Source of the DNA: an uncultured Pelagibacteraceae bacterium
Lineage (GTDB): Bacteria; Pseudomonadota; Alphaproteobacteria; Pelagibacterales; Pelagibacteraceae
Assembly: GCA_902579115.1 (NCBI GenBank)
Contig: CACHFP010000001.1
Span: forward strand, 124,001-188,000
Length of the DNA stretch: 64,000 nt
Direction of reading: 5' to 3'
Shown: piece after piece, positions 1 through 64,000 of the stretch
Numbering within the stretch: the stretch's first letter is position 1
Layout: the number at the start of each line of letters is the position of its first letter
Notes under the pieces: generated by a model
Database searches by the model: none
What the model saw: the letters and a program-made list of their open reading frames with translations, nothing else
What the model was told of the DNA's origin: nothing
Translations under genes and position numbers: made by a program

Positions 1-295
1 TTCTCCAAATCTTCTCATGACTATAGTTGAAAGGTAATTTAATTAACCTATTGTATTGTTTAGACTTAGCATCATCGCACCAACCCATTTTTTTATTAAT
101 AATCATTTTTTTAAGTTTAGATCGAAGTTTTTTTAATCTATCTTTTCGATAAAGGATTCCTTTTATTTTATAAGTACCTTTTGGAGTAATTAGGTCACCT
201 TCTTTTTTCTTAACATCAATTCCTCTTTTACCAACAGCGCATTTTACTTTATAATGTCTAAAGTAAAGAAATTTATTTTTTACCACAATATGCAT
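1..295 (-). CDS. L,D-transpeptidase (YkuD-like) family protein, truncated by window start
   Basis: Reverse-strand open frame missing from the ORF track because it runs off the edge: MHIVVKNKFLYFRHYKVKCAVGKRGIDVKKKEGDLITPKGTYKIKGILYRKDR...MGWCDDAKSKQYNRLIKLPFNYSHEKIWR. EGDLITPKGTY and MGWCDD..YNRLIKLP..YSHEKIWR resemble this family. Confidence 0.8.
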   Translation of the reverse strand, partial: MHIVVKNKFLYFRHYKVKCAVGKRGIDVKKKEGDLITPKGTYKIKGILYRKDRLKKLRSKLKKMIINKKMGWCDDAKSKQYNRLIKLPFNYSHEKIWR

Positions 296-916
296 AAATT
301 GAACATTTTACTATCCGGTCCCAATAATTTTATTTCAACAATAAACGAACTTAAACAATATTTAAAGTTCAACCTTAAATATAACGATAAAAAATCTTTA
401 GATATATCTTTAATTAATTTTGATGTCTTAATTTTCCATCATGATTCTTATGAAATCTTAAAACAAAAAAACGATTTTAAAAAAATAAAAAATATAAAAA
501 TTTTGATTACCAAAAAAAAATCAAAATTTAGTGATAAATTTGATGCTATAATAACATTACCTACTTCGATTAAAGAAATAAATGAAGTAGTCGAGACTAG
601 TTTTGCAAAAAAACAGTTTAATCTTAATTCATCAATTAAAATAAAAAAATATTTTTTAGATAAAAATGAGAAAAGATTAATTAAAGATAATTTTTATATA
701 ATATTAACTGAAAAAGAAATTAAACTTTTGGAGCTATTTTTAATTAAGAAAAAAGCAATATCTAAAAATGAAATTTTATCGCTCGTCTGGCATTACTCAG
801 AAGATGCAGATACTCACACAGTAGAAACACATATTTATAGGTTAAGAAAAAAAATTCAGGAAAAATTTTTAGATAATAATTTTATTTTGAATAATAAGGA
901 TGGTTATTACTTATGA
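290..916 (+). CDS. OmpR-type winged-helix response regulator with degenerate receiver domain (ORF track start 254; 290 preferred)
   Basis: C-terminal winged helix: LTEKEIKLLELFLIKKKAISKNEILSLVW...DTHTVETHIYRLRKKI...GYYL. N-terminal region receiver-like but divergent. Confidence 0.75.
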   Translation: MHKLNILLSGPNNFISTINELKQYLKFNLKYNDKKSLDISLINFDVLIFHHDSYEILKQKNDFKKIKNIKILITKKKSKFSDKFDAIITLPTSIKEINEVVETSFAKKQFNLNSSIKIKKYFLDKNEKRLIKDNFYIILTEKEIKLLELFLIKKKAISKNEILSLVWHYSEDADTHTVETHIYRLRKKIQEKFLDNNFILNNKDGYYL

Positions 917-1020
917 AGAAGAGGAATAAAATTGCAATCGATCTATTTTCAAAAAAATACCGTAAGCGTATAATTAAGCCTAAAAAAGGAAAAGGAAGTT
1001 TTAAAAGAAAAAAAAGATAG
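913..1020 (+). CDS. arfA: Putative ArfA-like alternative ribosome-rescue factor (35 aa)
   Basis: MKKRNKIAIDLFSKKYRKRIIKPKKGKGSFKRKKR*. Matches the ArfA core pattern LF.....R....KKGKGS(Y/F).RK; ATGA overlap with the upstream gene. Confidence 0.72.
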   Translation: MKKRNKIAIDLFSKKYRKRIIKPKKGKGSFKRKKR

Positions 1021-1021
1021 G

Positions 1022-1951
1022 TTAAATTAATCTTGCTCCAATAATCTGGATTACTTTTGATGACATTTCGGTTCCTTTTTCCAAACATTCTCTAATTGTT
1101 TTCCCATTAATGTATCCATGAATAAATCCACCTGCAAATAAATCGCCAGCTCCTGTTAAATCTTTAATTTCTAAATTTTTTTTTGATGAACATTCTATAA
1201 TATTGTTTCCATGTATTGCTATAGCACCATTTTCACCACGGGTTATGACAATTAATTTATTTAAATTTTTTGAAAAGTTAATAACCTCATCAAATTTTTT
1301 TTCACTTATCAATGATAAGATTTCTTGTTCATTTGCAAAAGTAATATCCAATTTATTTTTTACTAAATTTAAAAATTGAGATTTATGTCTTTCAACACAG
1401 AATAAATCAGACAAAGACATTGCAACTTTTTGAGAGTGATTTATTGCTTTTTCGAATGCTTTTCTTGGTTCGCCTTCATCCCATAGATAACCTTCTAAAA
1501 ACAGAATTTCACTTTCTTTCACTGCCTTAACATTAATATCATTTTCATTTATTTTTCCTGCAGTTCCAAGAAAAGTGCACATTGTTCTCTCTGAGTCTGG
1601 AGTTATTAAAATTAGGCAAGTTCCAGTTGGAGTAGCCTCTTTTTTTTTGACGTATAAGTATTTTACTTTTTCTTTTGTTAAACCTTCTTCATACTTATTT
1701 CCCAAATTATCATCGCTGACTTTGCCTATAAAACCAACTTTGTTACCAAGTTGAGATAATCCGACTATTGAATTCGCTACTGAACCACCTGAAATTGTTT
1801 CCTCTATTTTTAAATTTGATAATAATTTCTTGAATTCACTCTCATCTACGAGCTTCATTGTACTTTTGGTTAATTTATTTTTAAGCAGAAAATCGTCATT
1901 TACTTTACAAATAACATCTACTATGGCGTTACCAATTCCCAGAACTTTCAT
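1022..1951 (-). CDS. PfkB-family carbohydrate/adenosine kinase
   Basis: N-terminal MKVLGIGNAIVDVICKV, GGSVANSIVGLSQLG, C-terminal DLTGAGDLFAGGFIHG. Confidence 0.9.
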   Translation of the reverse strand: MKVLGIGNAIVDVICKVNDDFLLKNKLTKSTMKLVDESEFKKLLSNLKIEETISGGSVANSIVGLSQLGNKVGFIGKVSDDNLGNKYEEGLTKEKVKYLYVKKKEATPTGTCLILITPDSERTMCTFLGTAGKINENDINVKAVKESEILFLEGYLWDEGEPRKAFEKAINHSQKVAMSLSDLFCVERHKSQFLNLVKNKLDITFANEQEILSLISEKKFDEVINFSKNLNKLIVITRGENGAIAIHGNNIIECSSKKNLEIKDLTGAGDLFAGGFIHGYINGKTIRECLEKGTEMSSKVIQIIGARLI

Positions 1952-2611
1952 TTAAGCCTTCTTAGTTTTCTTTGGTTTACGTCTATTTGGATAACAGCTT
2001 TTACATATTTTACAAGTTATTCCATAGCATTCTCTTGCTTTACAAAACTGTCTTCCATACCAAATTATTTGTAGATGAAGTTTGTTCCAATGCTTCTTTG
2101 GAAAAATTTTTTTTAAATCTTTTTCAGTTTCAACTACATTTTTTCCGCTTGTCAGACCCCATCTTTGAGCCAATCTGTGTATATGAGTATCTACTGGAAA
2201 AGCAGGATAACCAAAACCTTGAGACATAACTACACTTGCAGTTTTGTGCCCAACACCTGGTAGTTGCTCTAATTCTTTAAATGTTTTTGGGACTTTGCCA
2301 TTATAATTTTCCATTAAAGACTTTGATAAGTAAAAAATACTTTTAGCTTTTACTCTAAAAATACCAATTTTTTTTATTAATCTTTCAATTCTTTTTCTGC
2401 CTAGTTTTACAAAATGATCTGGTTGATTATATTTTGGATAAATTTTTCTTGTAACATTATTTACATTTACATCTGTACACTGTGCTGATAACAAAACCGA
2501 AATCAATAGAGTAAAAGTATTCTTATAATTTAATGGTATAGGAACTTTTGGATATGTTTTATTTAATATTTTAATAATAATTTTAGATTTTACTTTATTA
2601 TTCACTTTCAA
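1952..2611 (-). CDS. nth: Endonuclease III
   Basis: HhH LPGVGHKTASVV, VDTHIHRLAQRWG, C-terminal Cys cluster CKARECYGITCKICKSC. Confidence 0.95.
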   Translation of the reverse strand: MKVNNKVKSKIIIKILNKTYPKVPIPLNYKNTFTLLISVLLSAQCTDVNVNNVTRKIYPKYNQPDHFVKLGRKRIERLIKKIGIFRVKAKSIFYLSKSLMENYNGKVPKTFKELEQLPGVGHKTASVVMSQGFGYPAFPVDTHIHRLAQRWGLTSGKNVVETEKDLKKIFPKKHWNKLHLQIIWYGRQFCKARECYGITCKICKSCYPNRRKPKKTKKA

Positions 2612-3056
2612 GTACTTTTTGTTTAGCTTTAGAGAATTCTTCGCGAGTGAGATCTCCAGATTTAAACATCTCTCTTAGAAGATTTAGCTGACCAGCTACT
2701 GTTTCTGTTGAATTTCTTAAAATTTCAGAATTTACTAGATCTACATTATCACAATTCTTTTTTTTCATTATCTTTAATAGGTGATAGGTTCTTTCATTAG
2801 CCGCTTTAATTGCTTTATCAGCATTATGGTATGAAGTTGCCATTGCAGGCCAAAATAAAATAAACCTAGCCATATTGCCGCCTGTATTTTCTTTTTCATA
2901 CAAAGCATCTCGCTTAAATTTTTGAGCCTCTGCTACAGCAATTTCTAGTTCATCACAGTTTTTCTTTTGATCAAGAGGATTTTCAACATCCACAACTTCT
3001 GGTGTTGCGCATGATATAAATAGCGTAAATAGTGACAGAAAGGTTAAAATCTTCAC
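2598..3056 (-). CDS. Lipoprotein with SHOCT-like C-terminus
   Basis: Lipobox LFISCA; C-terminal LNLLREMFKSGDLTREEFSKAKQKVLE. Confidence 0.6.
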   Translation of the reverse strand: MKILTFLSLFTLFISCATPEVVDVENPLDQKKNCDELEIAVAEAQKFKRDALYEKENTGGNMARFILFWPAMATSYHNADKAIKAANERTYHLLKIMKKKNCDNVDLVNSEILRNSTETVAGQLNLLREMFKSGDLTREEFSKAKQKVLESE

Positions 3057-3076
3057 AAATATAATTTATTTAAATT

Positions 3077-3853
3077 TTATTTAAAATTCAAAAGATTTCT
3101 CATCGTATAGAGCCCAGGTTTTTTTTTTATTATCCATTTTGCTGCACTAAGCGCGCCCTCAGAATAAAGAGCTCTATCAAAAGACTCATGATTTAAAGTT
3201 ACAACTTCTTTACCACTTGAGAAATTTACCTCGTGTTTACCTATTACAGATCCTTTCCTTATTGAATTGATATTTATCTTTTTACTATAAGGAAAAGTGC
3301 TTTTATTCAGGTACCTTTTGCCCAAAATATTATTGAGTTTTTTATTTTTACCATTTGCAATACCCTCCCCAAGCATCAAAGCAGTACCTGATGGATAATC
3401 AATTTTATTTTTGTGATGAATTTCATATATTTTACTTAAAAAACTTTTACCTAGTGATCTTGCAGCTATTTCAGTCAGATGCATCAAAAGATTTACTCCT
3501 AAACTCATATTTCCAGCCTTTAAAATAGGGATTTTTTTTGAATAATTTTTTATTATTTTTTCCTGTTTTTTTGTAAAACCAGTTGTTCCAATAACAACTC
3601 TCTTTTTAAGTTTAACAGCAATTTTGAGTACACTTAAAGTGCACTTTGGAACTGAAAAATCAATTATGACATTTGCTTTGTCAAATGCCTCAGTCGAATT
3701 GAAAGTCGGTTTAATTCCATTAATTTTACGATTAATCCTTTTGTTTTCTGTTAAAGCAACTACTTTAAATCTTTTATCAAATTTAGAGGATTTTATGAGT
3801 TTTTGACCCATTCTACCCATACATCCAGTAATAGCTAAATTAATTTTTTTCAT
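3077..3853 (-). CDS. dapB: 4-hydroxy-tetrahydrodipicolinate reductase
   Basis: MKKINLAITGCMGRMGQKLI, IGTTGFTKKQ, EIHHKNKIDYPSGTAL. Confidence 0.95.
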   Translation of the reverse strand: MKKINLAITGCMGRMGQKLIKSSKFDKRFKVVALTENKRINRKINGIKPTFNSTEAFDKANVIIDFSVPKCTLSVLKIAVKLKKRVVIGTTGFTKKQEKIIKNYSKKIPILKAGNMSLGVNLLMHLTEIAARSLGKSFLSKIYEIHHKNKIDYPSGTALMLGEGIANGKNKKLNNILGKRYLNKSTFPYSKKININSIRKGSVIGKHEVNFSSGKEVVTLNHESFDRALYSEGALSAAKWIIKKKPGLYTMRNLLNFK

Positions 3854-4020
3854 TATTTAATAATATAAACAATTACAATAATAATAAGCACAATTATAGT
3901 CCAAATAGATAAATTACTTAAAAATTGTTTTAGTTTATTATTTGTAGATAAAAAACCTGGTAGAATTAAAGCCATTACCGCAATTAAAAAAATTGCAGAC
4001 ATTATTTGTTCAGTTTCCAT
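3853..4020 (-). CDS. Small (55 aa) membrane protein of unknown function
   Basis: Frame METEQIMSAIFLIAVMALILPGFLSTNNKLKQFLSNLSIWTIIVLIIIVIVYIIK*; two hydrophobic segments; fills the dnaJ-dapB gap exactly and overlaps dapB start by 1 nt. Confidence 0.6.
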   Translation of the reverse strand: METEQIMSAIFLIAVMALILPGFLSTNNKLKQFLSNLSIWTIIVLIIIVIVYIIK

Positions 4021-4025
4021 TTAAA

Positions 4026-5147
4026 TTAAGATCTTTTCCAGAATTTTTTGGCTTTTTCAAAAAAACTTTTTATAACTGGATCTGGTTTATTAGACTCTAT
4101 TTCATTAAATTCCTCTAAAATCTCTTTTTGTCTTTTAGACATCGAAGTTGGTACTTGTGTTATAACTCTTATATAAAGATCACCAAATGTACTTCTTCTA
4201 AGAACAGGCATACCTTTACCTTTTAATCTGAATTGTTTTCCGAATTGAGTCCCAGCAGGAATTTTAATTTTGGATTTACCACCATCAATTGAAGGGACCT
4301 CTACTGAAGTTCCTAAAGCTGCATCTGAAAATGAGATTGGAAGTTCATAATATAGATTTTCATCTGATCTTTTAAAAATATTATGATTATCAATTGAAAT
4401 AAATAAATATAAATCTCCGCTTGACCCACCTTTAGATCCAGCCTCTCCCTTACCAGAAAGCCTAATTCTAGTTCCGTCATCAACTCCTTTAGGGATTTTA
4501 ACAGTTACATTTTCGCTAGCTTGAACTTTCCCGTTTCCATTGCAGCTATTACAAGGTGTACTAATCATTTCTCCATAACCACTACACTGTGGACAGGTTT
4601 GTTGAACTGTGAAGAAACCCTGGTTTGTTCTAACTTTACCTCTACCTGAACAATAATCACACCTTATTGGTTTAGATCCTTTTGCTGCACCACTGCCCAA
4701 ACATGATTTGCAAGACTTATATGTTGTATATCTAACATTTTTTTCAGTGCCTTTGTAAGCATCTTCTAAATTGATGCTTACATCGTACCTTAAATCATTA
4801 CCTCTATTACTCGTTCTTCTAGAAGAACCTCCACCAAAGTCGCTAAAGAAATCCTCAAAAATATCTGAAAAGGACGAGCTATCAAATCCACCAAATCCTT
4901 GAAATCCTCCACTGCTACCACCTTCAAAAGCGGCATGTCCAAATTGATCATAGTTGGCTTTTCTCTTATCATCAGAAAGTATATGATATGCTTCGCTAGC
5001 CTCTTTAAATTTTTCTTCTGAGGCTTTGTCTCCTTTATTTTTATCTGGATGGTATTTTAAGGCTAATTTTCTGTAAGCTTTTTTAATATCATCTTTTGAA
5101 GCCCCTTTTGGGATACCTAAGACATCATAACAATCTCTTTTAGCCAC
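4026..5147 (-). CDS. dnaJ: Chaperone DnaJ
   Basis: J domain with HPD (KYHPDKNKG), Gly/Phe region, four CxxCxGxG zinc motifs. Confidence 0.98.
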
Positions 5148-5170
5148 AGGACGTCTCCTTATTTTTTATC

Positions 5171-7096
5171 TTAGGCGCTTTTTTCTTTATCTTCCTTCAC
5201 GTCTTCAAAATCTGCATCTACTACATTATCTTTTTCACCTGGTTTAGCATCTTTTGGCCCACCACTACCTTTGTCTTTATCGTCTGGTTTTTGTTGGCTT
5301 TTATAAACTGCTTCACCTAACTTCATAGAAACTTGAATTAAACTTTGTGTTTTTTTCTTAATATCCTCAATATCAGTTCCCTCTAAAGATTTTTTTAGAT
5401 CTGATATCCCGTTTTCAATAGACTTTTTCTCCTCCGCTGAAACTTTATCGCCGTGCTCTTTCAAACTTTTTTCAGTTGAGAAAACTAAACTATCAGCCTG
5501 ATTTCTAGCATCCACCGACTCTCTTTTTTTCTTATCAGCTTCTTTGTTAGCTTCTGCATCTTTAACCATTTTTTGAATTTCTTCGTCAGATAAACCTCCT
5601 GACGCTTGAATTTGAATTTTTTGTTCTTTGCCAGTTCCTTTATCTTTTGCAGAAACACTTACGATACCATTTGCATCAATGTCAAATGTTACTTCTATTT
5701 GAGGTGTTCCTCTTGGTGCTGGAGGAATTCCAACTAATTCAAAATTGCCGAGTATTTTGTTGTCTGCAGCCATCTCTCTTTCACCTTGTAAAACTCTAAT
5801 TGAGACCGCAGGTTGATTATCTTCAGCAGTTGAAAATACCTGACTCTTTTTTGTAGGGATAGTTGTATTTTTCTCAATTAATTTTGTAGAAACACCGCCA
5901 AGGGTTTCTATACCAAGTGACAGAGGCGTAACATCTAAAAGCAAAACATCTTTTACATCACCTTGTAGTACCCCACCTTGAATTGCTGCTCCCATGGCTA
6001 CAACTTCATCAGGGTTCACACTTTTATTAGGTTCTTTTCCAAAAAAATTTTTAACAGTCTCAATAATTTTTGGCATTCTAGTCATCCCACCTACTAAGAC
6101 AATCTCATTGATTTCAGCAGCAGAGAAACCCGAGTCTTTTAAGGCAGTTTTGCAAGGCTCTAAAGTTCTATCTACTAAAGCTTGTACCAAAGCCTCAAGT
6201 TTAGCTCTAGTAAACTTTAAATTTAAATGTTTTGGGCCAGATTTATCTGCAGTAATAAATGGCAAATTAATTTCAGTTTGAGCAGCAGAAGAAAGCTCAA
6301 TTTTTGCCTTTTCAGCTGCTTCCTTTAATCTCTGTAAGGCTAGTTTGTCAGTTTTTAAATCTATACCGTTATCTTTCTTAAATTCAGAGGCAAGGTATTC
6401 AACTATTGTATCATCAAAATCTTCTCCTCCTAAAAAAGTATCTCCATTTGTAGATTTAACCTCGAATACCCCGTCTCCAATTTCTAAAATTGATATATCA
6501 AAAGTACCACCACCTAAGTCATACACTGCTATTTTTTTCCCACCTTTTTTATCAAGGCCATAGGCAAGTGATGCAGCGGTTGGTTCATTTATAATCCTAA
6601 GAACTTCTAGGCCAGCAATTTTTCCTGCATCTTTGGTTGCTTGTCTTTGCGAGTCGTTAAAATATGCTGGAACTGTAATTACTGCTTTAGTAACTGCTTG
6701 ACCTAAATACTTTTCGGCGGTCTCTTTCATTTTTTGTAGAACAAATGCTGATATTTGAGCAGGCGAATATTTTTTTCCCTTGCCCTCTACCCAGGCATCG
6801 CCATTATCAGACTTTACAATTTTATAAGGAACCTTCGAAATATCTTTTTGAACTGATGGCCCATCAAATTTTCTACCAATTAATCTTTTAACAGCGAAAA
6901 TAGTATCACCCGCATTTGTAACTGCCTGTCGTTTAGCAGGTTGTCCAACTAATTTCTCCTCATTTTCCAAAAACGCTACTACTGAAGGAGTTGTTCTAGC
7001 TCCTTCTGTATTTTCTAATACCTTAGCTTGAGTGCCATCCATGATAGCAACACAAGAATTAGTTGTTCCTAAGTCAATTCCAATTACTTTACTCAT
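5171..7096 (-). CDS. dnaK: Chaperone DnaK
   Basis: [44 protein letters not shown]. Confidence 0.99.
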
Positions 7097-7148
7097 TATT
7101 TATTCCTTTTGTTAAATTTATATGGGTGTTTTTTTCTACTCTACAAGG

Positions 7149-7733
7149 TTATTTTTTATCTTTTTTTTCCTTTTTTTCCTCGTTTTTCTGATTTTCTTTC
7201 TTTGCTACCCCCACTAAAGCAGGTCTTAACAATCTTTCACCTAACATGTAGCCTGATTGTATTTCTTGAACGATTGTTCCAACTTCCGATTTATCGTCCT
7301 CTATCTCAGCCATCGCTTGGTGTAGATTGGGGTTAAATTTTTTTCCTTTAGCATCGATTTTTGTAATTCTATTTTTTTCAAAAATTGAAATTAAATCTTT
7401 CTCAATAATTGCGATATTGTCTAAAAACTTATCCAGATCTTTGTTAGATTTTAAAACTTGATCATTTTTTATTGCATTCTTAGCTCTATCTAAGTTATCT
7501 AATATAGCTAGGCTTTCTTTAGCAAAGTTGAAGGATCCGAATTCAAAAGCATCTTTTATTTCTTTTTCAAATCTTCTTCTTTGGTTTTCTATTTCAGCCA
7601 GCGATCTTAACAACTTATCTTCAGTTTCTTTTAATTTTTCCTCAATAGTAGTTTCTTTTTTTGTATTTTCTTCCGTGCTCTTAGTGTCCGAAGAGTCAAT
7701 ATCTTTTTGTTTTTTTTCATTATTTTCTGACAT
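7149..7733 (-). CDS. grpE: Nucleotide exchange factor GrpE
   Basis: Position upstream of dnaK; LAEIENQRRRFEKE, NPNLHQAM, VQEIQSGYMLGERLLRPALVGVAK. Confidence 0.96.
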   Translation of the reverse strand: MSENNEKKQKDIDSSDTKSTEENTKKETTIEEKLKETEDKLLRSLAEIENQRRRFEKEIKDAFEFGSFNFAKESLAILDNLDRAKNAIKNDQVLKSNKDLDKFLDNIAIIEKDLISIFEKNRITKIDAKGKKFNPNLHQAMAEIEDDKSEVGTIVQEIQSGYMLGERLLRPALVGVAKKENQKNEEKKEKKDKK

Positions 7734-7776
7734 TAAGTTGCTATATAGTAAAGAATTGTAAAATTACTAGACCTAC

Positions 7777-8355
7777 ATGAAAAAAATTTTAATAGGCACG
7801 CATAACAAAGGAAAATTCAAAGAAATAGCTTATTTATTATCAAGAAAAATCAAAAAAATTTCACCTCAATCTCTTAAAATAAAAAGCCCAAAAGAAACTG
7901 GTAAAACATTTAATGCAAACTCCAGATTAAAAGCTAAATACTTTTCTAAGTATGTTAACTATCCAGTAATTTCTGATGACTCAGGTTTATGCATAAAATC
8001 CTTAAAAAATAAACCTGGAATATATTCTGCACGTTTAGCAAAAACAAAAGGAAGCTTTAGAAAAGCAATGTCATATATTTTAAATAAGTTAAAAAAAAAA
8101 CAAAGTAGATCAGCTTTTTTTATAAGTAGCCTATCTATAAAATATCCTAGAAAGAGGATTATAACCGTTATGGGAAAAGTTAATGGAACAATTTCAAAAA
8201 AAATATTAGGCAATAAAGGATTTGGTTATGACCCTATATTCATTCCAAAAAACTATAAGATTACTTATGGTCAAATGACTCAATCAAAAAAAGTTCTAAT
8301 TGATCATAGGTTTTTAGCTTTTAAAAAATTAAAAAAGAAAATTAAAATTTTATAA
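7777..8355 (+). CDS. rdgB: Non-canonical purine NTP pyrophosphatase (RdgB/HAM1)
   Basis: MKKILIGTHNKGKFKEI, SDDSGLCIKSLKNKPGIYSAR, GFGYDPIFIP. Confidence 0.93.
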   Translation: MKKILIGTHNKGKFKEIAYLLSRKIKKISPQSLKIKSPKETGKTFNANSRLKAKYFSKYVNYPVISDDSGLCIKSLKNKPGIYSARLAKTKGSFRKAMSYILNKLKKKQSRSAFFISSLSIKYPRKRIITVMGKVNGTISKKILGNKGFGYDPIFIPKNYKITYGQMTQSKKVLIDHRFLAFKKLKKKIKIL

Positions 8356-9496
8356 ATTTTTTATTTTCAGTTTTATAAATATCTAATTCTTGAAAAACAT
8401 TTTTATCCTTAAAACTAAAAGTTCCTATTTTACCTTTAATTTTATTTTTAAACATAAAATCATTAATAGAATTAATTTTTCCGTTTTTTTTCCATGCATA
8501 ATATATTAATCCTAATGCATCGTAGGTGAGAATTGTTATTTCATTTGGATAAGTTTGAAATTTTTTAAAATATTTTTTATTATATTTTCTAAATTCGTCG
8601 TAATTTACTGAAGGGTAATAAAGATTTTTAATTGTGTTTTCATAAAAAATACTTTCATCAAACCATTGGTTTACAGTAGTAAACAAAACTCTTTTTTGAT
8701 CAACCTCAGTATACACTAATGAGGTCAGCACACTTTTAAGATTATTCCCAAAATCAATAATAATAACTGAGTCGAAATCTACGTCCCCTAATGTGTATAA
8801 TTGTTCAAGTTTTTCTAAAGTTTTAATAGATTGTTCATCCTCCTTATCTTCAAACATTTTTTTTCTTAATTCCAAATTTCTCTTTCTTTGAGCGTAGTTA
8901 GTTAAAACTTCAATCTCACCAGTTAGGACCTGAGGGTTAGGATTATATATAAATGTTTTCATTTCATTTATATTTAATTCTTTTAATTTTCTTTCGATAA
9001 AATTTGTATAATTATTATCAGGAAACATTATTACTGTTTTTTTCTTTTTTTGTTTTTTTATAAAATTAATTAAAGCTTTGAGTTGAGACTCTAAACTAAT
9101 ACCTATGCTAATTATGTTACTTGTAAATTTAGGCGAAATGTTCGATGGAGATATAAAAATTAATTCAGAATATTTTCTTACTTCATTAAAATCCTCATTA
9201 CTTATAGGTCCAATAATAACTTTAACTCCCTGCGATTTGATATCTTTAATAGCTTCATTGAGCTTATCTTTCTCATTAAAACCAGCATCCCTTGGAATAA
9301 TAAAAACTTTTTCGTCGCCTATTTCCTCCAACGCTAATTGGAGTGAATATAAAAGGGAATTTCCTAAATCGGCGTATTCACCCGTTAAAGGAGCTAATAG
9401 TCCAATTTTAAGATTATCATTTTTTTCATTACCTAAAAGATTAGAATTAATAAATAATATTATATAAGATACTAAAATTAAAATTTTTTTATTCAT
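8342..9496 (-). CDS. LpoA/LppC-like penicillin-binding protein activator (periplasmic-binding fold)
   Basis: Signal peptide, LKIGLLAPLTGEYADLGNSLLYSLQLALEE; divergent to rsmI. Confidence 0.75.
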   Translation of the reverse strand: MNKKILILVSYIILFINSNLLGNEKNDNLKIGLLAPLTGEYADLGNSLLYSLQLALEEIGDEKVFIIPRDAGFNEKDKLNEAIKDIKSQGVKVIIGPISNEDFNEVRKYSELIFISPSNISPKFTSNIISIGISLESQLKALINFIKKQKKKKTVIMFPDNNYTNFIERKLKELNINEMKTFIYNPNPQVLTGEIEVLTNYAQRKRNLELRKKMFEDKEDEQSIKTLEKLEQLYTLGDVDFDSVIIIDFGNNLKSVLTSLVYTEVDQKRVLFTTVNQWFDESIFYENTIKNLYYPSVNYDEFRKYNKKYFKKFQTYPNEITILTYDALGLIYYAWKKNGKINSINDFMFKNKIKGKIGTFSFKDKNVFQELDIYKTENKKFIKF

Positions 9497-9499
9497 ATC

Positions 9500-10333
9500 A
9501 TGAAATTATTTAACAACTCATTGTATATTGTTTCAACACCAATTGGAAATTTAGAAGATATAACACTAAGAGCTATCGAAGTTTTAAAAAAAACAGATAT
9601 AATATTGTGTGAAGATACAAGACGATCCATTAAGTTACTTAATCATTTAGGTTTGAAAAAAAAATTAGTTCCATATCATAAATTTAATGAAAAAAAACAA
9701 ATACTTAATGCTATAGAGCACATCAAAGAGGGCAAAATTTTGTCATTAATTTCAGATGCAGGAACTCCTTTATTATCAGATCCTGGGCGTTTACTTTTAA
9801 ATTCGTGTTTAAATGCGAAGATAAGAATCATTCCAATTCCTGGTGTTTCATCAATTACAGCAGCCATTAGCGCAAGTGGATTTAACGATAAATTTTTATT
9901 TTATGGATTTTTACCAAAAAGAGAAAGAGAATTGGAAAAAATTCTTTCATCTTTATCGGATCAATCTTTTTCTATTATATTTTTTTTACCAGCTAATAAG
10001 ATAAATTTTTATTTGAAAAAATTTAAATTATTTTTTCCTCATAGAAAACTTCTTATTGCAAGAGAACTCACTAAACTCCATGAGTCTTTTTATAGAGAAG
10101 AAATCAACAAATTAAAGCCTTTTTCGCAAACAATTAAAGGAGAGATTACTGTTGTTATCTCAGAAAAAACAACAAAAATTGAAAAATTCGATAAAGAAAA
10201 AATTATCAACAAAGCAAAAAAATATCTAAAAAGATATAGCCTGAAGGATACTGTTGATTTAATTATAGAAACTGAAAAAGTAAATAAAAAAAAAATTTAT
10301 GATTTATGTTTAAAAATTAAAAACAAAATATGA
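9500..10333 (+). CDS. rsmI: 16S rRNA (cytidine1402-2'-O)-methyltransferase
   Basis: LYIVSTPIGNLEDITLRAIEVL, CEDTRRSIKLL, ISDAGTPLLSDPG. Confidence 0.95.
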   Translation: MKLFNNSLYIVSTPIGNLEDITLRAIEVLKKTDIILCEDTRRSIKLLNHLGLKKKLVPYHKFNEKKQILNAIEHIKEGKILSLISDAGTPLLSDPGRLLLNSCLNAKIRIIPIPGVSSITAAISASGFNDKFLFYGFLPKRERELEKILSSLSDQSFSIIFFLPANKINFYLKKFKLFFPHRKLLIARELTKLHESFYREEINKLKPFSQTIKGEITVVISEKTTKIEKFDKEKIINKAKKYLKRYSLKDTVDLIIETEKVNKKKIYDLCLKIKNKI

Positions 10334-10908
10334 AAAAATTATTTATCTTATTCATAATTTTTCTGCTTATTTCTTGTTCGTCTGTAGGAAGATTTGGCGC
10401 TGGGGTCGATATCACTTTTGATCCCAGAACTATTGGGATGCAAATAGACGATACAATAATGCAGAAAAATTTATCAGCAAGGCTTGCTCTGGCAGACAAA
10501 AAATATTTTTTATCTATCCAGTCTGAGGTAAGAGATGGAAACATTTTTTTGTCTGGTAAAGTAGATGAACCAGAAGAAAAAATTAAGATTACTAAAATGG
10601 CATGGGAAACTAGAGGAGTAAGATCAGTCAAAAACGCTATAACTATTAAAGGTCAATCTAATTTTAAAAGTACAGCAAAAGATATTTTAATTTCAAGTCA
10701 ACTAAGATCTGCATTAATTTTTAACAAAAAAACAAAAGCAAGAAATTATACTTTAGAAACTATAAATAAAACAGTCTATATATTTGGAATTGCTATGGAC
10801 CGTGAGGAAAAAAAAGAAGTTATAAATGAAGCAAATAAAATTTATGATGTAAAAAAAGTAGTCCCATCAATTTATCTCGCTAGTGAATTAAGTCGCAATA
10901 AACTTTAA
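10330..10908 (+). CDS. BON-domain lipoprotein
   Basis: Lipobox LLISCSS; BON-like VRDGNIFLSGKVDEPEEKIKITKMAWETRGVRSVKNAI; 4-nt overlap with rsmI. Confidence 0.8.
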   Translation: MKKLFILFIIFLLISCSSVGRFGAGVDITFDPRTIGMQIDDTIMQKNLSARLALADKKYFLSIQSEVRDGNIFLSGKVDEPEEKIKITKMAWETRGVRSVKNAITIKGQSNFKSTAKDILISSQLRSALIFNKKTKARNYTLETINKTVYIFGIAMDREEKKEVINEANKIYDVKKVVPSIYLASELSRNKL

Positions 10909-13187
10909 ATCGAATAATCAATTACGTCAGACGAATAAGCTGCAATTGATGCAAGGTTTAATATTTCAGAAGTACTAGCCCTTAGTGGAGCAACTTCAAT
11001 AGGTGATCCCAAACCAATAAGTAAAGGACCAATTAACTTTCCTCCCCCAAATACTTTCATTAATTTTGTAGATATAGCAGCACTATGAAGCGCAGGCATA
11101 ATTAGAATATTTGCGTTACCAACTATCTTTGAAAAAGGATAAACCTCCTGATAAATAGGATTTAAAGCTACATCTGGCTGCATTTCTCCATCAAAATCAA
11201 AATCAACTTTCTCTTTTTTCAAAAGCTCTATGGCGTCTCTTACATGTTTAGTATTTTTTGAAATAGGTTTACCAAATGTTGAATGGGATAAAAATGCTAC
11301 TTTCGGATCAAATCCAAATAATCTAGCCACTCGTACACAAGATTTAGATACCTTTACTAATCTTTCAGGCGAGGGAAAATCTTGCACATTGGTATCTGCT
11401 ACAAGTATTGTTTTTCCCTTCAATGTGATCATAGTCATACCAAATATTTCCTCACCGGGTCTTGGATCTGTAACTTTTTTAAGTTTTTCGATAGACGCAG
11501 CATAGTGTCTTATATTCCCTGTGACCATTGCATCTGCATCTTTGCAAGCAATCATAGAGGCTCCCCATGCTATTCTTTCATTTCTAACTAAACGGTCAAC
11601 ATCTCTTTCGAGCTGACCTTCTCTTTGAAGCCTTTTATAAAGATGTTTAACATATTTTTCTCTTTTTTCTTTATCTGTAGAATTTACAATTTCAATTTTA
11701 TAGTTTTCGTCTAATCCAATATTTCTTAATTGTTCTTTAATTCTTTTTTCTGCACCAATTAAAATTGGCGTTCCTAGTTTATTCCGTCCAAACTCAATTG
11801 CTGCCTTTAACATATTTTCATCTTCACCTTCAGCAAATATTACTCTTTTTGGATTTTTTCTAACTTTTGCATTTATCCCTTGCATTAAAGACATTGTAGG
11901 GTCAAGTCGATTTGTCAATTGATCTTTATACAATTCAAGGTCAGAAATATTCTTCCTAGCCACACCACTTTCCATTGCTGCTTTTGCAACAGCCGAAGGA
12001 ATTACGCTAATAAGTCTTGGATCAAAGGTTGAAGGTATTATGTAATCTTTTCCATATCTTGGTCTGTCACCTCCGTAAGCTGAAACTACTTCATCAGGGA
12101 CATTTTCTCTTGCTAAAAGTGCAATAGCATTAGCTGCAGCAACTTTCATTTCTTCATTTATTTCTTTTGCCCTTACATCTAGCGCACCTCTAAAAATGTA
12201 AGGAAATCCTATTAAATTATTTACTTGATTTGGATAGTCTGATCTTCCAGTAGCTATTATAGCATCTGACCTTACCTCTTGTATTAGCTCTGGCTTAATT
12301 TCTGGGTCGGGATTTGCACATGCAAAAATGATTGGATTTTTTGCCATTGATTTTATCATATCCTTTGAGACCACGTCTTTAGCAGATAATCCTAAAAAAA
12401 CATCAGCATCTTTAATTGCTTGATCTAAAGTTCTAAGTTTAGTCTCAATAGCGAAAGCCGATTTAAATTGATCAATATTTTTACGACCTTTGTAGATTAC
12501 CCCTTTGCTATCGCACATGACAATATTTTTATTTTTTACACCTGAACTTTTAAATAAATTTGCACAAGCTTGAGCCGAAGCACCTGCTCCATTAACAACA
12601 ATTTTTACCTCGTCAATTTTCTTATTTGAAATATCTAAAGCATTAATAAGAGCGGCAGTTGTAATTATTGCAGTTCCATGTTGGTCATCGTGGAATATAG
12701 GAATATCTAAAAGTTCTTTTAATTTCTGCTCTATTATAAAACAGTCAGGAGCAGCGATGTCTTCAAGATTTATTCCTCCAAATGTTCCTCCAATATTCTT
12801 AATAGTTTCAATAATCGATTTAGGATCACTATTATTTATTTCTATGTCAATAGAGTCAATATCAGCAAACCGTTTAAACAATACAGATTTGCCCTCCATG
12901 ACTGGTTTTGAAGCTAAAGCACCTAAATTACCTAGGCCTAAAATAGCTGACCCATTACTTATAACTGCTACCAAATTTCCCTTACTTGTGTAGTCATATG
13001 CCAAGTCAGGATTTTTTGCGATTTCTTTTACTGGTGCAGCTACTCCTGGTGAGTAAGCTAGTGAAAGATCTCTTTTGGTAGTTAACGGCTTGCTGGAATT
13101 AATCTCAATTTTGCCTGACTTCCCCTTTATATGAAAATCAAGTGCTTCTTTATCTGAATAATGGTCAATTTCTGTTTTCTTTGGCAT
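10905..13187 (-). CDS. maeB: NADP-dependent malic enzyme fused to phosphotransacetylase-like domain
   Basis: N-terminal malic enzyme (LAYSPGVAAPVKEIAKNP, FHDDQHGTAIITTAAL), C-terminal PTA-like domain; 760 aa. Confidence 0.95.
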   Translation of the reverse strand: MPKKTEIDHYSDKEALDFHIKGKSGKIEINSSKPLTTKRDLSLAYSPGVAAPVKEIAKNPDLAYDYTSKGNLVAVISNGSAILGLGNLGALASKPVMEGKSVLFKRFADIDSIDIEINNSDPKSIIETIKNIGGTFGGINLEDIAAPDCFIIEQKLKELLDIPIFHDDQHGTAIITTAALINALDISNKKIDEVKIVVNGAGASAQACANLFKSSGVKNKNIVMCDSKGVIYKGRKNIDQFKSAFAIETKLRTLDQAIKDADVFLGLSAKDVVSKDMIKSMAKNPIIFACANPDPEIKPELIQEVRSDAIIATGRSDYPNQVNNLIGFPYIFRGALDVRAKEINEEMKVAAANAIALLARENVPDEVVSAYGGDRPRYGKDYIIPSTFDPRLISVIPSAVAKAAMESGVARKNISDLELYKDQLTNRLDPTMSLMQGINAKVRKNPKRVIFAEGEDENMLKAAIEFGRNKLGTPILIGAEKRIKEQLRNIGLDENYKIEIVNSTDKEKREKYVKHLYKRLQREGQLERDVDRLVRNERIAWGASMIACKDADAMVTGNIRHYAASIEKLKKVTDPRPGEEIFGMTMITLKGKTILVADTNVQDFPSPERLVKVSKSCVRVARLFGFDPKVAFLSHSTFGKPISKNTKHVRDAIELLKKEKVDFDFDGEMQPDVALNPIYQEVYPFSKIVGNANILIMPALHSAAISTKLMKVFGGGKLIGPLLIGLGSPIEVAPLRASTSEILNLASIAAYSSDVIDYSI

Positions 13188-13257
13188 TTATTTTAATGAG
13201 TATGTAATATAAAGGATTTAAATTCACTATAAATTTATGGCTTAATTTAGATATTAT

Positions 13258-14784
13258 ATGAACTTATTATCTTCAGCGTCTATTTTCAGTTTTTTCACAC
13301 TTATCAGCAGAATCTTGGGTTACTTAAGGGACATACTTATTGCATTTTTTTTAGGAGCCTCAATAATCGCTGATGCCTTTTTTGTAGCATTTAGATTACC
13401 AAATACATTTAGGCGACTTTTTGCTGAGGGAACATTTAACGCGGCTTTTATACCAAGCTACACTTCAGCAAAATTAGAAAATAAAAAAATTGGTAAAAGT
13501 TTTGCAGATGAGGTTCTCACTATTCTCTCTATTATTTTATTATTTATTGTGACCCTAGCTGAAATATTCACACCGTATTTAGTATATATAATTGCTCCTG
13601 GTTTTATAACTGATGATTTTAAGTTTAATTTAGCAGTGGAGTTTACGAGGATTACATTTCCATTTTTGTTTTTTGTAAGCTTATCTTCTTTTTTCTCAGG
13701 AATTTTAAATTCAAATAATAAGTTTGCTGCCGCTGCAGCCGCTCCAATTTTTTTAAACATCATTCTAATAGCAAGTATTTTATTTTCATATTTTGAAAAT
13801 TTAGATATAGCAAAGAATCTTTCATATGGAGTTACAGTTGCTGGAGTCGTCCAATTAATTTTTCTCATATATGTAACTTACCAGTTTTATAAACCAAAAT
13901 TTAAATTTAATTTTAAAATTAGAGGAAAGATAAAATTTTTTTTCAAAAAACTATTACCAAGTATTTTTTCCTCTGGAGTTACTCAAATAAACATCTTAGT
14001 AGGAACTATTATCGCCTCATTTCAGTCAGGAGCAGTCTCATATTTATATTACGCAGATAGAGTTTATCAAATTAATTTAGCGATTGCTGGCATAGCGGTA
14101 GGAACTGTATCATTGCCTGTATTATCAAAAGCTTTCAAAACAAAAAATTTTCTAAAAGTTTATAATATTCAAAATAAGTCTATTTTATTATCTTTATTAT
14201 TATCTATACCTGCAAGTTTAGGGTTGATAATTGCATCTGATGAAATTGTAAATGGATTGTTTGGCTATGGCTCATTTACATTTCAAGATGTAAAAATGAC
14301 TTCTGATGCTTTAATGTTATTTGGATATGGTATAGTTGCATTTGCTTTAATAAAAATTTTATCAAACTTTTATTTTGCAAGAGATAATACAAAAATACCA
14401 TTTTATATTTCTTCGTTTGTGATCTTTTTAAATTTAGTAATAAGTTTAAGTTTCTTTGATCAAATTGGATTTTTAATTATTCCGCTAGCAACATCGATTT
14501 CATCATGGATAGGAGTCTTAATTTTTATATATAAATTAAAAAAAAATAATTTATTACTATTAAATAAAAGTTTATTTAATAATATCTCTAAGATTCTCAT
14601 ATCTTCATTTATTATGAGCGTCTCCCTTATTTTTATTTTATCAAAATTCTCAAGCTATCTTGATTATACTTACATTTATAAGTCAATATTTCTGTTAATT
14701 ATTGTAGGTTTCGCGGGAATTGTTTATTTGCTATCGTGTCATTTATTGGGTTTATTAAAGATTAAAAATTATAAAACAAATTAA
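13258..14784 (+). CDS. murJ: Lipid II flippase MurJ
   Basis: Multi-TM; TLISRILGYLRDILIAFFLGAS, ADAFFVAFRLPNTFRRLFAEGTFNAAFIP. Confidence 0.95.
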   Translation: MNLLSSASIFSFFTLISRILGYLRDILIAFFLGASIIADAFFVAFRLPNTFRRLFAEGTFNAAFIPSYTSAKLENKKIGKSFADEVLTILSIILLFIVTLAEIFTPYLVYIIAPGFITDDFKFNLAVEFTRITFPFLFFVSLSSFFSGILNSNNKFAAAAAAPIFLNIILIASILFSYFENLDIAKNLSYGVTVAGVVQLIFLIYVTYQFYKPKFKFNFKIRGKIKFFFKKLLPSIFSSGVTQINILVGTIIASFQSGAVSYLYYADRVYQINLAIAGIAVGTVSLPVLSKAFKTKNFLKVYNIQNKSILLSLLLSIPASLGLIIASDEIVNGLFGYGSFTFQDVKMTSDALMLFGYGIVAFALIKILSNFYFARDNTKIPFYISSFVIFLNLVISLSFFDQIGFLIIPLATSISSWIGVLIFIYKLKKNNLLLLNKSLFNNISKILISSFIMSVSLIFILSKFSSYLDYTYIYKSIFLLIIVGFAGIVYLLSCHLLGLLKIKNYKTN

Positions 14785-15789
14785 ATGAGTAAAAAAAAAT
14801 TAGTATTTTCTGGTGTTCAACCAACCGGGAATTTACATTTAGGAAACTATCTCGGAGCTTTGAAAAATTTTGTCTCCCTTCAAAAAGAAATGAGCTGTAT
14901 TTATTGTGTTGTAGATTTACATGCTATAACTATCTTTCAAAAACCTGATCAACTACGCAACAGTGTTTTAGAGACTGTTGCGAGTTTTTTGGCAACTGGA
15001 ATCGATCCAAACAAAAGTATAATATTCAACCAATCTGCAGTTTCAGGACATGCTGAATTAGCATGGATATTAAATTGTATTTCAAGAATTGGATGGCTTA
15101 ATAGAATGACTCAATTTAAAGATAAGGCAGGGTCTGACAAAGAGAAAGCTAGCGTTGGTTTATATATTTATCCAAATTTGATGGCTGCGGATATTTTGCT
15201 CTATAAGGCTACTCACGTTCCTGTTGGCGCGGATCAAAAACAACATTTAGAGTTATCAAGAGATATAGCTCAAAAATTTAATAATGATTTTAATTGTAAA
15301 GATTTTTTTCCTTTACCAGAACCTCTTATTCCTAAAAATATTTCTAGGGTTATGAGTTTAAGAGATGGAACTAAAAAGATGAGTAAATCGGAAGAGTCAG
15401 ATTATTCTAGGATTAATTTAAAAGATAGCGCAGATGAAATAAGTAAGAAAATCAAAAAAGCAAAGTCAGACTCGGACCAAATACCGGATAATTTAAAAGA
15501 TCTGGAAAATAAACCTGAAGCATTAAATTTAATTAATATTTACTCAGAAATATCCAAAATAAATTTAGACAAAGCTTTAAATGAGATGTCAGGAAAAGAA
15601 TATTCATTTTTAAAAAAAAAATTGGCAGATCTTTTAATAAATGAAATTACACCTGTGGGAAAAGAAATTAACAAACTTTTGAGCGATAAAGGTAATCTTG
15701 AGAAAATCTTGGAAAAAGGCAAGGAAAAAGCCAATATAATTGCTGAGGAAAACCTAAAAAATATACGTGAAAAAGTGGGACTGATATAA
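14785..15789 (+). CDS. trpS: Tryptophan--tRNA ligase
   Basis: FSGVQPTGNLHLGNYLGAL, KKMSKS. Confidence 0.97.
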   Translation: MSKKKLVFSGVQPTGNLHLGNYLGALKNFVSLQKEMSCIYCVVDLHAITIFQKPDQLRNSVLETVASFLATGIDPNKSIIFNQSAVSGHAELAWILNCISRIGWLNRMTQFKDKAGSDKEKASVGLYIYPNLMAADILLYKATHVPVGADQKQHLELSRDIAQKFNNDFNCKDFFPLPEPLIPKNISRVMSLRDGTKKMSKSEESDYSRINLKDSADEISKKIKKAKSDSDQIPDNLKDLENKPEALNLINIYSEISKINLDKALNEMSGKEYSFLKKKLADLLINEITPVGKEINKLLSDKGNLEKILEKGKEKANIIAEENLKNIREKVGLI

Positions 15790-15801
15790 TATAAATTTCT
15801 C

Positions 15802-16350
15802 ATGATACAAACAGAGTCAACGCCAAATCCTAATTCTATAAAGTTTCTCTCAGAAAAGACTATTTCTGCTATTGGAACTGAAGAATTTCAGAAAGATAAT
15901 TCAAAAGATTTAAAAAACCCTTTTATAAAAGAATTATTAGAATTCAAGGGCGTGGAGCTGGTGCTTCTATCAAAAAACTTTCTCTCAGTAAAAAAAACAG
16001 ATGAAGTCTCGTGGAACGATCTTAAGCCTATGGTTATTTCACATATGAATCATTATTTTGAAAAAAATAATGAACCAATTTTAAAAGAAAATAAAAAAAA
16101 AGAAAATTTTGATGACAGTAATGACGAAACTGTTAAAAAAATAATTGACGTGCTAGATACCAAAATAAGACCAGCTGTTGCTAGAGATGGCGGTGATATA
16201 AAGTTTAAATCATTCGAAAACGGCGTTGTTAAAGTAGAGCTTCAAGGAAGCTGCTCAGGTTGCCCAAGTTCACTGATGACTTTGAAACAAGGTGTTCAAA
16301 ATCTCCTGAAACATTACGTAAAAGAAGTAAACTCTGTAGAGGCAAATTAA
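15802..16350 (+). CDS. NifU-family Fe-S scaffold/carrier
   Basis: N-terminal Nfu_N TESTPNPNSIKFL; C-terminal GSCSGCPSSLMTLKQGVQNLLKHYV. Confidence 0.93.
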   Translation: MIQTESTPNPNSIKFLSEKTISAIGTEEFQKDNSKDLKNPFIKELLEFKGVELVLLSKNFLSVKKTDEVSWNDLKPMVISHMNHYFEKNNEPILKENKKKENFDDSNDETVKKIIDVLDTKIRPAVARDGGDIKFKSFENGVVKVELQGSCSGCPSSLMTLKQGVQNLLKHYVKEVNSVEAN

Positions 16351-16353
16351 ATT

Positions 16354-17865
16354 ATGAAAAAGAAATTAAGTTATAGAGATAAATTATTAGAATTAGCTTA
16401 TATTTATAGTGTAAAAGAAATTCAAGATTATACTAAAAATAGAAAAAATCTTACAACTGGTCAAATCGAGCTCATTTTAAAAAAAAACAAAATCGCTATA
16501 CCGAAAGATTTTAAAACAAACTTTTTTAAAGAAAATTTTACAAAACCAATATCGAAAATAAAGACAAATTTTGTAGATTATAAGGAGGAAAAAATACGAG
16601 ATAAAAATAGATTTTTAAGAAAGATCGAAAATTACAAATACGATACATCAAGAAAAATAAATCATGGATTGCATAATTTATGGAAAAGCATCGGAAACAT
16701 AGGTGTAAACTTTTTAAATATTCTCCCAAAACTGGGAAGTGCAGTAATTGGTTTTTTTGGAAATCTTTTTACAGACGTATTCAACTCAATTTATAATCAA
16801 CAGATTGACCAAAAAAGTGCTAGAAATGTGATTATTGTATTTTTTGGTGTAGTTGTGATTACAACAGCTGTTATCGTTGGTCTAAATAACTATAAAGATT
16901 TTAATTTTGAGAAAAAAATAGAAGTTGAAAAACCAAAAGTTAAAGAGAAAAAAAAAGAGGTAAAAAAGCCTGAAATAAAAACAAAAAAAGAAGTAAAAAA
17001 GCCTGAAATTAAACCAAAAAAAGAAGTAAAAAAACCAGACATAAAAGTTAAAAAAGATAAAAAAGTAACAGACTCAATTTTACCAGACCTCAACTTAAAA
17101 ACTCAAACAGTTTTAAATTTATTTGAAGATGTAAATTATGATCTCAATAAAGTTAGAAGAGATAAAAAAGTAAAACCAATTTATTTTACACAGTTTCCAA
17201 GCGACCTAGACGAGTTACAAAATGTAAAGCTTAAGAAAGAAACATTTATTAAAATCGTGTTACCACTAATTGTTGCAGAAAATGAAAAAATTCTTGAGGA
17301 TCGTTTAAAATTAAAAACTGTATTAAAGAAAAAAATGACCACGGAAGCTGAAAAACAATGGTTAAGGCAAAAGCTTTTAGAATATAAAGTTAAAAATGGA
17401 AAAGTTGAAGAATTAATGAAAAGAATGGATATAATTCCAACTTCTTTAGCACTAGCCCAAGCAGCAAAAGAAAGTGGGTGGGGTACTTCAAGATTTGCTT
17501 TGGAAGGAAACGCCATGTTTGGACAATGGACTTGGACAGGTCAAGGCATTGAACCATTATTTAAAGATAAAAGTAAAAAACATAGAGTGCTTAAATTTCC
17601 TATCCTAAGAGCGTCTGTCAAATCCTATATTAATAACTTAAATACTCACAAAAGTTACAAAAAACTAAGAGAGAAAAGATCAGATTTAAGGTCAAAAAAA
17701 ACAAGAATTGGTGGTCTAAAACTTTCAGAAACTTTAGATAATTATGCTGAAACAGGAAAAGAATATACCAAGGTAATTGCTCAAATAATTAAAGAAAATA
17801 GGCTGGCTGATTTTGAACCAGTAACATTAACGAAGTCAAAAAAAGTTATCGAGATAAACTCTTAA
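16354..17865 (+). CDS. Membrane-anchored Bax-like glucosaminidase-domain protein with Lys/Pro repeat linker
   Basis: TM segment NVIIVFFGVVVITTAVIVGL, Lys/Pro repeats, then SLALAQAAKESGWGTSRFALEGNAMFGQWTW. Confidence 0.85.
   Translation: MKKKLSYRDKLLELAYIYSVKEIQDYTKNRKNLTTGQIELILKKNKIAIPKDFKTNFFKENFTKPISKIKTNFVDYKEEKIRDKNRFLRKIENYKYDTSRKINHGLHNLWKSIGNIGVNFLNILPKLGSAVIGFFGNLFTDVFNSIYNQQIDQKSARNVIIVFFGVVVITTAVIVGLNNYKDFNFEKKIEVEKPKVKEKKKEVKKPEIKTKKEVKKPEIKPKKEVKKPDIKVKKDKKVTDSILPDLNLKTQTVLNLFEDVNYDLNKVRRDKKVKPIYFTQFPSDLDELQNVKLKKETFIKIVLPLIVAENEKILEDRLKLKTVLKKKMTTEAEKQWLRQKLLEYKVKNGKVEELMKRMDIIPTSLALAQAAKESGWGTSRFALEGNAMFGQWTWTGQGIEPLFKDKSKKHRVLKFPILRASVKSYINNLNTHKSYKKLREKRSDLRSKKTRIGGLKLSETLDNYAETGKEYTKVIAQIIKENRLADFEPVTLTKSKKVIEINS
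16951..17049 (+). repeat. Three tandem 33-bp units encoding KKEVKKP(E/D)IK(T/P/V)
   Basis: Units KKEVKKPEIKT, KKEVKKPEIKP, KKEVKKPDIKV read directly from the sequence. Confidence 0.85.
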
Positions 17866-18921
17866 TTACTCCTCTGCTACTACAAACTGGATTCCAAGCC
17901 ATCTCCAAAATCCATTTTCAGCTCTTAAAGAACAATTTATTCTTCCCCTTTCGCCAACAAATTTTTCTGATATTCTTATTTGTAATTTATTTTTTTCAAG
18001 AAAAGAAATATCGGAGTCTCTCCATCTATTACCTTCGTTTGAAAAACATGTAATATCTTTAAGATTTTTTATATCATCGTAAAAATCAATAATTAATGTG
18101 GGTGGATTTTTTGATTGCAAAAGATATCTTTCTTCAGGAATAATCTTTTTATATTTTAGCGGTAAAGTTTTCATTAATGTTTTAAATCTTTTTAATTCTC
18201 CGTATTTTTCGTTGATTGGGAATCTGGGTAATTCCCAAAAATCTTTAGTTTCATCGATAACACCAGAATGCTGTCCAAAAGCAAATTCGAATTCAAGATC
18301 TTTAATAATTTCTTTAAATTCCAGACTGTATTCTCCAAAAGGATAAGAAAAAAACTTAGAATTTGTACCTAATTTATTTTTAAATATATTAATAGATTTT
18401 ACAATATCCCTCCTTATAACTTCAGGACTTTCATTTACAAGATATTCATGTGAGTGACTATGATTACCAATCTCAGCAAATTCTGATTGATGTATCTCTT
18501 TAATTTGATTCCAATCCATATAATTAAAAGATCCAACTTCTCTTGTGTTTACAAAAAGTATAAATGGAATTTCTTTTTTTTTTAAAATAGGCCACGCATT
18601 ATTATAAAAAGATTGTAAACCATCATCGATTGTTAATAGAATTTTTCTCTCCTTTTTATTATTTGAAAGACTTTGTTTAAAATTTTTTGGATGAATAAAC
18701 TTTATACCTTGTTCATCAATAATTTTTAGTTGTTCCTTAAAAATTTCTAGTTGAATATTGGTTGAGGGGTATTTCTCTTCATCAAATCTATGGTACATTA
18801 TTGAAATTAATCCATAATCCTCAAAATTGAATTGATCATTACCAAATAACTTTGATCGATTAATTTCAAGAGTTATAATGGTACAAGTTATGATTAACAA
18901 TTTTTTAATAATCAGCTTCAT
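17866..18921 (-). CDS. Exported polysaccharide deacetylase
   Basis: Hydrophobic N-terminus; ISIMYHRFDEE, LLTIDDGLQSFYNNAWPIL, EIGNHSHSHEYL, FFSYPFGEYS. Confidence 0.88.
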   Translation of the reverse strand: MKLIIKKLLIITCTIITLEINRSKLFGNDQFNFEDYGLISIMYHRFDEEKYPSTNIQLEIFKEQLKIIDEQGIKFIHPKNFKQSLSNNKKERKILLTIDDGLQSFYNNAWPILKKKEIPFILFVNTREVGSFNYMDWNQIKEIHQSEFAEIGNHSHSHEYLVNESPEVIRRDIVKSINIFKNKLGTNSKFFSYPFGEYSLEFKEIIKDLEFEFAFGQHSGVIDETKDFWELPRFPINEKYGELKRFKTLMKTLPLKYKKIIPEERYLLQSKNPPTLIIDFYDDIKNLKDITCFSNEGNRWRDSDISFLEKNKLQIRISEKFVGERGRINCSLRAENGFWRWLGIQFVVAEE

Positions 18922-19273
18922 TGGAAAGAATGATAGATTAGGTTTAAGAATAAATAAAGATTTTTTTATTCATAACTTTGTGGAAAATAAAAAAAATAAT
19001 GACACTTTGGTTTCTGAAATAGATACCTTTTTAAAAAAACATAATGTAATTTTAGATAAAGATTTTACCGTTTTAGTTAACCAAGGGCCTGGAAGTTTCT
19101 CAGGCATAAGAACAGCTTTAGCAGTGGCTAAAGGGTTAGAAATCTCAAAAAAAATTAGGCTTTATGGTTTTAAAAGTGAAGATTTAACAATATTTAATGA
19201 GGAAAATATTGAAAAATTGATAAAAAAGGATTTAATTGAAAAAAATTTGATTAAGCCCATTTATTTAAGTTAA
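18890..19273 (+). CDS. tsaB: TsaB-like (YeaZ) tRNA t6A protein, short form
   Basis: VNQGPGSFSGIRTALAVAKGLE motif; ~128-131 aa; start at 18890 or 18878. Confidence 0.75.
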   Translation: MINNFLIISFIGKNDRLGLRINKDFFIHNFVENKKNNDTLVSEIDTFLKKHNVILDKDFTVLVNQGPGSFSGIRTALAVAKGLEISKKIRLYGFKSEDLTIFNEENIEKLIKKDLIEKNLIKPIYLS

Positions 19274-19281
19274 ATTATAAT

Positions 19282-19701
19282 ATGAGTATTATAGAAGAAA
19301 AATGTAAGCAGAAGGGAGTTAGGCTCACAGATCAAAGAAAAGTGATAGCGAAGATCCTATCCGAGTCGAAAGAAATATATGGTTCAAAGGATCATCCCGA
19401 CGTGGATGAATTACATAAGAGAGTTACTTCAATAGATGATAAAATTAGTATAGCAACAGTTTATCGAACTGTTAAACTATTTGAAGAAGCTGGAATACTA
19501 GTTAAACATGATTTTAAAGCTGGAAAAGCTCGTTATGAAATTAACGATGATCATAACCACTTAATTGATATTCATAGCGGTGAAATCGTAGAATTTGTCG
19601 ACAAAGATATAGAAGAGCTTCAAAAAAAAATAGCAAAAAAATTAGGATACAATTTGGTTGATCATAAACTTGAACTTTATGGTTCAAAAATAAAAAAATA
19701 A
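19282..19701 (+). CDS. fur: Fur-family metal-dependent regulator
   Basis: GVRLTDQRKVIAKIL, ISIATVYRTVKLFEEAGIL, DDHNHLIDIHSGEIVEF. Confidence 0.85.
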   Translation: MSIIEEKCKQKGVRLTDQRKVIAKILSESKEIYGSKDHPDVDELHKRVTSIDDKISIATVYRTVKLFEEAGILVKHDFKAGKARYEINDDHNHLIDIHSGEIVEFVDKDIEELQKKIAKKLGYNLVDHKLELYGSKIKK

Positions 19702-19702
19702 A

Positions 19703-21037
19703 TTGCAAAAAAAAATCTTCATAAAAACTTTTGGGTGTCAAATGAATGAATACGATAGTAATCGTATATATGATTTTGCAAAAAAAATTAATTATTTTAA
19801 AACTGAAAACTTAAAAGAAGTTGATTGTTACGTTTTAAACACATGTCACATCAGAGAAAAAGCAACTGAAAAAGTTTATCATGACATCGGTAGAATAAAA
19901 AAAAAATTTAAAAATAAAAAAAAACCCATTGTTGTTGTGACAGGATGTGTGGCGCAAGCAGAAGGTGAAATTTTATTAGACAAAGAGAAATATATTGATG
20001 CAGTTATCGGCCCACAGTCGTACCATGATTTTAATAAAACTATTCTTAAAATAGAAAAAAATTCAAAAAAAATTAACTCAACTCATTTTGATGTTATTGA
20101 AAAATTTGATAATTTAAATTTGATTAAAAATTCAAGTAACAAAGTTTCATCATTTTTAACAGTACAAGAGGGATGTGATAAATTTTGTAAATTTTGTGTA
20201 GTGCCATATACAAGAGGAGCAGAATATTCACGTTCAATTCAAGAATTATACAACGAATGTAAAAATTTGGTAGATAACGGCGTTAAAGAAATTACTTTAC
20301 TCGGACAAAATGTAAATGCCTATAATTTTAAAGGTAAAAAACTTTCAGATCTTATAAAGGAAATTTCAGATATAAAAAAACTTGAAAGAATAAGATATAC
20401 AACTTCACATCCTGTAGATTTTTCAGAAGATTTAATAGAACTTTACAAAGTTTCAAATAAATTGATGCCCTTAATACATTTACCAGTTCAAAGCGGATCT
20501 AATTATATTTTGCGAAAAATGAATAGAAATCACACTGTTGAAGAATATCTTGATTTAATAGAAAGATTAAAAAAAATTAACCCTTTAGTTAAATTTTCAA
20601 GTGATTTTATAATTGGTTATCCAGGTGAAACAGATAAAGATTTCAATAAGACTCTAGAGTTGTTAAAAAGAGTTGAATTTATAAACTCTTACTCTTTCAT
20701 ATATAGCCCAAGACCTGGAACACCCGCATCTAAAATGGAAGAAGTAAAAAGTGACTTATCAAAAGAAAGATTAATTATTTTTCAAAAAACTGCAGAGGAA
20801 ATAAAAACCAAATATAAAAAAAGCCTTTTTAACAAAAAAGTTAAAGTCTTATTTGAAAACAAAGTTAAAAATGACGAGTCATTTTTTGGTAGAGATGAGT
20901 ATCAAAATCCAGTCATAGCAAAAAGTAATGAAAATCTTCAAGGAAAAATTAAAGAGGTAAATATAATAAATGGTAACTCAAACACTTTATTTGGTGAAGA
21001 AATCAGAAAAACTGATAGAGAAAATTGTGCTGCTTAA
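19703..21037 (+). CDS. miaB: tRNA-2-methylthio-N6-dimethylallyladenosine synthase
   Basis: KTFGCQMNEYDS, radical-SAM QEGCDKFCKFCVVPYTRG. Confidence 0.96.
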   Translation: MQKKIFIKTFGCQMNEYDSNRIYDFAKKINYFKTENLKEVDCYVLNTCHIREKATEKVYHDIGRIKKKFKNKKKPIVVVTGCVAQAEGEILLDKEKYIDAVIGPQSYHDFNKTILKIEKNSKKINSTHFDVIEKFDNLNLIKNSSNKVSSFLTVQEGCDKFCKFCVVPYTRGAEYSRSIQELYNECKNLVDNGVKEITLLGQNVNAYNFKGKKLSDLIKEISDIKKLERIRYTTSHPVDFSEDLIELYKVSNKLMPLIHLPVQSGSNYILRKMNRNHTVEEYLDLIERLKKINPLVKFSSDFIIGYPGETDKDFNKTLELLKRVEFINSYSFIYSPRPGTPASKMEEVKSDLSKERLIIFQKTAEEIKTKYKKSLFNKKVKVLFENKVKNDESFFGRDEYQNPVIAKSNENLQGKIKEVNIINGNSNTLFGEEIRKTDRENCAA

Positions 21038-21040
21038 AAT

Positions 21041-22045
21041 ATGTCTGAATTAACAAAACTCAACCAAAATTTGATAATAAAAAAAATTGACAATGAAACA
21101 GTGAATTTACAAATTACAAACAATGAAATGTTAATGTCAATTGTAGGAGAATTTGATCAAAACTTAAAAGATTTAGCAAAATTAAGTAATACAAATGTTT
21201 ATTTTAGAGGTAATTCTATTACATGTAAGGGAACAAATGAAAATTTAAGCATATTTTGCGATGCCGTGAAGTTTTTAATTAACAAATATTTTTTAACAAA
21301 AATAATTGAAAAAGAGGATATAATGCTTTCAGTGAAAAAAAATATTGAACTAAAAGACTCAAATATAAAATCTTTTCAGCAATTAATTAAAACTCCCAGA
21401 AAATCAGTTATTGCAAGATCGGAGAAGCAGTCTCAATACATAAAAGCTCTTAAAGAAAACGATATTATTATGTCACTAGGCCCAGCTGGAACAGGAAAAA
21501 GTTTTTTGGCTGTATCTGTTGCTGTTACTATGTTGATGGAAAAAAAAATTGATAGAGTAATATTATCAAGACCAGCAGTAGAGGCTGGTGAAAAACTTGG
21601 TTTTTTGCCTGGAGACATGAAAGAAAAAGTAGATCCATATCTTCGACCTTTGTACGATGCTTTGTATGAACTTTTTGGTGTTGAAAAAGTGGATAAGAAA
21701 ATAGAGTCAGGTGAAATAGAGATCGCACCTCTAGCATTCATGAGAGGTAGAACTTTAAAAAATTGTTTTGCAATTTTGGATGAGGCGCAAAATGCAACCG
21801 AAACCCAAATCAAAATGTTTTTAACTAGAATCGGAGAAAACTCAAAATTAGTGGTAAATGGCGATCCATCTCAAATTGATTTAATAAATAAATCAAATTC
21901 AGGACTGATCAGCTCTAAAAATCTACTTAAAAATTTAGAAGAGATTAAGATAATCGAATTCGATCACACAGATGTTGTTAGACATCCTTTAGTATCTAAA
22001 ATTATTAGGGCTTATCAAAATAAAAGCACTGATGATCAAAATTAA
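21041..22045 (+). CDS. phoH: PhoH-like ATPase
   Basis: LGPAGTGKSFLAVSVAV, LSRPAVEAGEKLGFLPGDMKEKVDPYLRPLYDAL, DEAQNAT. Confidence 0.95.
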   Translation: MSELTKLNQNLIIKKIDNETVNLQITNNEMLMSIVGEFDQNLKDLAKLSNTNVYFRGNSITCKGTNENLSIFCDAVKFLINKYFLTKIIEKEDIMLSVKKNIELKDSNIKSFQQLIKTPRKSVIARSEKQSQYIKALKENDIIMSLGPAGTGKSFLAVSVAVTMLMEKKIDRVILSRPAVEAGEKLGFLPGDMKEKVDPYLRPLYDALYELFGVEKVDKKIESGEIEIAPLAFMRGRTLKNCFAILDEAQNATETQIKMFLTRIGENSKLVVNGDPSQIDLINKSNSGLISSKNLLKNLEEIKIIEFDHTDVVRHPLVSKIIRAYQNKSTDDQN

Positions 22046-22496
22046 CATAATATCAAATAATAAAGTTTGGTATCGTTATATTAAAAACCCTACTTATTTC
22101 ATTCAAAAAAGAGTCGATAATTTTAATAAAAGATTTAAAAAATATCAGAAGAAAACTATTTTCTGTACTATTTTATTATCTGGTGAAAATGAAATCAAAA
22201 AATTGAATAAAAAATACAGAAAAAAAAATAAAACAACAGATGTTTTGTCATTTCCTTTCTATAATAAAAAAGAATTGCAAAAAAAACTAAAAAAAGAAAA
22301 AGAGATATACTTAGGAGATATAATTATCAATCTTAATAAAATTAAAAGTAAAAAAAATAAGAATATTTTCAAAATAGAGTTTAATAAACTCTGGATACAC
22401 GGTCTTACTCATTTATTTGGATACGATCACTGTAAGGATCAAGATTTTTATCAAATGAATAAAATTGAGAAAAAATTTCTATCATATTTAAATTAA
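22032..22496 (+). CDS. ybeY: rRNA maturation endoribonuclease YbeY
   Basis: TDVLSFPF, HGLTHLFGYDH zinc motif. Confidence 0.93.
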   Translation: MIKINIISNNKVWYRYIKNPTYFIQKRVDNFNKRFKKYQKKTIFCTILLSGENEIKKLNKKYRKKNKTTDVLSFPFYNKKELQKKLKKEKEIYLGDIIINLNKIKSKKNKNIFKIEFNKLWIHGLTHLFGYDHCKDQDFYQMNKIEKKFLSYLN

Positions 22497-24059
22497 ATGA
22501 TTGAAACTTTTCTTAATAATCGTTTATTAACATTATACATAATTCCATTTATTTTAGGATGCTTATGTGTATTTTCTTTTCAGCCTTATAATTTTTCTTT
22601 AATCAACTTTATCATATTGCCGATATTTTTTTACCTTTTAGTACATATAAAAAAAAAATCAAAAAGCATATATAGAAAAAAACCTTTTAAAAAAAATTTA
22701 TTTATTTTTGGCACAGCTTTTGGATTTGGATTTTTTTTAAGTAGTATTTATTGGATAATGAATTCATTAACTTTTGATGATAATTTTAAGATTTTAATTC
22801 CTTTTGGCATTATTTTAATTCCTTTATTTTTAAGTTTGTTTTTTTCACTGTTGACTTTGTGTATTGGTCCTTATTTGAATCTTAATATACGTTCTATAAT
22901 TTTATTTTCCTCAGGCTTAGCTTTTTCTGATTATATCAGAGCCAATGTATTTTCAGGCTTTCCTTGGAATTTATGGGCTTATAGCTTTTCTTGGTCAATA
23001 GAAATTATACAAATTTTGGAAAAATTGGGCTTATTTGCTTTTAACTTGATTTTGATTACAATTTTTATGATTCCCGCTATTTTTTTTTTAAAAATTAATT
23101 TTAGCAAGAAAATTTCATATTTTTTACTTGTACCTTTAATACTTTTTTCGTTTTATATTTATGGGGATCATTCAATTAATCAAAACCAACAAAGAGTAAA
23201 TTCAGTTGATGAAAAATTTTATATTAAAGTAATTTCTCCAAATTTTAAGTTAGAATATGGATTAAATAGTAAACAAATCGAAAAAAGATTAATCAATTTA
23301 ATAAAGTATAGTGATCCTGATAAAGATATAAAAACATTATTTGTTTGGCCGGAAGGAGTTTTCAGTGGGTATAGTTACAGTGAAATTCTTGGTTTGAAAA
23401 AAATTTTTTCAGATAATTTCAACAAAAATCATTTTATTTTATTTGGTATAAATAAAGCAGATAATGAAAAAGGCGCTTTATATAACAGTTTAGTAATAGT
23501 CAATAAAGATATGGAAATATTAAAAGAGTATAAGAAGCAAAAACTTGTTCCTTTTGGCGAGTTTTTACCTTTTGAAAAATTATTAAATAAATTTGGTTTA
23601 AAAAAAATTACCGAAGGATACGAATCTTTTGCAAGAGGAAAAAAACAAGAAAATATAAAAATTGATGAATTGAACATATTACCTTTAATTTGTTACGAAA
23701 TAATATTCACTAAATTCATTCAACATGCCCATATAGATACTAATTTAGTAATAAATATTTCAGAAGATGGATGGTTTGGAAGTTCTATTGGTCCCCATCA
23801 ACATTTTGCAAAAGCAATTTATAGATCTATTGAGCAAAATTCTTATCTTATTAGGTCCGCTAATAAGGGAGTAAGTGCTATTATAAATAATAAAGGTAAA
23901 ATAATTAAAAAGCTCAATCCAAGTGAGGCTGGAAATATTGAGCTAGATGTACCATTGATTAGAAGTAAAAATAAAAACAAAAATGATTTGATATTTTTTG
24001 TTCTTTTAATTACATATATTTTTATCTTTAATTATTACAAAAAGAATAATGAAAAATAA
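22497..24059 (+). CDS. lnt: Apolipoprotein N-acyltransferase
   Basis: Multi-TM N-terminus plus nitrilase domain ([36 protein letters not shown]). Confidence 0.95.
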
Positions 24060-25212
24060 TAATTATCTTTTTACTAGTGAGTCAGTTTCTGAAGGACATC
24101 CAGACAAAGTGTGTGATAGAATTTCAGACATGGTTGTTGATTCTTATCTTTGCAAGGATCCAGTTTCCAGAGTTGCATGCGAGACCTTAACTACAACAAA
24201 TAAAGTTGTTTTAGCCGGTGAAACAAGAGGTCCTAAAATTAAAAAAGAAGATTTAGTTAATAAAGTCAGAGATTGCATAAAAGATATTGGTTATGATCAG
24301 AAAGGCTTTAGTTGGAAGACTGCAAATATTGAAACATTTTTACATGAGCAATCAGCAGACATAGCTATGGGGGTTGATTCTAAAGACAATAAAGACGAAG
24401 GAGCCGGTGATCAGGGCATAATGTTTGGATATGCATGTACCGAAACAGATGATTTAATGCCTGCACCAATTTATTTTTCACATAAAATTTTAAGATTAAT
24501 GGCAAATGATAGAAAGAACGGATCTTTAAAAGGCATTGAACCAGACTCTAAAAGTCAGGTTACTATGCTATATGAGAAGGATAAGCCAGTTAAGGTAACT
24601 TCAGTCGTAGTCTCCACGCAACATTCTAAAGATTTAAATCAAGAAAAAGTGAGAGAATTAATTGTTCCTTATATTAAAAAATCAATACCTGAAAATTATT
24701 TAGAAGATCTTAATCCAAAAGAAATTTACATAAATCCAACTGGCCAATTTATTATTGGTGGACCAGATGGAGACACCGGTTTAACTGGAAGAAAAATTAT
24801 AGTTGACACATATGGCGGAGCAGCACCTCATGGAGGCGGAGCTTTTTCTGGAAAAGATCCAACAAAAGTTGATAGATCTGCTGCTTATGTTTCAAGATAC
24901 TTAGCAAAAAATATCGTATCTGCAGGTGTTTCAAGCAAATGTCTCATTCAGCTAGCTTATGCCATTGGTGTTTCTAAACCTCTTTCTATATTTATAAAAT
25001 TAGCAGAAGAGGACCAAGCTAATGTGGAAAAAATTAAAAAAATTATTGTCGATAACTTTGATTTATCTCCTAGGGGAATAAGACAACTTTTAAAATTAAA
25101 TAATCCAATTTATGAAGTCACCTCTTCTTATGGACACTTTGGAAGAAAACCGACAAATAAGGGTGAATTTTCTTGGGAAAAAACAGATAAAACAGATTTA
25201 TTTAAACTGTAA
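24049..25212 (+). CDS. metK: S-adenosylmethionine synthetase
   Basis: [51 protein letters not shown]. Confidence 0.98.
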
Positions 25213-25265
25213 TCTTGAAAAAACCTCAATTTTCTTTTAATGATAACTTATATTATTGAAAATTC

Positions 25266-25292
25266 AAAATGGGCATTAGCCCATTTTTTTTT
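25266..25292 (+). terminator. Intrinsic-terminator-like hairpin immediately upstream of the nusA ribosome binding site (candidate attenuator)
   Basis: AAAATGGGC-ATTA-GCCCATTTT perfect 9-bp stem, 4-nt loop, continuing T tract to 25292; AGGAG follows. Confidence 0.8.
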
Positions 25293-25308
25293 AGGAGAAA
25301 GCAATAAA

Positions 25309-26859
25309 ATGTTAAATAGGGGTTTAGATAAACTTGAACTTTTAAGAATTGCCGAAGCGGTAGCTAATGAGAAATCTATAGATAAGGAGTTAGTAATAGA
25401 TTCCATGGAGCATGCGATTCAAAAAGCTGCACTTACAAAATTTGGTAACGATAACAATATTGATGTTTCAATAGACAGAGAAAACGGAGAGATTAAAATC
25501 AAAAAAGTTTTAGAGATAGTTGAAAAAGTCGAGGACTCTGCAAGAGAAATTTCTTTAACAGAAGCAAAAAAAATCCATCCAAATAACACTAACTTAAAAG
25601 TTGGAGAAAAAGTATTTGAAGATTTGCCACAAATAGATTTCGGCAGAATAGCAGCACAAAGTGCAAAACAAGTGATAAATAGCAGAGTTAGAGAAGCTGA
25701 GAAAAGTAGACAATACGATGAATTTATAGATAAACAAGGTCAAATTTTAAGCGGTATAATAAAGAGACTTGAGTATGGAAATGTAATTGTTGATTTAGGT
25801 AGAGCTGAAGGTGTTATTAAAAAAGATGAGTTGATACCTAGGGAAATTCTCAAAACTGGAGACAGAGTAAAGGCGTACTGCTATGAGGTTAGAAAAGAAA
25901 TTAAAGGTCACCAGATTTTTTTATCAAGAGCTCATCCTCAATTTTTAGCAAGATTATTTTTCCAAGAAGTACCAGAAATTTATGAGGGTACAATCCAAAT
26001 CAAATCCGTCGCAAGAGATCCTGGTAGTAGAGCAAAAATTTGTGTGCATTCACAAGACTCTTCTATTGATCCTGTTGGCGCCTGTGTAGGAATGAGAGGA
26101 AGTCGAGTACAAACTATTGTTAATGAACTTCACGGAGAAAAAATAGATATAATTAAATGGACCGAAGATTTGCCTACGCTGATCTCAGAGTCATTATCTC
26201 CTGCAGAAATACTTAAAGTTTTAATTGATCAAGAAAATAAAAGAATAGATATAATTTTGACTGAAGAAAATTTAAGTAAGGCAATTGGTAGAAGAGGTCA
26301 AAATGTAAGGCTAGCCTCAAAATTAACAAATTACGAAATTGATATTTTAACAGACAAAGAGGACTCAGAACGAAGACAGTCTGAATTTAAAGAGAGAACA
26401 GAAACATTAATAAAAAATTTAGAGGTCGATGAGACTTTAGGACAGCTTTTGGTTTCAGAGGGATTCACCTCGATCGATGAAATTGCCCAATCCAGTCCAG
26501 AAGATATTTCCAAAATAGATGCTATTGATGAAGAAACGGCAAAAGAATTGATAAACAGGTCCAAAGAAACTCTAGTTAAAGAAAAAGAAGAGGTAGCATT
26601 GAAACTAAAAGAACTTGGTGTAGAAGAAAATTTAATAAATCTTAAAGGAATGACACAGGGAATGTTAGTAATTCTTGGACAAAAGAACATAAAAAAATTG
26701 ATTGATTTTGCAGATCTATCTTCCGATGAGCTTATTGGTGGATTTGACGAGGTAAAAGGTAAAAAGATAAGAATTGAGGGATATCTTGAGGAATTCTCAT
26801 TATCTAGAAAAGAAGCGGATGACTTGATAATGGCAGCTAGAGAAATTGCTTTCAAGTAA
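25309..26859 (+). CDS. nusA: Transcription termination/antitermination protein NusA (ORF track start 25240; 25309 preferred)
   Basis: MLNRGLDKLELLRIAEAVANEKSIDKELVIDSMEHAIQKAAL; SD TTAGGAGAAAGCAATAAAATG; S1/KH motifs CVGMRGSRVQ, AIGRRGQNVRLA. Confidence 0.95.
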   Translation: MLNRGLDKLELLRIAEAVANEKSIDKELVIDSMEHAIQKAALTKFGNDNNIDVSIDRENGEIKIKKVLEIVEKVEDSAREISLTEAKKIHPNNTNLKVGEKVFEDLPQIDFGRIAAQSAKQVINSRVREAEKSRQYDEFIDKQGQILSGIIKRLEYGNVIVDLGRAEGVIKKDELIPREILKTGDRVKAYCYEVRKEIKGHQIFLSRAHPQFLARLFFQEVPEIYEGTIQIKSVARDPGSRAKICVHSQDSSIDPVGACVGMRGSRVQTIVNELHGEKIDIIKWTEDLPTLISESLSPAEILKVLIDQENKRIDIILTEENLSKAIGRRGQNVRLASKLTNYEIDILTDKEDSERRQSEFKERTETLIKNLEVDETLGQLLVSEGFTSIDEIAQSSPEDISKIDAIDEETAKELINRSKETLVKEKEEVALKLKELGVEENLINLKGMTQGMLVILGQKNIKKLIDFADLSSDELIGGFDEVKGKKIRIEGYLEEFSLSRKEADDLIMAAREIAFK

Positions 26860-26863
26860 TGTT

Positions 26864-29047
26864 ATGGATAAAAATAAAAAAAAAACACTTACTATCTCTA
26901 CAAATTTTAAGAAAAAAATTGACACTAGTAAAATTTCATCTGGAAACAAAAAGTCTTATTCGGTAGAGAAAAAAAAAACTTTCAAATCAACAAAGACTTT
27001 TAATAGACAAAACAATCAAGCAAATCCTAGTTTTAATCAAGAAGTTAAAAAAAGAAATTTTGCAAGAAAATTTATAGAACAACAAGCCACAAAAGATTTT
27101 ATTAAAAAAGATAATAAGCCAGCTGGTAAAAGTAAACTGAAACTTAAAGGCCCTGTAGATAAAAGAGATTTTAAATTGACTGTATCAAGAGCTTTAAATG
27201 TTGAAGAGATTGAGATTAAGCAACGAAGTTTAGCCTCAGTTAAAAGAGCAAGATTAAAAGAAAAAAAAACAAAACCTGAAAGTGAAGAAAAAAAAGAATT
27301 CAAAAAAGTTATAAGAGACGTAAAAATACCTGAGCAAATTTCTATACAAGAACTTTCTAACCGAATGGCTGAGAAATCAAGCGAAATTATCAAATTCCTA
27401 TTTAATATGAAGGTGGTAGCTACTATTAATCATAACATTGATAAAGATACAGCTGAATATATTGTTAAAGAGTTTGGACACAAACCAATTTTAGAGGAAA
27501 AACCATCAATCCAAAAAGATAAAGTTAAAGAAAAACTCGAGGGAGAAGTAAAAAATAGACCTCCAGTTGTTACTATTATGGGGCACGTAGATCACGGAAA
27601 AACTTCTTTATTAGATTCTTTAAGAGATACAAACGTAGTTTCAAGTGAATTTGGGGGAATTACACAACACATTGGAGCTTATCAAGTAAGCACAAAAAAC
27701 AATAAATTGATAACTTTTATAGATACGCCGGGTCATGCGGCATTTACAGAAATGCGAGCAAGAGGCTCAAAAATAACGGATATTGTTGTCCTAGTTGTAG
27801 CAGCTGATGATGGAATAAAACCTCAAACTGTTGAAGCAATAAAACATGCAAAAGCTGCAAACGTTCCAATAATTGTTGCAATTAATAAATGTGATTTACC
27901 TGAAAAAAACATCAGTAAAATAAAAAATGAAATGATGCAATATGAATTAGTAGCTGAAGATTTAAGCGGAGACACACTTTTTGTAGAAGTCTCTGCATTA
28001 AAGAAAATGAATTTAGAAAAGTTAAAGGAAAGTATATTATTACAATCCGAGATTCTGGATTTGAAGGCTTCATATACCGACTCAGCTAGAGGTGTTGTAA
28101 TAGAGTCAAAAATAGATAAAGGAAAAGGACCTGTTTCGACGATCTTAATAAGCAATGGAAAACTTAAAAAAGGAGATTATTTTATTTGTGGAGATACTTG
28201 GGGAAAAGTTAGAGCAATGATAAACTACGAGGGGAAAAATATTGATGAAGCTTTGCCGTCAATGCCAGTTGAAATTTTGGGTATGAATAGTTCAGCTTTT
28301 GCAGGGGCTGAACTTACAGTAACAAAAAATGAGAATGAAGCTAAAGAGATAATTGAATTTAAGCAAATTAGCAAAAACAATAACAACCTACTTGTAAAAG
28401 ATAAAACTACCTTATTTGAAAATGTTAAAAATAAAGACGAGCTTAATATTGTTATAAAATCAGACGTACAGGGATCAAGTGAGGCGTTAAAAACAGCAAT
28501 TAATAAAATTACACATAACGAAGTTGAGGCAAAAATTTTATTATCGGATATTGGAATGATAAATGAAACAGATGTATCATTAGCAAAAGCATCTAATGCA
28601 TTACTAATTGGCTTCAATGTAAAACCAAACAGAGAAGCAAAAAAATTAGCTGATGAGCAAAAGATTGATATAAAATTTTTTAATATTATCTATGAAGCTT
28701 TGGAATATATTGAAAAATCTCTATCTGGATTATTAGAGCCCGACATAAAAGAAACAGTTTTAGGAAGTGCTGAAATACAGAAAATTTTTAAGGTATCTAA
28801 AGCGGGTAAAATCGCAGGGTCAAAAGTTATAAGCGGTGAAATAAAAAGTAAATCAAAAGCAAGAATTATAAGAGATGGTGTTGTTGTTTATAATGGAGAA
28901 ATTTTATCAATATTTAGAGAAAAAAATCAGGTCAAAGAAGTTGGAACAGGATTAGAGTGTGGAATAAGTATTAAAGATTTTATTGATTTTAAGGAAAAAG
29001 ATGTAATAGAGTCTTATTTGTCTGAGGAAATTAGAAGGTCGATATAA
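26864..29047 (+). CDS. infB: Translation initiation factor IF-2 (ORF track start 26846; MDKNKKKTLT start 26864 more likely)
   Basis: VTIMGHVDHGKTSLLDSLR, FIDTPGHAAFTEMRARG, NKCDLP. Confidence 0.97.
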   Translation: MDKNKKKTLTISTNFKKKIDTSKISSGNKKSYSVEKKKTFKSTKTFNRQNNQANPSFNQEVKKRNFARKFIEQQATKDFIKKDNKPAGKSKLKLKGPVDKRDFKLTVSRALNVEEIEIKQRSLASVKRARLKEKKTKPESEEKKEFKKVIRDVKIPEQISIQELSNRMAEKSSEIIKFLFNMKVVATINHNIDKDTAEYIVKEFGHKPILEEKPSIQKDKVKEKLEGEVKNRPPVVTIMGHVDHGKTSLLDSLRDTNVVSSEFGGITQHIGAYQVSTKNNKLITFIDTPGHAAFTEMRARGSKITDIVVLVVAADDGIKPQTVEAIKHAKAANVPIIVAINKCDLPEKNISKIKNEMMQYELVAEDLSGDTLFVEVSALKKMNLEKLKESILLQSEILDLKASYTDSARGVVIESKIDKGKGPVSTILISNGKLKKGDYFICGDTWGKVRAMINYEGKNIDEALPSMPVEILGMNSSAFAGAELTVTKNENEAKEIIEFKQISKNNNNLLVKDKTTLFENVKNKDELNIVIKSDVQGSSEALKTAINKITHNEVEAKILLSDIGMINETDVSLAKASNALLIGFNVKPNREAKKLADEQKIDIKFFNIIYEALEYIEKSLSGLLEPDIKETVLGSAEIQKIFKVSKAGKIAGSKVISGEIKSKSKARIIRDGVVVYNGEILSIFREKNQVKEVGTGLECGISIKDFIDFKEKDVIESYLSEEIRRSI

Positions 29048-29445
29048 TGAGAAATAATACCTCGCAAAAGCCCTTTAGTCAGCGACAGTTGAGAGTAGGC
29101 GAATTGGTTAAACAAAATTTAGGTGAACTTTTTATAAGAAATGAAGCCAAAATACCCTCCATTAACTCAAAATTAATTACAGTGACAGAGGTAAGGATGA
29201 CGCCAGACTTAAAAACAGCCAGAGTTTACGTAATTCCGTTAGGTGGAGTGGCTATCAAAGAAACAGTTAAAATCTTGACTGAGTACTCGCATCTTGTTAG
29301 AAAAGCGCTATCAAAAAGGCTAGATATCAAGTTTCTTCCTAAGCTAACATTTGTTGAAGATAACTCGTTTGAATATGCTGAAAAGATTGAAAAGATAATT
29401 AAGATGAACAAAAACAATGACAAAGAAAAAAAAAGATACAATTAA
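29047..29445 (+). CDS. rbfA: Ribosome-binding factor A
   Basis: Position after infB; QRQLRVGELVKQNLGELF, TEVRMTPDLKTARVYV, RLDIKFLPKLTFVEDNSFEYAEKIEKI. Confidence 0.93.
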   Translation: MRNNTSQKPFSQRQLRVGELVKQNLGELFIRNEAKIPSINSKLITVTEVRMTPDLKTARVYVIPLGGVAIKETVKILTEYSHLVRKALSKRLDIKFLPKLTFVEDNSFEYAEKIEKIIKMNKNNDKEKKRYN

Positions 29446-29677
29446 AACTCTTGCAATTCATTCTAAAGATGTCGGCTCCACAGAAATCCAAATAGGTTTA
29501 TTGACTGATAAAATTATCAAACTATCAGATCACTTTAAAAGATTTAAAAAAGATAAACACTCAACTTTAGGTTTGACAAAATCAGTAAATAAAAGAAAAA
29601 AGCTTCTGGCCTATCTTAAAAAGAAAAACACTGTGTCCTACCAAAAAGTTATTAAACAACTTAACTTGAGGAAATAA
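29417..29677 (+). CDS. rpsO: 30S ribosomal protein S15 (divergent)
   Basis: [54 protein letters not shown]; upstream of pnp. Confidence 0.9.
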
Positions 29678-31749
29678 TGTTCAAAATACATAAGGAAGAA
29701 TTAGAAGTTAATGGTAAAAAATTGACTTTAGAAACCGGTAAAGTTGCTCGGCAGGCTGATGGGGCGATTATTGCATCTCTTGGAGAAACAGTAGTAATTG
29801 CTACGGCAGTTGGAGCAAAAAAGGTTGCAGAGGGACAAGATTACTTCCCATTGTCAGTTAATTATCAGGAAAAATATTATGCAGCTGGAAAAATACCTGG
29901 AGGTTATTTTAAAAGAGAAGCACGACCAACAGAGTCAGAAACCTTAATTTCAAGATTGATAGACCGGCCGATAAGGCCTTTATTTCCCTCAGGATTTATG
30001 AATGAGGTACAAGTTTTACCTACAGTTCTATCCTATGACGCAGATAATCAACCAGATATCCTATCAATAATCGCCTCTTCAGCAGCTCTTGCAATATCCG
30101 GCCTTCCATTTCAAGGCCCCATTGGTGCAAGTAGAGTAGGATACAGAGAAGGAAAGTTTTTACTAAACCCTTCACTTGAAGAACTTAAAACTTCTGAATT
30201 AGATTTAGTGGTTGCCGGAACAAAAGACGCGGTTTTGATGGTGGAGTCAGAAACATCAGGCCTTCCTGAAAAAACAATGTTGGAAGCTGTAAAATTTGGT
30301 CATGAAAATTTTATTCCTATAATAAATGCGATTGAAAAACTCGCAAAAAAAGCATCTAAACCTAAATGGGAAGTGGAAGAAATAAACCAATCAGATGTAA
30401 AGAAGAAAATTGCTGATAAATTTGAAAAAGATTTAAGAAAAGCATTCAAAGAGATAGATAAGAAAAAAAGATCAACTGCTATATCAGAAATAGAAGCTCA
30501 GTGTAAAGAAATGTTCGTTGAAGACGAAAACGTAACAGAGAATCAAGCGATGGCTCAATTAAAATTAATAGAGAAAGATATTGTGAGAACGGCGATTTTG
30601 AAAGACAAAAAAAGAATCGATGGTCGAGGTTTATCTGATGTTAGAGAGATTAAGTGTGAAGTTGGTGTTTTGCCTAGAACGCATGGATCTGCATTATTTA
30701 CAAGGGGAGAAACTCAAGCTTTGGTCGTTACTACTTTAGGTATGTCTGATGACGAGCAAAGATTAGAAAGCTTAGATGGAATGCATAGATCAAATTTTAT
30801 GCTTCATTACAATTTTCCTCCTTTTTCTGTTGGAGAGTGTGGAAGAGTTGGAACAGGAAGAAGAGAAATAGGTCATGGTAAACTAGCCTGGAGAGCAATA
30901 AAATCTTCATTGCCTAAAAATGAAAATTTCCCTTATACATTAAGAATTGTTTCAGAAATAACTGAGTCAAATGGCTCTTCCTCGATGGCAACAGTTTGCG
31001 GCACATCTCTTTCATTGATGGATGCAGGTGTTCCAATAAAAGAACCGGTTGCCGGTATTGCTATGGGATTGATTAAAGAGGGTAAAGAATTTTCAGTACT
31101 TTCAGATATTTTAGGTGATGAAGATCATCTAGGAGACATGGATTTTAAAGTTGCAGGAACTAAAAACGGAATTACTTCGCTTCAGATGGATATAAAAATA
31201 ACAGGGATAACATTTGAAATTATGGAAAAAGCTTTAGATCAAGCTAAAGCTGGAAGAGAACATATACTAAATGAAATGAGTAAAGCAATTAAGTCTTCAA
31301 GAAAAGAATTTTCTAAGCACACACCGAAAATGGAAACTTTAAAAGTTGATAAAAAAGATATTGCCACAGTAATTGGAAAAGGAGGCGCAACTATAAGAGA
31401 AATTGTAGAAACTTCTGGAGCTAAGGTTGACGTAAAAGATACAGGCGAAGTCACAATAGCTGCTCCTGATGAGAAGTCTAGAAATAAAGCTATTGAATTT
31501 ATAAAAGGATTAGTAGCCAAACCTGAAATGGGTAAAATTTATAAAGGTAAAGTTGTTAAGATTATGGAATTTGGAGCATTTGTAAACTTTCTAGGAAAAC
31601 AAGATGGATTAGTTCATATTTCCGAGCTAGCAGATAAGAGAGTTGCTAAAGTTGGAGATATTGTTAAAGAAGGCGACGAAGTTTCTGTAAAAGTTGTTGG
31701 ATTTGATAGAGGCAAGGTCAAACTTTCGATGAAGCAAGCATCTGCCTAG
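29677..31749 (+). CDS. pnp: Polyribonucleotide nucleotidyltransferase
   Basis: RNase PH repeats, KH ([12 protein letters not shown]) and C-terminal S1 ([29 protein letters not shown]). Confidence 0.98.
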
Positions 31750-31750
31750 T

Positions 31751-32701
31751 TTAAACAAAATCAATATCAGTATCGATAAACTGAATATCTTCAAATCTTT
31801 TTTTTATTAAGTCTTTAATAAAGAAATCATCAGCATCAAAAGCAAAATTAAGCTTTTTACGCCACGGCATATCTATATTTAAGACTTGATTGCTTTTTGA
31901 AATATAACTTAAAAAATCTATTTTATTTTTTTTTGCAAACTTACTAAAAATATTTTTTAAATCAAAATTTACTGGTTTTGAAATATATATAATATTTAAA
32001 ATTTTAAACTTTTTCTTCACCTTTATATTTGTAATAATATCTATGCCATCATAAGTAAAAATATAAATATTTTTTTTATATGGACAATTCAATATTCTCC
32101 ACTTAAACCAACTTTCATCCCTAACGATACCAATAGTTTTTTGAGATAAAGTTTTTTCACTATTTTCAATTATTTTAGATATAGTTTGATTATCTATATT
32201 CTTTAATTGTAAGTTTCCTAGTTCTCCAGTTTCAATATCAGTATTTTTATTTTTTTTAAAAAAATAAATTAAGTTTTGAAAGTTATAAAATTTTAATTGT
32301 CTGGTTAATTTGTTATTATACGACCAATTTAACTTTTTGAAAATTTTCAAGGATTTATCATTACAAATTGTAATTCGAATTGGACAAATTTTCATCCAGG
32401 CTTCAGCAAGTAATCTGCCATAACCCAAAGATCTATATTTTTCGTCAATAAAAAAATCAGTAAACCATACGCCTGTTTTTACATCATTCAAAATTTTAAT
32501 TTTATTTGAAATTATTCCTGCGTGGCCACAAATTTTACCATCTATTTCTAAAATTAGCGGTTCGAAACTATTAAGATCATATCTATATCTCCAATCATAA
32601 TCTTCTAAATTGATGTTTTCAAGATTAAAAGAATACTGATAAAAGTCTAAAAGTTCTTTTTTATCTACCTCAGATTTTTTTTTTATATGAATTTTCTCCA
32701 C
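31751..32701 (-). CDS. GNAT-like acetyltransferase
   Basis: VWFTDFFIDEKYRSLGYGRLLAEAWMKICPIRITICND GNAT core; 316 aa. Confidence 0.6.
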   Translation of the reverse strand: MEKIHIKKKSEVDKKELLDFYQYSFNLENINLEDYDWRYRYDLNSFEPLILEIDGKICGHAGIISNKIKILNDVKTGVWFTDFFIDEKYRSLGYGRLLAEAWMKICPIRITICNDKSLKIFKKLNWSYNNKLTRQLKFYNFQNLIYFFKKNKNTDIETGELGNLQLKNIDNQTISKIIENSEKTLSQKTIGIVRDESWFKWRILNCPYKKNIYIFTYDGIDIITNIKVKKKFKILNIIYISKPVNFDLKNIFSKFAKKNKIDFLSYISKSNQVLNIDMPWRKKLNFAFDADDFFIKDLIKKRFEDIQFIDTDIDFV

Positions 32702-32724
32702 TGTAAGATAAAATATAATTAAAT

Positions 32725-33489
32725 ATGTTTAATTCAATAAATAAAATTATTTCTAAATATACCGGTTTACTTATTCGAATGGATGATATTTGTGAAAATA
32801 TGAATTGGGAAATAATGGATAAATGCGAAATTTTATTTGACAAGTATAATATTAAACCTTTACTTGGAGTAATCCCTCTAAATAAAGATCCTGAATTATT
32901 AACATATCCAAAAACTACTTTATTTTGGGAAAGGGTAAATAATTGGAAAAATAAAGGTTGGGAAATAACAATGCACGGTTGTAACCATCTGTATACTCAG
33001 AAGTCAGATAAAAGAGATATTTTTAATTATGGAGGCAATTCTGAATTTTATGGATTAGATTACTCTGATCAATTAAGCAAAATTGAAACTGGTTTATCTG
33101 AATTTAAAAAAAGAGAAATTAATGTAAGAAGTTTTTTCGCACCAAATCATATTTATGACGAAAATACCTTAAAAGCTCTTAAAAAAAAGAATATTAAAAT
33201 AATTATAGATGGTTATGGATTATTCCCATACTTTAAAGCTGATTTACTTTTTATTCCACAGCTTTTTTATAAAGAAATATTTTTACCTTTTGGAATCCAG
33301 ACTACCCAAATGCATATAAATTATTGGCATAATAAAGATTTTAAGAAATTTGAAAATTTTGTGAGCAAATATCATAACAAAATGGTAAACTTAGATTATA
33401 TAATAAATATAACTAATCCTAATCTAGTTCAAAACTTTACAAATTACTTAGTCGAAAAAACTCTAAAAACAGTAAGAGTATTTAAGTAA
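32725..33489 (+). CDS. Polysaccharide-deacetylase-like protein (DUF2334-like)
   Basis: LLIRMDDICENMNWEIMDKCEILFDKYNIKPLLGVIP, WEITMHGCNHLY, FFAPNHIYDENTLKALKKKNI. Confidence 0.7.
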   Translation: MFNSINKIISKYTGLLIRMDDICENMNWEIMDKCEILFDKYNIKPLLGVIPLNKDPELLTYPKTTLFWERVNNWKNKGWEITMHGCNHLYTQKSDKRDIFNYGGNSEFYGLDYSDQLSKIETGLSEFKKREINVRSFFAPNHIYDENTLKALKKKNIKIIIDGYGLFPYFKADLLFIPQLFYKEIFLPFGIQTTQMHINYWHNKDFKKFENFVSKYHNKMVNLDYIINITNPNLVQNFTNYLVEKTLKTVRVFK

Positions 33490-34273
33490 TATTTTTAGGA
33501 TCAGGCATTCCAACTTTATTATATCCCGCGTCTACGTAATGTATTTCTCCTGTTACACCTGCAGCTAGATCACTTAATAAATAAAGAGCTGAATTACCGA
33601 CATCGTGAATATCAACATTTCTCTTTAAAAAAGAATGATCTTCATTCCATTTATACAAAAATTTTGCATCCCCAATAGCTGAAGCTGCTAAAGTTTTTAT
33701 TGGTCCAGCGCTAATAGCATTAACTCTTATTTTTTTGTGTCCTAGGTCACGAGCAAGATATTTTACGCTTGCTTCTAAAGCTGATTTACAAACACCCATA
33801 ACGTTATAATTAGGTATTGCTTTCGTAGATTCATAAGTTAACGTAAGTAAGCTACCACCCTCTTTTAAAATTTTAGATGCTTCTTTTGAAACTTCAGTAA
33901 AGGAAAAACAAGAAATTAACATGCTTTTTAAAAAATTTTCTCTTGTAGTATTTAGATATTCCCCAGACAGTTCTGATTTATCGGAAAATGCTACCGCGTG
34001 AACAACAAAATCGATCTCACCCCATTTATGCTTTATGTCCTCAAATAATTTAATTATTTCGTCTTTTTTTTCAACGTCACAACTTAGTGTAATATTTGAA
34101 TTCAATTTTTCAGCAAGTGGTATTACTCTTTTTTTTAAGGCATCTCCTAAATAAGTAAAGGCCAACTCAGCGCCTGCCTCAGCTAATTTTTGGGATATAC
34201 CCCAAGCAATAGAGCGTTCGTTTGCAACGCCCATAATCAGACCTTTTTTACCCTTCATCAAATCCATTTTCAA
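33482..34273 (-). CDS. fabI: Enoyl-ACP reductase (NADH)
   Basis: [50 protein letters not shown]. Confidence 0.95.
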
Positions 34274-35481
34274 ACCTTTTCAAATACAAGAGTTGCATTT
34301 GTTCCACCAAAACCAAAACTATTTGACATTATAGAATTCAATTTTACATCTTTCTCAACTTTTGTAATTATAGGATATTTCTTCGCTTCTTCATCCATTT
34401 CAGAAATATTAGATGAAGCTGCAATAAAATTATTTTTCATCATTATCAAACTGTAAACAGCTTCGTGAACCGAAGTAGCACCAAGAGAATGACCGGCAAG
34501 AGACTTTGTAGAGCTTATTTTTGGTTTATTATCTTTAAAAACTTCTCCTACAGCTTTCAGTTCAGTTATATCACCGACTGGCGTTGATGTTCCGTGAGTG
34601 TTTATGTAATCAATTTTATTTTTGGCGGTGTTCAATGCCATCTTCATACATCTTACAGCACCTTCACCAGATGGAGCTACCATATCGTAACCATCAGATG
34701 TAGCACCATACCCTGTTAACTCTGCATAAATTTTTGCACCTCTTGCTTTAGCATGTTCATATTCCTCCAATACCAAAACTCCACCTCCTCCAGAAATTAC
34801 AAAACCATCTCGAGTTTTATCGTAAGGCCTTGAGGCTTTTTCAGGCGTATTGTTATATTTTGATGATAACGCAGTCATTGCATCAAACATTGCAGTCATA
34901 GCAAAATGAACTTCATCACTTCCCCCTGCAAAAATAATTTTTTGTTTACCAAGTTGAATTAATTCCATAGCATTTCCAATACAGTGCCCACTAGTTGCAC
35001 AAGCAGAACTTATTGTGTAATTAACGCCTTTTATTTTAAAAGGCACAGCTAAAGTTGCTGAAGCTGTACTTGACATAGTTCTTGGAACAACAAATGGACC
35101 CATTCGTTTTGGACTTTTTTCTCTTGTCTTATCGGCAGCTAATATAACATTTTCAATAGAAGGACCACCTGAACCCATTATCATTCCAGTCGAGATATTG
35201 CTTACATCAGACTCCTCTAGACCTGAGTCCTTTACCGCCTCATTCATTGAAATGTAATTGTACGCTGATCCAGGTCCCATAAATCTTATAAATTTTCTAT
35301 CAACATGGTCCTCGAGTTTAATCTTTGGTTTTCCATGGACGTGGCTTTTTAGATTATATTCTTTATACTCTTCAGAAAAAGTAATACCAGATTTTGAATT
35401 TAATAAAGATTTATAAACTTCATCCTGATTATTTCCTAGACAAGACACCACACCTATTCCTGTTATTACAACTCTCTTCAT
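34270..35481 (-). CDS. fabB: Beta-ketoacyl-ACP synthase (FabB-type by context)
   Basis: [19 protein letters not shown] active-site Cys, [21 protein letters not shown]; between fabI and fabA. Confidence 0.92.
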
Positions 35482-36020
35482 GATCTAAATAGACCTACTT
35501 TTAAATTTTCTGCTCGGTAAATTATCTTTCCATCAGCACTTAAAATGCCGTTTGCTAAACCAACAGCCGTTCCCTCTTTTTTTAAAATTCGTTTCATATT
35601 TATCTCATATGTTGCCACTTTAATATTCTTTAAAACTTCTCCCGTAAATTTTACAGAATTTACCCCCAAAGCTCTACCTTTTCCTGGCTCTCCTATCCAA
35701 CCTAGATAAAAACCAACTAATTGCCACATTGCATCTAAACCTAAGCATCCCGGCATTACAGGATCTTTTTGAAAGTGACAATCAAAAAACCATAGGTTGT
35801 CTTTAATATCAAGCTCTGCTTTAATAAAACCCTTCTTAAATTCACCCGTATCTTTTTTTATTTCTGTAATTCTGTCAAACATCAACATAGGAGGTAGTGG
35901 TAGCTTAGCATTTCCTTCACCAAATAGCTTTCCCTCTCCACACGAAATTAACTCATCGTAATTGTAACTGTTTTTTTGCATGATTAAGAATTGTTTTACT
36001 TGATTTAGCAAAAGTTTCAT
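35478..36020 (-). CDS. fabA: 3-hydroxydecanoyl-ACP dehydratase (start may be internal [12 protein letters not shown])
   Basis: [46 protein letters not shown]. Confidence 0.95.
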
Positions 36021-36032
36021 ATATATTTTGTG

Positions 36033-36049
36033 TTTAGAATGATTATAAA
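36033..36049. promoter_or_regulatory. Candidate Irr (ICE-like) box in fabA/irr divergent region
   Basis: TTTAGAATGATTATAAA; resembles the Irr/ICE consensus TTTAGAANNNTTCTAAA with one substitution. Confidence 0.55.
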
Positions 36050-36073
36050 GTAGATTAAAAAGCAGACTAAAAC

Positions 36074-36481
36074 GTGAAAAAAATAGACATTTTAAAAAAA
36101 TTAAGATCTTCCAGGTTAAGACCGACTAAACAAAGAGTTGAAATAGCTAAATTTTTATTCGAAAGAGATAAAACGTTTCATTTTACAGTTGAAAGTTTAA
36201 ACAAACTTTTAATAAAAAAATCAACTTCTAGAATTGCGCTAGCAACAGTTTATAATACCGTTCACGCATTTAAAGCAGCTGGACATTTAAGTGAAGTGGA
36301 AGTGAGAGGAAACAAAACTTATTTTGATACCAATGTTTCAAATCATCACCATTTTTATGATAGTGAAACTGCAGAATTAATAGACATAGATGCGAATGAT
36401 ATAATTATTCAAAAAATTCCAAAAGCACCAAACGGTAAAAAAATTAAAAATGTTGAGGTATTTATAAATTTGAAAAATTGA
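36074..36481 (+). CDS. irr: Irr-type Fur-family regulator
   Basis: [51 protein letters not shown]; next to fabA-fabB-fabI. Confidence 0.82.
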
Positions 36482-36503
36482 CAGAATGTCGCTTGTTTTT
36501 CAC

Positions 36504-38700
<2,197 letters not shown>

Positions 38701-38701
38701 T

Positions 38702-39328
38702 ATGGAAATTGTTAAAACGCCAAATTTAGAAAAATTAAATCAAAATATAAAAGATAATTTTTATATTGTTCCAAACTTAAAATTCGATATTGATAAATTG
38801 AGAGCTGATTTAAATATTGTGCTTAAAAAAAAGAAATTTAGTACATTAGGTATTAAAAATTTTGGAGCGATCTCTTTAAATCAAGTACCAGGTGACAAAA
38901 GTTCTACGGAGGGCCACAATGTTAGAGGTACATACTGGACCATACCCGATGAAAAAGGCAAAGAAGTTGAGAGAGATCAACCTATCGATGAGTCAAAATA
39001 CACTGAAATAGTTTCTGAATTTAAAGGGACATATTTTGAGGAAGTTTATGATACTTTAAGGAAACACTTTAAGCTTGGAAGAGTAAGGATATTATTAAAA
39101 GAACCAAGATCTACGTTAAGTTGGCACAGAGATCCAGAACCAAGACTACATATACCTATTATAACAAATAAAGGTTGCAGAATGGTCATAGAAGAAGTTT
39201 GTAGACATATGCCAGCTGATGGATCAGTTACAATTACAAATAATACTAAATATCATAATTTTTTTAACGGGGGGGAGCAGAACCGAATTCATTTAGTAGC
39301 ATGTGTTCTAGATAATCCTTTTAATTAA
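38702..39328 (+). CDS. Aspartyl/asparaginyl beta-hydroxylase-like 2OG-Fe(II) protein
   Basis: LSWHRDPEPRLHIPIITNKGCRMVIEE...MPADGSVTITNNTKYHNFFNGGEQNRIHLV (HxD...H, R). Confidence 0.78.
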   Translation: MEIVKTPNLEKLNQNIKDNFYIVPNLKFDIDKLRADLNIVLKKKKFSTLGIKNFGAISLNQVPGDKSSTEGHNVRGTYWTIPDEKGKEVERDQPIDESKYTEIVSEFKGTYFEEVYDTLRKHFKLGRVRILLKEPRSTLSWHRDPEPRLHIPIITNKGCRMVIEEVCRHMPADGSVTITNNTKYHNFFNGGEQNRIHLVACVLDNPFN

Positions 39329-39571
39329 ATGACTGAGTTTACCCACGGAATTTTAACCGCCTCTAAAAGTATTTATTTAAATAACAAAGGATCTATATTA
39401 AGGACAATAATTTACACAATTGGCCACTTTGCTATAGCTATTACAGTATTAATGTTAATTGCTAACGTATCATTTATGATTGCTCTTACTGATGCAATTG
39501 TTGAGCCTTTAGCAAATGCAATTTGGTATTTTATATTGGATAAAATCTGGACGTCAAAGTATAAAAAATAA
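39329..39571 (+). CDS. DUF2061-like small membrane protein
   Basis: ILRTIIYTIGHFAIAITVLMLI...DAIVEPLANAIWYFILDKIW. Confidence 0.75.
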   Translation: MTEFTHGILTASKSIYLNNKGSILRTIIYTIGHFAIAITVLMLIANVSFMIALTDAIVEPLANAIWYFILDKIWTSKYKK

Positions 39572-39573
39572 AT

Positions 39574-40020
39574 TTATAACAAACCCCATAAACTGCCTTT
39601 TTTAATCCAGCCCTCAAAATTTTCTACAGTTACTTTACACCAATCATTTTTACATTTTTTAATTTTGCAAAGTCTTCCTCTTTTTAGAATTACAGATGGC
39701 CTAGAGTAAACTGAAGGACTACTAAAAAGTAACTCCTCATCATTAATAATTAAAGCAGCTTTTTTCTTGGACAATTGTGAGATATGGATCCAACCAGTAT
39801 TATTTTCATGATCTCTAATTTTTCTAAAGTTTTCAAATTTTTCTTGTACCAAAACAGGTAAAAACTTTTTTTTATAAAATAACTTTATAGGATAGTCAAA
39901 AGACGGCCCTTGCCTTAGGTTCACCTTGTCATTTCTTAATGTTAAAAAATATTCATCATTAGCAAAAGTATTTTGGTTTAATAATATAAATACAAAAATG
40001 TAAAAAATTAATTTTAACAT
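39574..40020 (-). CDS. Exported SH3-domain protein
   Basis: Signal peptide; VNLRQGPSFDYPIKLFYKKKFLPVLV, WCKVTVENFEGWIKKGSLWG. Confidence 0.8.
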   Translation of the reverse strand: MLKLIFYIFVFILLNQNTFANDEYFLTLRNDKVNLRQGPSFDYPIKLFYKKKFLPVLVQEKFENFRKIRDHENNTGWIHISQLSKKKAALIINDEELLFSSPSVYSRPSVILKRGRLCKIKKCKNDWCKVTVENFEGWIKKGSLWGLL

Positions 40021-40757
40021 TTATTTACACACTTTGGATTACGAGGTATTTTGACGTTTCTAAAATTTGTTTTAATAGAATCGAATATCATCATTTTATT
40101 ACTTAAGTCAGTTTTAATTCCTAAGATAGTTTTTAATACCTCATTAGCTTGTAAGGAGCCTAAAATACCTGCAACAGGGGAGAAAATCCCATCTGTTTGA
40201 CAATTATTTTCAATTAAAGGCTTTTCAGGCATAAAGCATCTAAAACATGAACTCTTTTTTTTAAAATTAAATTTAAATAGATGCCCATCAAATTTACTAA
40301 TAGCTGCTGAAATGAGTACTTTTTTACTTTTTTTACAATAGTCATTAATTAAATATCTTGTTTCATAGTTATCAGTGCCATCGCAGATAATATCAAAGCT
40401 CTTAAAAATAGGTTTTATATTTTTAGAGGTTAATTTTTTTTTAAATATTCTTATATTTATTTTTTTATTGATCTTAAGTATTTTAACTTTTGCTCGATCA
40501 ACTTTGTACTTACCTATGTCACTTGAATTAAAAAGTGTTTGTCTGTTTAAATTACTTATTTCAACTTTATCGTCATCAACAATACCAACGCTGCCAACTC
40601 CTGAAGCTGCAAGATAAGTTAAAAGCGGACATCCTAAACCACCCATACCAATTATTAATATTTTTGAATTAAAAATTTTTTTTTGTCCCCTAATACCTAT
40701 TTTTTTTAAAATAATTTGTTTTTCAAACTGTTTTATATAGTTAAAATTGAAACTCAT
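40014..40757 (-). CDS. ThiF/MoeB/HesA-family adenylyltransferase
   Basis: KILIIGMGGLGCPLLTYLAASGVGSVGIVDDDKVEISNLNRQTLF, CDGTDNYETRYLIND, CFRCFMPE. Confidence 0.92.
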   Translation of the reverse strand: MSFNFNYIKQFEKQIILKKIGIRGQKKIFNSKILIIGMGGLGCPLLTYLAASGVGSVGIVDDDKVEISNLNRQTLFNSSDIGKYKVDRAKVKILKINKKINIRIFKKKLTSKNIKPIFKSFDIICDGTDNYETRYLINDYCKKSKKVLISAAISKFDGHLFKFNFKKKSSCFRCFMPEKPLIENNCQTDGIFSPVAGILGSLQANEVLKTILGIKTDLSNKMMIFDSIKTNFRNVKIPRNPKCVNKC

Positions 40758-40813
40758 TTTTTTGAATCTTTAATACTTTGAGTTTTTATAAACAAAATAT
40801 TTTTATTGGCTAT

Positions 40814-42046
40814 CTAGTTTAAATTTTTCTCTTCAATTAAGAGTTTATTCAAAATAAACTCTGTTATTTTATTCGCAATAAAACTTTTTTTATTTTTCTT
40901 TATTACTTTAACTTTTCCAATATTATCAATTATTGATACTCTGTTATAATCAGAGTTAAATCCACTATCTTTTTTTGAAATATCATTAGCAATTATCAAA
41001 TCGCAATTCTTTTTCCTCAATTTTAAATTAGAGTTTTTATTAATTTGGTCAGTCTCTGCAGAAAAACCAACAACTAACTTTGGCCTAAATCTATTATTTT
41101 TACCTAAAAATTCAAGAATATCTTTGTTTTTTTCTAATTCTATAGTTTTAAATTTATTGTAATTTTTTTTTATTTTATTTTTATTTTTTTTTATTGGTTT
41201 AAAGTCTGATACCGCAGCTGCACAAATTGCAACATCTACTGGTAAAGATTTCTTCACTGCATTAAACATTTCCTCTGCAGAAATTACTTTTATTAATTTA
41301 AAATTTTTTTGATAATTAATATTTGATGGCCCAGATATTAAAGTAGTTTTAACTCCTAATTTACTCAAAGCTAAAGCTATCTCATAACCTTGCTTTCCGC
41401 TTGACTCATTTGAAATATATCTTACAGGATCAATATATTCTCTTGTTGGTCCTGTTGTTACAACCGCCTTAAATTTTTTCTTCTTAAACAAATTTCTCTT
41501 GTCGAAGTAGTTTTTTAAAAATTTGTAGATCTGGTTAGGGCTTGACATTTTTCCTTCACCATATTCCCCACAAGCCATTTCTCCTTTTTCAGGGCCAATA
41601 AAAAGGTATCCATAATCTTTTAAAATTTCCACATTTTTTTGTGTTGCTTTATGCATCCACATTCTTACGTTCATTGCAGGAACTAATAAAACATCTTTGT
41701 TTGATGCTAAAATTACTGTTGTTGCTAGATCTTCAGCTTTTCCCAATCTTAGCTTAGTCATAAAATTAGCTGTTGTTGGCATCACAACAATTATATCAGC
41801 CCATCGAGATAAAGATATATGATCTATCTCAGCCTCATTATTTGCATCAAATATACTTTCAAAAGTTTTACTTTTAGCAAGCGTTGTTACAGACAGAGGA
41901 GTTACAAATTCTTTTCCACTTTTTGTTAAAATTGTTCTTATTTCATTATTTTCCTTTTTTAATAATCTTATAAGATCCAATGATTTGTATGCAGCTATAC
42001 CACCACCAATTATTATTAGAATTTTTTTATCTTTTAATTTCATCAT
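40814..42046 (-). CDS. coaBC: Bifunctional PPC decarboxylase / PPC synthetase
   Basis: IGGGIAAYKSLDLIRLLKK, VPAMNVRMWMH, TTGPTREYIDPVRYISNESSGKQGYEIA. Confidence 0.95.
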   Translation of the reverse strand: MMKLKDKKILIIIGGGIAAYKSLDLIRLLKKENNEIRTILTKSGKEFVTPLSVTTLAKSKTFESIFDANNEAEIDHISLSRWADIIVVMPTTANFMTKLRLGKAEDLATTVILASNKDVLLVPAMNVRMWMHKATQKNVEILKDYGYLFIGPEKGEMACGEYGEGKMSSPNQIYKFLKNYFDKRNLFKKKKFKAVVTTGPTREYIDPVRYISNESSGKQGYEIALALSKLGVKTTLISGPSNINYQKNFKLIKVISAEEMFNAVKKSLPVDVAICAAAVSDFKPIKKNKNKIKKNYNKFKTIELEKNKDILEFLGKNNRFRPKLVVGFSAETDQINKNSNLKLRKKNCDLIIANDISKKDSGFNSDYNRVSIIDNIGKVKVIKKNKKSFIANKITEFILNKLLIEEKNLN

Positions 42047-42049
42047 TAA

Positions 42050-43615
42050 TTAAAATACTAATAATACTACAATTACAATACCAAAAAAACTAATAACTAT
42101 ATTATTTCTAAAATTCTTTATTTTCATTTGCTCTATTTCTAAGTTCTTGTTAGTTCCTGTTGCTAAATTTAATTTTCCTTCAGACATAAGTTTAAGAGCG
42201 TAGTCAGCTCTATCCATTAAATCTGGCAAGTCTGGAATTCTTTTTAAAATTTCTGTTGATGTATTTAAGGCAGTATCAATAGTTGACTTTGGACTTTTTA
42301 AATTTTTGAGCCAATCTTCTAATACTGGCCTTGATACCTCCCAAATATTCGTTTCAGGATATAGTTTCCTTGCCACACCTTCAACGACCACCATAGTTTT
42401 TTGCAATAAAAGCAAAGGCGGTTGAGTTGCCATATTGAATTTTTCAGTTATTTCAAAAAGTTGAGCAAGTAAATTTCCGCCTGATATATCTTTAATAGAT
42501 TGTCCAAAAATAGGTTCTCCTACCGATCTTAAGGCTTGAGCAAATTCCTCTTTAGATGTTTCTTTAGGAACTAATCCAGCTTGAAAATGAACTTCCGCTA
42601 CTTTAATGTAATCTCTCTGTATAAAGCCATATAATATTTCAGCCAAAAATTTTCTGTTATTTTTATCTAAACGACCCATAATGCCAAAATCAACCGGAAT
42701 TATGTTGCCCTCTTTATCTACAAAAAGGTTTCCTTGATGCATATCTCCGTGAAAAAAACCATCACGTACGGCTTGTCTTAGAAAAAATTGTATTAGGTTT
42801 TCAGCAAGTTTTTTAAGGTCAACTCCTAACTCGTTAAGTTTTTGATGCTCTCTAATAGAAACACCATCTACTTTATCTAAGGTTAAAATCTTTTTAGTTG
42901 TATAATTCCAATAAATTTTTGGGACATTAAAACCATAATCATTTTTGGTATTCTCGTAAAGTTCATTTGCTGCTGCTGCCTCAAATCTTAAATCCATTTC
43001 TATATTAGTAATTTCTCTTAACAAATGAACAACTTCTATTAGTTTAAGTCTCCTAGCTTTTGTGAAAGTATTTTCGACAATGTATGCAAAAAGCATTAAG
43101 GCATCCAATTCCTCATTGAATAATTCTTCAATATTGGGCCTCAAAATTTTAATAGCGACTTGTTTTTCTTTATCATCAATTTTTATTTTAGCAATGTGAA
43201 CTTGAGCTATTGATGCTGCTGCGATTGGTTCACCTATATCTATAATATCTTTATAATAATTTTCACCGATCTCTCTCTTAATAATTTTCTTTGCTTCAAA
43301 TAAATCAAAAGCTGGAACTTTATCCTGTAACTTTTCAAGATTTTTAGCTAATTCTTCTCCAATAATATCTGGCCTCGTAGCAAGGAATTGACCTAATTTA
43401 ATAAAAGTTGTACCCATACCCTGCAATGCTGTGCAAAGTTTTTCTCCAGAAGTTTTATTTTTATCTTGGTGCTTTGGAGTAGATCCTAAAGAAATAAAAT
43501 TAAAGAATATATTTAAACTTGCTGGGAGCGAGTGTATTTCATTAATTGTTTCTATTGCACCTGAAGTGGATAATTTTCTAGCAATTGTAAATAATTTCAA
43601 AACTCTTTTTAACAT
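42050..43615 (-). CDS. ubiB: Ubiquinone biosynthesis kinase-like protein UbiB
   Basis: LCTALQGMGTTFIKLGQFLATRPDIIG, AAASIAQVHIAKI, DGFFHGDMHQGNLFVD. Confidence 0.95.
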   Translation of the reverse strand: MLKRVLKLFTIARKLSTSGAIETINEIHSLPASLNIFFNFISLGSTPKHQDKNKTSGEKLCTALQGMGTTFIKLGQFLATRPDIIGEELAKNLEKLQDKVPAFDLFEAKKIIKREIGENYYKDIIDIGEPIAAASIAQVHIAKIKIDDKEKQVAIKILRPNIEELFNEELDALMLFAYIVENTFTKARRLKLIEVVHLLREITNIEMDLRFEAAAANELYENTKNDYGFNVPKIYWNYTTKKILTLDKVDGVSIREHQKLNELGVDLKKLAENLIQFFLRQAVRDGFFHGDMHQGNLFVDKEGNIIPVDFGIMGRLDKNNRKFLAEILYGFIQRDYIKVAEVHFQAGLVPKETSKEEFAQALRSVGEPIFGQSIKDISGGNLLAQLFEITEKFNMATQPPLLLLQKTMVVVEGVARKLYPETNIWEVSRPVLEDWLKNLKSPKSTIDTALNTSTEILKRIPDLPDLMDRADYALKLMSEGKLNLATGTNKNLEIEQMKIKNFRNNIVISFFGIVIVVLLVF

Positions 43616-44320
43616 TTAAATTTTCCAACCCGAATGTATAGCTGAAATACCGCTTGAAAGATTTCTAAATTCCACATTAGTGAAACCATTTTTAATCATC
43701 AGTTTTAATAGTTCTTTTTGATTATAAAAATCTTCTATACTTTGTGTTAAATAACTGTATGGTTTCTCAGATCCCACAATTAACTTACCTATGTATGGTA
43801 AGGCCTTTGAATATTGATGGTATAAAAAGTTCAATATTTCATTATCTATTTTTGAAAATTCTAAGCACATAAAACGTCCACCTGGTTTTAAAACTCTAAA
43901 AGCTTCTCTTAAGGTTTTATTAATATCTGTTACATTCCTTATTCCGAAACTTATAGAATAATAGTCAAATGTATTATCTCTTACCGGTATTTTTTCTGCA
44001 TTTGCACATATCCATTCAATAGAATTATAACTTTTGAGCTTTAGTTTTCCTTGACTCATCATTTCTTTGTTAGGTTCTACACAAGTAATCGAACTCGAAT
44101 TATTAGATTTACTGAAAAATAATTTAGCTATATCTCCAGTGCCTGCCGCAACATCGATTAATTTGGTATTTGGTTGAGGATTCATCCAATTTATAAATTT
44201 CTCCTTCCAAGCGCGGTGAATACCCAATGACATAATATCATTCATTAAATCATAATTTTTATGCACTTTAGAAAATACAGAATTGACTAATTTATTTTTA
44301 TCTTGAATAGTAGTTTTCAT
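43616..44320 (-). CDS. ubiE: Ubiquinone/menaquinone C-methyltransferase
   Basis: VHKNYDLMNDIMSLGIHRAWKEKFI, LIDVAAGTGDIAKLFF, YSISFGIRNVTD. Confidence 0.96.
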   Translation of the reverse strand: MKTTIQDKNKLVNSVFSKVHKNYDLMNDIMSLGIHRAWKEKFINWMNPQPNTKLIDVAAGTGDIAKLFFSKSNNSSSITCVEPNKEMMSQGKLKLKSYNSIEWICANAEKIPVRDNTFDYYSISFGIRNVTDINKTLREAFRVLKPGGRFMCLEFSKIDNEILNFLYHQYSKALPYIGKLIVGSEKPYSYLTQSIEDFYNQKELLKLMIKNGFTNVEFRNLSSGISAIHSGWKI

Positions 44321-44331
44321 ATTAGAATTAT

Positions 44332-45201
44332 ATGCCAGAATTGCCAGAAGTTGAAGTTGTTAAAAGGACCCTAGAGAAAAAAATCTTAAATTTGATTATT
44401 GAAAAAGTAAATATCAACGATGGTAATCTAAGATATAAGGTCAATAAAGAGGAAATTTCAAAATTGAAAGGAAAAAGATTTAAAAAGATAAAAAGAAGAT
44501 CAAAGTTTTTAATTTTTGAATTTAACAAAAATTTTGTTATGTTAGTTCATCTTGGCATGACAGGAAAATTCTTTTTTGTAGATAAAAAAGAAAAAAAATT
44601 TAAAACCAGTTTTTACTATAACTTAAATAAACTAACAGATCAAAAGCATAATAGAGTTGTATTTTGTTTTAAAAATAAAGAGAAATTGATTTATAATGAT
44701 GTAAGAAAATTTGGCTTTATCAAATTATATGATAGTGATAAATTAAAGAAGATTTCTCATCTCAAATATTTGGGTCCAGAGCCACTAGAAGAAAAATGGA
44801 ATTCAAAATATTTCAAAAAATATATCCTGAATCGCAAAAGATCAGTCAAAAATATTTTGATGGATCAAAAATTTATATCAGGTTTAGGTAATATTTACGT
44901 AAATGAAATTTTATTCCAAAGCAAAGTCAGACCTGAAAGAAAAGTCTCAAAACTAAATGACGATGAAATTAACAAAATTGTAAATTATTCTAAAAAAATT
45001 TTAAGAAGATCCATTAAATTAGGAGGCTCAACAATTAAAGATTTTTCTAGTGACAATGGAAAAAAAGGTATTTTTCAGCAGCATTTTAAAGTGTATGGGA
45101 GAAAGGGAGAAAAGTGTTCTAATACAGATTGCAACAATAGTATAATTCGTACAGTAATTTCAAATCGTGCTTCATTTTTTTGCAAAAGTTGTCAGAAATA
45201 A
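44332..45201 (+). CDS. mutM: Formamidopyrimidine-DNA glycosylase
   Basis: MPELPEVEVVKRTLEKKI, VHLGMTGKFF, C-terminal zinc finger CSNTDCNN...FFCKSCQK. Confidence 0.97.
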   Translation: MPELPEVEVVKRTLEKKILNLIIEKVNINDGNLRYKVNKEEISKLKGKRFKKIKRRSKFLIFEFNKNFVMLVHLGMTGKFFFVDKKEKKFKTSFYYNLNKLTDQKHNRVVFCFKNKEKLIYNDVRKFGFIKLYDSDKLKKISHLKYLGPEPLEEKWNSKYFKKYILNRKRSVKNILMDQKFISGLGNIYVNEILFQSKVRPERKVSKLNDDEINKIVNYSKKILRRSIKLGGSTIKDFSSDNGKKGIFQQHFKVYGRKGEKCSNTDCNNSIIRTVISNRASFFCKSCQK

Positions 45202-45206
45202 TAAAG

Positions 45207-45237
45207 TTGACCCATATAATACCTCCATATATATAAT
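45207..45237 (+). promoter_or_regulatory. Predicted sigma70-type promoter of rpsT
   Basis: TTGACC (45207-45212), 17-bp spacer, TATATA (45230-45235) within TATATATAAT, close to ATG 45246. Confidence 0.5.
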
Positions 45238-45245
45238 CCTTAAAA

Positions 45246-45497
45246 ATGCCTAATACAAAATCAGCTATTAGAAGAGTTAGACGGGTAAAAAAACAAACCC
45301 AAATAAATAGAATAAGAAAAAGCAAATATAAAAATGCAATAAAGCAGATGGATTTATTATTAAAATCAAAAGATAAAGAAAAAGCAAAAAAATTTTTTCA
45401 AAAATTTCAATCAATTCTAATGCAGGTTGCTAAATCTGGAGTAGTAAATAAAAAAACTGCATCAAGAAAAATTTCAAGAGTTTCAAAAAAAATTTAA
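45246..45497 (+). CDS. rpsT: 30S ribosomal protein S20
   Basis: MPNTKSAIRRVRRVKKQTQINRIRKSKYKNAIKQM; GVVNKKTASRKISRVSKKI. Confidence 0.96.
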   Translation: MPNTKSAIRRVRRVKKQTQINRIRKSKYKNAIKQMDLLLKSKDKEKAKKFFQKFQSILMQVAKSGVVNKKTASRKISRVSKKI

Positions 45498-45727
45498 TTT
45501 TAATCAATCAATTTCAAGTTGATTAATTACCTTAAGTAAGAATTTTGATAATTTAAAATCAAAATATAGTTTCATTTTTAAGTTGTAAATAATTTTTTAT
45601 TTAAAAAAAATTATTTCTATCTGAACGATAAAGATACAACCCAAATTCATTTTTTTTTTTTAAATTAAAAATATTTCTTGCAAAATTTCTTAAATCAGAG
45701 TTTATAGAAATATCTTTAAGAACCAGC

Positions 45728-47119
45728 ATGGAAAACAAAAATTTTATAAAACAAAAAACTTATGTTTCAGAAGAGGAAAACACTCTTAACTGGGAAGAAG
45801 TTCAAAATGCATTTAAAAAATCATTTGGTAGTGAGATTTATAACAGCTGGCTTGAAAAGATTTCCCTCATAAAAGAGTATAACGATTATCTAATTCTCGG
45901 AGTACCTACTAGATTTTTTAGAGATTGGATAGTTTCTCGTTATTTAGATAAAATTCTAGAACAAGTAAAAGGTTTTAAACTGAGTCTTAATCGAATAGAA
46001 TTTAATATTATTGAGGAAAATAAAAAAAATCAGGAACACTTAAAAATTGACGAGCTCAATAAAGTAACGGAAATCAATGATTCAATACTTAATTACAATA
46101 GACTTAATCCCAACCTCAATTTTAACAGCTTTATTAAGGGAAAAAGTAATGATGTTGCCCTTTCATACTCAAAAAAAGTGTGTGAACATGTGTCGAGATA
46201 TAACCCTCTTTATATATGCGGCGGTGTAGGTTTAGGTAAAACACATCTATTAAACGCAATTGGTTTAGAGCTACAACCAGATAATAATGTTATGTTTATT
46301 TCGGCGGAAAGATTTATGTATCACTTTATAAAATCAATTAAGAAAAATGATATGGTCAATTTTAAGGATTTTTTTAGAAAATCCTCTATTTTTATAATTG
46401 ACGATATTCAATTTATTAGCGGAAAAGAGAGCCTGCAAGAAGAGTTCTTTCACACATTTAATAGTTTGATGGAAAAAGGCTCCCAAATCGTTATTTCTGC
46501 TGATAGGTCTCCCATGAAACTTGATAGAGTGCAAGAAAGAATTAAATCACGACTTTCTGGTGGATTAGTTGTAGACATCGAGTCTCCAGATTTAGATTTA
46601 AAGATCAAAATAATCAAAAAGAAAATTGAAGAAATTCAAAGTCAATTCAAGGAAAGCATCAACTTATCAGATGATGTGATAAATTTTATTGCTAACGAGA
46701 GCAAGACTAACATTAGAGAACTAATAGGAGTGCTAAATAGAATAATTGCATTTAGCAGAGTTCATAACAAAGCATTATCTATAACTGAATGTAAAAATAT
46801 CTTAAAAGATGTTTTTAACCAAATAAGAGTTATTACAGTCGATAAAATACAAAATACCGTTTCGAATTACTTTAATATATCTCTAAGTGAGATGTTATCA
46901 CAGAGAAGATCTAGACCTTTAGCCAGGCCTAGACAAGTAGCTATGTATCTTGCTAAAAAAATGACTACTAGATCTCTACCGGAAATTGGTCGAAGATTCG
47001 CAAATAGAGATCATACAACTGTAATACACGCTGTTAAAACTATTACTAGGTTATCTGAACAAGATGATGAAATGCAAAAAAACATTAATCAGATTAAAAA
47101 TCTTTTATTAGAGCAATAG
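45728..47119 (+). CDS. dnaA: Chromosomal replication initiator DnaA
   Basis: GGVGLGKTHLLNAIG, FIIDDIQFISGKESLQEEFFHTFN, C-terminal RSRPLARPRQVAMYLAKKMTTRSLPEIGRRFANRDHTTVIHAVK. Confidence 0.98.
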   Translation: MENKNFIKQKTYVSEEENTLNWEEVQNAFKKSFGSEIYNSWLEKISLIKEYNDYLILGVPTRFFRDWIVSRYLDKILEQVKGFKLSLNRIEFNIIEENKKNQEHLKIDELNKVTEINDSILNYNRLNPNLNFNSFIKGKSNDVALSYSKKVCEHVSRYNPLYICGGVGLGKTHLLNAIGLELQPDNNVMFISAERFMYHFIKSIKKNDMVNFKDFFRKSSIFIIDDIQFISGKESLQEEFFHTFNSLMEKGSQIVISADRSPMKLDRVQERIKSRLSGGLVVDIESPDLDLKIKIIKKKIEEIQSQFKESINLSDDVINFIANESKTNIRELIGVLNRIIAFSRVHNKALSITECKNILKDVFNQIRVITVDKIQNTVSNYFNISLSEMLSQRRSRPLARPRQVAMYLAKKMTTRSLPEIGRRFANRDHTTVIHAVKTITRLSEQDDEMQKNINQIKNLLLEQ

Positions 47120-47123
47120 TGAA

Positions 47124-48239
47124 ATGCAATTTGTTGTAAAAAGAGACATATTATTAAAATCATTAAATTTTGTTCAGGGAGTTGTCGAGAAAAAAAATAC
47201 CTTACCAATACTTTCAAATGTGCTTATTCAGTTGAAGAATAAAAAATTATCAATCATTGCAACTGATTTGGACATAATTTTCTTTGACGAAATATCAGAA
47301 GTAAAAATTGTAACTGAGGGAAGCACAACTACCTCAGCAGCTATACTTTATGATATTTTAAGAAAAATTTCCTCTAATTCAGAATTAAAATTTGATCTTA
47401 AGACAGAAAATAAATTAAGTTTAAAAAGTGAAAATGCTGATTTTAATTTATTATGCCTACCAACAGATAATTTTCCTTCATTTGCAAACAATTTTGAGGG
47501 ACAGGAAATTGAAATAAACAATCAAAAATTTTTAAAATTGTTAAATAAAACGAGAATCTCTATTTCAAATGATGATACAAGACACTATTTAAATGGTATA
47601 TTTATACACCTAACAGAGGCACAAGGTAGAAATTTCCTAACTGGAGTAGCCACAGATAGCCATAGATTATCTTCAAGCAGTTTGGAAATTAATAATATTA
47701 ACGATTTCAATTCGATTATTTTACCCAGAAAAACTGTATATCAGCTTTGTTCACTTTTATCTGAGTCAAACGACAAACTTTCTATGCAATTAAGTGAGAA
47801 TAAGATTAAGTTTACATTAGGCAAAATGAAGTTGATTTCAAAAGTTATTGACGGAAAATTTCCAGATTATAAAAAAGTAGTTCCTGTTGGCAACAATAAA
47901 CAACTTACAGTATCCACAAAGGATTTTATCAATTCAATCGAGCGTGTTGCAAGCGTATCTTTGGATAGAAAAGAAGGAGTTAAGTTAGCTATAAGTAGAG
48001 ATAATATCCAGCTCTCAGTAAACAGTGCTAATTCCGGTGAGGGAAACGAAATAATAAAAGCAGAATTCAATTCTGAAAATTTAAATATAAGTTTTAACTC
48101 AAAATATCTTATCGATATAGCATCTGAAGTAGAAGATAAAAATTTAAAATTAAATTTAAAAGATGCAACCTCTCCAGTTCTAGTAGAGGATCTCTCTGAT
48201 AAAAACAGTTATTATGTTATAATGCCGATGAAAATTTAA
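47124..48239 (+). CDS. dnaN: DNA polymerase III beta sliding clamp
   Basis: QFVVKRDILLKSLNFVQGVVEKKNTLPILSNVLI; C-terminal YYVIMPMKI; between dnaA and gyrB. Confidence 0.96.
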   Translation: MQFVVKRDILLKSLNFVQGVVEKKNTLPILSNVLIQLKNKKLSIIATDLDIIFFDEISEVKIVTEGSTTTSAAILYDILRKISSNSELKFDLKTENKLSLKSENADFNLLCLPTDNFPSFANNFEGQEIEINNQKFLKLLNKTRISISNDDTRHYLNGIFIHLTEAQGRNFLTGVATDSHRLSSSSLEINNINDFNSIILPRKTVYQLCSLLSESNDKLSMQLSENKIKFTLGKMKLISKVIDGKFPDYKKVVPVGNNKQLTVSTKDFINSIERVASVSLDRKEGVKLAISRDNIQLSVNSANSGEGNEIIKAEFNSENLNISFNSKYLIDIASEVEDKNLKLNLKDATSPVLVEDLSDKNSYYVIMPMKI

Positions 48240-48354
48240 GTTAGATCGAAATTAGAATTTTTATTTACTTTTTGAGCTATAACCGTTGATAACAAATAAT
48301 TCTGGAGCGCATTTTAATCACCTAATTTTATATTGTATCGAAAAAATGTTATAA

Positions 48355-50433
<2,079 letters not shown>

Positions 50434-50439
50434 TTGCTG

Positions 50440-51723
50440 ATGAATTTTTCAACTCTCTTTCGAACAAAAGAGAATTTAAGCTTAGATAAAAATACATTAA
50501 CAATACTCAGATATATAGCAATTATTGGTCAAATTTTAGCAATTAGTGTTGTTTTTTATTACTTAAATTTACCGTTCCCAATTATAGAGAGTTACTTGAT
50601 TATTTCACTAGGTTTAGCCACAAACTTGTATCTTCAATTTGGGATTAAAATTAACCAACTTAAAGATTTTTATGCAGCTCCATTCCTCTTGATTGATTTG
50701 CTCCAATTAAGCGCCCTTCTTTATTTAACAGGAGGGATTTTTAATCCTTTTTCATTTTTATTAGTGATCCCAGCAATCGTCTCCTCAACCTTTTTAAGTA
50801 TGGGTACAACAATTATATTGAGTATAATAACATCAGTACTTTTATTAACCATATCTTTCTTTCATTTACCTTTACCAGGTGAGGATATGAATCTTTTACA
50901 TTTCCCAAATTTTTATAAATTTGGAATTGTAGTCTCTATATTGATTGGTTTAATATTTTTGAGTTATTTTGGTATTCGTTTCTCTGGCGAAAAAAAGAAA
51001 ACAGAGGAAGCTTTCAAAAAACTGCAAGAGGTTATTTATAAAGAATACGAATTAGAGTCATTAGGAGGGCAAGCAGCAGCAGCAGCACATTCTCTAGGAA
51101 CACCTCTGGCTACAATAAGTGTAGTTGCTAAAGAATTAAAAAAAGAAATCGGAGAGAACAACGAATTATCTAAAGATATCGATTTATTGATTAGTCAATC
51201 TAAACGATGTAGTGAAATTTTAAAAAGAATTTCAAAAAAACAGATAGAGGAAGATAAATTTTTTAGCTCAACAAAATTAGAAAATTTACTTGAGGAAATT
51301 ATTAATTCTTTCAAAGAAACTTCTTCTAAAGAAATTACTTTAGTATCTGATAATGATAAAAATAAAATTGACATACAAAGATCAGCAGAAATGATTTATG
51401 GGTTGAGAAATTTTATAGGTAATGCAATTAAATTTTCAAAAAGTAAAGTTAATATTTTTTTGTCGAGTGATGAAAAGGAAATAAAAATTACTGTAAATGA
51501 TGATGGACCAGGATTTCCTAAAGACATTATTGCAAAATTGGGAGAACCATATATTAAATCAAAATCAATAGAATTAAATTCAAACTCAGGCTTAGGTCTA
51601 GGAACTTTTTTAGGCAAGACTTTATTGGAGAGACGAAATGCTAAACTATTCTTCAAAGAAGATAAAAATTTAGGTGGTGCTTCAGTAGTTATAAGCTGGT
51701 CTCCTAAAAATATTTTACTCTAA
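50440..51723 (+). CDS. regB: RegB/PrrB/ActS-like redox sensor histidine kinase (ORF track start 50434; ATG at 50440)
   Basis: Six-TM N-terminus with GGIFNPFSFLLVIPAIVSSTFLS, H-box GGQAAAAAHSLGTPLATISVVAKEL, ATPase NDDGPGFP. Confidence 0.85.
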   Translation: MNFSTLFRTKENLSLDKNTLTILRYIAIIGQILAISVVFYYLNLPFPIIESYLIISLGLATNLYLQFGIKINQLKDFYAAPFLLIDLLQLSALLYLTGGIFNPFSFLLVIPAIVSSTFLSMGTTIILSIITSVLLLTISFFHLPLPGEDMNLLHFPNFYKFGIVVSILIGLIFLSYFGIRFSGEKKKTEEAFKKLQEVIYKEYELESLGGQAAAAAHSLGTPLATISVVAKELKKEIGENNELSKDIDLLISQSKRCSEILKRISKKQIEEDKFFSSTKLENLLEEIINSFKETSSKEITLVSDNDKNKIDIQRSAEMIYGLRNFIGNAIKFSKSKVNIFLSSDEKEIKITVNDDGPGFPKDIIAKLGEPYIKSKSIELNSNSGLGLGTFLGKTLLERRNAKLFFKEDKNLGGASVVISWSPKNILL

Positions 51724-51731
51724 GTGAAAAT

Positions 51732-52778
51732 TTATTTTGGTTCTTGTTGTGTTAAACAATGAATTGCTCCAAAACCCCAAATTAATTCAGAACAATCTAT
51801 TGGAATAATTTTTCTGTTTTTAAATTCCTTTTTAAAAATTTTTATTACTATTTTATCTTTAGGATCATCGAAAGTAGGTAATAAAACAAATTTATTACAG
51901 ATATAAAAGTTTAGATATGATGCCGGGACTCTCACTTTATTTATATAAATAGGTCTAGGCATTGGAATTTTTTTAATTTTTATTTGTAAAGAGTCAATTT
52001 TTATTTTCTTTAAAATTTTAAAGTTTTCATCTAGATTTTGAAAATTTTCATCTTTTTTATTGTTTTCGTAAGCAAGAAAAACTTTATTAGATTTTACAAA
52101 TCTAGCAATATCATCAACGTGACCATGTGTATCATCTCCTACAATTCCCTTATTTAGCCAAATAACCCTTTTTATTCCAAAAAACTTTTTGAATATGAGA
52201 TTATAATTATTTATTTTTAAGAAAGAATTTCTCTGTTGAATTTTATCAAGTAAACACTCTTTTGTTGTGAGCAGCAAACCTTTTCCATTAACATCGATCG
52301 CCCCTCCCTCAAGAACTATTGATTTTTTATTGAACTTAGGGCTGATGATATCTCCCTTGTAATGATTTTTAATTATCAAATTGACTTTATTATCTACTCT
52401 ATAATTTTTATATTTAGCCCAACCATTAAACTTCCAATTTAATAAAATATTTTGATTTTTTTTATCTTTAACAAATATTGGCCCTGTATCTCTCATCCAC
52501 ACTCTGTCTGTTTTACAAATTATAAATTTTACATTTTGCAATTTTGTATTATTTTTACTAAGCAATTTTTTAATTTTATTCTTAGATTTGTGGTTTTTTA
52601 TTAAAAGATTTACTTCCTGAGACATGGTAATTTTAGAAATTATTTTAGCAAATGTCTTTGGAATATTCTTAAACTTACCTGGCCAATCATTTTTATTATA
52701 AGGCCATCCTATTAATGTTGATCGTTGTCTTTCCCATTCAGCTGGCATCCTGAAAAGAGATTTTTTAATTTTAGGCAT
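51732..52778 (-). CDS. aguA: Agmatine deiminase
   Basis: MPAEWERQRSTLIGWPYNKNDWPG, RDTGPIFV, LEGGAIDVNGKG, DTHGHVDDIARF, AIHCLTQQEP. Confidence 0.92.
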   Translation of the reverse strand: MPKIKKSLFRMPAEWERQRSTLIGWPYNKNDWPGKFKNIPKTFAKIISKITMSQEVNLLIKNHKSKNKIKKLLSKNNTKLQNVKFIICKTDRVWMRDTGPIFVKDKKNQNILLNWKFNGWAKYKNYRVDNKVNLIIKNHYKGDIISPKFNKKSIVLEGGAIDVNGKGLLLTTKECLLDKIQQRNSFLKINNYNLIFKKFFGIKRVIWLNKGIVGDDTHGHVDDIARFVKSNKVFLAYENNKKDENFQNLDENFKILKKIKIDSLQIKIKKIPMPRPIYINKVRVPASYLNFYICNKFVLLPTFDDPKDKIVIKIFKKEFKNRKIIPIDCSELIWGFGAIHCLTQQEPK

Positions 52779-53646
52779 CTCTTGGATTTTTAAGTAGTCC
52801 TTTATAATAGTCTATTCTTCTATCTCTAAAAAAAGGCCAATGTTGTCTAGAGTTTTCTACTTTTTTGAAATCAATTTCACAAATTAAAATGTCTTCTTTT
52901 AAACTGGCTTTTTTAACAACGTTACCACTTGGATCAAATATTATACTATTCCCCCAGAACTCAATCTTTTTATTACCTTGTTTTTCAATTCCAACTCTAT
53001 TTATTGCAGCAACATAAATACCATTAGCTATTGCATGTGACCTCTGAATTGAAAGCCAGGACTCGAGTTGTGATTTACCAAATTGCTTTTTTTCTTTTGG
53101 CTGCCATCCAATAGCAGTTGGATAAAAAATAATTTCCGCTCCTTTAAGTGCTGTTAATCTTGCTGCCTCAGGAAACCACTGATCCCAACAAATTAAAGTT
53201 CCTAAATTTCCTTTTGAGGTTTTAAAAGATTTGAAACCTAAATCTCCAGGTGCAAAATAAAATTTCTCGTAAAATTGCGGATCATCAGGAATATGCATCT
53301 TTCTATATTTTCCTAAAATTTTACCTTTTTCATTAATAACAATACTACTATTGTGATAAAGCCCTGAAGTTTTCTTCTCGAATAATGAAATTATTAAAAT
53401 AATTTTTAGATCTTTAGCGAGCACAGAAAATAAATTACTGGTAGGCCCTGGTATTTTTTCAGCGAGATTAAAGTTTTTATGGTTTTCAACTTGGCAAAAA
53501 TATTTTGTTAAGAATAACTCAGGTAAACAAATTACTTTTGCACCTTTTTTTGCTGCAATATTAATTTTTTTAATAGCATTTTGAATATTTTTTTTTAGAT
53601 CAGATGACATTTTCATCTGTACTAATGCTATTTTTGTTTTACTCAT
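52771..53646 (-). CDS. aguB: N-carbamoylputrescine amidase
   Basis: VICLPELF, KYRKMHIPDDP, GTLICWDQWFPEAARLTAL nitrilase triad; overlaps aguA. Confidence 0.92.
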   Translation of the reverse strand: MSKTKIALVQMKMSSDLKKNIQNAIKKINIAAKKGAKVICLPELFLTKYFCQVENHKNFNLAEKIPGPTSNLFSVLAKDLKIILIISLFEKKTSGLYHNSSIVINEKGKILGKYRKMHIPDDPQFYEKFYFAPGDLGFKSFKTSKGNLGTLICWDQWFPEAARLTALKGAEIIFYPTAIGWQPKEKKQFGKSQLESWLSIQRSHAIANGIYVAAINRVGIEKQGNKKIEFWGNSIIFDPSGNVVKKASLKEDILICEIDFKKVENSRQHWPFFRDRRIDYYKGLLKNPRDA

Positions 53647-53652
53647 TATGTT

Positions 53653-54699
53653 TTAATTGAATAAATTTTGAAAATTTCTTTTTTGCCTCGCTTGCCAATG
53701 TTTCCGATGAAAGGCATCGCTTGCTATAAGAGGCAATACACTTGTAGCTTCAGCAAATACCATTTGTTCCTTCGTTACATCCACTTTACCCCATGAGCTT
53801 GCTTCTTTCAAAGTAGAACTACTACAAGCTCCATCTCTCGTATCTGCTACAGTTATTTGAATAGCATATTTATGCATAGCCACTTTTTTACCCAATAACT
53901 CCGCACAAACCACTGTATCCTGAATAAAATTTTTGGGTACCCCACCCCCAACCATTAATAATCCTGATTGTTTTGATTTGAGTTTAATTTCAGTTATTTC
54001 TCTAAACTCTCTTATAGAATCTATAGTAATGTGACTTTTAGGATTTTGTTCTTGGTGCATTACAAGTCCAAATCCTGCTGAACTATCTGTGAAAGCGGGA
54101 CAAAATATAGGAACATTATTATCATAAGCAGTTTCTATTAATGAATTCCTTTTCTTAGAATTTGTTTTTAAATATTTTCCAAGTTCTTTAATAAATTCCC
54201 TTGAGGTATATGCTTTAGGTTTTAGGGAATTAGCAATATCACATATAGTTTTGTCACATGCTTGCAGCTCTTCTTCATCAATATAAGTGTCATAAATCCT
54301 ATCAATATAGTTGTTTCTCAGTTCAGCATCATCTTGAAACTGAGACCCCTGATAATGCTTGAAACCAAGAGCTTCAAAAAAATCCATATCTATAATTGAG
54401 GCTCCTGTAGCCACAATAGCATCAACCATGTTATGTTTTACTAAATCAGTGTATAGATCCATGCATCCACCTGCTGAAGTTGAACCTGCCAAAGTTAAAA
54501 ATATTGAACAATCTTTATCAGAAAGCATTTCATTATAAATACCTGCCGCTCTGGCCGTGTCTCTAGAAGTGAAAGACATTTTACTCATACCATCAATAAT
54601 CTTACGAGCATCAAAGGATTTGATATCGATGTGTTCAACTGGGGAATTAAGCAAAGATTTTTTATTGTGTCCGATATTAGGACTATTTTTTTTATTCAT
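53653..54699 (-). CDS. Deoxyhypusine-synthase-like protein (probable polyamine aminobutyl/aminopropyl transferase)
   Basis: FLTLAGSTSAGGCMDLYTDLV, NVPIFCPAFTDSSAGFGLV, VGGGVPKNFIQDTV, SSWGKVDV with the DHS catalytic-Lys context. Confidence 0.88.
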   Translation of the reverse strand: MNKKNSPNIGHNKKSLLNSPVEHIDIKSFDARKIIDGMSKMSFTSRDTARAAGIYNEMLSDKDCSIFLTLAGSTSAGGCMDLYTDLVKHNMVDAIVATGASIIDMDFFEALGFKHYQGSQFQDDAELRNNYIDRIYDTYIDEEELQACDKTICDIANSLKPKAYTSREFIKELGKYLKTNSKKRNSLIETAYDNNVPIFCPAFTDSSAGFGLVMHQEQNPKSHITIDSIREFREITEIKLKSKQSGLLMVGGGVPKNFIQDTVVCAELLGKKVAMHKYAIQITVADTRDGACSSSTLKEASSWGKVDVTKEQMVFAEATSVLPLIASDAFHRKHWQARQKRNFQNLFN

Positions 54700-55880
54700 T
54701 AAGCTACTAAGGAACCAACCTTATCATTTGTATTATCGTACATAGATATAATTGGTTTGTCACTTAATTCATGAATATCATTTGAATAAAAACCGTTGAA
54801 GTTTGTTCTGAAAGTAAGACTGTATGCCCCTAGCTGCCCTAGCTCTATATAGTCACCTTCTTTAATATTATTTGGTAACAAAAAAGGTCCTTTCATATAA
54901 TCTAACCCATCACAAGTAGGCCCAAAAAAACTAAAAGCAGTTAGTTTTTTAGACTGAACCCTTCCGCTTGTAATCATCTTTGATGGTAAAACAAAGTTTG
55001 GTGCCCCAGCGTCAAATAAAGATCCATATGTCCCGTCATTTATGTATAAGCTATTTTTTTTTCTTAAAATAATCTTGACAATTGTAGATCCACTTTCCGC
55101 TACAAGAGCTCTTCCTGGTTCACATATGATTTCTGGTAATTTATTCAACTTCAAGTTATTTATCTCTTTTTTAATTTCCTCCATATAATTAATTAATGGC
55201 TCAGGATTAAGGTCTGGATATACGGAAGGAAATCCTCCACCAACATTTATTGTATTTGGTACTATTTTTGTTTTTTTAATTATATTTCCAATTTCACGAA
55301 TTCCTTTTGAGTATGAAATTTTATGCATACATTGAGAGCCAACGTGAAAACTTATGCCAAGTTTTTTTGAATGTTCCTTACATAATCTTACTAATCCTAA
55401 AGCTTCAGAGGGAAGCGCACCAAATTTTCTAGATAGATCTATTTCAGCATGTTCATTCGAAATTGCAATTCTTACAAATAATTCTAAATCTTTTGCTTGA
55501 TTAGTGGCCTCTAGAATTTTTCTCAATTCATCTTTACTATCAAGAGAAAAACTTTTCACACCATAATCGAAGTATGCCGTTGATATACTTTCTTTGCTTT
55601 TAATAGTATGCATAAAATGTAACTTCACATCCGACTTAATTTTATTTAAGAGTTTAATTTCGTTTAGAGAAGCAACATCGAATTCATTTACACCATTTGC
55701 AATAATCTGTTTAATAATTTTTTCGTTTGGATTTGTTTTTACAGCGTAGAGTACCTTTCCAGGAAAATTTTCTTTAAAAAATTTTACGGATTTTTTAATC
55801 TCATTTAGCCGTAAACAATATACGGGGTAATCTGGTTGTAATGAGTTAACTAATTCGTTAACTGTTTTAAATTTTCCCAT
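54699..55880 (-). CDS. Fold-III PLP ornithine/lysine decarboxylase (ORF track start 55910; MGKFKTV start 55880 preferred)
   Basis: VLYAVKTNPNEKIIK PLP-Lys, FHVGSQC, GGGFPSVYP, GPTCDGLDYMKG; GAGGG upstream of ATG 55880. Confidence 0.9.
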   Translation of the reverse strand: MGKFKTVNELVNSLQPDYPVYCLRLNEIKKSVKFFKENFPGKVLYAVKTNPNEKIIKQIIANGVNEFDVASLNEIKLLNKIKSDVKLHFMHTIKSKESISTAYFDYGVKSFSLDSKDELRKILEATNQAKDLELFVRIAISNEHAEIDLSRKFGALPSEALGLVRLCKEHSKKLGISFHVGSQCMHKISYSKGIREIGNIIKKTKIVPNTINVGGGFPSVYPDLNPEPLINYMEEIKKEINNLKLNKLPEIICEPGRALVAESGSTIVKIILRKKNSLYINDGTYGSLFDAGAPNFVLPSKMITSGRVQSKKLTAFSFFGPTCDGLDYMKGPFLLPNNIKEGDYIELGQLGAYSLTFRTNFNGFYSNDIHELSDKPIISMYDNTNDKVGSLVA

Positions 55881-55931
55881 TTCATGTGTCCCTCGCGTTA
55901 AATTACACAAAGATTTTTTAAAAATTTAGTA

Positions 55932-55967
55932 AAAAAAACCTTATTATTTCGCATTTAAGGTTTTTTT
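55932..55967. terminator. Bidirectional terminator-like hairpin in ODC/actR divergent region
   Basis: AAAAAAACCTTA (55932-55943) / 12-nt loop / TAAGGTTTTTTT (55956-55967), perfect 12-bp inverted repeat. Confidence 0.65.
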
Positions 55968-56001
55968 GACTTTATGTAAAGAAAAAAAGGACATATTTGT
56001 C

Positions 56002-56043
56002 ATGTTGAAATTGTGTCAACAGTTACCATATGTACCTCTATGA
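56002..56043 (+). CDS. Candidate leader ORF upstream of actR/regA-like gene
   Basis: ATG...TGA encoding MLKLCQQLPYVPL*, preceded by AAAGGA about 10 nt upstream; TGA overlaps ATG 56040 as ATGA. Confidence 0.35.
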   Translation: MLKLCQQLPYVPL

Positions 56044-56612
56044 GAGGACAAAAAACTATACCAGATCAGCTGAAATTGGCAGACTTTGCCGATAAAACGC
56101 TACTAATCCTTGATGATGATGATCCACTTAGAGGTCGGCTAGCTAGAGCTATGGAGAAGAAGGGTTTCCAAGTGAAAGAGGCAAAAACAGTGGCAGAAGG
56201 CTTAAACATTGCTAAGACAGCCCCTACTGCATTCGCTGTGATTGATTTAAGGCTTGAGGACGGAAACGGATTAGATGTAGTTAAAGAGATCTCTAAAAAC
56301 AAAAAAGATAGCAGAATTGTAATGCTAACCGGATACGGGAATCTACCTACAGCTGTAGAGGCTGTAAAGGTTGGCGCTATAGACTATATTGCGAAGCCAG
56401 TTGATGCTGATGATGTGGAGGCAGCTTTATTAGCTTCGCCAGAATCAAAAGCAAAACCTCCTGAAAACCCTATGTCTGCAGATAGAGTTAAGTGGGAGCA
56501 CATTCATCGAGTGTTTGAATTATGTAATAGAAACGTTTCTGAAACGGCTCGAAGACTTAAGATGCATAGAAGGACATTACAAAGAATTCTCTCAAAACGG
56601 TCTCCAAGATAA
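56040..56612 (+). CDS. regA: ActR/RegA/PrrA-type response regulator (ORF track start GTG 56013; ATG 56040 possible)
   Basis: LLILDDDDPLRGRLARAMEKKGF, FAVIDLRLEDGNGLDVV, IDYIAKPVDADDV; C-terminal Fis-type HTH CNRNVSETARRLKMHRRTLQRILSKRSPR. Confidence 0.92.
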   Translation: MRGQKTIPDQLKLADFADKTLLILDDDDPLRGRLARAMEKKGFQVKEAKTVAEGLNIAKTAPTAFAVIDLRLEDGNGLDVVKEISKNKKDSRIVMLTGYGNLPTAVEAVKVGAIDYIAKPVDADDVEAALLASPESKAKPPENPMSADRVKWEHIHRVFELCNRNVSETARRLKMHRRTLQRILSKRSPR

Positions 56613-56614
56613 TT

Positions 56615-57166
56615 TTAAATATATTTTCTTATTTTTTTTATATGGTTAATTGCTAAAGTTGCAATCATAATTTTAAATAATTCAGCTAATAAAAAAGGTT
56701 GCGCTCCCAATTTAAATATTGGTTTTTCCCAGCCTATTAAAGTTCCTAACCACAACATTCCAAGAATATAAATAAAACTAGTGGCAAAAACTATTTTTAA
56801 AAAATTTAAAATCAAATTTTTACTATAAGTAAATTTCCCTACCAGATATGCTGTAACCATAAAACCAACAAGGTATCCCATTGTTGGGCCAGTAAAATAA
56901 ACTAACCCTAAACCTTTTTCAGGAGTTCCTGAAAACACTGGTAAACCTAAAATTCCTTCAAACAAGTATAAGGAGATAGTAGCTAACCCAAGTTTCCAAC
57001 CAAATGCTATTCCAATAAATAAAACAACAAAAGTTTGCATGGTCATAGGAACTGGATAAAAAGGTATTTTAATTTTTGATGATATAGCCAAGAGTAAGGA
57101 TCCCAACAGAGCAATAAACATATATTTAACTACTTTTGTTTGTCTTAAACTTTTTACAAATTCCAT
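56615..57166 (-). CDS. bioY: Biotin transporter BioY
   Basis: ISSKIKIPFYPVPMTMQTFVVLFIGIAFGWKLGLATISLYLFEGILGLPVFSG, GPTMGYLVGF. Confidence 0.93.
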   Translation of the reverse strand: MEFVKSLRQTKVVKYMFIALLGSLLLAISSKIKIPFYPVPMTMQTFVVLFIGIAFGWKLGLATISLYLFEGILGLPVFSGTPEKGLGLVYFTGPTMGYLVGFMVTAYLVGKFTYSKNLILNFLKIVFATSFIYILGMLWLGTLIGWEKPIFKLGAQPFLLAELFKIMIATLAINHIKKIRKYI

Positions 57167-57197
57167 AAAGTTAATTTAGCTTTTTTTAAGATAAAAT

Positions 57198-58127
57198 CTA
57201 GTGTTTTGTTAGTTGTACAAAAACATCCTCTAAATCACCATCTTCAGTGATTATATCTTCAATTTTGATATTATTCTTATTTAAATAATTTACTATTTCA
57301 CTAAAATCTAATGATTTTTTCTCATAAGTCACCAAAATTGAATTTTGAGATATAATTCTAAAATTTATATCTCTCATTGATAACTTTTGATCCAAATTTA
57401 TATTTTTGACTTTAAAATTAATTTTTTTAGTTTTTATTCGATCTAATAATTTTTCCGTTGTATCTAATGCTACCAAATTTCCATTATTTATAATTGCAAT
57501 TCGATCACACATTTCTTGAGCTTCAATTAGATAATGTGTAGTCAATATTATTGTTACCCCCTCTTTGTTGAGCTCTTTTACATTTTCCCATAGATTATTC
57601 CTTAACTCAACATCAACACCGGCAGTTGGCTCATCTAAAATTAATATTGGAGGTTGATGAACCATAGCTTTAGCAATAAGTAGTCTTCTCTTCATTCCAC
57701 CAGATAAACTTCTAGAATAAGCATTGGCTTTACCCTCTAATGCTACCATTTTAAGTATTAAATCAGTTATACGATCTTTTTTTGAAATTCCATAAAGACC
57801 AGCTTGAAGTTCAAGAAGTTTTTTTGGACTAAAAAAGGCATCTAAATTTACTTCTTGAGGAACTATACCTACTGACGCTCTTACTTGACGGGGATTTTTA
57901 TCTAGATCGAAACCCCAGACGTTTACTTTGCCGTTTGTCTTTATGACTGTCCCACCAAGAATACTCAAAAATGTTGTTTTACCGGCTCCATTAGGCCCTA
58001 GTAATCCAAATACTTCTCCCTGCTTAACTTTAAAACTTAATTCATTTAGTGCCTTATTATGTTTCTTAGTCTTTGAGCTAGAGTAAATCTTTGTCAGATT
58101 CTCAACAGTTAAAGCAAATTTATCCAT
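57198..58127 (-). CDS. ABC transporter ATP-binding protein (CcmA/ABC-2 type)
   Basis: GLLGPNGAGKTTFLSILGG, SLSGGMKRRLLIAKAMVHQPPILILDEPTAGVD, C-terminal GDLEDVFVQLT. Confidence 0.9.
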   Translation of the reverse strand: MDKFALTVENLTKIYSSSKTKKHNKALNELSFKVKQGEVFGLLGPNGAGKTTFLSILGGTVIKTNGKVNVWGFDLDKNPRQVRASVGIVPQEVNLDAFFSPKKLLELQAGLYGISKKDRITDLILKMVALEGKANAYSRSLSGGMKRRLLIAKAMVHQPPILILDEPTAGVDVELRNNLWENVKELNKEGVTIILTTHYLIEAQEMCDRIAIINNGNLVALDTTEKLLDRIKTKKINFKVKNINLDQKLSMRDINFRIISQNSILVTYEKKSLDFSEIVNYLNKNNIKIEDIITEDGDLEDVFVQLTKH

Positions 58128-58169
58128 ACTTTTTTAAAAATTGTTTAGAATTCAATGTAATATGTATAT

Positions 58170-60935
58170 ATGAGTTCGATTAAAAAAACAGATCATTTTT
58201 ATTTAGTTGATGGTTCAGGATATATTTTTCGAGCCTATTATGCTTTACCTCCTCTTTCCAGGAAAAGTGATGGTCTCCCAACTGGAGCAGTAAGCGGTTT
58301 TTGCTCAATGCTTTTTAAACTTTTAGAAGATGCAAGATCGGATGACACTAAAAATAAACCAACGCACTTCGCAGTGATTTTTGATTCTGCAAGAAAAAAT
58401 TTTAGAAATGAAATTTACAGTGAGTACAAAGCTAATAGAACTGAAGCCCCAGAGGATTTAGCTCCACAATTCGAGTATATTAGAAAATCTGTTGAGGCAT
58501 TTAACTTACCATCTATAGAACTTTTGAATTATGAGGCAGATGATTTAATTGCAACTTACTCTAAACAAATTACCAAAGCTGGAGCAAAAGTAACTGTTAT
58601 CTCTTCTGATAAAGATCTAATGCAATTAGTTTCAAATAAAATAAGATTGTTCGATCCAATGAAAAGTAAAGTAATTGGAGAAAAAGAAGTTCTTGAAAAA
58701 TTTGGTGTCAAACCGAGTCAAGTAATAGATGTTCAATCTTTAGCTGGTGATACTTCGGATAATATTCCAGGTGTTCCAGGAATAGGAATAAAAACTGCTT
58801 CAGAACTTATAAATAAATATAAAAACTTAGATAATTTGCTCAGTAAAGCATCTGAAATAACTCAGAATAAAAGGAGAGAAACTTTAATAGCGAATAAAGA
58901 AAAAGCCCTATTAAGCAAAAAACTAGTCACTTTAAAAGAGGATGTTCCAATTAAGCAGAGTGCTGATAAATTTTTAATTAAGTCTATTGATAAAGATAAA
59001 CTTTATAGCTTTTTAAGAGAGATGGAATTTAATCGACTATTGAGCCAGGCAATTAGTTTTTATGGAGAGCCGAGTATAAAAAATTTTGATTTAGATAATA
59101 AATTTAAAAAGCAATCAAAAATTAATACTAAAGAATATAAAAGCATAATAGAAGAAAAAGAATTAAATAAAATAGTCGATGACCTAAATAGAAAAAGTAT
59201 ATTTTCAGTTGATACAGAAACAACCTCTCTTAATCCTCAGGAGGCAGAGTTAGTTGGTATTTCTTTGAGCTATGCTGCAAATGTTTCTTTTTACATACCA
59301 ATCGGGCATCGTAATATTCGTAGCTTAAGTAAAGAGTATGTAATCAGTAAATTAAAACCAATTTTAGAAGATCCAAGTATAAAAAAGGTGGGTCAAAATA
59401 TTAAATATGATTACATAATTTTTAGAAAGTATGGGGTTGAACTTACTTCTATAGAAGACACAATGCTTCTTTCTTATACTTTGGATGCGGGAAATAATCG
59501 TCATAATATGGATACGTTATCAGAATTACATCTAGGTCATAAAACTATTTCTTATAAAGATGTAGTTGGAACAGGAAAGAAACAATTAAATTTTTCTGAG
59601 GTTGATTTAGATAAAGCTACAGAGTACGCAGCAGAAGACGCAGACGTAACCCTAAGATTATATGAAATTTTATCAGATAAATTAGAGACCGAAAAACTTA
59701 ATAAAATCTATGAAATTTTCGAAAAGCCAATGATTAAAATTTTATCAAAATTAGAAATTCAAGGGATTAAAGTGGATGATAATTACTTAAAGAAATTGTC
59801 AAAAAAATTTGAAACAAAATTGATTAAAATAGAAAAAGAAATCTATCAAATTTCAGGAAAAGAATTCAATATAGCCTCACCTAAACAACTCGGTGAAATA
59901 ATTTATAACGAGTTGAAAATTGCTAAATTAAAAAAAACAAAAAAAGGTAGTTTAGCTACAAGTGCAAAGATTCTAGAAGACCTTGCTCTCACAGGTCATA
60001 AGTTTCCTAACTTAGTCTTAGAATGGAGACAAGTTTCAAAACTAAAAAGCACTTATACTGATGCCCTTCAAGATCATATAAACGAAAAAACAAAAAGAGT
60101 TCATACATCTTTTCTTCTTGCAGCTACTAATACTGGCAGGTTGGCATCAAGTGATCCAAATTTACAAAATATACCTATTAAAACTTCTGATGGCAAAGAG
60201 ATTAGAAAAGCTTTCGTTGCTGAAAAAAATTATACTTTAATTTCTGCTGATTATAATCAAATTGAAATGAGAATACTTGCAGACATTGCTGATGTGAAAG
60301 AGTTAAAAAAAGCTTTCAAAGATAATCAAGATATACATTCTTTAACTGCAAGCCAAGTATTCAACTTGCCAATAAATAGAATTTCTGAAGATCAAAGAAG
60401 AAAAGCCAAGGCAATAAATTTTGGAATTATTTATGGTATCACACAATATGGATTAGCAAAGCAAATATCTGTTTCAAATGATGATGCACAAGAATTTATT
60501 AACTCATACTTCAAAAAATTTCCTGAAATTAAAGACTATATGCAAACTACTGTTAAAAGTTGTAGGTCTAAGGGATATGTTACAAATATTTTTGGAAGAA
60601 GAATTCACCTTAGAGGTATAAATGATAAAAATTTTAGTGTCAGAAGCTTTCAAGAACGAGCAGCAATTAATGCTCCCATTCAAGGATCTGCAGCTGATAT
60701 AATTAGATTGGCTATGATTAATATTGATAAAATTTTATCAAAAAACCAAAAAGCAAAAATGTTACTTCAAATTCATGATGAATTAATTTTTGAATGTTTA
60801 AAACCTGATGAAAATAAAGTTAAAAAATTAATTAAAGATGCCATGGTATCAGTTTCTAGTTCAGAACATCACATGTTTTCAATTCCTTTAGAGGTAAGTA
60901 TTTATTCAGGAAATAATTGGGGAGAGGCGCATTAA
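58170..60935 (+). CDS. polA: DNA polymerase I
   Basis: 5'-3' exo, 3'-5' exo (FSVDTETTSLNP, YAAEDADVTLRLYE) and polymerase domains (RRKAKAINFGIIYG, LQIHDELIFE). Confidence 0.98.
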   Translation: MSSIKKTDHFYLVDGSGYIFRAYYALPPLSRKSDGLPTGAVSGFCSMLFKLLEDARSDDTKNKPTHFAVIFDSARKNFRNEIYSEYKANRTEAPEDLAPQFEYIRKSVEAFNLPSIELLNYEADDLIATYSKQITKAGAKVTVISSDKDLMQLVSNKIRLFDPMKSKVIGEKEVLEKFGVKPSQVIDVQSLAGDTSDNIPGVPGIGIKTASELINKYKNLDNLLSKASEITQNKRRETLIANKEKALLSKKLVTLKEDVPIKQSADKFLIKSIDKDKLYSFLREMEFNRLLSQAISFYGEPSIKNFDLDNKFKKQSKINTKEYKSIIEEKELNKIVDDLNRKSIFSVDTETTSLNPQEAELVGISLSYAANVSFYIPIGHRNIRSLSKEYVISKLKPILEDPSIKKVGQNIKYDYIIFRKYGVELTSIEDTMLLSYTLDAGNNRHNMDTLSELHLGHKTISYKDVVGTGKKQLNFSEVDLDKATEYAAEDADVTLRLYEILSDKLETEKLNKIYEIFEKPMIKILSKLEIQGIKVDDNYLKKLSKKFETKLIKIEKEIYQISGKEFNIASPKQLGEIIYNELKIAKLKKTKKGSLATSAKILEDLALTGHKFPNLVLEWRQVSKLKSTYTDALQDHINEKTKRVHTSFLLAATNTGRLASSDPNLQNIPIKTSDGKEIRKAFVAEKNYTLISADYNQIEMRILADIADVKELKKAFKDNQDIHSLTASQVFNLPINRISEDQRRKAKAINFGIIYGITQYGLAKQISVSNDDAQEFINSYFKKFPEIKDYMQTTVKSCRSKGYVTNIFGRRIHLRGINDKNFSVRSFQERAAINAPIQGSAADIIRLAMINIDKILSKNQKAKMLLQIHDELIFECLKPDENKVKKLIKDAMVSVSSSEHHMFSIPLEVSIYSGNNWGEAH

Positions 60936-60947
60936 CGCCTAAATTTT
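60925..60947 (+). terminator. Possible weak terminator overlapping polA stop codon
   Basis: AGGCG-CATTAA-CGCCT 5-bp stem followed by AAATTTT; stop TAA lies in the loop. Confidence 0.35.
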
Positions 60948-60973
60948 GACATTAAGATTATGAAAATAAACTC

Positions 60974-61672
60974 ATGGCTCATACAATCGCATTAGTCGAC
61001 GATGACAGAAATATTCTTACTGGTATAAGCATGGCCTTAGAGCGAGAAGGCTTTAAGGTTCAAACTTATATTGACGGTGAATCTGCACTAATTGGGCTGA
61101 CCAGAAACCCACCTGATTTAGCAGTTTTAGATATTAAAATGCCAAGAATGGATGGAGAAGAACTTCTTAAAAAATTAAAAAAGAAAATGTCTATTCCAAT
61201 AATATTTTTAACTTCTAAGGACGAGGAGGTAGATGAATTGTTGGGACTTAAGTTGGGGGCAGATGATTTTGTAAAAAAATCTGGTGGTTTTTCTACAAAA
61301 GTGCTGATTGAAAGAATAAGAGTTCAGCTTAGAAAAAAAACTAACATAATTGAAGATACTAAAAATATAATTTCTCATGGAAAATTAAAGTTAGACCCAG
61401 CGCAATTAGAGTGCGAGTGGAATGGTAAACCATTACCAGATAAATTGACCACTACTGAATTTCTAATTGTTAAAGAATTAGCAAAAAGACCTGGAGTAAT
61501 AAAGGAGAGAGCACATCTAATGGACATAGCCTATAAAGAAAATACAGAAATTGAAGATAGAACTATAGATAGTCACGTCAAAAGAATAAGAAAAAAGTTT
61601 AAAAAAGTAGATGAAAAATTTTCTGCGATTGAAACTAGATATGGAAGCGGGTATAGATGGAATGTTAGCTAA
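60974..61672 (+). CDS. chvI: ChvI-like response regulator
   Basis: IALVDDDRNILTGISMALEREGFKVQTY, DLAVLDIKMPRMDG; winged helix RTIDSHVKRIRKKF; upstream of chvG-like kinase. Confidence 0.9.
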   Translation: MAHTIALVDDDRNILTGISMALEREGFKVQTYIDGESALIGLTRNPPDLAVLDIKMPRMDGEELLKKLKKKMSIPIIFLTSKDEEVDELLGLKLGADDFVKKSGGFSTKVLIERIRVQLRKKTNIIEDTKNIISHGKLKLDPAQLECEWNGKPLPDKLTTTEFLIVKELAKRPGVIKERAHLMDIAYKENTEIEDRTIDSHVKRIRKKFKKVDEKFSAIETRYGSGYRWNVS

Positions 61673-63192
61673 TGAAAGTGAAAAAAACAGCATCTATCTT
61701 AAAGAAATTTTTACTATTTAACTTAACTACATTTTCAATTCTTGGTTTATTAACAATATTTTATCTAAAAGCAATTCAGCCGAATTTAGTTAAAAAAAGA
61801 GCTACAGACCACATAATTATAATAAATAATACGCTAGATCATTTAAAAAGACTTAATGTGGAGTACAGTTCAGAAGGTATAAGAACTTTTTTACTTTCGA
61901 CCAGGTTTTTATTTCAAAGTTTAGACAGAGTACAATTTTATAATTCAACCGGAGAGCTAATTGGTGATACTAATATTTTAGATTTAGATAAAAGTGTATT
62001 TTCAAGATCAGAGATAATCATCGAAGAAACTATTGATGGAAAACAGTCAAATCAATTTAATTCTATTATAACTGATGAAGAAATTAAAAATTTTCTTGAT
62101 CAAAATTTATTAGAAAATTATGAAAATGAACCTTTGACTATTTCTGAAGTCGATAAAAATAATTTTTTCGTAAAAACACTCAGTAAAATAAACTTAGGGG
62201 AAAAAGATATTGGATATATTTTAGTATCTGAGCAAGCAAATGAAATAGTTAACGCAGTTACTGAAAGAAAAGATTTTATTATAAGAACAGTAATAGCAGT
62301 TGCACTAGTAATTTTAATCTTTTCAATGTTTCTAAATAAATATATATTAAAACCTATTGGTTTACTTGTAAAATACAGTGACTCCATCAAAAAAAAATCT
62401 TCTGAAAGTATCAATATAAAAAAAGTTTTTGTAAGAGATGATGAGATAGGAAAACTTACAATGTCTATCGATGAAATGACCAAAGAACTTCAACAAAGAA
62501 CAAATAGAGCAGAGACATTTTCAAATGATTTAGCACATGAAATTAGAAATCCACTTGCTTCATTAAAGAGCGCATCAGAATTACTGGATAAAACAACTGA
62601 AAAAAATGAGAGCGAAAAGCTTCTTAAAATAATTAATCATGATGTTGAAAGAATAGAAAGATTAATTACTGATTATTCTCAAATGTTGAAAGATGAGGCC
62701 TCTTTATCAAGAGAGAAAATGACTAAGATCAATTTATTAGAAGTTATAAATAATGTTGTCGAAGATTTTAAACAGGATCTTAATAACCAAAATAAAAAAA
62801 TTGTTATTAAGATAAATGAAAAGATTAGTTCTAAAAACGGAAAATACATTTTAGGCATAGAAAATAGATTAGAACAAGTTATAGCAAATCTTTTAGATAA
62901 TTCCATTTCATTTAGCCAAGACAACCAAAAAATTGAGATAAGCATTGAAGAGACAACAAAAAATCTTGTTATGAAAATTAAAGATGAGGGCCCAGGATTT
63001 TCTGAGACATCACCTCAAAAAATTTTCAAGCGTTTTTACAGTAATAGGCCTAAAAACTTTGGGAAACACTCTGGGCTTGGTCTTAATATTGTTAAAAATA
63101 TTGTAGAATTACATAAGGGCACAATTGCAGCGTCAAACAGACTAAATACAAAAGGAGCTCAAGTGGAAGTTCTGTTACCAAAATTTTCTTAG
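61672..63192 (+). CDS. chvG: ChvG-like sensor histidine kinase
   Basis: Two TMs, HAMP, SNDLAHEIRNPLASLKSASELL, KDEGPGFSETSPQKIFKRFYSNRP, HSGLGLNIVKNIVELHKG. Confidence 0.88.
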   Translation: MKVKKTASILKKFLLFNLTTFSILGLLTIFYLKAIQPNLVKKRATDHIIIINNTLDHLKRLNVEYSSEGIRTFLLSTRFLFQSLDRVQFYNSTGELIGDTNILDLDKSVFSRSEIIIEETIDGKQSNQFNSIITDEEIKNFLDQNLLENYENEPLTISEVDKNNFFVKTLSKINLGEKDIGYILVSEQANEIVNAVTERKDFIIRTVIAVALVILIFSMFLNKYILKPIGLLVKYSDSIKKKSSESINIKKVFVRDDEIGKLTMSIDEMTKELQQRTNRAETFSNDLAHEIRNPLASLKSASELLDKTTEKNESEKLLKIINHDVERIERLITDYSQMLKDEASLSREKMTKINLLEVINNVVEDFKQDLNNQNKKIVIKINEKISSKNGKYILGIENRLEQVIANLLDNSISFSQDNQKIEISIEETTKNLVMKIKDEGPGFSETSPQKIFKRFYSNRPKNFGKHSGLGLNIVKNIVELHKGTIAASNRLNTKGAQVEVLLPKFS

Positions 63193-63240
63193 TGTTCTTT
63201 CTTGCTAAGATAAGCTTATGTTGATATTAACGAAATCAAA

Positions 63241-64000
63241 ATGACACAAGATTTTAAAGTAAAAGATATTAAGTTAGCTGATTTTGGAAGGAAAGAAATT
63301 TCTTTAGCTGAAACTGAGATGCCAGGTCTTATTGCTTTAAGAAAAGAGTATAAAGGAAAACAGCCTCTTAAAGGAGCAAAAATTCTTGGGTGCCTTCACA
63401 TGACAATCCAAACAGCAGTTTTAATTGAAACATTAGTTGAGCTTGGTGCAGAAGTGAGATGGTCATCCTGTAATATTTTTTCAACACAAGATCATGCAGC
63501 AGCAGCAATTGCTAAAGCTGGTATTCCTGTTTTTGCTTGGAAAGGAGAAACGGAGGAAGAATATTGGTGGTGTGTAAAACAAACTATTGAAGGAAAAAAA
63601 GATTGGAAGCCAAATATGATTTTAGATGATGGAGGAGATCTGACAGGTTTAATGCATAAGAATTATAAGGATCTTCTGAAAGGTGTGAAAGGAGTTTCAG
63701 AAGAAACAACCACAGGTGTTTTAGCTTTGAAAAAGATGGAAGAAAAAAAAGAACTTCTTATTCCTGCTTTTAATGTGAACGACTCAGTTACAAAATCAAA
63801 ATTTGATAACTTATATGGTTGTAGAGAAAGTTTAGTAGATGGAATCAAAAGAGCAACTGACATTATGATGTCTGGAAAGGTAGCTATAGTTGCTGGATTT
63901 GGTGACGTTGGCAAAGGTAGCGCTGCATCACTTCGTCAAGCAGGAGCAAGAGTATTAGTTACTGAAACTGATCCAATCTGCGCTCTTCAGGCAGCGATGG
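63241..64000 (+). CDS. ahcY: Adenosylhomocysteinase, truncated by window end
   Basis: Forward open frame from ATG 63241: [34 protein letters not shown]..., [78 protein letters not shown]. Confidence 0.98.

Follow-up and report, generated by a model that had tools for sequence, protein, structure and literature searches.

A short ArfA-like gene conserved across a SAR11 genus and overlapping the stop codon of its upstream neighbour

An ArfA-like gene in SAR11

Analysis of a 64,000-nucleotide stretch of DNA (the window), which belongs to a 1.0 Mb draft SAR11 genome, revealed a previously unlisted gene of 35 codons at positions 913-1020 of the forward strand, running from ATG to TAG and translating to MKKRNKIAIDLFSKKYRKRIIKPKKGKGSFKRKKR. 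That this is a genuine, conserved SAR11 gene is strongly supported, as is, from its sequence, the membership of its product in the ArfA family. The peptide very probably rescues ribosomes trapped on damaged messages, and we hold with good confidence that, as a short alphaproteobacterial ArfA, it would act as a backup to tmRNA-SmpB at ribosomes stalled at the 3' ends of broken mRNAs. The initial annotation of this DNA had described the unlisted frame and its ATGA overlap with the preceding gene, both of which are present exactly as reported, and had proposed an ArfA-like factor of a streamlined alphaproteobacterium; this identity is right in its essentials, and the host can be refined to SAR11.

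The genus-wide presence of the gene matters because a 2024 survey of 15,259 genomes found arfA to be restricted to Gammaproteobacteria, some Betaproteobacteria and the Bacillus subtilis group; among its 2,376 genomes of Alphaproteobacteria, it recorded ArfB in 2,022 and no ArfA at all (PMC11633108). SAR11 bacteria are among the most abundant in the ocean, and one genus of them carries this overlooked tiny gene throughout, in a setting where ArfB was not found and with relatives of the gene in many marine phages. As a natural minimal ArfA, the protein raises the question of which residues suffice for opening RF2. It also provides an example of an ArfA that apparently does without a truncation switch, and a system in which phages and hosts may pass the capacity for ribosome rescue to one another.

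Conservation of the reading frame

A single matching ORF was found at E<=0.001 in 62 of the 73 genomes of the genus (the window's own included), with 49 of these matches exceeding the Pfam cut-off. The 11 genomes that yielded no match are also missing an orthologue of the upstream regulator, for which they give just weak, paralogue-level matches. The adjacent PfkB/adenosine-kinase-like gene (1022-1951 on the minus strand of the window, convergent with arfA and considered here for context only) is absent from ten of them and is truncated by a contig end in the eleventh. A true loss of arfA in these genomes is thus unsupported, and the locus is probably unassembled; with the absences read as assembly gaps, arfA is present in the genus wherever its locus was assembled. 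A stop codon is flagged within the matched stretch in four of the 62 matches (G062, G046, G052 and G012), where the profile positions place it mostly at or beyond the tail.

The initial annotation had made its reading depend on conservation of the frame in relatives, and what emerged is strong purifying selection: across 79 loci the uncorrected pN and pS are 0.087 and 0.591, respectively (ratio 0.147), and the variation falls mainly on third codon positions. Read in the two shifted frames, the same loci contain many stops and have ratios of 1.3 and 2.7. When GTDB contigs were searched with the family alignment, 448 candidate relatives emerged, the best 80 of which are SAR11 (labelled Pelagibacteraceae, Pelagibacterales, Candidatus Pelagibacter or SAR11 cluster), and the host ArfA proteins range from 35 to 43 residues in length. 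A short, Lys-rich ORF in an AT-rich genome invites the suspicion of a frame open by chance, its motif a product of Lys-rich low complexity; purifying selection, the conserved start overlap, the genus-wide presence, the behaviour of the shifted frames and the shuffle test described below leave this reading next to no credence, and it was rejected.

Assignment to the ArfA family

The 35-residue protein scores 27.7 bits against the Pfam ArfA family (PF03889), above the curated cut-off of 25.5, and in a sequence search of the PDB all six matches at E<1 were E. coli ArfA chains, aligned without gaps from ORF residues 3-34 to E. coli ArfA residues 12-43. A search of NCBIfam with the protein gave no match. 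When a profile was built solely from the ArfA proteins of other proteobacterial classes, the protein scored 23.7 bits, against a maximum of 11.3 bits among approximately 20,000 shuffled versions of its sequence; the similarity therefore extends beyond low-complexity Lys, a doubt which the initial annotation had itself raised. The ORF is also the top-scoring of all six-frame stretches in the window (E 4e-6, with the runner-up at 0.08).

The bulk of the score comes from the basic tail IIKPKKGKGSFKRKKR (970-1017, forward strand), the counterpart of the ArfA segment found in the empty mRNA channel. In E. coli, this segment of ArfA recruits RF2 and threads into the empty channel. Residues K24-K25-G26-K27-G28-S29, equivalent to E. 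coli K33-S38, are invariant in the alignment, so that the KGKGS segment is exact throughout. With KKGKGS masked, the score with the other-class profile falls to 0.6 bits, so that sequence alone does not firmly establish the homology of the N-terminal half. The 66 distinct host cores keep columns on both sides of this segment: R41 is invariant, as is a Tyr at E. coli position 25, and N14, L20, mostly R26, R28 and [FY]39 are also retained.

E. coli ArfA (YhdL, PF03889) and the SAR11 protein share the KKGKGS[YF]xRK tail, the aromatic residue at position 25, R26 and R28. They differ in size, with some 55-60 active residues in E. coli against 35 in the SAR11 protein, in which nothing corresponds to the first nine residues of E. 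coli ArfA, a stretch belonging to its N-terminal minidomain. Other alphaproteobacterial matches to PF03889 (such as L042, L043 and L045) share an NPxAxxL...[FY]...[KR]KGKxSY-like core with the SAR11 sequences; unlike these, they are sporadic and occur in large genomes beside other neighbours.

RF2-facing residues and the proposed role

In structures of the E. coli complex, Leu19, Leu24 and Phe25 of ArfA contact RF2 at Trp319, Val198 and Phe217 (PMC5378476). All 66 distinct host cores carry Tyr at position 25, where the aromatic residue of ArfA faces RF2 V198/F217/W319, while Asp or Glu stands at the position of Leu19 and Lys at that of Leu24, and Ala18 is not kept; together with the full N-terminal minidomain, these features of the E. 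coli subtype are missing. Since these positions, Leu19 and Leu24 among them, vary also in other alphaproteobacterial and in phage sequences that pass the same Pfam cut-off, the deviation marks a subtype of ArfA rather than failed membership. On the side of the release factor, the RF2 of the window genome keeps V198, F217 and W319 (within SGVHRL, HTSF and GWG), at what we take to be the corresponding positions of E. coli RF2, and its RF1 lacks both HTSF and GWG. SAR11 ArfA probably recruits RF2: the basic tail KPKKGKGSFKRK would enter the empty mRNA channel, the N-terminal half would dock RF2 with Tyr16 in place of E. coli Phe25, and the GGQ loop of the docked RF2 would release the nascent chain.

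Two other roles deserve consideration. The protein could be an ArfT-like factor whose tail binds non-stop ribosomes and whose N-terminus makes a different contact, recruiting RF1 in addition to RF2 or in its place. The length of 35-43 residues resembles that of the 40-residue ArfT of Francisella tularensis, which likewise has a basic C-terminal tail and is apparently free of truncation control, and the loss of Leu19 and Leu24 and the weight of the tail in the family score point the same way. However, ArfT has no hydrophobic residue at the position of F25, and KKGGSTNKK takes the place of KGKGS (PMC6299226), whereas here the Tyr is invariant and KGKGS exact, which makes such a factor improbable. 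Still less probable, in our estimation, is a small basic protein that binds ribosomes or RNA and uses the same channel-binding tail in another role, such as hibernation or the dampening of termination: the N-terminal half has too few residues and has diverged too far for RF2 docking to be proved, but the columns that SAR11 shares with other Alphaproteobacteria, with phages and with Gammaproteobacteria include four outside the tail, namely N14, L/V20, the aromatic residue at 25 and position 28, which is mostly basic. BrfA of Bacillus subtilis, a small RF2-dependent rescue factor (PMC8012679), is set apart by its description, being the product of a truncated mRNA in another phylum and having a distinct N-terminus.

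Ribosome-rescue context

As regards other rescue systems, the initial annotation had pointed to ssrA, smpB and arfB as the genes to look for. Both tmRNA (with the tag ANQKFALAA) and SmpB are present in the genus. A search for RF-1 domains in 91 genomes gave at most two genes per genome; the matches listed lie in release-factor-sized frames, none of them ArfB-sized, and at the weak end of the list two large frames are long open stretches. The 35-residue protein is itself without GGQ and so does not qualify as ArfB, which is recognised by a GGQ-bearing RF-1 domain. To judge from these searches, trans-translation and the ArfA-like protein appear to be the sole rescue factors that we could find.

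The smpB gene of the window genome (G000:C13:11092-11515, L240) is split across two frames near a T homopolymer and is intact in relatives, so that the split is probably a sequencing error; were it real, ArfA would be the sole rescue factor found in this genome. At the tmRNA gene of the same genome (L280, G000:C2:76500-83500), the following 5 kb contain several further copies, in direct orientation, of approximately the last 25 bases, and many relatives have weak tmRNA fragments close to the tmRNA gene. The pattern resembles a variable island at ssrA with nested integration sites.

Start-stop overlap and expression

The gene upstream of arfA (290-916, forward strand) encodes an OmpR-type winged-helix regulator (Trans_reg_C, 55.1 bits) with a degenerate receiver, the Pfam search giving no receiver-domain match, and its earlier description as an atypical response regulator is a fair one. 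A further in-frame ATG lies at 254; 290-916 is the likelier gene because the conserved part in relatives begins at the MH encoded at 290. Its first codon appears to form part of a palindromic ATGCAT (290-295) shared as a start with a divergent, minus-strand L,D-transpeptidase-like gene, an arrangement kept in 59 of 74 loci, in which the promoter of each gene would lie within the coding region of the other.

The regulator ends with the TGA at 914-916, which the arfA start codon overlaps to form the ATGA at 913-916. Of 80 loci, 77 retain such an NTGA overlap, the start codon being ATG, TTG or GTG, and so do 29 of the 30 whole-genome loci, two of the 30 having a CTG start. An ATG followed by a codon with an initial A yields ATGA automatically; the informative point is that a long upstream frame ends exactly at the arfA start both in this genus and in a second SAR11 genus, g6. 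In g6, arfA forms its ATGA with the end of a photolyase-like gene instead. The overlap with the regulator is thus conserved in the genus, but given the other partner in g6, the important feature may be coupling in itself and not this particular regulator. The NTGA overlap is most simply read as termination-reinitiation, which would tie the synthesis of ArfA to that of the preceding gene; a conserved GG at -11/-10 is part of the regulator's GY codons, rather than an evident ribosome-binding site.

E. coli arfA is under hairpin and truncation control, its mRNA being cut or terminated before the stop codon and its expression repressed by tmRNA, whereas the SAR11 gene would be coupled to the gene upstream. 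We found no terminator or stable hairpin in or after arfA, and across 79 loci the 3' region folds no better than shuffled sequences (mean z +0.48, none below -2). As candidates for control at this locus, an RNase III hairpin and a terminator were accordingly both rejected. Since the protein, in addition, ends soon after the motif, the E. coli truncation switch appears to be absent, in agreement with the earlier suggestion that the SAR11 protein would not obviously need such truncation; it would be made as a complete protein and not from a truncated mRNA.

The UGA stop codon is read by RF2 only. On a more tentative reading, which we consider possible and rather doubtful, a SAR11 lineage would have acquired ArfA, plausibly from arfA-bearing marine phages, as a stand-in for ArfB in the backup role, and reinitiation at the UGA would set its dose in place of the tmRNA-controlled truncation of E. 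coli.

Distribution in bacteria and phages

Synteny, which the initial annotation had named as a check, is kept within the genus in the form of the NTGA gene order and differs outside it. In the sister genus g7, arfA is missing from its place and the same convergent kinase comes immediately after the regulator; in g6, arfA lies in the same neighbourhood, between the photolyase-like gene and a transporter gene; and in the other family of the order the regulator precedes a glutamine-synthetase-like gene. The genomes of that family gave no ArfA match, and near the orthologous regulator the best profile score was 8.3 bits. These differing gene orders indicate a gain, relocation or loss of arfA during the history of the order. 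In a wider sample of the class, ArfA matches are sporadic, occurring in 10 of 385 genomes, SAR11 included.

Among viral sequences in IMG/VR, the KGKGS core is common to the best 80 of 168 candidate relatives. All eight viral sequences tested exceed the Pfam ArfA cut-off, the g6 sequence being the ninth in that test set; one member of the viral set, L126 (94% identical), may not be viral. A 66-residue viral relative, used as the query, matched named phage records, namely HTVC027P (Pelagibacter) and phages of Roseobacter, Caulobacter, Brevundimonas and Citromicrobium; several of these matches are weak, and two of the proteins are already annotated as a ribosome-rescue factor. When 35- and 41-residue queries were run against the phage records by tblastn, nothing was returned, probably owing to the low-complexity filter. 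Gp30 of HTVC027P has been named ArfA and assigned to PF03889 (PMC12753301). It is 65% identical to the 66-residue viral relative over 52 residues and shares the core of SAR11 ArfA, from which it differs in being a phage gene that adjoins the terminase small subunit and in its longer N-terminus.

Phages and hosts may plausibly have exchanged arfA. In a tree built on the 29-residue core, the 66 host cores fall together with weak support (0.61), and no direction of transfer is claimed for this reason.

The viral loci offer several further observations. In 21 arfA-bearing viral contigs (among them L129, L130, L134, L135, L138, L139, L146-L149, L152 and L154), the same stretch holds genes for a T4-like clamp loader (gp44-like) and a RegA-like translational repressor, and in the environmental T4-like contigs that were read arfA lies close behind the clamp loader. 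In the cultured pelagimyophages Mosig and HTVC008M, the annotation shows no arfA after the clamp loader and lists other genes in that place. Four viral loci (L150, L184, L190 and L193) carry the ArfA core within a longer basic protein of 138-142 residues, with the common segment TVNKAGNYTKPTMRKRLFE. Finally, in Roseobacter phage CRP-212 (L275) an ArfA-like match at 2501-2587 has no gene of its own and lies inside the annotated end of gp38, a hypothetical gene of 3.6 kb.
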